NCBI GenBank assembly: GCA_028874795.1
Contig: JAPPHT010000019.1
Location: forward strand, 1-32,805
Direction of reading: 5' to 3'
DNA: 32,805 nt
Source of the DNA: Chloroflexota bacterium
Lineage (GTDB): Bacteria; Chloroflexota; Dehalococcoidia; Lucifugimonadales; Australimonadaceae
Part shown: one piece after another, positions 1-32,805 of the stretch
Layout of the letters: the number at the start of each line of letters is the position of its first letter
How positions within the stretch are numbered: the first letter of the stretch is position 1
Translations under genes and position numbers: made by a program
Notes under the pieces: generated by a model
The model's input: only the letters and a program-made list of their open reading frames with translations
Told to the model about the DNA's origin: nothing
Databases searched by the model: none

Positions 1-3
1 ATG

Positions 4-26
4 GCAACACCTTAGTCTGGTGTTGC
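4..26. other. perfect hairpin at window start
   Basis: Two 8-base arms (4-11 and 19-26) pair perfectly around a 7-base loop. No T-run follows, so a terminator for a gene to the left is possible but not shown. No gene is visible in 1-172. Confidence 0.4.
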
Positions 27-44
27 ACTTCGTTTGTGAACTTA

Positions 45-70
45 GGGAATCCAGGTGCCCGACAGGGCAC
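45..70 (+). repeat. partial copy of ATTCCC/GGGAAT dispersed repeat
   Basis: These 26 bases are identical to positions 5900-5925. They are the right half of a dispersed repeat whose full copies begin with a CGTCATTCCCGC...GCGGGAATCC palindrome. The left half of the palindrome is missing here, so the copy is truncated. Confidence 0.7.
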
Positions 71-172
71 ACGGCGGGGTCTGGGTGGGACGGGGGCGCG
101 CATACTGATCAGGGCGCACCGTGGGAGCCAACGGCCCCCGGCTGATCAGCGCCTACCCTGCTGGGAGACGAG

Positions 173-397
173 ATGAAGCTCAAGGAGCATGACGTCGTCA
201 CGTTAGTCGTTGACCTTCCCAGTGACGGCCTGCGGGTCGGCGAAGTAGGGACGGTCGTACACGTCCACGGGTCAGGTAAGGCGTTCGTGGTTGAGTTTGC
301 GGACCACGAAACACCCGTGTTCGCTACCGTCTTACCTGCCCAAGTGTCTGAGCGGCGTCCAATCCACGGTCGGCGCCTCCCCACGAGCACTCGGTAA
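173..397 (+). CDS. DUF4926 domain protein
   Basis: A 74-residue protein beginning MKLKEHDVVTLVVDLPSDGL, followed by RVGEVGTVV and a Val-rich strand (FVVEFAD). This is the layout of DUF4926, a small SH3-like beta-barrel family of unknown function. It is often found near toxin-antitoxin or other accessory genes and sometimes beside enzymes it may assist. The ATG has a GGGAGACGAG ribosome site just upstream. The domain covers residues 1-57; the Arg-rich tail (58-74) is not part of it. A decayed copy of the same gene lies about 380 bases downstream (551-628). No partner gene is adjacent, so no role can be assigned. Family assignment is by pattern recall and fairly safe. Confidence 0.75.
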   Translation: MKLKEHDVVTLVVDLPSDGLRVGEVGTVVHVHGSGKAFVVEFADHETPVFATVLPAQVSERRPIHGRRLPTSTR

Positions 398-550
398 CCA
401 AGGCGGCGGCAAGGGCCGCTCGTGGTGAACCTATGGCATCCGTTCAGACACGTGACGCCCACCCCTTCCCCTGGTCGCTCCCGCTACCGCGTACGCTGTC
501 TCTGTGCTGGCAGCGGACGGCATCGGCTGACTGGGAGGTATGGGAGCCGA

Positions 551-628
551 GACGAACTCAAGGAACATGACGTCGTCACGCTGGCGGTTGACCTTCCCAA
601 GGACGGTCTGCGGGCTGGAAGCGGGACA
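551..628 (+). pseudogene. decayed second copy of the DUF4926 gene 5' end
   Basis: The DNA here aligns with the first ~75 bases of the DUF4926 gene at 173; the frame reads ELKEHDVVTLAVDLPKDGLR. The original ATG position is ACG, and one base is missing directly after it (AAGCTC became AACTC), so the copy has lost its start. Beyond GLR the alignment continues weakly with further small gaps to about 628 and then stops. The C-terminal half of the domain is absent. It is read as a relic of a tandem duplication or of recombination between two related loci. Confidence 0.7.
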
Positions 629-690
629 CCGAATCAGCATTATGGTTACATAAAGTTATAGTAACGTAGTTGGAATCGGTAGAAAAATCA

Positions 691-710
691 CCCTATGGTC
701 ATGCATAGGG
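691..710. promoter_or_regulatory. palindrome upstream of lipoprotein operon
   Basis: Perfect 7-base arms (CCCTATG and CATAGGG) surround a 6-base spacer, ending 21 bases before the ATG at 732. It lies in an AT-rich patch (about 632-735), unlike the GC-rich surroundings, where the promoter of the lipoprotein pair is expected. It could be an operator or an RNA hairpin. No convincing -35/-10 pair was found beside it. Confidence 0.4.
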
Positions 711-731
711 CTGTAGACTCTCAATTTGTGT

Positions 732-2063
732 ATGAGATGCTTCTCGCTAACGGCGCGGCGAGTTCCTGCGCTCACTGCCCTCACTCTCCTTGCACTCGTG
801 TTTGCAGGGTGTGACTCGCCCCCTCCGCCGACGTCAACGCCCGACATCGAGGCAACCGTAAATGCTGCAATCGTCGGTACGGCCACAGCAGAAGCAAGCC
901 TCCAGGCGACGATCAGCGCAGGCGTAGAGGCAACTATCGCGGCTCAGCCGACTGCGACACCAGCTCCCACACCAACGCCGACCTCGACTCCAACGCTCAC
1001 GCCAACCCCAACGCCGACGCCTACCTTGACGCCAACGCCCACGCCCAGCCCAACGGCGACCCCCACTCCGAGGCCTACACCTACACGTACGCCAACGCCT
1101 GCGCCCCGCCCAACAGCAACGCCGGTCCCTTCCGCGATGCCACCTGTGTCGACAACGCAACCACGAGGGTACTGTTCCGAGTACAAGCGATACTTGGAGC
1201 CCAATTCCTCAACCGAATGGAACGAATATGCAGCCGAGCATTATTCGATATGCTATACAACCGAGTATGCCAATGACGTTGAATCGGTGGACGAGTGGAT
1301 GGAGTACGCTATCAACCTGATGAAGGACAAGTATGGGATAACTCAACTCATCGAACCGGAAGCATCGAGGAGTGGGTCTTTTCCTCTGGCATCTGAACAG
1401 ATCCCACTCGTTACAAGCATAATGCTTCTTCCTGGACCCAATGATATGGCAGATACTGGTAATACGCGGTTCATGCTCTTTGCTTATGGTGGATTCTACA
1501 GGGGTGACCAGTGGGTAAGGGATGCGGGCATGGCAGCGATTCCGTACCTCACTCCCTCTCATTCTGACTGGGACGCCAGGCCTGCTTGGGGTGTAATGCG
1601 GCTTCCTCCGGATGACTTCCATGCAAAGAACCTGGTCCATGAGTTCACTCATGCCATCCAGCATTCCATACTCGGATACGACGACTCAGTCCCTGTTTGG
1701 GTCACTGAGGGACTGGCAGAGTACGAAGGAATGTTCAATTCAACTGAGTACAACAAGACCGTGGGGTTTGATTCGCTCGTACGGTACGTCCACGACCGAA
1801 TACCAGATCAACTAAGGTGCTGTCGGGTGCCGGGCATCAGTATCCCAACCTTTGATACGACAGACATATACTTCGGTGGTGCGTTAATTATGAAGTACCT
1901 GGCCGATACTTTTGGCGAAGATATTCACGTACGCCTGATGCACCATAGCCACCCTACCTTCGCCGAGGCACTGGCAGCCGAGTTGGAAACCGCGGGTACT
2001 ACAGTGCCGGAGACGTTCGAAGACTTGCAAAGGTGGCTCCAACAGAAGTACCGCGACCTGTGA
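732..2063 (+). CDS. secreted lipoprotein with gluzincin (HEFTH) metallopeptidase domain
   Basis: A 443-residue lipoprotein. The ATG gives a signal peptide with Arg residues, a hydrophobic core and a lipobox VFAGC (lipid Cys27), so it should be anchored outside the membrane. Residues 30-75 form an Ala-rich segment ([20 protein letters not shown]), then a Thr-Pro tandem linker runs to about 135. The C-terminal half holds HEFTH (303-307) with E326 in TEGLAEY, 18 residues after the motif, the zinc-ligand pattern of Peptidase_MA-like gluzincins; E304 would be catalytic. Substrate unknown. An in-frame TTG six bases upstream is an alternative start. The stop overlaps the GTG of the next lipoprotein, whose N-terminal segment is alike, so the two are co-translated. 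GC is lower than in the rest of the window. The peptidase fold is well supported; activity is inferred. Confidence 0.8.
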
Positions 2064-4120
2064 GGCAGCTCCACTTGCGAACACCTGTAGCACTCAGCCT
2101 ACTCGTGCTTGCGTTTGCGCTGGGGGCGTGCCAATCGGCTCCTCCCACCGCAACGCCCGATGTGGAGGCGACTGTGAGTGCAGCGGTCGCGGCCAATGCC
2201 ACAGCAGAAGCGAACGCCCAAGCGAGGATTCAAGCAGCCATAGCTGCCACGATCGCGGCCCTTCCTCCAACACCCACGCCGACTCCCCACTACACGCCGA
2301 CAGCAACGCCTACGCCTACCTCTACTCCCACACTCCCACTCACTCCCACTTTTACCCCAACATCAACGCCAACGCCAACCTCCACACCCATCGCAGGGCC
2401 GAGTCCGCATCCTCAGACTACCTTCAGCGCTGGCTACAACCTGGTATGCGCCCTACGCTCTGACGGCACGGCTGTGTGCTGGGGGCATGACAACGGCGGA
2501 GCAGCGTCCCCGCCGCCGGAGCAGTTGGTCTCCATCAGCAGCGGCGAGGCGCACACATGCGCGCTCCGGCCTGACGGCACTCCTGTCTGTTGGGGATACG
2601 AAGGACACGGCAGGTCTTCACCGCCTTGGGGCGAACGGTTCGCATCGATCAGCGCCGGCGAAGACCACACCTGTGCATTGCGGCTCGATGGCAGCGCGGT
2701 CTGCTGGGGCCGGAATGAGGACTCTGAGGCATCACCACCCGACAACGAGCGATTCGTCCAGATCGACGGCGGAGCAAATCACACATGCGGGTTACGGGCA
2801 GACGGCGCCGCGGTCTGCTGGGGTGACAATGACTACGGCGAAGCGTCCGCTCCAGCTGACCGGTTCGCGGCGATCAGCGGTGGGCGGGGGCACACGTGCG
2901 GGCTTCGGACTGACGGTACAGTCGTTTGCTGGGGCGACGATGAAGAGGGCCAGGCGTCCGCTCCGGATGATTGGTTCACGGCGATCAGCAGTGGCTACTG
3001 GCACACCTGTGCGCTGCGGAGTGACGGCAGTGCCGTTTGTTGGGGAAGCGACAGCCATGGCCAAGCGTCCGCTCCTGATGACCGGTTCGCGGCAATTAGC
3101 AGTGGCCACCTGCACACCTGTGGTCTGCGTCCAGACGGCGCTGCGGTCTGCTGGGGATGGAACCATGAAGGGCAGGCGTCTCCGCCAGTGGGCGAACGGT
3201 TCGCAGTGGGGAACGTTGAAGTAGGCTCGGCGCCGGTTCCCAAATCCACGCCTACACCCAAGCCGACCCCCACCCCATTGCCGAGTCGGGTCCGCATACT
3301 CGGACCCCTCAGCGGTGGCTATAACTTCGTATGCGCTCTACGCCCTGACGGCACGGCTGCGTGCTGGGGACGTGACGACAGCGGGGAGGCATCCCCACCG
3401 CCGGAGCAGTTGGTCTCCATCAGTACCGGCGAAGGGCACACATGTGCGCTCCGGCCTGACGGCACTCCTGTCTGTTGGGGCTACGATGGAGACGGCAGGT
3501 CTTCACCACCGGGGGACGAACGGTTCTCATCGCTCAGCGCCGGCGAAGACCACACCTGCGCATTGCGGCCCGACGGCAGCATATTCTGCTGGGGATGGAA
3601 CATGTTCGATCAGGCATCACCGCCTGAAGGCGAGCGACTGGCAAGCATCGACAGCGGCGCATATCACACGTGCGGGTTGCGAGCAAACGGCGCCGCTGTC
3701 TGCTGGGGCGATAATGAAAACGGCCAGGCGTCCGCTCCAGATGACCGCTTCGCGGCGATCAGTGGGGGGCAGCGGCACACGTGTGGGCTTCGGACGGACG
3801 ACACAGTCGTCTGCTGGGGCGACAATGAACACGGCCAAGCATCTGCTCCAGATGACCGGTTCGCGGCGATAAGCAGTGGCTACCGGCACACCTGCGCGCT
3901 GCGGAGTGACGGCAGCGCTGTTTGTTGGGGAAGTGACAGCCACGGCCAGGCATCTCCGCCGGAAGGTGGAAGTTTCGCCGTCATCAGTTGTGGTCATCGT
4001 CATACGTGTGCCTTACGGAGTGACGGCGGCGCCGTTTGTTGGGGAAGGAACAACCATGGCCAAGCGTCTCCCCCGGAGAGCGAACGTTTCGCTGTGGGCG
4101 AGGTTGCGGTTGGCGGCTAG
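2060..4120 (+). CDS. lipoprotein with fourteen RCC1-like repeats (two putative seven-bladed propellers)
   Basis: GTG at 2060 overlaps the upstream TGA by four bases and gives [15 protein letters not shown] with lipobox ALGAC (Cys24); a GTG at 2033 would add nine residues and is less likely. The product is 686 residues. Residues 25-65 repeat the [11 protein letters not shown]...ATAEA head of its neighbour, then comes a Thr-Pro linker. From residue 122 there are seven ~37-residue repeats of the form F-x-x-I-S-x-G-x-x-HTC-x-L-R-x-DG-x-x-VCWG, a second Thr-Pro linker (~395-412), and seven more repeats from 418. RCC1 repeats build seven-bladed beta-propellers, so each block fits one propeller. Nearly every blade has two Cys (HTC and VCWG) that could form a disulfide outside the cell. 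Likely role: surface binding, possibly with the co-encoded peptidase. This is inference; no ligand can be named. Confidence 0.85.
2423..4107 (+). repeat. tandem RCC1-coding repeats, duplicated seven-repeat block
   Basis: About 110-base coding units occur seven times from 2423 and seven times from 3311. Unit n of block 1 resembles unit n of block 2 most closely (for example both second units encode LVSIS[15 protein letters not shown]), so a whole seven-unit block was duplicated rather than single units. The linker between the blocks is Thr-Pro rich. Confidence 0.85.
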
Positions 4121-4194
4121 TGTCCAAGATCTGTGACACGCGCCCCTTACGAGGTCGGACAGGGCGAGTGTAGGCTGGTTGCATAACCCAATAG

Positions 4195-4212
4195 CGTGGG
4201 GATGACCCCACG
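4195..4212. other. short perfect hairpin
   Basis: Seven-base arms (CGTGGGG and CCCCACG) flank an ATGA tetraloop. It stands 18 bases before a stronger hairpin at 4230. It could belong to the 3' end of the RCC1 lipoprotein transcript or to the leader of the phage-like genes. Confidence 0.35.
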
Positions 4213-4229
4213 GTACTGCGCGAGGGGAC

Positions 4230-4262
4230 GAGCCCCCGGTCATCAGACGAGGCCGGGGGCTC
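4230..4262 (+). terminator. strong GC hairpin before phage-like island
   Basis: Perfect 10-base arms (GAGCCCCCGG and CCGGGGGCTC) enclose a 13-base loop; TCTGTGT follows. It is a plausible terminator for the lipoprotein operon, or an attenuator ahead of the ATG at 4294. The weak T-tract keeps this uncertain. Confidence 0.5.
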
Positions 4263-4293
4263 TCTGTGTCTCCGGCGCAGGGAAGGAGGAGCG

Positions 4294-4755
4294 ATGGCGG
4301 ACGAGCAACGACGGAGGAGCGACTACGCGCCCACGGTGCGCCCGCGGGCCGCGCGGCAGGACGGGCTGCGCCGCTATACGCCCGGCTACCTGATGGACCT
4401 GTCCGACACGCAGACGATGTTCTACAACGACTCGGCCCGCAACACCGACCGGCGCACCCTGGTGAGCCCCAGGCAGGGCAAGCGGCTGCGCCTCATCAAT
4501 CTCACCGTCTACCAGCCGACGTCCGACAACCCGCACTTCTGCGAGGTCTACTTCGGAAAGGGGAGCACCATCGCGTCGTCTCCGCGCAGGGCCGTCGGCT
4601 ACGTGCGCGTGCCGGACCACGGCACCGGCTCGACCCGCACCTGGGGACGGGGCGCGGGCCCGGCGGGCGAGCGGAACGAACCGCTGAGCTTCCGGTGGGT
4701 CACCCGGCCCACCACGTCCCACAAGTTCATCGTCGAATACACGGAGGAGCGTTAG
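4294..4755 (+). CDS. hypothetical protein, first gene of phage-like island
   Basis: A 153-residue soluble protein with an excellent ribosome site (GGAAGGAGGAGCG before the ATG). I do not recognise its family. Residues 1-30 are rich in Arg and Asp and probably disordered. The rest alternates short hydrophobic strands (KRLRLINLTVY, CEVYFGKG, HKFIVEYTEE), suggesting a beta-sandwich. It ends two bases before the start of a probable head-tail connector gene, so a virion structural role, such as a decoration or tail-associated protein, is inferred from context only. No signal peptide or membrane segment. Confidence 0.6.
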   Translation: MADEQRRRSDYAPTVRPRAARQDGLRRYTPGYLMDLSDTQTMFYNDSARNTDRRTLVSPRQGKRLRLINLTVYQPTSDNPHFCEVYFGKGSTIASSPRRAVGYVRVPDHGTGSTRTWGRGAGPAGERNEPLSFRWVTRPTTSHKFIVEYTEER

Positions 4756-4757
4756 CC

Positions 4758-5573
4758 ATGGAAGCATACCGGTCGTTGTACGGGGACCTCACGAAACTGA
4801 AGGACGCGTCGCTGCTGGACAACCCGGCGGGCGGCACCGGCGCGGACCGCGCACTGTTCAGCCTGCTGCTCGCCACGTCGGAGGCGGTCGACCGTCACTG
4901 CAACCGTCATTTCTACGCGCTGACCGAGACGCGCTGGTTCGACGGCCCCGGCGAGGCCGTGCTTCCGCTGCCTGACGTCATCGCGGTCTCGTCGCTGCGG
5001 TCGGACGACGACGAGAGCGGCCACTACCGGACGGAGTGGTCGCGATCGGAGTACCGGTTGCTGCCGCTGAATGCCTCACCGGAGGAGCACTGGGGCAGGC
5101 CGCACAACGCGCTGCGGGTGCGCGGCAATGGCCCCCGGCAGCGGTTCGAGCGCGGGCCCGCCCGCTACGAAGTGCGCGGCAGGTGGGGGTTCGGCGAGCG
5201 GCTGGAGTACGCCGGCGCGCGGCTGCGCAGCACCACCTCCGAGACGACGACGTCGCTGGACGTGAGCAGCACCGTCAACCTCGCGGTCGGGCAGACGATT
5301 GCCGCGGGGGCGGAGCGGATGCTCGTGCGCGCCCTCTCCACCAACCGCTTGACGGTGACGCGGGGGCTGAACGGCACGTCCCCCCAACAGCACGCCCTCA
5401 ACGCGACGCTCTCTGTCGTGCGATGGCCCGCGCCGGTCGAGCGGGCGGCGCTGATCAATGCGGCACGGATGTGGACGCGCGCACCCGCGTTCGAGCCCTT
5501 CTACGTCGACGCGGACCTGGACACGGACGTGCGCCTGCTGCTGGAGCCCTACCGCCTGGGAGGTGTTGCATGA
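4758..5573 (+). CDS. probable phage head-tail connector (gp6-like) protein
   Basis: A 271-residue protein. Its N-terminus (LYGDLTKLKDASLLDN...LLLATSEAVDRHCNRHFY, given here in parts) and C-terminus (RAALINAARMWTRAPA, then DVRLLLEPYR) match the pattern of gp6-like head-tail connectors of tailed phages, where helices pack into a ring below the portal. The middle (about 75-225) is beta-rich and longer than in minimal connectors: it has a strand-rich insert with TTTSLDVSSTVNLAVGQTI and a TVTRGLNGTSPQQHA segment like those in phage adsorption proteins. Start ATG follows the previous stop by two bases, and its stop overlaps the next ATG (ATGA). No portal, capsid or terminase is nearby. Assignment is by pattern; moderate confidence. 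Confidence 0.55.
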   Translation: MEAYRSLYGDLTKLKDASLLDNPAGGTGADRALFSLLLATSEAVDRHCNRHFYALTETRWFDGPGEAVLPLPDVIAVSSLRSDDDESGHYRTEWSRSEYRLLPLNASPEEHWGRPHNALRVRGNGPRQRFERGPARYEVRGRWGFGERLEYAGARLRSTTSETTTSLDVSSTVNLAVGQTIAAGAERMLVRALSTNRLTVTRGLNGTSPQQHALNATLSVVRWPAPVERAALINAARMWTRAPAFEPFYVDADLDTDVRLLLEPYRLGGVA

Positions 5574-5857
5574 GCACAGTGTTGACGCAGAAGGAGCGGC
5601 TCGCCGCGCTGGAGGCGGAGAACGAAGCGCACACCCGCGAGCACGAGCTCACCGACCGCGTCTGGTCGGCCAAGCTCGACGCCATCGACGCGCGCCTCAA
5701 GGGCATCGAGCGCTTCCTGCTCGACGCGCCGTCGCATGCTTCGGACGCCTACGAGGGCTGGCGCCTGCACCGCCGCGACCTGATGATCATCAGCGGCAGC
5801 GCGGGCATCACGTCCCTCGTCTGGCTCTTCGTGGAGATCGGCCTGAGGATCGTCTAA
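5570..5857 (+). CDS. small coiled-coil protein with C-terminal TM segment (XhlA/holin-like layout)
   Basis: A 95-residue protein whose ATG overlaps the previous stop by four bases (ATGA). Residues 8-50 are charged with a heptad pattern (LAALEAENEAH..., IDARLKGIERFLL), a likely coiled coil. Residues 72-93 (LMIISGSAGITSLVWLFVEI) form one membrane helix. Phage XhlA-type and some holin-accessory proteins have this order, so a lysis or membrane-anchoring role in the phage-like island is a reasonable guess. No enzymatic motif. The true gene is in the frame given here; a longer open frame running in from 5036 is only an overlap with the connector gene. Confidence 0.6.
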   Translation: MSTVLTQKERLAALEAENEAHTREHELTDRVWSAKLDAIDARLKGIERFLLDAPSHASDAYEGWRLHRRDLMIISGSAGITSLVWLFVEIGLRIV

Positions 5858-5881
5858 GGAGCGTCATTGCCGCCTCTCTTC

Positions 5882-5932
5882 CGTCATTCCCGCGAAGGCG
5901 GGAATCCAGGTGCCCGACAGGGCACGCGGGGC
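5882..5932 (+). repeat. ATTCCC/GGGAAT dispersed repeat, full copy
   Basis: Begins with an inverted repeat, CGTCATTCCCGC and GCGGGAAT, then runs through CCAGGTGCCCGACAGGGCAC. It shares 26 identical bases with 45-70, and its palindrome recurs at 6191, 16911 and (variant) 17116. The core resembles the ATTCCC-N8-GGGAAT type of short repeat known as dRS3 in Neisseria and seen in many GC-rich genomes. Confidence 0.75.
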
Positions 5933-5959
5933 AGGGCGGGGCAGTGGGGTGCCTGGTTC

Positions 5960-6008
5960 CTCCTCGCCCCCTGGGAGAGGGTGCCGCGCAAGCGGCGGGT
6001 GAGGGCGT
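5960..6008 (+). repeat. GGGAGAGGG...GCCGCGC..GCGGCGGGTGAGGG dispersed repeat
   Basis: Short intergenic repeat with a CCCCCTGGGAGAGGG part followed by a GCCGC/GCGGC stem and GGGTGAGGGCG. Related copies stand at 6226-6271, 15992-16072, 16839-16885 and 17143-17215, always between genes. Its stems may also end transcription. Confidence 0.65.
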
Positions 6009-6031
6009 TCTCGCCGGGGTGAGGTGGGGTG

Positions 6032-6080
6032 GTTGTCATGTTGAGCGGAGCCTGCGGCGGAGCCGAAACATCTCTCGGGT
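6032..6080 (+). repeat. TCATGTTGAGCGGAGC...GAAACATCTCTCGGG dispersed repeat
   Basis: The two conserved ends flank a short variable middle. A second copy lies at 16997-17056 with the same ends and a longer middle. Together with neighbouring repeats it fills the 418-base gap between 5857 and 6276, which holds no gene I can support. Confidence 0.7.
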
Positions 6081-6190
6081 GCCTGATCCCCTCGCCCTAC
6101 AAGGGGAGAGGGCTAGGGAGAGGGTACTGCGGGCGAGGGGGGCGTGGGAGGAAGGCTTGGTGCAGGGACGTCCCTGGTGGGCGCCCCTTT

Positions 6191-6271
6191 CGTCATTCCC
6201 GCGCAGGCGGGAATCTCGCATCCCATCCCCTCTCCCCCTGGGAGAGCCCGCCGCGCAGCGGCGGGTGAGGG
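6191..6271 (+). repeat. palindrome repeat fused to GGGTGAGGG repeat
   Basis: The CGTCATTCCCGC...GCGGGAATC palindrome (6191-6215) is followed at once by a CTCTCCCCCTGGGAGAG hairpin and a CCCGCCGC/GCGGCGGG stem (to 6271). The stems sit just past the stop of the minus-strand M16 peptidase and could terminate it. Confidence 0.65.
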
Positions 6272-6275
6272 GCCC

Positions 6276-7544
6276 CTACGCCGCCAGCAGCTTCTCGAAC
6301 CGCGCCTGCGAGCGGAATGGCCCGACCGCCGAGAACCGGTACACGGCGGGGCCGAAGTAGCGGCGCGCAGCCTCCGTCACCTGCTCCGGCGTGACGCCGC
6401 GGATGTTGGCGACGACCTCCTCGGGCGTCCGCACGTGGTTCCGCAGCAGCTCCTGGCCGCCCATCCACCCCATCACCGCGCGCGTGTCCTCCAGGCGCAG
6501 GCCAAGCCGGCCCACCGCGTACTCGACCGCGCGCGATAGCTCCTCCTCCGTGACGCCCTGCTGCACGCCGTCCCACTCGCGGAGCACCGCCTTGATCGCC
6601 TCGGTGGCATTCGCCGTGTCCACACCGCAGGTGACGAGCAGCGCGCCGCAGTCGCGGTAGTGCATCGCGCTGCTGTGCACGTCATAGGCAAGTCCGCGCC
6701 GCTCCCGCAGTTCCACGAACAGGCGGCTGCTCATGCCCTCGCCGAGCACGGTGTTCAGCAGGTCGACGGCGTACCGGTCGTCCGAGTTCGCGGCCGGGCC
6801 GTCGACGGCGAGGCAGAGGTGTGCTTGGTCCGTCTTCCGGTTGACGACCTCGACGCGCACGCCCTGGTCTTCGTCCGGCTCCACAGGGTGCATCGCGAGC
6901 GTTTCGCCCGCTGCCTGCCCGTTGCCGAGCAGCGCGGCGACGCTCTCCACGACCTCGTGGTGCTCCACGTTGCCGGCAACGGCGACGACCGTGTTGGCCG
7001 GGACGTACTGCTGCGCGTGATAGGCGGCGAGCTGCTCCCGCGTGATGCCGCCGACGGACTCGCGCGTGCCGCCTACGTCGCGACCCATCGCCTGGTCCGG
7101 CCACAGCGCCTTGTCGATGAGCATGTCGGCCAGGGAGTCGGGATGGTCGTAAGTCATCGCCAGCTCTTCGAGGATGACGCCGCGCTCGCGTTCGATCTCG
7201 TCCGGCTGGAAGAGCGGCGCGTTGTACATGTCGGCGAGCACGTCGAGCGCGATGGCGAAGTGGTCGCGGGCGACCTTGGTGTAGTAGAGCGTGGCCTCGC
7301 GGTCCGTGCTGGCGTTCATGATCCCGCCGACGGACTCGATGGCGCGGGAGATCATCTGCGGTTCGGGGCGCTTTGCCGTGCCCTTGAAGAGCATGTGCTC
7401 CAGGAAGTGGGAGGCCCCGGCGACGCTGTCGTCCTCGTAGCGGGAGCCCGCGCCGACGAAGATGCCCGTGGAGACGGAGCGGACGTGGGGCATCGTGCTG
7501 GAGAGCACGCGCAGACCGTTGGGCAGGGTGGTGCGTTCGTACAA
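6276..7544 (-). CDS. M16 family zinc peptidase (mitochondrial processing peptidase-like)
   Basis: A 422-residue protein of the insulinase/processing-peptidase family M16. The inverted zinc motif HFLEH is at 46-50 (ligands H46 and H50, catalytic E49), with the downstream ERERGVILEEL supplying the third ligand. The length fits the bacterial one-chain form (PqqL/YmxG type) with the active half at the N-terminus and an inactive half at the C-terminus. It probably degrades or processes peptides; the natural substrate is not shown. The start is TTG: it has a strong AAGGAG site six bases upstream and gives the family-typical YERTTLPNGLRV beginning. It is the last gene of the greA-lysS-serS run, 60 bases after serS. 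Confidence 0.9.
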   Translation of the reverse strand: MYERTTLPNGLRVLSSTMPHVRSVSTGIFVGAGSRYEDDSVAGASHFLEHMLFKGTAKRPEPQMISRAIESVGGIMNASTDREATLYYTKVARDHFAIALDVLADMYNAPLFQPDEIERERGVILEELAMTYDHPDSLADMLIDKALWPDQAMGRDVGGTRESVGGITREQLAAYHAQQYVPANTVVAVAGNVEHHEVVESVAALLGNGQAAGETLAMHPVEPDEDQGVRVEVVNRKTDQAHLCLAVDGPAANSDDRYAVDLLNTVLGEGMSSRLFVELRERRGLAYDVHSSAMHYRDCGALLVTCGVDTANATEAIKAVLREWDGVQQGVTEEELSRAVEYAVGRLGLRLEDTRAVMGWMGGQELLRNHVRTPEEVVANIRGVTPEQVTEAARRYFGPAVYRFSAVGPFRSQARFEKLLAA

Positions 7545-7604
7545 GCGATTCTCCTTCTCGGATCGATGCTATACGAGCGCCTGCAGTCCGGCAAACGCCG
7601 GGCG

Positions 7605-8891
7605 TCACAGCGGCTGAAGCGTCTGCTGGCCGCCCATGTACGGCACGAGCGCGTCCGGCAGGCGGACGGAGCCGTCCGGCTGCTGGTACGTCTCCAGCAG
7701 CGCGATGAGCACGCGGGGCAGCGCGAGTCCGGAGCCGTTGAGCGTGTGCACGAGGTCCGGCCTCGCCCCGTGCTCCTTCCGGTAGCGGATGTTGGCGCGC
7801 CGCGCCTGAAAGTCCGTGCAGTTGGAGCAGGAGCTCACCTCCAGCCACTCCTCGCTCGCGGGCGACCAGATCTCTACGTCGTAGCTCATCGTGGACGCGA
7901 ACCCGAGGTCGCCGCTGCACAGTTGGAGGATGCGGAACGGCAGCCCGAGCCCGCGCACGATGTCCGACGCGTGCTCGACGAGCTCGTCCAGCGCGGCGGG
8001 CGACTGCTCCGGCTCGACGAACTGGTACATCTCCACTTTCTCGAACTGGTGGAGCCGCTTGAGCCCGCGCACCTGGGCGCCCGCGGCGGCGCGCTCGCGC
8101 CGGAAGCACGGCGTGTGCGCCATGTACTTGATGGGCAGCGACCCCGGCGGCAGGATCTCATCGGCGTGCAGGCTGGTCAGCGGCACCTCCGCCGTGGGGA
8201 TGAGCCACAGGTCCTCTTCCGCGTCGCGATAGAGCGCGTCGGCGAACTTCGGCAGGTTGCTGCTGTTGACCATCGTCTGACCGAGCACGAGGAAAGGCAC
8301 GCCGCGCTCTTCGTAGCCGTGCCGCTCCCGGTGCAGGTCCAGCATCCACTGCACGACGGCCCTCTGCAGCCGCGCCCCCGCCTCGCCGAGCGCGTAGAAC
8401 ATCCGCCCGGAGAGCTTCGCGCCCCGCTCGAAGTCCGTGATGCCGAGCGACTCAGAGAGCTCCCAGTGCGGCTTCAGCTCGAAGTCGTAGGAGCGCTTCT
8501 CGCCCTCCTCCCGGATGACGACGTTGCCGGTCTCGTCCTCGCCGTCGGGCACGCCGTCCGAAACGATGTTGGGGACCGTGAGCATCGTGTCGCGGAACGA
8601 GGTCTCGAGCGAGCGGGCGTCGTCCTCCAGCGTCTTGAGGCGCTCGCCGAGGACGCGCACCTCATCCTTGTGGGCGTCGGCCTCTTCGCGCGCGCCGCTC
8701 TTCATGAGGTCGCCTATGGCGCGGCTGGCCTCGTTCCGCCGCGCGCGCAACTCTTCGAGTTCGCTCAGCGCCTGCCGCCACTGCTCGTCGGTCCGCGCGA
8801 GCTCGGCCACGACCCCGGGGTCCTCGCCGCGGCGTTCAAGCGAGCGGACGATGGTCTCCGGCCCGCGGCGCAGCAGGTTCGTGCTAAGCAT
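7605..8891 (-). CDS. serS: seryl-tRNA synthetase
   Basis: A 428-residue class II aminoacyl-tRNA synthetase that charges tRNA-Ser, and tRNA-Sec if present, using ATP. Residues 1-105 form the antiparallel coiled-coil arm that grips the tRNA long variable arm (VVAELARTDEQWRQALSELE). Motif 2 is seen as CFRRERAAAGAQVRGLKRLH and motif 3 as GSGLALPRVLIALLE near the C-terminus. Full length for the family. The ATG overlaps the stop of lysS by eight bases, so translation is coupled to the upstream gene. Confidence 0.97.
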   Translation of the reverse strand: MLSTNLLRRGPETIVRSLERRGEDPGVVAELARTDEQWRQALSELEELRARRNEASRAIGDLMKSGAREEADAHKDEVRVLGERLKTLEDDARSLETSFRDTMLTVPNIVSDGVPDGEDETGNVVIREEGEKRSYDFELKPHWELSESLGITDFERGAKLSGRMFYALGEAGARLQRAVVQWMLDLHRERHGYEERGVPFLVLGQTMVNSSNLPKFADALYRDAEEDLWLIPTAEVPLTSLHADEILPPGSLPIKYMAHTPCFRRERAAAGAQVRGLKRLHQFEKVEMYQFVEPEQSPAALDELVEHASDIVRGLGLPFRILQLCSGDLGFASTMSYDVEIWSPASEEWLEVSSCSNCTDFQARRANIRYRKEHGARPDLVHTLNGSGLALPRVLIALLETYQQPDGSVRLPDALVPYMGGQQTLQPL

Positions 8892-10374
8892 CCGGCTCTC
8901 CCGTTTGGCGTACCTGCGGGAAGAGCATCACGTCGCGGATCGTCGTCTGGCCGGTCAGCAGCATCACGAGCCGGTCGACGCCGATGCCGAGCCCGCCGGT
9001 GGGCGGCATGCCGTGCTCCAGCGCCGTCAGGAAGTCCTCGTCCATCCGGTCCAGGTCCTCGCCCTGGTACTGCTTCCGCAGCTCCTCCTGCTCGGCGAGG
9101 CGCTCGCGCTGCACGTCCGGATCGTTCAGCTCCGTGAACGAGTTGGCGATCTCCATGCCCGCGGCGAACGCCTCGAAGCGCTCCGTGTAGCGCGGGTTGT
9201 CCGGGCTCGCCTTGGCCAGCGGCGACATCTCGACCGGGTAGTCCACGAGGAACGCGGGCTGCACGAGCTTCGGCTCCACGAACGTGCCCACGAGCTTGTC
9301 GATGAGCCTGCCGCGGCTCTCGGCGTAGGTGGCTGCGACGCCGATGGCGCGCATCTTGTCGGCGAGTGAGCTGGCGTCCGGGTGGTCGTCCAGGTTCACG
9401 CCGGCGTACTGCTCGATGGCGTCGTGGAGGGACACGCGCGGCCACGGACCGGTGAGACGTATGACCTCGCCGCCGTACTCGATGTTCGTGCCGCCGGTGG
9501 CCTCGAGCGCGACCTGCGGCACCAGCGTCTCCACGAGCCGCATCACGTCGTTGTAGTCCGCGTACGCCTCGTACGATTCGAGGAGCGTGAACTCCGGGTT
9601 GTGATTGGCGTCGATGCCCTCGTTGCGGAAGACCCGGCCTATCTCGTAGACCTTGTCCATCCCGCCGACGATGAGGCGCTTCAGGTAGAGCTCCGTGGCG
9701 ATGCGGAGGTAGAGGTCCCGGTCGAGTGCGTTGTGCCGGGTGACGAACGGCTGGGCCATCGCTCCGGCCGGCACCGGCACGAGCACCGGCGTGTCGACCT
9801 CCAGGAAGCCCCGCGCGTCGAAGAAGGCGCGGATGGCGGAGATGATGCGGCTGCGCGCGCGCATCGCCTCGTGCACCTCGCGGTTGGAGATCAGGTCCAG
9901 GTAGCGCTGCCGGTACCTCTGTTCGACGTCCCGCAGGCCGTGGAACTTCTCCGGCGGAGGCCGGAGCGACTTCGCCAGCAGCGTGAGGCTCTCGGCAGCG
10001 AGCGATATCTCGCCCATCTTCGTGCGGATCAGCGTGCCGGACGCGCCCGCGAAGTCGCCGAGGTCGAGGTCGTCCACGAGCGCATACTCGTCGCCGACCG
10101 CGTCGCTGCGGATGAAGAGCTGGAGGCGTCCCTCTGAATCCTCGATGTCCGCGAAGGAGGCCTTGCCCATGCGGCGCAACCGCACGATACGTCCGGCGAC
10201 AGTGACGGCGGGGCCGTCGGTCCCCGCGGCCTCGGCCTCGGTGAAGGCGTGTGCGGCCTCGGCGGTCGTATGCGTCCGGTGAAAGCGGGCCGGGTAGGGG
10301 TCTACGTTGCGCTCCCGCAGCCGTTCCAGCTTCGCCCGGCGGCTTGCGAGCAACTCGTCTCCGCGTTGCGGCAT
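8884..10374 (-). CDS. lysS: lysyl-tRNA synthetase, class II
   Basis: A 496-residue class II LysRS. The N-terminal OB-fold anticodon domain (about 50-150) contains the strand VAGRIVRLRRMGKASFADI. The catalytic core follows: motif 2 region YLRIATELYLKRLIVGGMDK, then FRNEGIDANHNPEFTLLESY, then motif 3 GLGIGVDRLVMLLTG near the end. It charges tRNA-Lys. ATG start with GGAG ten bases upstream of it. It lies 27 bases after greA and overlaps serS by eight bases, a compact translation operon under the greA promoter. No T-box or other leader is visible between the genes. Confidence 0.97.
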   Translation of the reverse strand: MPQRGDELLASRRAKLERLRERNVDPYPARFHRTHTTAEAAHAFTEAEAAGTDGPAVTVAGRIVRLRRMGKASFADIEDSEGRLQLFIRSDAVGDEYALVDDLDLGDFAGASGTLIRTKMGEISLAAESLTLLAKSLRPPPEKFHGLRDVEQRYRQRYLDLISNREVHEAMRARSRIISAIRAFFDARGFLEVDTPVLVPVPAGAMAQPFVTRHNALDRDLYLRIATELYLKRLIVGGMDKVYEIGRVFRNEGIDANHNPEFTLLESYEAYADYNDVMRLVETLVPQVALEATGGTNIEYGGEVIRLTGPWPRVSLHDAIEQYAGVNLDDHPDASSLADKMRAIGVAATYAESRGRLIDKLVGTFVEPKLVQPAFLVDYPVEMSPLAKASPDNPRYTERFEAFAAGMEIANSFTELNDPDVQRERLAEQEELRKQYQGEDLDRMDEDFLTALEHGMPPTGGLGIGVDRLVMLLTGQTTIRDVMLFPQVRQTGEPDA

Positions 10375-10401
10375 AAGCGTCTCCGTGGGGCCGGTCCCGT
10401 T

Positions 10402-10881
10402 CTATCGAACGGAGACGATGGTGATGGACTGGGAACCGGAGGGCGTCTTGAACTCTGCCTTGTCCCCGGCCTTCCTGCCCAGAAGCGCCTTGCCCAGGGG
10501 CGACTCGTTGGAGATGCGCCCGTCCGTGGGAGAGGCCTCTGTGCTGCCGACGATGGTGTAGGTGTCGGCCTTCTTCGCCTTCCCCATCTGAACGCTGACG
10601 ATGGAGCCGAGCTCCACGACGTCCGAGCTGGCGTCCGCCTGGGTATGGTCGGGGATGATGACGGCGTTCGCGATCATCATCTCCAGCTCCTGGATGCGCC
10701 CCTCCACGAAAGCCTGCTCGTTCTTGGCCTCTTCGTACTCGGCGTTCTCCAGTTCCCCGACTTCCTTGGAGTCCTGGATGCGCTCGGCTACTTCCTGGCG
10801 GCGCACGCTGCGGAGCTGGTCGAGCTCCTCTTCCAGCTCGTGCAGGCCGCCGGTCGTCAGGTATGTGCCTTCTAAGGCCAT
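10402..10881 (-). CDS. greA: transcription elongation factor GreA with shortened tip loop
   Basis: A 159-residue GreA. The N-terminal coiled coil (about 10-78) enters the RNA polymerase secondary channel and stimulates cleavage of backtracked RNA. The C-terminal FKBP-like domain (83-159) includes VGSTEASPTDGRISNESPLG and GDKAEFKTPSG. ATG start with GGAGG seven bases upstream. The odd point is the catalytic tip: the common G-D-x-x-E-N-A-E-Y reads G42-E43-L44-E45-N46-A47-E48-Y49, one residue short, with Glu in place of the first Asp. The rest of the coil (EEAKNEQAFVEGRIQELE) is normal. First gene of the greA-lysS-serS operon. Confidence 0.95.
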   Translation of the reverse strand: MALEGTYLTTGGLHELEEELDQLRSVRRQEVAERIQDSKEVGELENAEYEEAKNEQAFVEGRIQELEMMIANAVIIPDHTQADASSDVVELGSIVSVQMGKAKKADTYTIVGSTEASPTDGRISNESPLGKALLGRKAGDKAEFKTPSGSQSITIVSVR

Positions 10882-10954
10882 GGAGCATCCTCCGAGGTAT
10901 AAGGAGAACGCCGAGCCTCCGTTTGAGCATGTCGCTGGGGCGCTCGGCCCGCTT

Positions 10955-10983
10955 ATTCTATCCCTACCCTTCGGGCAAGTAAA
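10955..10983 (-). promoter_or_regulatory. sigma70-type promoter of greA operon
   Basis: On the minus strand TTTACT (10983-10978) and TAGAAT (10960-10955) are separated by exactly 17 bases, about 75 bases before the greA ATG. It lies just past the stop of the GNAT gene, so greA-lysS-serS can be transcribed independently of it. Confidence 0.55.
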
Positions 10984-10989
10984 CGTTCG

Positions 10990-11640
10990 CTATGCGTGTC
11001 CGCCTCCCCTGCCGCCTCCGCGCAGCCCTGGTTGCCGGGTCATGCCCCAGAGAGGGATGCCGTTCGGCAGCGTGGACTCAGCAGTCACTCGAAACCCGAA
11101 CCGCTGGTAGTAGCCGAGGTTGTCCGGCGCCGACGTATCGAGGAACGCCGGCAGGGCGTCGGCGTCTATGCGCTCGAGCATGCGCTTGATGAGCGCGCTT
11201 CCCAGCCCTCCGCGCTGCGCGGAAGGGTCCACGCCGATGGCGTTGAGGTACCAGCAGGGGTGAGGGGAGTCGAGTGTGGCCAGCGCGGAGCCCAACCTGC
11301 GCCGCCGCAGCCAGGCCGCGATGCCAAGCCTGGCTGGCGCTGCCCAGAGCCCGGACCGGAATTGGGAGACCGGGTTGTGCGGGCGCTGCTCGGGAGAGTC
11401 CCATATCGCCGCGCCCAGCACTGCTCCTCCGGGCCCCTCCTGGGCAACATGGACGATGCCTCCGGAGAGAAGGCAGGCGCGCATGGTCGCTCCCCAGAAC
11501 CAGCGAAGCTTCGCCTGCCGCTGAGCGTCCTCCGGAACGAGGAATCGGAAGCGTGGGGCGTCGGCGAAGGCGCTTGCCATCGCGCGTGCCGCAGCAGCAA
11601 CCTGATCGGCGCCTATCGGAGAGACGAATGGTTCGGCCAT
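10990..11640 (-). CDS. GNAT family N-acetyltransferase
   Basis: A 216-residue acetyl-CoA-dependent acyltransferase. The acetyl-CoA binding part is clear: LNAIGVDPSAQRGGLGSALI (the R/Q-x-x-G-x-G/A loop after strand 4), then AFLDTSAPDNLGYYQRFGFRV, the usual strand-helix end of the fold. The N-terminal 100 residues (ARAMASAFADAPRFRFLVPE) resemble GNATs with an AFxDDP-type start whose substrates are unknown. The C-terminus is Gly-Arg rich. The chosen ATG (MAEPFVSP) is preceded by in-frame GTG and TTG codons and, six bases upstream, by a perfect 12-base palindrome. No clear SD exists between them, so translation may be poor or regulated. Not part of the greA operon. Confidence 0.85.
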   Translation of the reverse strand: MAEPFVSPIGADQVAAAARAMASAFADAPRFRFLVPEDAQRQAKLRWFWGATMRACLLSGGIVHVAQEGPGGAVLGAAIWDSPEQRPHNPVSQFRSGLWAAPARLGIAAWLRRRRLGSALATLDSPHPCWYLNAIGVDPSAQRGGLGSALIKRMLERIDADALPAFLDTSAPDNLGYYQRFGFRVTAESTLPNGIPLWGMTRQPGLRGGGRGGGHA

Positions 11641-11645
11641 CAACA

Positions 11646-11674
11646 CAGCTTATCCGCTGAAGGCGGATAAGCTG
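11646..11674. promoter_or_regulatory. perfect 12-base palindrome abutting GNAT start
   Basis: CAGCTTATCCGC (11646-11657), loop TGAAG, then GCGGATAAGCTG (11663-11674). All 12 pairs match. It ends six bases upstream of the minus-strand ATG at 11640, where a ribosome site should be. It may be an operator or a translation-blocking RNA hairpin. Confidence 0.5.
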
Positions 11675-11738
11675 AACCCATGGAGGCGGGGAGTCTCCTT
11701 TACGAGAGAGCAGGGGCATTCTCCACAAGCGCTTCGGA

Positions 11739-11756
11739 GGGAGTGCGAAGAACTAC
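11739..11756 (+). repeat. internally deleted remnant of the 80-base repeat
   Basis: GGGAGTGC is joined directly to GAAGAACTAC: the left and right ends of the repeats at 11791 and 12030 without their middle. Confidence 0.45.
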
Positions 11757-11790
11757 CTGCGACAACCGCGGCTACGCGAACGTGTCTGAA

Positions 11791-11873
11791 AGGGAATGCA
11801 GAGGGGTCCCTCTGCCGGGGAAGTCGGGGGTGTCCCCCACAAGCATCCGGGCGGGTGGGAAGAACTACGCCGC
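11791..11873 (+). repeat. 80-base dispersed repeat, copy A
   Basis: Runs from AGGGAATGCAGAGGGG to GAAGAACTACGCCGC and contains two small palindromes (GCAGAGGG-GT-CCCTCTGC and GGGGG-TGT-CCCCC). Copy B is at 12030-12116. Both are plus-oriented in the 599-base gap between the divergent GNAT and rsmD genes, which has no gene I can support. Confidence 0.75.
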
Positions 11874-12029
11874 CTTTGCGTAGTTGCGCAAGGACCCGCC
11901 TTCGTGAAGGGCGACCGCTGGTCACGCTTCCTGAAAGGGAGGTTGGAGCCTGCCCGCACGTGATACAGGGGTGGGGATGGACCGGCAGAGCCGAGCGGAC
12001 GGATTCTGCAGGGGTTTCCGGGGGTTGGA

Positions 12030-12116
12030 AGGGAGTGCAGAGGGGTTTCCTCTGCCGGGGGAGTGGGGGTGTCCCCCACAAGCATCCGGGCGGGTGGGTG
12101 GGAAGAACTACGCCGC
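12030..12116 (+). repeat. 80-base dispersed repeat, copy B
   Basis: Same element as copy A with a few substitutions and a short insertion in the GGGTGGGTGGG part. The shared stretch GTCCCCCACAAGCATCCGGG is identical in both copies. Confidence 0.75.
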
Positions 12117-12166
12117 GCCGCCGAGCCCGGCAGGCCAAAAGCCTCCTAACCGGCGAGCTAGTTTCA

Positions 12167-12196
12167 TTGAACAGAGATTCAAACAATGTCTAGACT
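12167..12196 (+). promoter_or_regulatory. likely promoter of rsmD-coaD operon
   Basis: TTGAAC (12167-12172) and TAGACT (12191-12196) are 18 bases apart in a locally AT-richer stretch, 44 bases before the rsmD GTG. Confidence 0.45.
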
Positions 12197-12239
12197 CTGT
12201 GCAAGAGTTTGAGAGGCAGACGAGCTGCCGAACGAGGGA

Positions 12240-12800
12240 GTGGCGCTGCGGATAACGGGTGGAACGGCTAGGGGCGTCCCATTGGGTTCGCCCAGAGCGC
12301 CCGGCGTCAGGCCAACGACCGACAGGGTGCGGAGCGCATTGTTCAACATCCTCACGCGGTACGGGCTCGAGGACGCTCACGTGGTCGACCTCTTCGCGGG
12401 GACCGGCTCGCTGGGCATAGAGGCCCTCAGCCGGGGTGCAGCCCATTCTGGATTCGTTGAGGCAGACCGGAGGCAGATAGCGGTGATCAAGGCCAACCTG
12501 CAGGCGGCGGGGTTCGCGGAACGAGCGGACGTCCACGCGGCGCGCGCCGAGGACGCCCTCGGCCGCTTGGGACGCTGCGACTTCCTGCTGATGGACCCGC
12601 CCTACACGCAGCCGTTCCCGGCCGCCCTGCTCGCCCGCATCTCCGAGGCCGGACTGCTGACGGACGGCGGCATCCTGGTCTGCGGCCACTCCAGCCGCAC
12701 GCCTGCCGACGACCGCTGCGGCACGCTCGTGAAGTGGGACGACCGCCGCTACGGCGACGTCTCGCTTGCGTTCTACAGCCACGCGGAGGCTGCGGCATGA
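12240..12800 (+). CDS. rsmD: 16S rRNA (guanine966-N2)-methyltransferase
   Basis: A 186-residue SAM-dependent methyltransferase that modifies G966 of 16S rRNA during 30S assembly. It shows the family start LRITGGTARG, the conserved VRPTTDRVRSALFNIL segment, SAM motif I VVDLFAGTGSLGIEALSRGA and the catalytic motif DPPY (in LLMDPPYTQPF). GTG is chosen because the family begins within one or two residues of this point; GAGGGA lies immediately upstream, closer than ideal. Its stop overlaps the coaD ATG (ATGA), the common rsmD-coaD pairing of bacteria. Confidence 0.94.
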   Translation: MALRITGGTARGVPLGSPRAPGVRPTTDRVRSALFNILTRYGLEDAHVVDLFAGTGSLGIEALSRGAAHSGFVEADRRQIAVIKANLQAAGFAERADVHAARAEDALGRLGRCDFLLMDPPYTQPFPAALLARISEAGLLTDGGILVCGHSSRTPADDRCGTLVKWDDRRYGDVSLAFYSHAEAAA

Positions 12801-13276
12801 CCACCGCCATCTATCCCGGCCGGTTCGACCCCGTGACTGCGGGGCACCTGAACATCCTCCAGCGGGCCTCTCACCTGTTCGAGAAGGTCATCATGGCGGT
12901 CTTCGAGGCGCCGGAGAGGCAGACGCTTTTCACAACGGAGGAGCGGGTGGGACTGATACAGGAGGCTGCCGCCGGACTGTCGAACGTGGAGGTCCGCAGC
13001 TTCAGCGGGCTGGTCGTGGACTACGCCCAGGCCCAGGGGGCGACGGCCATCGTCAGGGGCATCAGGATGCACGCCGACTTCGAGTCTGAGTTCGAGATGG
13101 CACTGATGAACCGCAAGCTCGCCCCCGACGTGGACGTCGTCTGCCTGATGACGGACGGACGCTACCAGTTCGTGCGCGCTTCCCTGCTCAAGGAAGTGGC
13201 CATGCTCGGCGGCGACATACGAGGACTCGCACCGGACAACGTAATCGCGGCGCTTGCCGAGCGCTTCGGACGATAG
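12797..13276 (+). CDS. coaD: phosphopantetheine adenylyltransferase
   Basis: A 159-residue nucleotidyltransferase for the fourth step of coenzyme A synthesis: 4'-phosphopantetheine plus ATP gives dephospho-CoA. The ATP-binding YPGRFDPVTAGHLNIL start carries the T-x-GH signature; IVRGIRMHADFESEFEMAL and ASLLKEVAMLGGDI are the other conserved blocks. The usual GSFDP reads GRFDP here, and the usual SS before LKEV reads AS; both are mild departures. Full length. ATG overlaps the rsmD stop by three bases; a longer in-frame opening from 12734 lies inside rsmD and is not used. Confidence 0.96.
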   Translation: MTTAIYPGRFDPVTAGHLNILQRASHLFEKVIMAVFEAPERQTLFTTEERVGLIQEAAAGLSNVEVRSFSGLVVDYAQAQGATAIVRGIRMHADFESEFEMALMNRKLAPDVDVVCLMTDGRYQFVRASLLKEVAMLGGDIRGLAPDNVIAALAERFGR

Positions 13277-13310
13277 AACAACCCAGGAGCGAAGGTTCAA
13301 GGAGGCAATC

Positions 13311-13802
13311 ATGGAGTTACTGGATCTGGTGGACAGGCTGGAGAGCATGGCGGCTCAGGCCAAGAAGATGCCGATGACGAGCATGTCCATGGTGGACACG
13401 GAGCAGATGCTCGGTCTGATCGACCATCTCCGCGTCGCCGTCCCGCGCAGCATCCACGAGGCGCAGGAGCTCATCGAGCGGCGCGAGCAGATCGTGAACC
13501 AGACGATGATCGACGCCCGTCGCATCCGCTCCACCGCGGAAGGCGACGCCCGCCTGCTGGTCGACGAGACGGAGCTGGTGAAGGCCGCGCAGCTGCGCTC
13601 TGAGGAGATCATCCAGGACGCCAACAGCAAGGCGGACCGCATCATCGGCCTCGCGGAGCAGGAGGCCCAGCGGCGCCGCGACGGCGCGGACGACTACAGC
13701 CGCGACTGCCTGAGCACGCTGGAAGAGCACGTCTCCAACATGCTGAACGAGATCCACGCAGGCCAGCGCGCGCTGCTGCCTGCGGTCAGCCTCTCCCGCT
13801 AA
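13311..13802 (+). CDS. coiled-coil protein, ATPase subunit H/DivIVA-like
   Basis: A 163-residue protein, almost wholly helical and charged, with long heptad stretches (SIHEAQELIERREQIVNQ and EEIIQDANSKADRIIGLA). Such proteins are usually labelled V-type ATPase subunit H-like or DivIVA-like; no catalytic motif, signal or TM segment is present. Residues 18-33 are Met-rich (KKMPMTSMSMVD). ATG has an AAGGAGG site at good spacing. It follows coaD by 34 bases and ends before a strong hairpin, so it closes the rsmD-coaD operon. A scaffold role near division or the membrane is only a guess. Confidence 0.7.
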   Translation: MELLDLVDRLESMAAQAKKMPMTSMSMVDTEQMLGLIDHLRVAVPRSIHEAQELIERREQIVNQTMIDARRIRSTAEGDARLLVDETELVKAAQLRSEEIIQDANSKADRIIGLAEQEAQRRRDGADDYSRDCLSTLEEHVSNMLNEIHAGQRALLPAVSLSR

Positions 13803-13828
13803 GCGCTTCCGCTCCTCGACCGGAATCG

Positions 13829-13867
13829 AGCGCCCTTCCCCGCCGCTATCCGGCAGGGGAGGGCGCT
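13829..13867 (+). terminator. terminator after rsmD-coaD operon
   Basis: A 16-base stem (AGCGCCCTTCCCCGCC with GGCAGGGGAGGGCGCT, two G-U pairs) with a 7-base loop, followed by GCGCGTTTGTT. It stands 27 bases past the stop at 13802. The 240 bases from here to 14107 hold no gene I can support. Confidence 0.65.
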
Positions 13868-14107
13868 GCGCGTTTGTTCGATGAGAGGTTGCGCCCGCCG
13901 GAGGCATTCCGCGACCACATCACGGGCAGTGTCAGCATGGAGATGGCGATTCCAGCGTAGACCTCCTTCAACTGGCAGCGCGGCCTGGGCAGGGCACACG
14001 AACTGTCGGGAGATGAGTCGGGCGGGTTTCTGAGGGAATTGTACGGCGCACTTATAGGGTAGAATTCAGCCGCGCCAGTAGCGCAACCGATACGCAAGGA
14101 GTGCCAC

Positions 14108-14308
14108 GTGGCGGACGTAGTGGAACTGCAGAAGGCCATTCTGGGCCTTTCCGAGGCCGAGTACACCGAATTGCGCCGTTGGCTGGTGGACGAAGACTGG
14201 GAGCGATGGGAACGGGAGTTCGAAGAGGAAGTGCGGGCCGGAAAGCTGGACGCCCTGGCGGCCGAGGCTTTGGAAGCTAAGGCCAAGGGCGAACTTACTT
14301 CCCTTTAG
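14108..14308 (+). CDS. probable type II antitoxin
   Basis: A 66-residue acidic protein with GTG start and AAGGAG six bases upstream. It reads LSEAEYTELRRWLVDEDWERWEREFEEEVRAG (in parts), ending LAAEALEAKAKGEL. This kind of small helical protein is commonly found directly before RelE/ParE-like toxins; the acidic C-terminal half would wrap the basic toxin. No clear DNA-binding fold is seen, so autoregulation is uncertain. The toxin ORF starts one base after this stop but is frameshifted. Confidence 0.65.
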   Translation: MADVVELQKAILGLSEAEYTELRRWLVDEDWERWEREFEEEVRAGKLDALAAEALEAKAKGELTSL

Positions 14309-14309
14309 A

Positions 14310-14563
14310 ATGCATAAGGCAGATCCACGTTTCTGGCGGCAGTCCAGGAGTTGCCCGCGTCGGTGCGGCAGACGGCCCACCGGAACTTTGAACTCTTGAA
14401 GGAGAATCCCAGGCATCCCTCGCTGCGATTCAGAAGCGTGGGACGCTATTGGTCTGCGCGGGTGAGCGCGTCCTACAGGGCAGTAGCGGTACAGGACGGT
14501 GACGACTTCATCTGGTTCTGGATTGGCGGCCACGACGAGTACCTGCGGGTGATCCGTCAGTAA
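14310..14563 (+). pseudogene. RelE/ParE-like toxin gene with a one-base deletion
   Basis: ATG at 14310 reads MHKADPRFWRQ and then leaves frame. From 14345 another frame continues QELPASVRQTAHRNFELL and then the typical toxin core NPRHPSLRFRSVGRYWSARV, SYRAVAV, FIWFWIGGHDEYLRVI. Restoring one base at about 14343 joins the halves into ~84 residues, the normal size of this family of mRNA-interferase/gyrase-poison folds. As it stands the gene is broken, unless a TTG at 14351 starts a 70-residue form lacking the first helix, or the deletion is a sequencing error. The antitoxin upstream is intact. Confidence 0.75.
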
Positions 14564-14616
14564 GGTTGCCTGCTGAGAGGCTCCCCGTACCCATAGCATC
14601 GCACCCGATATACTCT

Positions 14617-14640
14617 CCTCCGTACGCTCTCGTACGGAGG
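14617..14640 (+). promoter_or_regulatory. perfect hairpin containing the SD of the MmgE/PrpD gene
   Basis: CCTCCGTACG (14617-14626), loop CTCT, CGTACGGAGG (14631-14640). The right arm ends in GGAGG, the only good Shine-Dalgarno for the ATG at 14651 (spacing 10). When folded, the ribosome site is paired. A TATACT hexamer at 14609-14614 just upstream could be a -10, in which case the transcript would begin near the left arm. Confidence 0.55.
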
Positions 14641-14650
14641 CTCAGCACCC

Positions 14651-15988
14651 ATGTCTGCCACCAGATCCCTGGCCGCTTACGTCGCGAACGCAAACACGGA
14701 GGACCTTCCTCCCTGGACGCTCCACGAGGCGAAGCGCACCCTCGTCAACATCCTCGCGGTTTCGCTGTCGGCGTCCGCGGACTCGGGCAGCCACGCGCTG
14801 ATCGAATGGGCGCGCGCCGAGGACGCCGCCCCCAGGGCGTCCGTGATCGGCTCGACGCTGCGCACGAGCGCGTTCAACGCCGCGCTGGTCAACGGCTTCC
14901 TCGCTCACCTGCAGGACTACGACGACACGCACTTCCCCACGGTGCTCCATCCCACCGCGCCGGTCTGGCCCGCGGTGCTGGCCGCCGCCGAGGAGCGCGG
15001 AACGTCCGGCAGGGAGACGCTCGCCGCGTTCGTACTCGGAGCTGAGGCGGCGTGCCGGGTTGCCATGTCCGTGCACCCGTGGCACTACGACATGGGCTGG
15101 CACATCACGGGCACGGCGGGCGTGTTCGGCGCAGCGGCAGGCGCGGGCAGGGTGCTCCGGCTGAACACGGACGAGATGAACATGGCCATCGGCATCGCCG
15201 GGACGTTTGCCTCCGGCGTGCGTGAGGTGTTCGGGAGCCATGCCAAGGCGATGCACCCGGCGAAGGCGGTGAGCAACGGCCTCCAGTCCGCCGTCCTTGC
15301 GGCGAACGGCTTCACGGGCGCGGACGATATCCTGGGAGGACGTCGCGGCTTCTGGGAGGTGCTGTCGCCGAACGGGCACGACGAAGCCGCGCTCCTCAGT
15401 GGCATCGGCGAGCGTTGGGAGCTTGGCAACAACGGCCTGAAGCCCTACGCGAACGGCGTCGTCTCGCACCCGATACAGGACGCGGTGATAACGCTGCGGA
15501 ACGAGCACGGTATTGCTCCGGAGGACGTCGCGTCCATCAATGCCGAGGTGAACCCGCTGGTGCTGGAGCTGATGAACCGCGCGGAGCCCCGACGGGGGCT
15601 GGAAGGCAAGTTCTCGTTCCAGCACTGCGCTGCTGCGGCGCTCGTCGATGGCGCCGGGCACGACGCGCAGTTCTCCGACGCCCGCGTTGCCGACCCGGTC
15701 ATCAGCGCGGTCCGTTCACGCGTGAGCGCCGTCGTCGACGAGGCGATGCGCGAAGACGAGGTGCGCCTCTCCATCACCCTCACCAGCGGGGTCGTGCACT
15801 CGGTCTACGTCGAGCATGCCACCGGCTCTCCGGAGAACCCGATGACCGACTCGGCCCTGGAGGCCAAGTATCGCTCGCTCGCGAACGAAGCCATTCCCGC
15901 CAGTCAGGTCGAGGAGTTGCTCGGCGCCGTATGGGAGTTGGACGCTGCCCCTAACGTCGAGCAGGTCGCGCGCCTGATGGTGCTCTGA
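14651..15988 (+). CDS. MmgE/PrpD family protein
   Basis: A 445-residue member of the MmgE/PrpD family, which includes 2-methylcitrate dehydratase (PrpD) and cis-aconitate decarboxylase. Visible family blocks: GFLAHLQDYDDTHFPTVLHP (active-site Asp and His region), HITGTAGVFGAAAGAGRVL, FGSHAKAMHPAKAVSNGLQS, LKPYANGVVSHPIQDAV and GKFSFQHCAAAAL. Length is typical. The first half is the all-helical domain that binds the carboxylate substrate, the second the alpha-beta lid. There are no prpB/prpC neighbours, so the substrate is unknown and a methylcitrate role should not be assumed. Translation may be controlled by the hairpin over its SD. Confidence 0.88.
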   Translation: MSATRSLAAYVANANTEDLPPWTLHEAKRTLVNILAVSLSASADSGSHALIEWARAEDAAPRASVIGSTLRTSAFNAALVNGFLAHLQDYDDTHFPTVLHPTAPVWPAVLAAAEERGTSGRETLAAFVLGAEAACRVAMSVHPWHYDMGWHITGTAGVFGAAAGAGRVLRLNTDEMNMAIGIAGTFASGVREVFGSHAKAMHPAKAVSNGLQSAVLAANGFTGADDILGGRRGFWEVLSPNGHDEAALLSGIGERWELGNNGLKPYANGVVSHPIQDAVITLRNEHGIAPEDVASINAEVNPLVLELMNRAEPRRGLEGKFSFQHCAAAALVDGAGHDAQFSDARVADPVISAVRSRVSAVVDEAMREDEVRLSITLTSGVVHSVYVEHATGSPENPMTDSALEAKYRSLANEAIPASQVEELLGAVWELDAAPNVEQVARLMVL

Positions 15989-15991
15989 TCT

Positions 15992-16072
15992 CCCTCTCTG
16001 GGAGAGGGCTGGAACTCCGATCCCCCTCTCCCGTTGGGAGAGAGGCACGCGCTTTAGCGCGGGGGTGAGGGT
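15992..16072 (+). repeat. GGGAGAGGG/GGGTGAGGG dispersed repeats, two in tandem
   Basis: CCCTCTC-TGG-GAGAGGG (15992-16008) begins three bases after the MmgE/PrpD stop. A second unit, CTCTCCC-GTT-GGGAGAG plus a CGCGCT/AGCGCG stem and GGGTGAGGG, runs to 16072. They may serve as terminators. Confidence 0.6.
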
Positions 16073-16095
16073 GAATCGAGACGGAGGGATAACCG

Positions 16096-16812
16096 ATGAC
16101 CGAAGAGATCTTCCACCACGACGCTTACGTCCGAATGTTCGACGCCCGGGTAGCGGCGTCGGACGGTGACGCCGTCACGCTCGACCGGACGGCCTTCTTC
16201 CCGGGCGGGGGTGGCCAGCCTTGTGACATCGGGTTATTCGCGTGCGAGAGCGGCATGGAGCGGCGTGTTACTGACGTACGCCGCCGCGACGGGGATATCT
16301 GGCACGAGTTGGATGGCACGGCTCCCGCCGTTGGCGAGGCCGTCGTGGGCACACTGAACTGGAAGCACCGCCACCAGCTGATGCGCACGCACACGGCCCT
16401 GCACATCCTGTGCGGCGTTATCTGGCGCGACTTCGGCGCGCACGTCACGGGCGGGAACATGACGCCGCTCGCCGCGCGGATGGACTTCGAGTTGGAGAGC
16501 ATGAGCGTGGACTTCGCCGAGAGGGTGGAGGAGCTGGCGAATGCGGAGATCGCCCTCGCGCGGAACATCAGCGTGCGCTTCCTGCCGCGGGATGAGGCGA
16601 TGGCCCATCCCGACCTGATCCGAACGAAGATCAACCTGCTGCCTGAGGGCATCAGCGAGGTGCGCGTCGTCGACATCGACGGGCTCGACGTGCAGGCGGA
16701 CGGCGGCACCCACGTCGCCGTTACGTCGGAGGTGGGGCGCATCCGCGTCGTCGGACACGAGAGCAAGGGGCGCATCAACAAGCGCCTCCGCATCGCCGTC
16801 GAGGACGCCTAG
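16096..16812 (+). CDS. alanyl-tRNA editing protein AlaX (medium form)
   Basis: A 238-residue stand-alone homologue of the AlaRS editing domain that hydrolyses Ser- or Gly-tRNA-Ala in trans. Residues 30-45 (DRTAFFPGGGGQPCD) are the Gly-rich motif of the N-terminal barrel; H99 and H103 in RTHTALHIL are two zinc ligands. The third block, usually CGGTH, reads A201-D202-GGT-H206, so the Cys ligand is replaced by Asp. The ending GRIRVVGHESKGRINKRLRI is normal. The length fits AlaX-M. ATG start with CGGAGGG nearby. It stands alone between repeat clusters. Function is well supported; metal binding may differ or follow an Asp-containing subfamily. Confidence 0.88.
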   Translation: MTEEIFHHDAYVRMFDARVAASDGDAVTLDRTAFFPGGGGQPCDIGLFACESGMERRVTDVRRRDGDIWHELDGTAPAVGEAVVGTLNWKHRHQLMRTHTALHILCGVIWRDFGAHVTGGNMTPLAARMDFELESMSVDFAERVEELANAEIALARNISVRFLPRDEAMAHPDLIRTKINLLPEGISEVRVVDIDGLDVQADGGTHVAVTSEVGRIRVVGHESKGRINKRLRIAVEDA

Positions 16813-16838
16813 GCTTGTTCCCTCGCGAGGCGCTTGGT

Positions 16839-16885
16839 CCCTCTCCCTTGAGGGGAGAGGTCGCCGCGCAGCGACGGGTGGGGGT
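16839..16885 (+). repeat. GGGTGAGGG-type dispersed repeat
   Basis: CCCTCTCCC-TTGA-GGGGAGAGG followed by TCGCCGCGCAGCGACGGGTG. Located 26 bases past the alaX stop. The 447-base gap to the methyltransferase gene at 17260 consists largely of such repeats and has no gene I can support. Confidence 0.65.
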
Positions 16886-16910
16886 GGCCCGGACGCGGTG
16901 CGCTCGCCCC

Positions 16911-16936
16911 CGTCATTCCCGCACCGGCGGGAATCC
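16911..16936 (+). repeat. ATTCCC/GGGAAT palindromic repeat
   Basis: CGTCATTCCCGC-ACC-GGCGGGAATCC, the same palindrome as at 5882 and 6191, followed by a diverged AAGTGCCCGGAGGGC part. Confidence 0.7.
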
Positions 16937-16996
16937 AAGTGCCCGGAGGGCGCACAGTGACACGGGCAGGTCACGCGGGGAGCTGGGGGGAGTGGG

Positions 16997-17056
16997 GTTG
17001 TCATGTTGAGCGGAGCTGAAGGCGCAGCCTGAAGCGCAGTCGAAACATCTCTCGGG
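16997..17056 (+). repeat. TCATGTTGAGCGGAGC...GAAACATCTCTCGGG repeat, second copy
   Basis: Shares both ends with 6032-6080; the middle is longer (GAAGGCGCAGCCTGAAGCGC). Both copies stand close downstream of a CGTCATTCCCGC palindrome, so the order of repeats is conserved between the two intergenic clusters. Confidence 0.7.
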
Positions 17057-17115
17057 AGGCGCACCGCGTGCCCATTCTTTTTCCATTCCCTTACACAGCC
17101 TGACAAGGCCATGGG

Positions 17116-17215
17116 CCATTCCTGCGAAGGCAGGAACCCCGTATCCACCTCTCCTGAGGGAGAGAGCGTGCCCTGAGCTTGTCGAATGGGTCGCCGCGCA
17201 GCGGCGGGTGAGGGC
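17116..17215 (+). repeat. variant palindrome plus interrupted GGGTGAGGG repeat
   Basis: A variant palindrome (CCATTCCTGC-GAAG-GCAGGAA) is followed by CTCTCCTGAGGGAGAG. A TGCCCTGAGCTTGTCGAA segment then interrupts the repeat before GTCGCCGCGCAGCGGCGGG and TGAGGGCGG resume. Confidence 0.6.
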
Positions 17216-17259
17216 GGAAGGATAGGATGGGGGTGAATAGCTCAGGAGGAGTACGACCG

Positions 17260-18075
17260 ATGGCAGACGACGCGCAGACACCCGAATACACGATGGGCTA
17301 CAGCGACGACTTCCTCCGGATGCTGCACCGGCGCAGCGCCCGGACTCACGCCGCGTACCTGCTTCCCCACCTCGAACCCGGTATGCGCCTGCTGGACTTT
17401 GGTTGCGGACCGGGGACCATCTCCGTCGGGCTGGCGAAAGCGGTCGAGCCTGGGGAGCTGCACGGCATCGACCTCGAGGAGTCGCAGATACTCATGGCCC
17501 GGGCCGCCGCCGAGGCGGGAGGACACGCCAACGCTACGTTTCACGTCGGCGATGTCACGGCGCTTCCGTTCGAAGACGATTCGTTTGACGTGGCGCACTG
17601 CCACGCGGTGCTCATGCACGTTCCCGACACGCAGGCGGTGCTGGCGGAGGTGAAACGCGTGCTCAAGCCCGGCGGCATGATCGCCGGCCGGGAGATGATC
17701 GGAGCCTCGTCGTTCATGGCCCCCGACTTCGGCACGAGCGAAGCGTGGTCTACGTTCGTGCGGCTCATCGCCGCTAACGGCGGCCATCCCGAGATAGGCA
17801 AGGAGCTGAAGGACCTGTTGCAGCAGGCCGGGTTCGCTGATGTGCGCGCAGGGGCCTCGTTCGATTTCTTCGGCACACGGGAGGACATAGCCTTCTTCCA
17901 CGCCGTCGCCGTCGGCTGGTTCTTCTCAGACCAGGTGGTTGAAGCGGCAACGAAGTATGGGCTCGCGACACAGGAGCAGTTCGACGCTTGGCGCGCCGGC
18001 GTGGACCGGTGGGGGGACCACGCGGGATCGGTCGGCGCCGTCGGCTTCGGAGAAGTGATCGCCGTCAAACCCTAG
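17260..18075 (+). CDS. class I SAM-dependent methyltransferase (UbiE/Methyltransf_11 type)
   Basis: A 271-residue methyltransferase. SAM motif I is LLDFGCGPGTISVGLA, motif II region ELHGIDLEESQI, then GDVTALPFEDDSFDVAHCHA and the post-motif VLKPGGMIAGRE, the typical Methyltransf_11 order. The last 100 residues (AFFHAVAVGWFFSDQVVEAA...) are a cap that should set substrate choice but match no enzyme I know. ATG at 17260 is preferred over an in-frame ATG 33 bases upstream because AGGAGG lies in front of it and the upstream extension is not conserved-looking. It stands alone, after a repeat cluster. Substrate unknown. Confidence 0.85.
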   Translation: MADDAQTPEYTMGYSDDFLRMLHRRSARTHAAYLLPHLEPGMRLLDFGCGPGTISVGLAKAVEPGELHGIDLEESQILMARAAAEAGGHANATFHVGDVTALPFEDDSFDVAHCHAVLMHVPDTQAVLAEVKRVLKPGGMIAGREMIGASSFMAPDFGTSEAWSTFVRLIAANGGHPEIGKELKDLLQQAGFADVRAGASFDFFGTREDIAFFHAVAVGWFFSDQVVEAATKYGLATQEQFDAWRAGVDRWGDHAGSVGAVGFGEVIAVKP

Positions 18076-18191
18076 TGTTGCCCGCCGCAGCCCCGCCCTC
18101 ACTGTGACACCGTCCCGTTGTGCCGACGACGCTTCCCCTCCTACCATGGTTACATGACTGTGAAGCGGGAGCCGGCCTCGGCACGATGCAC

Positions 18192-18221
18192 GGAATGGGC
18201 CGAAATGGACCGGAATGAACA
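18192..18221 (+). repeat. three tandem 10-base units
   Basis: GGAATGGGCC, GAAATGGACC and GGAATGAACA follow one another. The segment is in the 418-base gap between the methyltransferase and Rieske genes, which has no gene I can support. Confidence 0.5.
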
Positions 18222-18248
18222 CCCGCGCGCGGCCCCGAACTTTGTTTT

Positions 18249-18407
18249 CGTTGGCATTGTTGGTTTCTTGGTCGCGGGAAGCAGGCCACGGCCATGGAAA
18301 CGCCCCGATCAAAGCGACCAAGGATGCCAGATTGGAGTGTCTGTTTACTCGTAGCTGACCGACCAAGGATCTCAGATCCGGCAGTCGTTGGCATTCTTGG
18401 TCGCGGG
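18249..18407. repeat. direct and inverted CTTGGTCGC repeats
   Basis: CGTTGGCATT...CTTGGTCGCGGG occurs at 18249-18278 and again, eight bases shorter, at 18386-18407. Between them, 18314-18330 (GCGACCAAGGATGCCAG) is the inverse complement of 18388-18404 with two mismatches, and GACCAAGGAT repeats at 18361. The inverted pair could form a long-looped hairpin ahead of the Rieske promoter. Confidence 0.6.
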
Positions 18408-18439
18408 TGGATGGGGCAACGCTGCGCCGGACAGTCAGG

Positions 18440-18448
18440 TGCTACAAT
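18440..18448 (+). promoter_or_regulatory. extended -10 promoter of the Rieske gene
   Basis: TGC-TACAAT is a good extended -10 element 45 bases before the Rieske ATG. No clear -35 is present, which is normal for extended -10 promoters. Confidence 0.45.
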
Positions 18449-18493
18449 CCCGCCGGTTGCGGACATACAGACGTTGGAAGAGGAGGATCCGCC

Positions 18494-19762
18494 ATGCTCA
18501 GCCAGCAGGAGAACCAACGCCTCACGCAGGTAGGTCCGGGGACGCCGATGGGCGAGCTGATGCGCCGCTACTGGCATCCCGTTGCCGCCACGGCGGAGCT
18601 CGACGACCGCCCAACCAAGGCGGTCCGCATCCTCGGCGAGGACCTCGTCCTCTACAGGGACAGGTCCGGCACGCTCGGTCTCATCGAGCGCTTCTGCCCG
18701 CACCGCCGTGTCGACCTCTCCTACGGCATCCCGGAGGAGCACGGCCTCCGCTGCATGTACCACGGCTGGATGATGGACGAGACCGGCCAGTGCATCGAGC
18801 AGCCCTTCGAGGAGACTGTCCACCCGGACGGTCGCTTCAAGGAGAAGGTGAAGGTCGCCGGCTACCCCGTACAGGAGATGGGCGGCCTCATCTTTGCGTA
18901 CATGGGCCCCCAGCCCACGCCGTTCCTGCCGGTCTGGGACCCGTTCCAGTGGGACGACGCCGTACACGACGTGGGCATCACCACGCTGGACTGCAACTGG
19001 CTGCAGTGCATGGAGAACTCGCTGGACCCGGTGCACGTCGAGTGGCTCCACCGCTTCTACACGAACTACCAGCAGGCCATCTCGCCCGACCTCATCGCCA
19101 CGATGCCGCCGCGCATCCCGCACCAGGAGATCGGGTTCGACGTGTTCGAGCACGGCATCATCAAGCGGCGCGTGCTGGAGGGCTACACGAAGGAGAGCGA
19201 CGACTGGAAGATAGGCCACCCCATCCTCTTTCCGCAGATCCTCTACGTGGGAGGGTTCCAGTCCAAGACGCTCCAGTACCGCGTCCCGATCGACGACGAG
19301 CACACGCTGCACTTCATCTACTACTCGTGGCGCGTCGCGCCGGGGCAGCCGGTGCCGAAGCAGGAGCGCATCCCCTACAAGTATGTCCCGCACCGCGACG
19401 CCTCGGGCCGGTACGACACCACCTTCACGGTGGACCAGGACAAGATGGCCTGGGAGACGCAGGGACCCGTAGCGAAACGCTACCTCGAGAGGCTCGGCAA
19501 GTCGGACGTCGGCATCATCCTGTACCGGAGGCTGCTGACGGAGCAGATGCAGATAGTCGCGGACGGCGGGGAGCCGATGAACGTCTTCCGCAGCAGGGAG
19601 GCGGCGGAGAGCATCAACGTGCCGACGGAGCACATGGCGCTCGGCAGGGACAAGGTGCCGCGGATCAAGTTCATCCCGCTCGAGGCCGGCATCAGCGGCG
19701 CGGAAGACGACATCCGCTACGCCGTCGAGTCCTGGTACGTCGGAGAGACGGCCAACGCCTGA
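18494..19762 (+). CDS. Rieske [2Fe-2S] aromatic ring-hydroxylating oxygenase, alpha subunit
   Basis: A 422-residue terminal oxygenase of the phthalate-dioxygenase/VanA type. The Rieske cluster ligands are C68-x-H70 and C87-x-x-H90 (FCPHRR and CMYHGW). The mononuclear iron site follows at 175-186, N-S-L-D-P-V-H-V-E-W-L-H: H181 and H186 bind iron and D178 links it to the Rieske centre of the next subunit. Such enzymes use O2 and electrons from a separate reductase to oxidise aromatics, O-methyl groups or sterol-like compounds; the substrate cannot be read from the sequence. No reductase or ferredoxin gene is adjacent. AGGAGG lies seven bases before the ATG. A hairpin ends the gene. Confidence 0.92.
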   Translation: MLSQQENQRLTQVGPGTPMGELMRRYWHPVAATAELDDRPTKAVRILGEDLVLYRDRSGTLGLIERFCPHRRVDLSYGIPEEHGLRCMYHGWMMDETGQCIEQPFEETVHPDGRFKEKVKVAGYPVQEMGGLIFAYMGPQPTPFLPVWDPFQWDDAVHDVGITTLDCNWLQCMENSLDPVHVEWLHRFYTNYQQAISPDLIATMPPRIPHQEIGFDVFEHGIIKRRVLEGYTKESDDWKIGHPILFPQILYVGGFQSKTLQYRVPIDDEHTLHFIYYSWRVAPGQPVPKQERIPYKYVPHRDASGRYDTTFTVDQDKMAWETQGPVAKRYLERLGKSDVGIILYRRLLTEQMQIVADGGEPMNVFRSREAAESINVPTEHMALGRDKVPRIKFIPLEAGISGAEDDIRYAVESWYVGETANA

Positions 19763-19767
19763 TCTCC

Positions 19768-19794
19768 CCTTCCCCCCCTCGAAACGGGGGAAGG
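19768..19794. terminator. hairpin between convergent Rieske and transglutaminase genes
   Basis: CCTTCCCCC and GGGGGAAGG pair across a 9-base loop. It lies six bases past the Rieske stop and 27 bases beyond the 3' end of the minus-strand transglutaminase gene, so it may serve both directions. The surrounding CCCCTTCCCCCC...GGGAAGGCTGGGATGGGG is itself a repeat-like type of sequence. Confidence 0.5.
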
Positions 19795-19820
19795 CTGGGA
19801 TGGGGGGTGAACTGGCCTCC

Positions 19821-22043
19821 CTAGGCGGGGCGCACGCGGAAGAAGCGCCTGATCATGGCCCAGCGCAGGCTGCCCCACGACCATTCGGCCAGCCGCAGGT
19901 CGCTGAGCGGGACCGTGCGCGGCGCATAGCGCCCGAGCACGTACGCGCGCACGATCCGCGAGATCTGTGGCTGTTGTTCGGGCATGGCCGACGACAGCAT
20001 GAGCGCGTATTCCAGCGGCGTCTGCTCCGGCCGCTTCCTCAGCCCGAGCGCGCCGCCGAGTCGGCACATCTTCGCGAACAGCTCGTCAGAGCGAGGCAGC
20101 GAACCCAGCTTCCACCACCACTCCCGCCAGAGGAACACCGGCGTGGCAACCGCGATCGCTCCTGCGATGGCGAGCAGCGCCACGAGCCAGCCGGGGAGCT
20201 CGGTGCGCGGCGTGAAGTCCACGTCGAACGTATCCTCTTCCTCGTCCTCCAGTATCTCGCCTATATCTCCCAGATCGACCTCGTCCTCGGGCAGCGGTGA
20301 GAAGTCGAGCCCTTCGCCGCCGAACTCGATGGCGTCGGGCGGTGTAGGCTCGAAGCGTACCCAGCCGTAGTCGGGGAAGTACGCCTCCACCCAGGCGTGA
20401 TAGTTGAGCTCCAGCACCTCGTAGACGCCCCAAGCCGTGTTGAGGCGGCCGGGGGCGTAGCCGAGCACGTAGCGGCTGGGGATGCCCGCGGCGCGCATCA
20501 GCACCGTTGCGGCGGAGGCGTAGTAGTCGCAGTAACCCTGCTGGGACTCGAAGAGGAAGTAGTCAACTCCGTCCTGGTCTTCCGGCGGGGCGTCTATCTC
20601 CAGGTTGTACGGGATCGAGATGAGGAAGTTGCGGATATTGACGGCCTTGTCGTAGGTGGTCTCCGCATTGGCGGTGAGGGCCTCGGCCAGGGTTCGAACG
20701 CGTTCCGGCAGCGTCTCCGGCAATTGCAGATAGGACTGCGTCCACTCGGGATACTCATCTCCCGCCAGGCGCAGGTCGAAAGGAACGGCTGTGGATTCAA
20801 GTCCTGAGCTCACGTAGCTGAGGTTGACGCGCGTGGGGAAGTACTCCCGCCCCGTGGAGAAGCGCACCTGGATCGCGCCTGGGGCGGAGGTTGAGGTGGT
20901 CAGCGCCTCAGCGGGCTCGTCGAACGCGGCAGGCAGCCCGCCGGTGAAGAGCGTGTCGGTCGCTGCAGAGACACGGAACTGGTTCGTCTGCCGCACGCGT
21001 TTGCGGTCCTGGGGCAGCTCCGTGTCCTCGAATGGAACGTACTCGGGCTCCTCGCCCGTCTCCCACCCGCTGCCCGTGTAGACGGCATAAGAGCGCGCCC
21101 GCCAGTACGTCTTCGGACCTTGCACGGTGAACAGCAACGTGTCGGTGAGCTCCGGGTTGCCCTGGAAGTGGGTCATCTCGTCGTAGGTGAGCGTCTTGTA
21201 TTCCTTGCGAGACGGCAGAGCACTGAACATACGGCTGAACTGTGCGCCTATCTGGTGCGTCGTATCGTCGAGCGCGCGGGATACTGCCCCCAGCGGCGCA
21301 ACCGGTGGCGTCGGGAGCGCCGCGACGACGGCGGTGACGAGCAGCCCCGCCGCGAGCACGATGCCGGACTGCGCGAGCACGGTCCGCGCGTCGAACACGG
21401 CGCGTCTTCCGCGCCACTCCTCTATGCGCCGGACCGCGTTGAGGTGGATGAGGAGCATGACGGACGACGCCATGAAGACGCCGAGGCGCCAGCCCAGGCC
21501 TCCGGGGAGATTGGACAGCGCGAAGCCGAGCATCACTCCGCCGAAGAGCACCGTCGTCCATCCGTGAGCGTTCCGGAGCGCAAGCCACATGCCGAACAGA
21601 CACAGCAGCCAGACCGACATAGTGAGGAACATCGCGAACTCGATCAGTCCTGCCTGCGTCTCCTCCGTCGGGATGGCTCCCAGCCACACCACGATGTCCT
21701 TGACCGCGTTGAAGGCGCGAAGAGTGATCGGGAATCCCGGCGCCGTGGCCGTTCCCGCATATGCGGTCAACGCGGCGCCCGCCATCACGGCCACAACGAT
21801 CGTGCGGCGCACCGTCCACTCCCATTGGTGGACCGCCCAACCGGCCGCTCCCCCCAGCACGGCGATGAGCAGCGGCGACGGCATGCCGGGCACCCAGTTG
21901 CCCTCCCGCAGGGGCAGCGCGACGGAGAGCAGAACGATACCGACGAGCGTGATGGTCAGGCCGATGCCGCCGATGAACCGCTCCCAGAGGGATACGGCGT
22001 CGACGGTCCTGGTGTAGCGCATGCTTGCGGGGAACACGCTCAT
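19821..22043 (-). CDS. membrane transglutaminase-like protein (TgpA/DUF3488 type)
   Basis: A 740-residue membrane protein. Residues 20-250 hold several TM helices (for example LTITLVGIVLLSVALPL and FAMFLTMSVWLLCLFGMWLA). A large external region follows with the transglutaminase-like core: C505 in QGYCDYYASAATVLM, H549 in NYHAWVEAYF, and E565 in WVRFEPTP where Asp is usual. An acidic stretch (about 585-615) precedes another TM helix (LVALLAIAGAIAVATPVFLW) and a C-terminal DUF4129-like cytoplasmic part. This is the architecture of TgpA, found with MoxR and DUF58 genes. It probably acts on cell-surface protein or peptide bonds; the reaction is unproven. ATG overlaps the DUF58 stop (ATGA). Confidence 0.88.
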   Translation of the reverse strand: MSVFPASMRYTRTVDAVSLWERFIGGIGLTITLVGIVLLSVALPLREGNWVPGMPSPLLIAVLGGAAGWAVHQWEWTVRRTIVVAVMAGAALTAYAGTATAPGFPITLRAFNAVKDIVVWLGAIPTEETQAGLIEFAMFLTMSVWLLCLFGMWLALRNAHGWTTVLFGGVMLGFALSNLPGGLGWRLGVFMASSVMLLIHLNAVRRIEEWRGRRAVFDARTVLAQSGIVLAAGLLVTAVVAALPTPPVAPLGAVSRALDDTTHQIGAQFSRMFSALPSRKEYKTLTYDEMTHFQGNPELTDTLLFTVQGPKTYWRARSYAVYTGSGWETGEEPEYVPFEDTELPQDRKRVRQTNQFRVSAATDTLFTGGLPAAFDEPAEALTTSTSAPGAIQVRFSTGREYFPTRVNLSYVSSGLESTAVPFDLRLAGDEYPEWTQSYLQLPETLPERVRTLAEALTANAETTYDKAVNIRNFLISIPYNLEIDAPPEDQDGVDYFLFESQQGYCDYYASAATVLMRAAGIPSRYVLGYAPGRLNTAWGVYEVLELNYHAWVEAYFPDYGWVRFEPTPPDAIEFGGEGLDFSPLPEDEVDLGDIGEILEDEEEDTFDVDFTPRTELPGWLVALLAIAGAIAVATPVFLWREWWWKLGSLPRSDELFAKMCRLGGALGLRKRPEQTPLEYALMLSSAMPEQQPQISRIVRAYVLGRYAPRTVPLSDLRLAEWSWGSLRWAMIRRFFRVRPA

Positions 22044-23263
22044 CGGGCCACGCTCTCCACCTCATGTGCCGGCAGGGCCAGGCTCGCGGGCGCGGAATGG
22101 TAGTCAAGCCGCCTGCCGATCTCATCTCCCATGCGGATGACGTAGGCTTCGAGTCCGCTGGCGGCGTTGCGCCGGCCTGTGAAGCTGGGCGCATCGATCA
22201 GTACCGGCACCACCGCCGCTCCAGTGGCGCGCAACGTGTCCACGGCGGAAGAGACGGCAGACGCTGGAGCAGCGGTGATGAGCACGATGCTGGCGCCCGT
22301 GCTGAGCTCGTTCTTCACGGCGTCAGACGTCTCCTGTACGCCGCCCGCATCACCGGGTTCGATGAGTGCGAGCGCCTGGAAGATACGCCCAAGCTGAGTG
22401 ATGCCCGTGGCCGCCGGGATGATGAGCTGTTCCCGACCGGAGAAGACCGCCCCGACGTTGCGTCCTGAGTCCAGGAAGCGCTTGGCCACGGACGCAGCGG
22501 TCGTTACACCGTATTCCACTGAGCTCTCCGAGCCCTCACCCGCCTGCACGCGCTCGTCGAGATCGAGCACCACCCAGACTGCATCGGCCGGGCCGGACGG
22601 TTCGCGGTCGAACTCCTTCACCATGAGCCTGCCGGCATGGGCGGTCGCCGGCCAGTGCACTCTGCTTACGGCGTCGTGGGAGGTGTACTCGCGCACACCT
22701 GAGGCGATGGCGCTGGGGGTGAAGGTGCGTCCCCGGACGATCCCCTCCGTCCAGCCCCTCCCTGAAAGCACGAAGAAACTGGACAGATCGACGGTAGCGG
22801 GGTAGATGAGCGCGGTCTGGGGCCTGCCCAGCCGCATCGTCCGGCTGAAGAGTCCGAACGGGTCTCGGCTCGTGATCTCGAGTTCGCCGAACTGGTAGAT
22901 GCCCCGGCGCTCACAATGGCTGGAGGTCGTCCAGACCGCCGACCCGTATGGCCACAAGGTGGTGATGCGTCCGGCGCGTCCGAACGGCTGCGTGTCGTGC
23001 TGCACCTCCAACAGCAGCTTCGGCCACCAGTGGGTGTTCTGCAGGACGATGCGTTCCTCCAGGTCGTCCCCGACCTGCAGGTAGGCCGTGAGCCGTTGCA
23101 CGCCGCCCTCCACGCGTCGTGCCGAAAGAACGCTGGCGAGGAATCCGAGCGCAGGCACGGCGAGAAGGCCCAGGAACAGACGATAGTAGAGCGCGCCTCC
23201 GGTGGACAGCGCGAGAATCAGGAGGAGCAGCGCCACGCCGATCCAGACCACGCGCACGTTCAT
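22040..23263 (-). CDS. DUF58 domain membrane protein
   Basis: A 407-residue protein with two N-terminal TM helices (VWIGVALLLLILALS and FLGLLAVPALGFLASVL), a beta-rich region, then the DUF58 signature R-E-Y-T-S-H-D-A-V-S-R-V-H-W-P-A-T-A-H and LMVKEFDREPSG around residues 195-230. The C-terminal half (DAVWVVLDLDERV..., SIVLITAAPAS) is a VWA-like Rossmann fold with a DxDxx in place of the full MIDAS motif. DUF58 proteins are the usual partners of MoxR ATPases, which are thought to remodel or load them. It lies between those partners: 37 bases after moxR and overlapping the transglutaminase gene by four bases. Confidence 0.9.
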   Translation of the reverse strand: MNVRVVWIGVALLLLILALSTGGALYYRLFLGLLAVPALGFLASVLSARRVEGGVQRLTAYLQVGDDLEERIVLQNTHWWPKLLLEVQHDTQPFGRAGRITTLWPYGSAVWTTSSHCERRGIYQFGELEITSRDPFGLFSRTMRLGRPQTALIYPATVDLSSFFVLSGRGWTEGIVRGRTFTPSAIASGVREYTSHDAVSRVHWPATAHAGRLMVKEFDREPSGPADAVWVVLDLDERVQAGEGSESSVEYGVTTAASVAKRFLDSGRNVGAVFSGREQLIIPAATGITQLGRIFQALALIEPGDAGGVQETSDAVKNELSTGASIVLITAAPASAVSSAVDTLRATGAAVVPVLIDAPSFTGRRNAASGLEAYVIRMGDEIGRRLDYHSAPASLALPAHEVESVAR

Positions 23264-23300
23264 GCCGCCATCTCCAGCGAGGGACCTTGCCCCGGCGCGC

Positions 23301-24278
23301 TTACGCGCCGGGCAGAGCGCCTGCTACCGGCGTCTGCTCGAGCACTTCGGCGACCGCATCGGCGGCTGTTGTGCCCTGGATGCGTGCTGCCGAGCTGAGG
23401 ATGATCCGGTGGCCGAGCGCAGAATACGCCAGCGCTTTCACGTCGTCCGGCAGCGCGTAGTCCCGCTCCTCCAACAGGGACTTGGCCTGCGCGAGCCGGA
23501 AGAGGGCCAGCGAGCCGCGGGGCGACGCTCCCAGGTAGAGGCTGCCGTGGTTCCGCGTCGCGTTCGCTATCGCGACGATGTACTCCTTCACGTCCTCCGA
23601 GACGTGGATCGTCCGCACGGCCCGCTGCAGGGCGAGCAGCTCATCCCCGTCGACGACCGCCTCCAGCTCCTCCACCGGGTGCGCGTACTGCTGCGCTTCC
23701 AACACCCTGATCTCATCCTCGGTGTCCGGGTAGCCGAGATGCAGGCGAAGGAGGAATCTGTCCAGCTCGGTCTCCGGCAGTGGGAAGGTCCCCTCGTATT
23801 CGATGGGGTTCTGCGTCGCCATGACGATGAACGGTTCCGGCATCGGGTGTGCCACGCCGTCCACGGTTACCTGACGTTCTTCCATGGCTTCCAGGAGGGC
23901 CGCCTGCGTCTTGGGCGAAGCGCGGTTGATCTCGTCCGCGAGCACCACCTGCGCAGCGATGGGTCCTTCTCGGTACTCGAACTCGCCGTTCTTCTGGTTG
24001 AACACAGAGACCCCGGTGATGTCGGCTGGAAGGAGGTCTGGTGTGAACTGGATGCGGCGGAAGCTGCCTCCGATGGACCTGGCGATGCTGCGCGCGAGCA
24101 TCGTCTTTCCCACGCCCGGCACGTCTTCGATGAGCAGGTGGCCGCGACACATGAGTGTCATCACTGCCAGCCGCTCCTCATCTCCCTTGCCGAGGATCAC
24201 CTTTCCGAGGTTGTCCAGCAACCGCTCGGCGATCTCTCTCGCTCCCCCTATGTCCAACTCGCGTTTGGAAGCTACCAA
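23301..24278 (-). CDS. MoxR family AAA+ ATPase
   Basis: A 325-residue AAA+ ATPase of the MoxR group. Walker A is EDVPGVGKTMLARS, Walker B VVLADEINRASPKTQAAL, sensor 1 FIVMATQNPIEYEG, arginine-finger region FPLPETELDRFLLR, and the C-terminal lid has GASPRGSLAL. It should act as a chaperone-like partner of the DUF58 and transglutaminase proteins downstream. TTG at 24278 is chosen: GGAG stands seven bases upstream, the product starts where MoxR proteins usually start, and a 17-base-spaced promoter overlaps the upstream ATGs (24317 and 24308), which would then lie outside the transcript. First gene of a three-gene operon. Confidence 0.92.
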   Translation of the reverse strand: MVASKRELDIGGAREIAERLLDNLGKVILGKGDEERLAVMTLMCRGHLLIEDVPGVGKTMLARSIARSIGGSFRRIQFTPDLLPADITGVSVFNQKNGEFEYREGPIAAQVVLADEINRASPKTQAALLEAMEERQVTVDGVAHPMPEPFIVMATQNPIEYEGTFPLPETELDRFLLRLHLGYPDTEDEIRVLEAQQYAHPVEELEAVVDGDELLALQRAVRTIHVSEDVKEYIVAIANATRNHGSLYLGASPRGSLALFRLAQAKSLLEERDYALPDDVKALAYSALGHRIILSSAARIQGTTAADAVAEVLEQTPVAGALPGA

Positions 24279-24316
24279 TGTACTACTCCAGTGGGACGCC
24301 TCCCGCATGCAGCGCA

Positions 24317-24345
24317 TGTATAGAGCACAAACGCGTGCGCGTCAA
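24317..24345 (-). promoter_or_regulatory. sigma70-type promoter of moxR operon
   Basis: On the minus strand TTGACG (24345-24340) and TATACA (24322-24317) are 17 bases apart, 38 bases before the TTG start. The region is shared with the divergent tetrapyrrole operon; no equally good plus-strand promoter was seen. Confidence 0.65.
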
Positions 24346-24442
24346 ACGCGGGACGTCACCGGAAGCGCGTGCGGGGCGAACGATGCACAGGGAAGGCCGG
24401 TGCTGTACGCTTATGTACCAACCACGATGGCAGAGGTCTGGG

Positions 24443-25117
24443 GTGACGGATTACTACCCTGCCTACCTTAACATAGCGGGACGGCGCGCGGTCGTTATCG
24501 GCGGGGGTGAGGTGGCCGAACGGAAGACTGCGCAGTTGCTCGCGTCCGGCGCGGACGTGACGCTCGTCAGTCCTGGCGCCACGCCGGAGCTGGAGCGCAT
24601 CGCGTCCGAGGGGCGGTTGCGCTGGGTCCGTCGTGCGTACGTCGTGGGTGACCTTGCCGGCGCGTGGCTGGCAGTGGCGGCGACGGACGACCCGGAGGTG
24701 CAGCGCAGCGTCCACGCGGAAGCGGAGCGAGAGAAGACGTTGCTGAACGTGGTGGATGTCGCGGAGTTGTGCGGGTTCATCGCCCCGTCCATCGTTCAGC
24801 GCGGGCCCGTGACGGTTGCAGTCTCCACGGGCGGTGCGAGCCCTGCTCTGGCACGGAAGATACGCGAGTTGATGGGCGGCACGCAGAACCCCCCGCACTA
24901 CGACCACGACACGTTCTGCCGTTGCATCGAATGGTCGGACGCGGCAGATGCGCTCGCGGACGTTCGCGCTGAGCTGAAGGCTCAGGGCCGCAGCGCTTCG
25001 CCGGAGGCATGGCAGGAAGCGATGGACGAGCAGTTGTTGGACCTAGTCCGCGCCGGCAAGGACGTCGAGGTGAGGCGGCGGCTGCGTTCAGCGCTGCTTT
25101 CGGATGCGGAGCCATAG
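24443..25117 (+). CDS. precorrin-2 dehydrogenase / sirohydrochlorin ferrochelatase
   Basis: A 224-residue protein of the Met8p/SirC/CysG N-terminal family. It oxidises precorrin-2 to sirohydrochlorin with NAD and may insert iron to give siroheme. The NAD-binding motif VVIGGGEVAERKTAQLLASG follows the typical YYPAYLNIAGR start; GFIAPSIVQRGPVTVAVSTG and SPALARKIRELM are the other family blocks. GTG is chosen because family members begin at this point and AGAGG lies seven bases upstream; an ATG at 24413 would add ten atypical residues. It heads the tetrapyrrole operon and supplies the siroheme branch that starts from the CobA product encoded downstream. Confidence 0.9.
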   Translation: MTDYYPAYLNIAGRRAVVIGGGEVAERKTAQLLASGADVTLVSPGATPELERIASEGRLRWVRRAYVVGDLAGAWLAVAATDDPEVQRSVHAEAEREKTLLNVVDVAELCGFIAPSIVQRGPVTVAVSTGGASPALARKIRELMGGTQNPPHYDHDTFCRCIEWSDAADALADVRAELKAQGRSASPEAWQEAMDEQLLDLVRAGKDVEVRRRLRSALLSDAEP

Positions 25118-25121
25118 ACCG

Positions 25122-26369
25122 ATGCGCATCGTCATGACCGGCCTGAGCCACCACACCGCTCCGCTGGAAACGCGGGAGCGGTTGAGCCTGACGAGCGAGA
25201 CCTTGTTTCCGGCCCTGGAGACGCTGCACCGCCACGTGGACCACGGTGTCATCGTCGCTACCTGCAACCGCACGGAGGTGTACACGCTCGCCTCATCGCG
25301 GGAACGCGGAGAGCGTGCGATCGAGCGGTTCATCGAAGAGCAGTTCGGGTTGGAGGCCGCCTCGGTCCGGAGGCACCTGTACACGCTGGAGCAGGGTGAG
25401 GCGGTGTCGCATCTCTTCCGCGTCGCGTCCGGGCTCGATTCTCAGATCCTGGGCGAATCGGAGGTGCTCGGTCAGGTCCGGGACGCATTCAGCGCGGCGA
25501 GGCAGCAGGGCGTTTCCGGCGGGGCGATGGCGCACCTGTTCCACAGCGCGCTGCGCACGGGCAAGCGCGCACGCACGGAGACCGCCATTGGACGGAATGC
25601 ACTCTCGTTGAGCCGTGCATGTGTCGAGCTGGCGCGGCGGGCGATCGGGTCGCCGGAAGGGAAGCGCATCCTGATCGTCGGCGTCGGGGAGGCGTCTCGC
25701 CTCGCGGGCCTCGCCCTGAGGGACTCCGGCGCTTCCAGCATGGTCATCGCCAACCGGACGCCAGCGAACGCTGTCGAACTTGCACAGGAGTTGGACGCGG
25801 AGGTAGCGGCCCTGGACGCTCTCCCGTCGTTGCTGGCGCAGACGGACTTGGCCGTGACCGCCACCGCCGCGCCGGACTTCATCCTGCCTGCGTCGCTCAT
25901 AGAGGAGGCTGCAGCGCGGCGCAATGGGAAACCGCTCGCGATCATGGATATGGCCGTCCCGCGCGACGTCGATCCTGCCGCCGCGACAGTTCCAGGGGTC
26001 CACGTCTACACGTTGGAGGACGTGGAGTCGCTGGCGGAGGCCAACCGGCAGCAGCGCGAGGCAGAGGCGCGTCACGTCGAGGCCATCGTTGCAGAGGAAA
26101 CGGCAAGGTTCCGCCAGTGGTGGAGGACGCGCGGCGTGACGCCCACCATCGCTGCGATCCGGCACGAAGCCGAAGAGATACGCGCGGCTGAGGTCGCACG
26201 GACCGTCGAACGCCTGAACGGTCTCTCTGCGGACGATGCGCGCCGCATCGAGCAGATGACGAAGGCGCTTGTGAAGAAGCTCCTGCACCAGCCCACGGCC
26301 CATCTGCGGGAGCGCAACGACGAGTCCGTAACGCATTCCGCCCGCCAGCTCTTCGGGCTGGACGATTAG
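25122..26369 (+). CDS. hemA: glutamyl-tRNA reductase
   Basis: A 415-residue NADPH-dependent enzyme that reduces glutamyl-tRNA to glutamate-1-semialdehyde, the first committed step of C5 tetrapyrrole synthesis. Catalytic domain: GLSHHTAPLETRERL and C48 in TCNRTEVY (thioester-forming Cys). DSQILGESEVLGQVRDA, the NADPH-binding VGVGEASRLAGLAL, and the C-terminal dimerisation helix with QMTKALVKKLLHQPT are all present. Full length. ATG at 25122 gives the family start (MRIVMTGLSHHTAP); another ATG at 25104 overlaps the previous gene and adds an odd extension. The gap to the upstream gene is four bases and 11 bases separate it from hemC. Confidence 0.97.
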   Translation: MRIVMTGLSHHTAPLETRERLSLTSETLFPALETLHRHVDHGVIVATCNRTEVYTLASSRERGERAIERFIEEQFGLEAASVRRHLYTLEQGEAVSHLFRVASGLDSQILGESEVLGQVRDAFSAARQQGVSGGAMAHLFHSALRTGKRARTETAIGRNALSLSRACVELARRAIGSPEGKRILIVGVGEASRLAGLALRDSGASSMVIANRTPANAVELAQELDAEVAALDALPSLLAQTDLAVTATAAPDFILPASLIEEAAARRNGKPLAIMDMAVPRDVDPAAATVPGVHVYTLEDVESLAEANRQQREAEARHVEAIVAEETARFRQWWRTRGVTPTIAAIRHEAEEIRAAEVARTVERLNGLSADDARRIEQMTKALVKKLLHQPTAHLRERNDESVTHSARQLFGLDD

Positions 26370-26380
26370 CGTACCCCGCC

Positions 26381-27301
26381 ATGCCGCGCTCCATCACCAT
26401 CGGCACACGCGGGAGCAGGCTGGCGCTGACGCAGGCGCGCGCGGTCGTCGACGCTCTCGCATCCGTTTCGCCGGGGTGGGACGTAGGTATCGAGACGATA
26501 GCGTCGACCGGCGACGAACAGCCGGATGCCGCCATCGAGTCGCTCGGGCTCGGCGTCTTCACGTCCGCTATCGAGCAGGCGCTGCTCGACGGGCGGATAG
26601 ACGTGGCGGTGCACAGCCTGAAGGATCTGCCCACCAGCCAACCGGAGGGCTTGACGGCCGTCCCCGTGCTGGAGCGCGGAGACCCCCGCGACGTCCTGAT
26701 AGACCGCTGGAACGCGGCTCTGCTCGATCTCCCGGAGGGAGCGCGCATCGGCACGAGCAGTCCCCGCCGCGCTGCGCAGATCGCTCACGGGCGGAAAGAC
26801 ATCCTGCTGATGCCCATCCGTGGGAACGTGGAGACCCGCATCGGCAAGGTGGGAGGACCGGACTACGACGGCGTCATCGTCGCCGCGGCGGGAGTGGAGC
26901 GACTGGGTTTGGCGGAACGCATCGCGGAGCGCCTCTCTCCTCACGTCTGCACGCCTGCCCCCGGCCAGGCTGCCCTGGCGGCTGAAGCGCGCGCCGACGA
27001 CACTGAAGTGCTTGAGCTCCTGCGGCAACTCGTGCACGAGCCGACCGAGGCCGCCGTGGAAGCGGAGCGCGCCCTGCTCCGCGCTGCTGGCAGCGGCTGC
27101 CGCCTGCCGCTCGGGGCGTTCGCTGAGGTCCAGGGCGAGCAGATGCGCCTGTTCGCGACGGTTACGCCGTCGGACGGCTCTACGAGCTATCGCGTGGAGG
27201 TGACTGGCAGCGTCTCGGAACCTGACCTGCTGGGCAGGGCTGCCTACCAGGCGTTCCTGGAGCAGGGAGCCTCCGGACTGTTGCGGGAGACGGGCCGGTG
27301 A
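26381..27301 (+). CDS. hemC: hydroxymethylbilane synthase (porphobilinogen deaminase)
   Basis: A 306-residue enzyme that joins four porphobilinogens into hydroxymethylbilane on its dipyrromethane cofactor. Seen: TIGTRGSRLALTQA at the start, DVAVHSLKDLPT with the catalytic Asp, GTSSPRRAAQ, IRGNVETRIGKV, and C240 in AGSGCRLPLGAF, the Cys that carries the cofactor. Full length. No strong SD in the 11-base gap after hemA, so translation probably depends on coupling. The stop overlaps the next GTG (GTGA). Confidence 0.97.
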   Translation: MPRSITIGTRGSRLALTQARAVVDALASVSPGWDVGIETIASTGDEQPDAAIESLGLGVFTSAIEQALLDGRIDVAVHSLKDLPTSQPEGLTAVPVLERGDPRDVLIDRWNAALLDLPEGARIGTSSPRRAAQIAHGRKDILLMPIRGNVETRIGKVGGPDYDGVIVAAAGVERLGLAERIAERLSPHVCTPAPGQAALAAEARADDTEVLELLRQLVHEPTEAAVEAERALLRAAGSGCRLPLGAFAEVQGEQMRLFATVTPSDGSTSYRVEVTGSVSEPDLLGRAAYQAFLEQGASGLLRETGR

Positions 27302-28812
27302 CAGCGAGCGGAACGGTCTACCTCGTTGGCGCCGGTCCGGGGGACCCCGGCCTTATCACTGCGAGAGGCGCTGACCTGTTGCGCGGGGCGGACGTAGTGG
27401 TATACGACCGTCTCGTCTCGTCCGAGTTGCTCGCGCTGGCGCCGGGCGCCGACCTCATCTACGTGGGGAAGGAACCCGATACGCCGGGTGAGTTTCAGGC
27501 GTTCATCAATGAGCAGCTTGCGGCGAATGCGCGGGATGGCAAGAGTGTCGTTCGCCTGAAAGGGGGCGACCCGTTCGTCTTCGGACGCGGCGGCGAGGAG
27601 GCCATCGCCCTCGCCGAAGCGGGAGTGCCGTTCGAGGTTGTCCCTGGTGTCACGTCTGCTATAGCTGTGCCCGCCTATGCCGGCGTGCCGGTGACGCACC
27701 GGGACGTCGCGGCAGCCTTTACGGTCGTGACCGGTTCCGAGGACCCGGTGAAACCGGACCCGCAGGTGGACTGGAAGGCGCTCGCGCGCGTGGGTGGAAC
27801 GCTCGTCGTGCTCATGGGGTGGCGCAGCTTGCCCGCGATCGTGCAAACGCTCCTTGAAGAAGGAACACCGCGGGATACTCCTGTATGCGTGGTCCAATGG
27901 GGCACGCTGCCGAACCAGCGTACCGTAAGCGGTACCCTCGAGGACATCGTTGAGAGGGGCGAAGCCGAGGGCATCACGTCGCCGGTGGTTACGGTCATCG
28001 GCGAGACCGCCGCTTTGCGTCCTGCCTTGCGCTGGTTCGACCGCACTCCTCTCTTTGGCAGGCGAGTGCTGGTAACCCGCTCCCGCACCCAGGCGGGCAC
28101 GCTCAGCGCCCTGCTGACCGCGCATGGGGCGGAGGCGGTGGAGCTCCCCACGATAGCGGTGGAACCTGTTTCCGATACGTCGATGCTGGACGCTGCTCTT
28201 GCCGAACTGGCCGGCTTCGACTGGGTGGTCTTTACGAGCACGAACGGTGTGGATGCCGTGTTCGGGCGCTTGAGCGCGGCCGGGAAGGACGCGCGAGCGT
28301 TCGCGCACGCCAAGGTGGCAGCCATCGGACCAGCCACGGCGCATGCGCTCGCCGGTCGAGGCATCACCGCGGACCTCCTGCCTGCGGCGTACACGTCGCG
28401 TTCGGTTGCCAACTCGTTCGCGTCCCTGGACATACGCGGCGCGCGCATACTGTTGCCTCGAGCCGACATCGCTCCCCCCACGCTTCCGGACGGACTCCGC
28501 CACATGGGAGCGCTCGTCACGGAGATCAGCGCTTATCACACCGCCGTTCCCGAGGAAGCTGCGGCGACAGCCAGCGAAACCCTCGCCTCTGGTACGATAG
28601 ACGCGGTCACGTTCACGAGCTCTTCCACCGTGCGCAACCTGGTGGGCCTGCTGGGTGGCGCCGACCTCATCAACCAGAGCAAGGTGGTATCCATCGGACC
28701 TGTGACGAGCAAGACGGCATCTGAGCTTGGCGTGCGAGTGGATAGGGAGGCTTCAGAGCACACCGTGCGAGGGGTGGCAGACGCCGTGTTGGAGGTTCTG
28801 GGCGATGAGTGA
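27298..28812 (+). CDS. cobA-hemD: fused uroporphyrinogen-III C-methyltransferase / uroporphyrinogen-III synthase
   Basis: A 504-residue fusion. Residues 1-245 are SUMT (CobA): [31 protein letters not shown] and [18 protein letters not shown] are its SAM-binding blocks; it makes precorrin-2. Residues 255-504 are uroporphyrinogen-III synthase (HemD): [42 protein letters not shown] and [13 protein letters not shown]. The fusion is well known in several phyla and channels uroporphyrinogen III to siroheme or corrinoid synthesis. GTG overlaps the hemC stop by four bases and its own stop overlaps hemB by eight. The dehydrogenase for the next step is the first gene of the operon. Confidence 0.96.
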
Positions 28813-29830
28813 ACTACGCATCGAAAGGGCAACTCCCACCGGGAACGCGCTCTTCCCGACGGTTCGCCCGCGCAGGCTGCGACGCACGCCCGCACTCCGG
28901 GAATTGGTGCGGGAGACGTCGTTGCGCCCAGCTGATTTCGTCTATCCCGTATTCGTGACGCATGGACGCGACGTCCGCGTACCCATCGATCCGATGCCGG
29001 GGCAGGCGCAGCTCTCGATCGACAACCTCGTCCGGGAGGCGGCAGAGGCGCAGCAGCTCGGTATCCGCGCGGTGCTCCTCTTTGGCCTGCCGCCGACCAA
29101 GGACGGGCTCGGCTCCGGCGCGTACGACCCTGACGGCATCATCCAGCAGGCGACATCTGCGTTGAAGCAGGCGCTTCCCGATGTCGTCGTTGTCACGGAC
29201 GTCTGCCTCTGCGAATACACGGACCACGGGCACTGTGGGGTATTGCTCGACGACGGTACGGTCGCTAACGACGCGACGCTCGAGTTGCTCGCCCGCACTG
29301 CCGTCTCGCAGGCCGACGCCGGGGCTGACGTCGTTGCTCCATCCGCGATGATGGACGGGCAGGTGACCGCCATCCGCGCCGCCCTTGATGCCGCGGGGCA
29401 TGAGGACGTTCCGGTGATGGCGTACGCATCCAAGATGGCCTCCGCCTTCTACGGGCCGTTCCGCGTCGCGGCCGGGTCCACCCCCAGGTCCGGCGACCGG
29501 AAGGCGTACCAGATGGATGGCGCGAATGCTCGGGAGGCGATGCGCGAGTTGCATCAGGACGCAGCCGAGGGCGCGGACATCCTCATGGTCAAGCCCGCGC
29601 TTGCGTACCTGGACGTCATCGCCCGGGCTCGGGATGCGTTCGATCTGCCGATCGCTGCCTATAACGTCTCCGGCGAGTACGCCATGCTGAAGGCGGCGGC
29701 GGCCAACGGCTGGCTGGACGAACGCTCTGCCATGTTGGAGACGCTCACGAGCATCAAGCGAGCGGGAGCGGACATCATCATCACCTACTTCGCCAGGGAT
29801 GCCGCGCGCCTTCTGCGGAGCGATGCCTGA
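28805..29830 (+). CDS. hemB: delta-aminolevulinic acid dehydratase (porphobilinogen synthase)
   Basis: A 341-residue enzyme that condenses two 5-aminolevulinates to porphobilinogen. The Schiff-base lysines are K210 ([13 protein letters not shown]) and K263 ([11 protein letters not shown]). The metal loop [13 protein letters not shown] has three Cys, indicating the zinc-dependent form. The N-terminal arm includes [18 protein letters not shown], typical of the octameric enzyme. Full length. ATG lies inside the end of cobA-hemD (8-base overlap); an upstream in-frame start would sit far inside that gene. Confidence 0.97.
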
Positions 29831-29833
29831 ACC

Positions 29834-30289
29834 ATGGCCGACGCCAGCGCCAGGCAGCACGTTGTAGACAACCTCATCGAACGGCACGCAGCCGTGTTCG
29901 AGCCTGTCGGTGGTTCCGCGGACGTGGACCTCGCCGTCAGGACCGGCGATGGGCAGTACGTGGAAGTGATCATCAGGGAGCCTGTTCCTGCAAAGGAGGG
30001 CCGCTCCTTCCTCATGCGCCGCTTCCGTCCGCGCCCGCACCTGTTCATCATGTGCGTCGCTCCGGGGTTCGAGGCATGGCTGCTGCCTTCGACGGTGTTC
30101 GAACGTTTCGCGACCGGCGCCCCTGGCGAACCGGAGTGGGTGCTGCAGCTCGATGCTCCCTCGGACGAGCCGCTGAGTGACCGGCTCTCCGTCTACCGCG
30201 AACGATGGGCGCTTATCGCCAACTACTCCGAGTACCGCTCAACATTGAGCGACCCGCTGGCCCTGCGGGTCAGGATAGCGATGCTCTGA
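29834..30289 (+). CDS. uncharacterised protein in the haem operon, possible PD-(D/E)XK-like fold
   Basis: A 151-residue soluble protein between hemB and hemL: three bases after hemB, and its TGA shares one base with the hemL ATG. I do not recognise a named family. The pattern D32 (ADVDLAV), E44 (YVEVIIRE), RPRPHLFIMCVAP and AWLLPSTVF resembles small restriction-endonuclease-like proteins in which a D...ExxxK core is followed by a D/H-LFVVCV strand and a W-x-x-P-S-x-V-F strand. The Lys is replaced by R48, so it may be inactive or not a nuclease at all. The tight fit in the operon suggests co-expression with haem synthesis, but no haem-related motif is seen. Confidence 0.65.
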   Translation: MADASARQHVVDNLIERHAAVFEPVGGSADVDLAVRTGDGQYVEVIIREPVPAKEGRSFLMRRFRPRPHLFIMCVAPGFEAWLLPSTVFERFATGAPGEPEWVLQLDAPSDEPLSDRLSVYRERWALIANYSEYRSTLSDPLALRVRIAML

Positions 30290-31572
30290 TGCGATTCGAC
30301 AACTCGGAACAGCTCTTTGCCCGCGCTCGCAGACTGATTCCCGGCGGTGTCAACAGTCCCGTTCGCTCGTTCGGTGCGGTCGGCGGCACGCCTCCGTTCA
30401 TCGTCAGTAGCAGCGGCGCGCATGTGCGGGACGCGGACGGCAACGAGTACCTCGACTTCGTCGGGTCATGGGGTCCGCTCATCCTGGGCCACGCGCATTC
30501 CGCGGTGGTGGAGGCGGTGCAGCGCGCGGCGGCGGACGGCACGAGCTTCGGCGCGCCTACGGAGCGCGAACTGGAACTCGCCGAACTCATCACCCGCGCC
30601 ATGCCGTCGATCGAGATGCTGCGCCTCGTGAATTCCGGCACCGAGGCCGCGATGAGCGCCATCCGCATCGCCCGCGCATACACGGGGCGCAGCAAACTGC
30701 TCAAGTTCAACGGCAACTATCACGGTCACGCGGATGGCCTCCTCGTCAAGGCGGGTTCCGGCGCGGCTACCTACGGCATTCCCACCAGTGCAGGAGTGCC
30801 CCTCGGCTATGCGGCGGAGACGCTCGTCGCCGAGTACAACGACCTCGCGTCGGTCGAGGCGGTCTTCGATGCGAACGTGAACCAGGTTGCGGCGGTCATC
30901 GTTGAACCGGTGGCGGGCAACATGGGAGTCGTGGCTCCGGCGGAAGGCTTCCTGACCGGTCTGCGGAAGCTGTGCGACGACAACGGGGCTCTGCTCATCT
31001 TCGATGAGGTGATAACCGGGTTCCGGGTCGCCTACGGCGGAGCTCAGGAGCGATACCGCATCCGCCCGGACCTCACGTGTCTGGGCAAGATTATCGGTGG
31101 GGGCCTGCCCGTGGGGGCATACGGAGGACGCGCCGAGGTGATGCAGATGGTGGCTCCGCTCGGCCCCGCCTACCAGGCGGGAACGCTCTCGGGCAACCCG
31201 CTCGCCACGGCTGCGGGCATCGCCTGCCTGCAGGAGCTGTCGAAGCCCGGTGTCTACGAGACGCTCGAAGCGCTGGGCGCGCAGGCTGAGGCGGGGCTGC
31301 GCGCCGCAGGAGGCGCCGCGGGCGTTCCGGTGACGGTGGAACGGGTAGGCTCAGCCCTCACCGTATTTTTCACCGCACCGCCCGTGACGACGTGGGTCGA
31401 GGCAGCGTCCGCCGACACGGGGCAGTACACCGCGTTCTTCCACGGCTTGCTGGAGCGTGGGGTCTACGTTGCGCCGTCGCAGTTCGAGGCGGCCTTCGTC
31501 TCGCTGGCGCACACGACCGAGGACATCGCGTTCGCTGCCGAGCAGGCTCGGGAGGCGATGGCCTCGCTGTAG
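30289..31572 (+). CDS. hemL: glutamate-1-semialdehyde 2,1-aminomutase
   Basis: A 427-residue PLP enzyme that turns glutamate-1-semialdehyde into 5-aminolevulinate. Seen: LIPGGVNSPVRSFGAVGGTP at the start, VNSGTEAAMSAIRIARAYTG, KFNGNYHGHADGLLVKAGSG, LIFDEVITGFRV, and the PLP lysine K267 in CLGKIIGGGLPVGAYGG. Full length. ATG overlaps the preceding TGA by one base; a longer open frame upstream lies within the unknown gene. It completes the 5-aminolevulinate part of the pathway begun by hemA. Confidence 0.97.
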   Translation: MRFDNSEQLFARARRLIPGGVNSPVRSFGAVGGTPPFIVSSSGAHVRDADGNEYLDFVGSWGPLILGHAHSAVVEAVQRAAADGTSFGAPTERELELAELITRAMPSIEMLRLVNSGTEAAMSAIRIARAYTGRSKLLKFNGNYHGHADGLLVKAGSGAATYGIPTSAGVPLGYAAETLVAEYNDLASVEAVFDANVNQVAAVIVEPVAGNMGVVAPAEGFLTGLRKLCDDNGALLIFDEVITGFRVAYGGAQERYRIRPDLTCLGKIIGGGLPVGAYGGRAEVMQMVAPLGPAYQAGTLSGNPLATAAGIACLQELSKPGVYETLEALGAQAEAGLRAAGGAAGVPVTVERVGSALTVFFTAPPVTTWVEAASADTGQYTAFFHGLLERGVYVAPSQFEAAFVSLAHTTEDIAFAAEQAREAMASL

Positions 31573-31581
31573 GATAGAGAC

Positions 31582-31968
31582 GTGAAGACACGAGTCACCG
31601 CAATCCTCGCCCTGATCGCAGTCGTCGCCGTATCGAGCATCCTTGCTGGATGCGGCCCCTCCGGACCCACCCCCACGCCGGCCGTCCCAACCGACGGCGT
31701 GCTGGACGTCGACATGCGGAACTACGTCTACGAACCCAGGACCTTTGAGTTTAAGGTGGGCGAGACGGTAGAATTCCGCTTGATATCCGAGGACGAACCG
31801 CATACCTTTACGGTCAGGGACCTCGGGATCAACTGGGTCGTGCCAGTGGAAGAAGAGCCGCAAGTGCAGGCGTTCACGTTCCGCGAGTCGGGGACATTCG
31901 AGATTATCTGCACGGTGGCGGGACACGAGGCGTCGGGGATGGTTGGCAAGATTACCGTCGTGGAGTAA
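31582..31968 (+). CDS. cupredoxin-like lipoprotein
   Basis: A 128-residue lipoprotein. Signal peptide with lipobox ILAGC (Cys24), short Pro-Thr linker, then a cupredoxin domain. Copper ligands of a type 1 site are all present: H74 (DEPHTF), C110, H115 and M120 (IICTVAGHEASGM). The protein should sit on the outer face of the membrane and carry electrons. GTG start with AGGA upstream, nine bases after hemL, so it probably shares the haem transcript. The following membrane protein is a plausible redox partner. Confidence 0.88.
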   Translation: MKTRVTAILALIAVVAVSSILAGCGPSGPTPTPAVPTDGVLDVDMRNYVYEPRTFEFKVGETVEFRLISEDEPHTFTVRDLGINWVVPVEEEPQVQAFTFRESGTFEIICTVAGHEASGMVGKITVVE

Positions 31969-32005
31969 TCTCGCCGGACAAACTGCCGGGAAAGGAGCAT
32001 GGCTT

Positions 32006-32554
32006 ATGGACTGGGAAGCGCTGTACCTTGACTTGGTTCGCTACGGCCACATCTTCAGTGGCATACTCTGGATAGGCCTGCTGTACTTCTATAACTTCGT
32101 GCAGGCGATCGCCTTGCCTCGTATGGCAGCGGAAGCCCGGCCCCACTACCAGACGACCATCCTGCCGTTCTCGCTGAACGTCTTCCGGTGGGCTTCGCTC
32201 TCAACCCTGCTCTTCGGTCTCCTGTTCATCATCAGCGCGGAAGTAGGGGTAGGGAACCTCAACATTGACAACGCCTATCTGCTGACTGACCGTGGTAAGT
32301 CGATCCTCGTTGGCGGCGTCCTGGGCATCATCATGGCCTACAACGTCTGGATGATCATCTGGCCCAACCAGCAGAAGATCATCGCTGCCGTGAAGGACAC
32401 CCTGGAGAACGGGACCCCCGCCCCTGCCGACCAGCCGAAGTGGGCGCGCACCGCGCTCCTCGCTTCGCGCACGAACACCATGCTCTCCATCCCCATGCTC
32501 TTCTTTATGGTGGCGGCGGCAAACTTCAAGGTTCTCTGGGACCCCTGGTTCTAA
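32006..32554 (+). CDS. four-TM membrane protein, Urate_ox_N/PuuD-like
   Basis: A 182-residue membrane protein with four predicted helices: about 13-37 (YGHIFSGILWIGLLYFYNF), 53-77 (VFRWASLSTLLFGLLFIIS), 98-118 (ILVGGVLGIIMAYNVWMII) and 155-175 (MLSIPMLFFMVAAANF). The first helix with H15 and the WIGxLYFYNF signature resemble the N-terminal domain of bacterial urate hydroxylase PuuD (Urate_ox_N). The C-terminal cytochrome part of PuuD is absent. Urate oxidation should therefore not be assumed; a quinone- or haem-linked redox role is inferred from the cupredoxin beside it. ATG at 32006 has AAAGGAG at good spacing. Confidence 0.75.
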   Translation: MDWEALYLDLVRYGHIFSGILWIGLLYFYNFVQAIALPRMAAEARPHYQTTILPFSLNVFRWASLSTLLFGLLFIISAEVGVGNLNIDNAYLLTDRGKSILVGGVLGIIMAYNVWMIIWPNQQKIIAAVKDTLENGTPAPADQPKWARTALLASRTNTMLSIPMLFFMVAAANFKVLWDPWF

Positions 32555-32580
32555 GCGCGGAGCGGAGAAAGGAACACACC

Positions 32581-32685
32581 ATGAACAACCCACTGAACAC
32601 CGTCAAGGGCACCGTAACGGCAGGCATCGTCATCACGATTCTTCTGGTCGTGGTCGCTCAGATAGTTGCCGCCATTACCGGGTAG
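32581..32685 (+). CDS. 34-residue single-TM protein
   Basis: A very small gene, MNNPLNTVKGTVTAGIVITI and on to LLVVVAQIVAAITG: a short polar N-terminus and one membrane helix (about 13-32). GGAGAAAGGAAC lies just before the ATG, 26 bases after the four-TM gene. Size and place suggest an accessory subunit of the upstream membrane protein, as CydX is for cytochrome bd. It is inferred from the clear ribosome site, operon spacing and helix; no family recognised. Confidence 0.6.
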   Translation: MNNPLNTVKGTVTAGIVITILLVVVAQIVAAITG

Positions 32686-32706
32686 CCTGTCCAGGCAAAC
32701 ACGCTG

Positions 32707-32805
32707 GAGGAGCGGGGGGCCCGGGGGGGGCCCGGGCGGGGTTAAATTTGTTGGTTTTCGGGGGGGATTATGCCCCCCCCCGTGTGTGGGGGGGGGGGGG
32801 GGGGG
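32707..32805. other. homopolymer-rich contig end, probable artefact
   Basis: Runs of G and C (for example an unbroken G run to the last base) with a short AT patch (TTAAATTTGTTGG) have no coding or structured content. This looks like low-quality or poly-G read ends rather than genome sequence. Confidence 0.7.

Follow-up and report, generated by a model that had tools for sequence, protein, structure and literature searches.

Two overlapping genes for stalked lipoproteins, a putative gluzincin-like metallopeptidase and a double RCC1-type propeller, were found at positions 732-4120 (+ strand) of a contig from the SAR202 group of Chloroflexota, and both ORFs were confirmed. The pair is best explained as a stalked surface protease in which the propeller would serve as the binding subunit, with a predicted ligand and a predicted peptidase activity; the probability of this reading was set at about 0.5. 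The same two parts are fused in sister genomes, which indicates that the peptidase and the propeller probably work together. The window, i.e. the whole stretch of 32,805 nucleotides that was analysed, is contig 17 of a 3.33 Mb, 97% complete genome (G000).

The gene pair and its products

The determined features of the pair are the following.

732-2063, + strand: stalked lipoprotein with a putative gluzincin-like metallopeptidase domain (ORF, lipobox, Thr-Pro stalk, HEFTH + 17 residues + EGLAEYE)
813-941, + strand: peptidase head segment after the lipobox Cys, with ATIAA (generic head of the order's stalked lipoproteins)
1167-2060, + strand: peptidase domain of 298 aa, from alignment (HEFTH at protein residues 303-307)
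2060-2063, + strand: GTGA start/stop overlap of both genes (ATGA in the syntenic G002 locus)
2060-4120, + strand: stalked lipoprotein of 686 aa with two seven-repeat RCC1/crinkly-type propellers (Pfam RCC1_2)
2147-2269, + strand: head segment of the propeller protein after the lipobox Cys, with AATIAALPP, from the sequence
2420-3232, + strand: propeller 1, repeats 1-7, each C(X9)CWG (repeat comparison)
3233-3304, + strand: Thr-Pro linker joining propellers 1 and 2, from the sequence
3305-4117, + strand: propeller 2, repeats 8-14, 77% identical to propeller 1 (block comparison)

The peptidase gene runs from ATG at 732 to a stop codon at 2061-2063 and encodes 443 aa. The propeller gene starts with GTG at 2060 and ends at 4120. 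The longest possible ORF would begin at 2033; the start at 2060 was preferred because a signal peptide is obtained from it and because ATG stands there in the sister locus. The GTGA overlap read in the earlier note was confirmed at 2060-2063, and the junction of the syntenic G002 locus, CCTATGAG, contains an ATGA overlap. By inspection of the sequence, signal peptides were recognised in both proteins and the lipoboxes were assigned as FAGC in the peptidase, which is slightly atypical with F at -3, and LGAC in the propeller protein. The Thr/Pro stalk of the peptidase is ~75 aa long. The lipobox, similar head and Thr-Pro stalk claimed earlier for both proteins were all recovered from the sequence, and the lipobox together with the stalk predicts that both are exposed on the cell surface.

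The zinc peptidase motif HEFTH...E, also claimed earlier, was located as HEFTH, 17 residues and EGLAEYE. HExxH with a downstream glutamate, as in gluzincins, is therefore present, and HEFTH and EGLAEYE, with the metal-site residues, are invariant or nearly so in the relatives; the stretches invariant across the alignment are HEFTH, EG.AEYEG and GFDSL.RY. Peptidase_M9 and Peptidase_MA_2 of Pfam matched the correct region weakly and under the curated cut-offs. The protein shares HExxH and the downstream E in EGxAEY with the Peptidase MA/gluzincin clan (Peptidase_MA_2, Peptidase_M9-like) but stays under every curated cut-off of that clan. It is classed as a divergent HExxH gluzincin-like protein of putative family and is predicted to be enzymatically active. 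Relatives with 57-62% identity were detected in three of the five sister genomes of the genus and none in the other two. The named records with relatives are the MAGs SAR202 cluster bacterium bin16, Chloroflexi SB0664_bin_11 and Chloroflexi APA_bin_2, some of which (SAR202 bin16 and the SB0664 bin) presumably come from sponge studies. The search of 400 genomes of the phylum at E 1e-6 matched the window's own genome only. No convincing relative was obtained from the PDB by sequence, no relative from the phage collection and no match from the defence-system library. The AlphaFold model of the domain, built on a 4-row alignment, was of low confidence (mean pLDDT 48).

In the propeller protein, Pfam RCC1_2 matched 14 stretches (E 1.4e-123), far over the cut-off. 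The two seven-repeat RCC1-like blocks with paired cysteines described in the earlier note were reproduced as 7+7 repeats, that is, seven RCC1 repeats per propeller as in the RCC1/BLIP-II superfamily; the spacing is C(X9)CWG in each of the 14 and C(X10)CWG in none. Repeats k and k+7 are 64-82% identical and the whole blocks 77%, which shows that one propeller was duplicated whole. The plan of seven repeats, Thr-Pro linker and seven repeats was found also in G000:C45, G004:C465, G003:C16 and G001:C69. The paired cysteines would form disulphides bracing the propellers.

The best PDB relatives by sequence were the moss CR4 ectodomain 7a0k (E 6e-33) and BLIP-II 1jtd (E 8e-27). The BLIP-II propeller binds its protein target. 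It is a secreted bacterial seven-bladed propeller of RCC1 type, homologous by sequence, but it is a single, free propeller that inhibits class A beta-lactamases. The CR4/ACR4 ectodomains of plant receptor kinases (7a0k, 7a0j) are also extracellular seven-repeat RCC1-type propellers with two cysteines and CWG in each repeat. The CR4 repeats are reported to read C(X10)CWG, with disulphides likely inside each blade (PMC4617170), whereas the spacing in the window is C(X9)CWG, and the propellers are thus crinkly-like and not members of the CR4 family. In contrast to CR4, the window's protein has neither a kinase nor a TNFR domain by Pfam and is a bacterial stalked lipoprotein with tandem propellers. 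Paired cysteines are reported to be absent from the modelling templates, including BLIP-II (PMC4617170). BLIP-II is an enzyme inhibitor (PMC9218822) whose fold the propellers here probably share.

The heads of the two proteins are related beyond chance, as a search with the propeller protein's 45-aa head retrieved the peptidase head at E 5e-5 with 66% identity. The earlier proposal that the head may be a localisation or pairing module was not supported, since the same motif and Thr-Pro stalk stand on unrelated lipoproteins. At E 0.01, the head profile gave matches in 39 of the order's 98 genomes, and the matches examined include trypsin-like proteases and other unrelated stalked lipoproteins. 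A head that is generic in the group had been named beforehand as a refuting outcome, and generic is what the head was found to be across the order. The TPDxEATVxAA…ATIAA head was consequently rejected as a device pairing the two proteins, and its likeness in both is best read as shared cassette origin.

Fusions, a decayed pair and the variable slot

The pairing of peptidase and propeller itself, as suggested earlier, was supported by sister genomes through two fusions, a decayed pair and sister propellers. In G004:C108, one protein of 642 aa combines an EF-hand-like N-terminus (below the Pfam cut-off), seven RCC1 repeats, a Thr-Pro linker and a peptidase domain of the window's type, with 57% identity to the window's own. 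A second, frameshifted copy of the propeller-peptidase fusion was found in G002:C31. A tree computed from 45 propellers of the genus placed both propellers of the window and those of the two fusions in one clade of four with support of 95/89, obtained with one long-branch row left out; with this divergent trypsin-fused row included, the relation between the window and fusion propellers was not resolved. The AlphaFold model of the fused protein (7-row alignment) was of low confidence, with a mean pLDDT of 50, and Foldseek with this model retrieved CR4, UVR8 and RCC1 structures (E to 6e-9, TM 0.1-0.2), the CR4 ectodomain being the best.

The locus G002:C32 is syntenic with the window, with 85.8% DNA identity across 1.7 kb downstream. 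Its propeller gene has shrunk to the first and last codons, ATGAGACGGCTCCACTTG...GGCGGCTAG, leaving an ATGA-overlapped stub (MRRLHLGG), and its peptidase gene is broken by one TAG and one frameshift. Judged from these remains, the locus is an older pair that has since decayed. The fusions and the decayed pair speak for a link between the two parts. Against it speak the peptidase genes of G001:C79 and G002:C33, which have no RCC1 gene beside them and show that the pairing is not obligatory, and the two sister genomes in which the peptidase was not detected. The leader of the G001:C79 peptidase matches that of the propeller protein in 19 of 29 residues, compared with 13 of 33 for the peptidase's, and is a possible trace of recombination. 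A terminase-small-subunit-like gene (phrog_2538, E 1.6e-7; L027:850-1389) adjoins the stand-alone peptidase gene of G001.

The window's pair as a simple split of the fusion was rejected, because the propeller comes first in the fusion and the peptidase first in the window; the opposite order indicates that two arrangements of the same parts arose. Among ten fetched loci of the order's distant gluzincins (E 1e-4 to 1e-8), no nearby RCC1-type ORF was found, so that the propeller link is specific to the genus-level peptidase family.

Directly downstream of the pair lies a three-gene phage-derived cluster (4294-5854) containing a head-tail adaptor (phrog_442, E 1.4e-10) at 4758-5570, which all six genomes of the genus carry as a single copy with 72-88% identity. 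The cluster could represent a domesticated element or belong to a gene-transfer-agent-like set. The slot upstream of it varies among the sister genomes and holds the pair, its decayed counterpart, a different stalked lipoprotein, IS21-type genes (istA/istB, named by eye) or nothing evident. By comparison of the loci 732-4120, L252, L253 and L254, the slot was described as a hotspot. Upstream of the pair, a short ORF was noted at 172-397 with a partial second copy at about 551-614; we take it to resemble DUF4926 proteins.

Such a slot could by chance have united two stalked lipoproteins out of an enlarged repertoire, with leaders and stalks shuffled and no joint function. The generic heads and Thr-Pro stalks, the abundance of RCC1 lipoproteins in the genus and the other contents of the slot in sister genomes agree with this explanation. 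However, the two domain families are fused in sister genomes, where their propellers are sisters of the window's, and the GTGA/ATGA coupling is retained in two species. The chance of adjacency to an RCC1 gene was roughly estimated to be of the order of 0.5-3%. A chance association was considered rather unlikely.

RCC1 propellers and proteases across the order

Each of the genus's six genomes encodes many stalked RCC1 lipoproteins, most of which have 7 or 14 repeats, whereas a search of ten further genomes from the family at E 1e-20 gave none. With the Pfam repeat model, RCC1 was detected in 43 of the 147 genomes of the order, so the repeats are expanded in the genus and not unique to it. In the window's own genome, L097:5336-10093 contains a 1586-aa frame for a lipoprotein in which the RCC1 repeats number about 31 or more, and a close relative with about 33 repeats occurs in G003 (L154). 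Combinations of RCC1 with ankyrin repeats, a PD40 propeller and a collagen-like stretch were observed at L223:1-3054, L218:6020-8644 and L215:2831-4639.

Among the 75 RCC1 proteins scanned, six have a trypsin-like domain and one a subtilase domain, in addition to the two HExxH fusions; the loci had been chosen by high RCC1 score and are not a random sample. No other catalytic family was clearly present among them, and the DPPIV_N and pectate-lyase matches both fell in a single protein with a PD40 propeller. The fusions are distributed as follows.

Trypsin_2 fused to an RCC1 propeller: G001, G022 (3 proteins), G059, G248
Subtilase S8 fused to an RCC1 propeller: G055
Loci of the RCC1 fusions with trypsin- or subtilisin-like domains, five genomes: L228:6985-9744, L228:9933-12227, L229:3456-5987, L221:4315-6186, L247:2379-4208, L166:3230-5014, L227:2104-4728

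These fusions join a protease to the same propeller type, at either end, and several carry a lipobox and stalk. They differ from the window's pair in belonging to other protease clans and in being one polypeptide instead of two overlapping genes. With trypsin-like and HExxH profiles only, 79 of 88 RCC1 ORFs had no fused or adjacent protease, and a separate protease gene directly beside an RCC1 gene was found only in the window, besides the frameshifted G002:C31. Within the open-access papers searched, neither RCC1-protease lipoproteins nor RCC1 in SAR202 were reported.

The fusions bear also on the role of the propeller. It could inhibit or regulate the peptidase, as BLIP-II does with beta-lactamases, keeping a surface protease off or tuning its activity. 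BLIP-II, an enzyme inhibitor, is the closest bacterial solved relative by sequence, and co-translation would suit an enzyme and its inhibitor. However, such propellers are also joined permanently to the same peptidase and, at one end or the other, to proteases of trypsin-like and subtilisin-like type, which is more natural for a targeting domain; two propellers per one enzyme and two peptidase genes without an adjoining propeller likewise argue against an inhibitor, which was judged improbable.

Proposed function and meaning

In the preferred reading, that of a protease with a binding subunit, both proteins would be exported, lipidated and lifted off the membrane on their Thr-Pro stalks, and translational coupling through GTGA would give matched amounts of the two. 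The propellers may bind a protein or peptide ligand by analogy with the homologous BLIP-II, and would most likely act as an exosite (binding) subunit that brings the substrate to the peptidase. This reading predicts that the two proteins touch each other and that a ligand is bound; candidate substrates are the extracellular matrix of a host and dissolved protein. The capture-and-cleave system proposed in the earlier note is plausible: the recurrent propeller-protease fusions favour it, and its ligand and cleavage stay at the level of prediction.

A host-facing role was also considered, in which eukaryote-like propellers would bind putative ligands on sponge cell surfaces for adhesion or against phagocytosis and the peptidase would trim a receptor or free the bacterium; the SAR202 bin16 and SB0664 bin relatives are presumably sponge-derived. 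Eukaryote-like repeat proteins are reported for sponge Chloroflexi (PMC6306507), and both the sequence and the structure searches gave an extracellular domain of a plant receptor as the best relative. Against this role stands the wider occurrence of RCC1 repeats, in 43 of the order's 147 genomes; it was judged very improbable.

Extending the protease with a binding subunit to the whole group, it is tentatively proposed that SAR202 bacteria carry an undescribed class of propeller-guided surface proteases. RCC1/crinkly-type propellers would be interchangeable recognition heads for unrelated protease clans, mostly in single chains and here in a coupled two-lipoprotein pair, acting on host or seawater proteins. 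A multi-part surface protease with a binding domain is known as such; new is the combination of families, not reported together in the literature searched.

Reports describe SAR202 Chloroflexota as symbionts of sponges, with the utilisation of amino acids among their features (PMC6306507). Little is known of the way in which they acquire amino acids from their surroundings, and a propeller-guided protease, if true, would be a concrete and testable answer. It would also be a bacterial case of a plant CR4-type propeller aiming an enzyme, and would provide a group of RCC1 lipoproteins with a function.

Follow-up and report, generated by a model that had tools for sequence, protein, structure and literature searches.

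A short DUF989 membrane protein paired with a conserved one-helix microprotein, and its type 1 copper neighbour in Chloroflexota

The membrane protein considered here is homologous in its core to PuuD, a cytochrome c urate oxidase with eight helices, a C-terminal CxxCH domain and a purine gene context. A group of shorter members of the DUF989 family was noted in print in 2015. In the passages devoted to them, these proteins keep four helices equivalent to I, II, V and VI of PuuD, lack the cytochrome, lie in a gene context unlike that of puuD and are assigned no function (PMC4562309). A role in oxygen-independent PQQ synthesis was proposed for a short PuuD-like gene in section 2.9 of a 2025 paper (PMC12423496). 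Public plasmid annotation gives short DUF989 proteins the name 'urate hydroxylase PuuD', although they are devoid of the cytochrome of PuuD; they constitute an already known but uncharacterised group. Two other kinds of protein are relevant for comparison: CydX-like proteins are one-helix subunits of respiratory enzymes, and HemJ (UPF0093, PF03653) is a haem b protein.

The window analysed here, a whole stretch of 32,805 nucleotides, is contig 17 of a 3.33 Mb assembly in 90 contigs, and the closest named relatives of the source genome are Chloroflexota of the SAR202/Dehalococcoidia kind. An earlier note on this DNA had placed genes for a cupredoxin, a PuuD-like protein and a 34-residue peptide in tandem at the end of a haem operon. 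All three genes are real and correctly positioned on the + strand (Table 1), where they close an operon of the order hemA-hemC-cobA/hemD-hemB-(151 aa)-hemL-cupredoxin-four-helix gene-microprotein. Their location after hemL was therefore right and the haem label was not, since the operon yields uroporphyrinogen III and siroheme precursors and the hemE, hemY and hemH genes of the source genome are located on contig 87. The 151-aa gene between hemB and hemL (29834-30289) has no Pfam or NCBIfam match, and its position is kept in related Chloroflexota (L015, L017, L018). Elsewhere in the window, a 695-aa ORF (2033-4120) with many CWG-type repeats is RCC1-like by eye and follows a lipoprotein whose linker is similar and likewise rich in proline and threonine, and the contig ends in a G-/C-rich low-complexity run (32713-32805) that looks like an assembly artefact.

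Table 1. Features of the three-gene segment that closes the operon
Feature	Position	Strand	Basis
Type 1 copper (cupredoxin) lipoprotein, 128 aa, GTG start	31582..31968	+	Pfam, ligands H74, C110, H115, M120
Shine-Dalgarno-like aaaggag ahead of the four-helix gene	31991..31997	+	by eye
Short DUF989 (Urate_ox_N) four-helix membrane protein P0002, 182 aa, without CxxCH	32006..32554	+	PF06181
Shine-Dalgarno-like aaagga, 7 nt upstream of the microprotein ATG	32568..32573	+	by eye
One-helix microprotein P0003, 34 aa, motif M(K/N)NPL(D/N)(S/T)xxGT	32581..32685	+	profile conservation

At the level of the four-helix protein, PF06181 (Urate_ox_N) is the sole Pfam match of P0002 (E 1.3e-13, 51.5 bits against a cut-off of 26.9) and covers profile positions 162-238 of 295. 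With this match, four hydrophobic segments and no cytochrome c, P0002 is a short DUF989 protein. It had been described as resembling only the N-terminal part of urate hydroxylase; the kinship with PuuD is confirmed, and the reading as an N-terminal half gives way to the matched profile positions and to the assignment of the four helices to I, II, V and VI in the passages on the short members (PMC4562309). Relatives of the core are spread over many phyla, 80 of the 90 loci found having been analysed and the other 10 left out of this set; the 93-locus set used for the microprotein lacks L013, which tblastn did not recover. PF06181 is matched by 75/75 aligned core members (E up to 1), and no C..CH is present among the core members listed. 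The 75-row alignment contains 21 invariant columns, including H, W, M, N, R and P residues, and the only invariant histidine is H15 (P0002 numbering), a residue best described as near-invariant. Topology was predicted from loop charges by means of the positive-inside rule, which gives a core with N-out and C-out termini and a conserved cluster on the cytosolic side (FRW, WPxQ, SRxNT). A phylum-wide search placed 97 of 400 genomes among the matches listed, with only 12 strong matches (E under 1e-47). The remaining matches resemble full-length PuuD or families further removed and were left uncounted, and two genomes with weak matches (G069 and G087, E about 5e-6), neither of which has a microprotein match, were excluded from the count of carriers.

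The microprotein P0003, with a single hydrophobic segment, retrieves as a lone query copies that adjoin the four-helix gene in Proteobacteria. An iterated profile locates it downstream of the core in Chloroflexota; in Eremiobacterota and in Gamma-, Beta- and some Alphaproteobacteria it lies upstream. At 58 of 93 loci there is a same-strand match no more than 400 bp away, with E 1e-3 or better. The conserved microprotein is genuine, beyond chance, because its substitutions are mostly silent (pooled pS 0.71 versus pN 0.24, 28 pairs from 8 close copies) and because the profile matched nothing else, even at E 1, in the 1.37 million residues scanned. Over 98 relatives the same profile yields 13 matches at E 0.01, and 12 of them coincide one for one with the genomes that have a strong four-helix match, the microprotein lying directly downstream in each. 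The 13th (G021, E 7e-4) falls within a 470-aa frame and is chance-like, so that the microprotein is present in 12/12 core carriers versus one doubtful match among the 86 other relatives; profile rows came from eight of these carriers, and G003, G008, G013 and G028 are independent of it. A profile built from Chloroflexota only recovers the microprotein at 30 of the 69 remaining loci (L014, from G069, being counted within these) at E 1e-4 and with no off-target match. The reverse profile, from copies outside Chloroflexota, recovers 23 of 24 Chloroflexota loci at E 1e-4, the sole miss being L022, on a contig that stops 15 bases past the core gene. P0003 belongs to no Pfam or NCBIfam family, and 26 microprotein members gave only chance-level matches against these collections, whose small-subunit models are short. 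Literature searches on PuuD and DUF989/PF06181 found no paper on a small DUF989 partner in a library that leaves out most subscription journals. The conservation of the microprotein in relatives thus withstood the profile, the pS/pN comparison and the genome-wide scan, and from this pairing it is very probably a subunit of the four-helix protein. At the practical level, purification or assay of the core without the microprotein may fail, and the microprotein offers a direct handle on the system.

It is important to remark that the extra helix also occurs as part of the core protein itself. It is fused to the N-terminus of the core in L041 (E 5.5e-8) and L075 (5.9e-7), and it lies at the N-terminus in L045, L047, L062, L076 and L078 once the reading frame is extended to a start further upstream. 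C-terminal fusions were found in L084, L087, L083, L093, L088 and L069 (E 5e-7 to 1e-3), where one additional helix precedes the fused one and restores its N-in, C-out orientation; L067, L081 and L091 have the same C-fused layout without a significant helix match. In 14 of the 75 rows (Alphaproteobacteria, Methylococcaceae-type) the N-terminal helix is too diverged to match, and 5/75 rows have neither a free nor a fused form. Loop charges predict N-in, C-out for the extra helix in all its forms, free or fused. On a tree built mostly from core columns, no fewer than 7 changes are required to explain the six arrangement classes, and the Chloroflexota and the C-fused group each form one side of a branch. 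AlphaFold models of the N-fused and C-fused forms reach pLDDT values of 92 and 90 and pTM values of 0.82 and 0.89, respectively. The helix, free or fused at either end, is always found with this core, which is strong evidence of a structural subunit. Judged by these arrangements, core and microprotein very probably form one machine, and the natural fusions indicate which construct to build first.

The third gene of the segment behaves differently. Its product has a lipobox (LAGC, residues 21-24), exceeds the Pfam cut-offs of PF13473 and PF00127, and carries the four copper ligands (His, Cys, His, Met), which are identical in 29/29 rows, duplicates included; by domain and ligands it is a type 1 copper protein. 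A cupredoxin adjoins 14 of the 17 microprotein-type units of Chloroflexota (identical records counted once, paired by identical match figures) and is missing in L012, L023 and L026. Six of six more distant Chloroflexota cores (L137-L142) have neither cupredoxin nor microprotein within short flanks. Outside the phylum a cupredoxin occurs at 1/68 loci, the actinobacterial L091, and on the opposite strand, which rejects it as a universal partner. The cupredoxin is thus a lineage-specific partner and the trio a regional elaboration of a wider pair, since it accompanies most Chloroflexota units and is scarce elsewhere. The idea of a three-gene module with a co-conserved cupredoxin consequently stands for the pair of core and microprotein and fails for the trio beyond Chloroflexota, where the four-helix protein nearly always lacks the cupredoxin, a situation that the earlier note had named as refuting its proposal. 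At one locus (L022:5048-5896, equivalent to L136) the four-helix gene follows a pair of cupredoxin genes in tandem, of which the first lacks the lipobox cysteine in the alignment.

Moving electrons is most likely the job of this unit. The DUF989 core, with helices I, II, V and VI of PuuD, would be completed by the extra helix in N-in, C-out orientation, which would have been retained in evolution either as a separate peptide or as an extension of the N- or C-terminus, and the unit would, like PuuD, be a small oxidoreductase. At the conserved cytosolic face (the FRW, WPxQ and SRxNT cluster) a substrate or donor may be handled, and electrons would then cross the helix bundle to a periplasmic carrier. 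This carrier is the fused cytochrome c in PuuD and would be the adjoining type 1 copper lipoprotein in most of these Chloroflexota. A b haem or another cofactor may sit near H15; by axial-ligand reasoning, a bis-His haem in the core is unlikely because only one histidine is invariant. The analysis shows the three genes, the strict pairing, the fusions at both ends, and the conservation of the core and of the copper ligands; the physical complex, the cofactor and the direction of electron flow are inferred. The complete mechanism, a membrane redox unit of 4+1 helices from which electrons reach a periplasmic carrier, here the cupredoxin, is put forward tentatively. More tentative by a shade is its extension to a widespread and undescribed two-subunit oxidoreductase with an overlooked 30-residue fifth helix, repeatedly split or fused at either end, and with electron delivery to periplasmic carriers that can replace one another (cytochrome c for PuuD, blue copper for Chloroflexota), which might operate in SAR11, SAR202 relatives, Arenicellales, Beta- and Gammaproteobacteria, Eremiobacterota, Myxococcota and Bdellovibrionota. 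In the suggestion of a haem- or quinone-linked electron-transfer complex the redox role is plausible, and the link to haem through gene setting is local to Chloroflexota. Should redox activity be demonstrated, an entire class of membrane proteins from abundant marine bacteria would acquire a role together with a small subunit, and DUF989 would turn out to be the fold of a modular oxidase whose electron acceptor can be exchanged.

Gene neighbourhoods in other lineages bear on this reading and on two alternatives. The redox reading is favoured by the PuuD precedent, the cupredoxin of most Chloroflexota units, the invariant columns and the redox-type genes that adjoin some loci (SOD, cytochrome c, COX4, ferritin-like, peroxidase, pqq). 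No operon partner common across phyla was found; neighbours vary by lineage and most are not redox genes (arg genes, secDF-yajC, uvrA-like by eye). Flank gene calls are crude, and the redox-type neighbours that follow were identified by Pfam or BLAST. COX4 adjoins L075, a UbiA-family gene (CtaB-like by eye) adjoins L012 and cytochrome c adjoins L083. The first two, together with the small size of the protein, its single invariant histidine and the variety of its neighbours, would suit a non-enzymatic protein that serves a respiratory or metal enzyme in assembly, transport or scaffolding and is stabilised by the helix of the microprotein. This explanation is unlikely, though the strongest of the competing ones, given a polar cluster that is deeply invariant (21 columns in 75 rows) and a core homologous to an oxidase, PuuD, according to the passages on the family (PMC4562309). 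A Fe/Mn superoxide dismutase directly adjoins 6/80 loci from five lineages (L023, L030, L047, L077, L086, L091), all six flanking SOD genes being immediate neighbours, versus 150 of the 529 called genes (p 5e-4 for position). Along with the peroxidase next to L024 and the ferritin-like gene next to L093, this would fit a b-type membrane cytochrome of the oxidative-stress kind, engaged for example in superoxide oxidation or in feeding peroxide removal. Such a function appears improbable, as SOD is found at only those six of the 80 loci and the core has a single invariant histidine, whereas the superoxide oxidase CybB is a di-haem protein. The peroxidase (L024:7070-8393) is a haem peroxidase (PF00141, KatG-like by eye) located after a unit of cupredoxin, four-helix protein and microprotein, away from tetrapyrrole genes. 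A link to haem-copper oxidases by co-occurrence was discarded, since COX1 is present in 90 of 98 relatives and does not discriminate.

The tetrapyrrole neighbourhood is stable within these Chloroflexota, because hemL lies on the same contig and within about 4 kb in 12/12 carriers, in several orientations including the reversed order. Two plasmids place the core within pqqA-pqqD-pqqE-short PuuD-serC (L129, L130); these cores are about 29-30% identical to P0002, and in L130 a microprotein (2625-2735), with no entry in the incomplete gene table, lies ahead of the PuuD-like gene. Both settings, and the proposal on oxygen-independent PQQ synthesis (PMC12423496, in the section concerned), invite the view that the unit oxidises a small nitrogen heterocycle: a tetrapyrrole intermediate in Chloroflexota, a PQQ precursor in pqq clusters, urate in PuuD. 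This is no more probable than the oxidative-stress cytochrome, because 11 of the 42 relatives examined have a true hemL but no unit, and the units of other phyla are away from tetrapyrrole genes, save one hemB near L032. Among the 12 carriers, hemE, hemY and hemH are present only in G000 and G002-G005, and with the models used none of HemE, HemY, HemJ, HemH and AhbD exceeds its cut-off in the other seven. The latter (G006, G008, G010, G012, G013, G015, G028) all have hemL, five of them keep COX1, and their gene content suggests either haem auxotrophy or another, so far unrecognised route. A co-expression link to haem synthesis had also been supposed; it is confined to the Chloroflexota setting and fails in the seven carriers without late haem enzymes. 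Therefore, the unit does not stand in for an absent protoporphyrinogen oxidase and has no general tie to haem synthesis. Replacement of protoporphyrinogen oxidase by a HemJ-like protein is in fact already contradicted and highly improbable: a weak likeness around R-x-x-H and W-x-G-L-x-Y (hhalign P 0.004, probability 8%) and UPF0093 matches in 6/75 members (best E 0.0068) are outweighed by HemY in G000 and G002-G005, by the 25 of 42 unit-bearing genomes outside Chloroflexota in which HemJ exceeds its cut-off, by the seven carriers in which the substrate would be missing because HemE is absent, and by P0002 having no PF03653 match at E up to 1.

Fold comparison was not specific. Foldseek gave no PDB match with E under 0.4 for either the N-fused or the C-fused model, and VIA-align ranks haem-b bundles (cyt b6, STEAP, b561, NOX5, bd) high together with many unrelated bundles, the best b-cytochrome Z values (10.9 and 9.6) being below the stated noise level for helical bundles; a fold identity was accordingly rejected. 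Weak Pfam matches among the 75 members (DUF2269 8/75, CDH-cyt 8/75, UPF0093 6/75, DUF1761 6/75) are all at E 0.005 or worse and were not used.

Among known systems, HemJ is likewise a four-helix protein with an early K/R-x-x-H and a W then G, but it shows no significant profile match to the core and coexists with it in the same genomes. CydX-like subunits resemble the microprotein as single-helix partners, of about 30 residues, of a membrane redox protein; no sequence relation to such small subunits was found in Pfam or NCBIfam, and the comparison, already drawn in the earlier note, is apt in view of the conservation of the microprotein and its strict pairing with the core. Hden_0550 of Hyphomicrobium denitrificans (pqqAED-puuD-serC-pyrD) is, in the part of the source that deals with it, a short PuuD-like protein in a redox biosynthesis cluster, proposed to act in PQQ synthesis, unlike the unit of the window (PMC12423496). 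Like PuuD, of which five full-length homologues were compared by eye, the core has R-x-x-H, W-x-G, G...GTxM..N and S..N...P....M; the eight helices, the CxxCH domain and the purine context are absent from P0002, with its 182 residues and four segments. The nearest correspondence is with the short DUF989 proteins, which have the same four helices, no cytochrome c and a context unlike that of puuD; a small partner is absent from the passages that describe them (PMC4562309), whereas here an extra helix, free or fused, is conserved.
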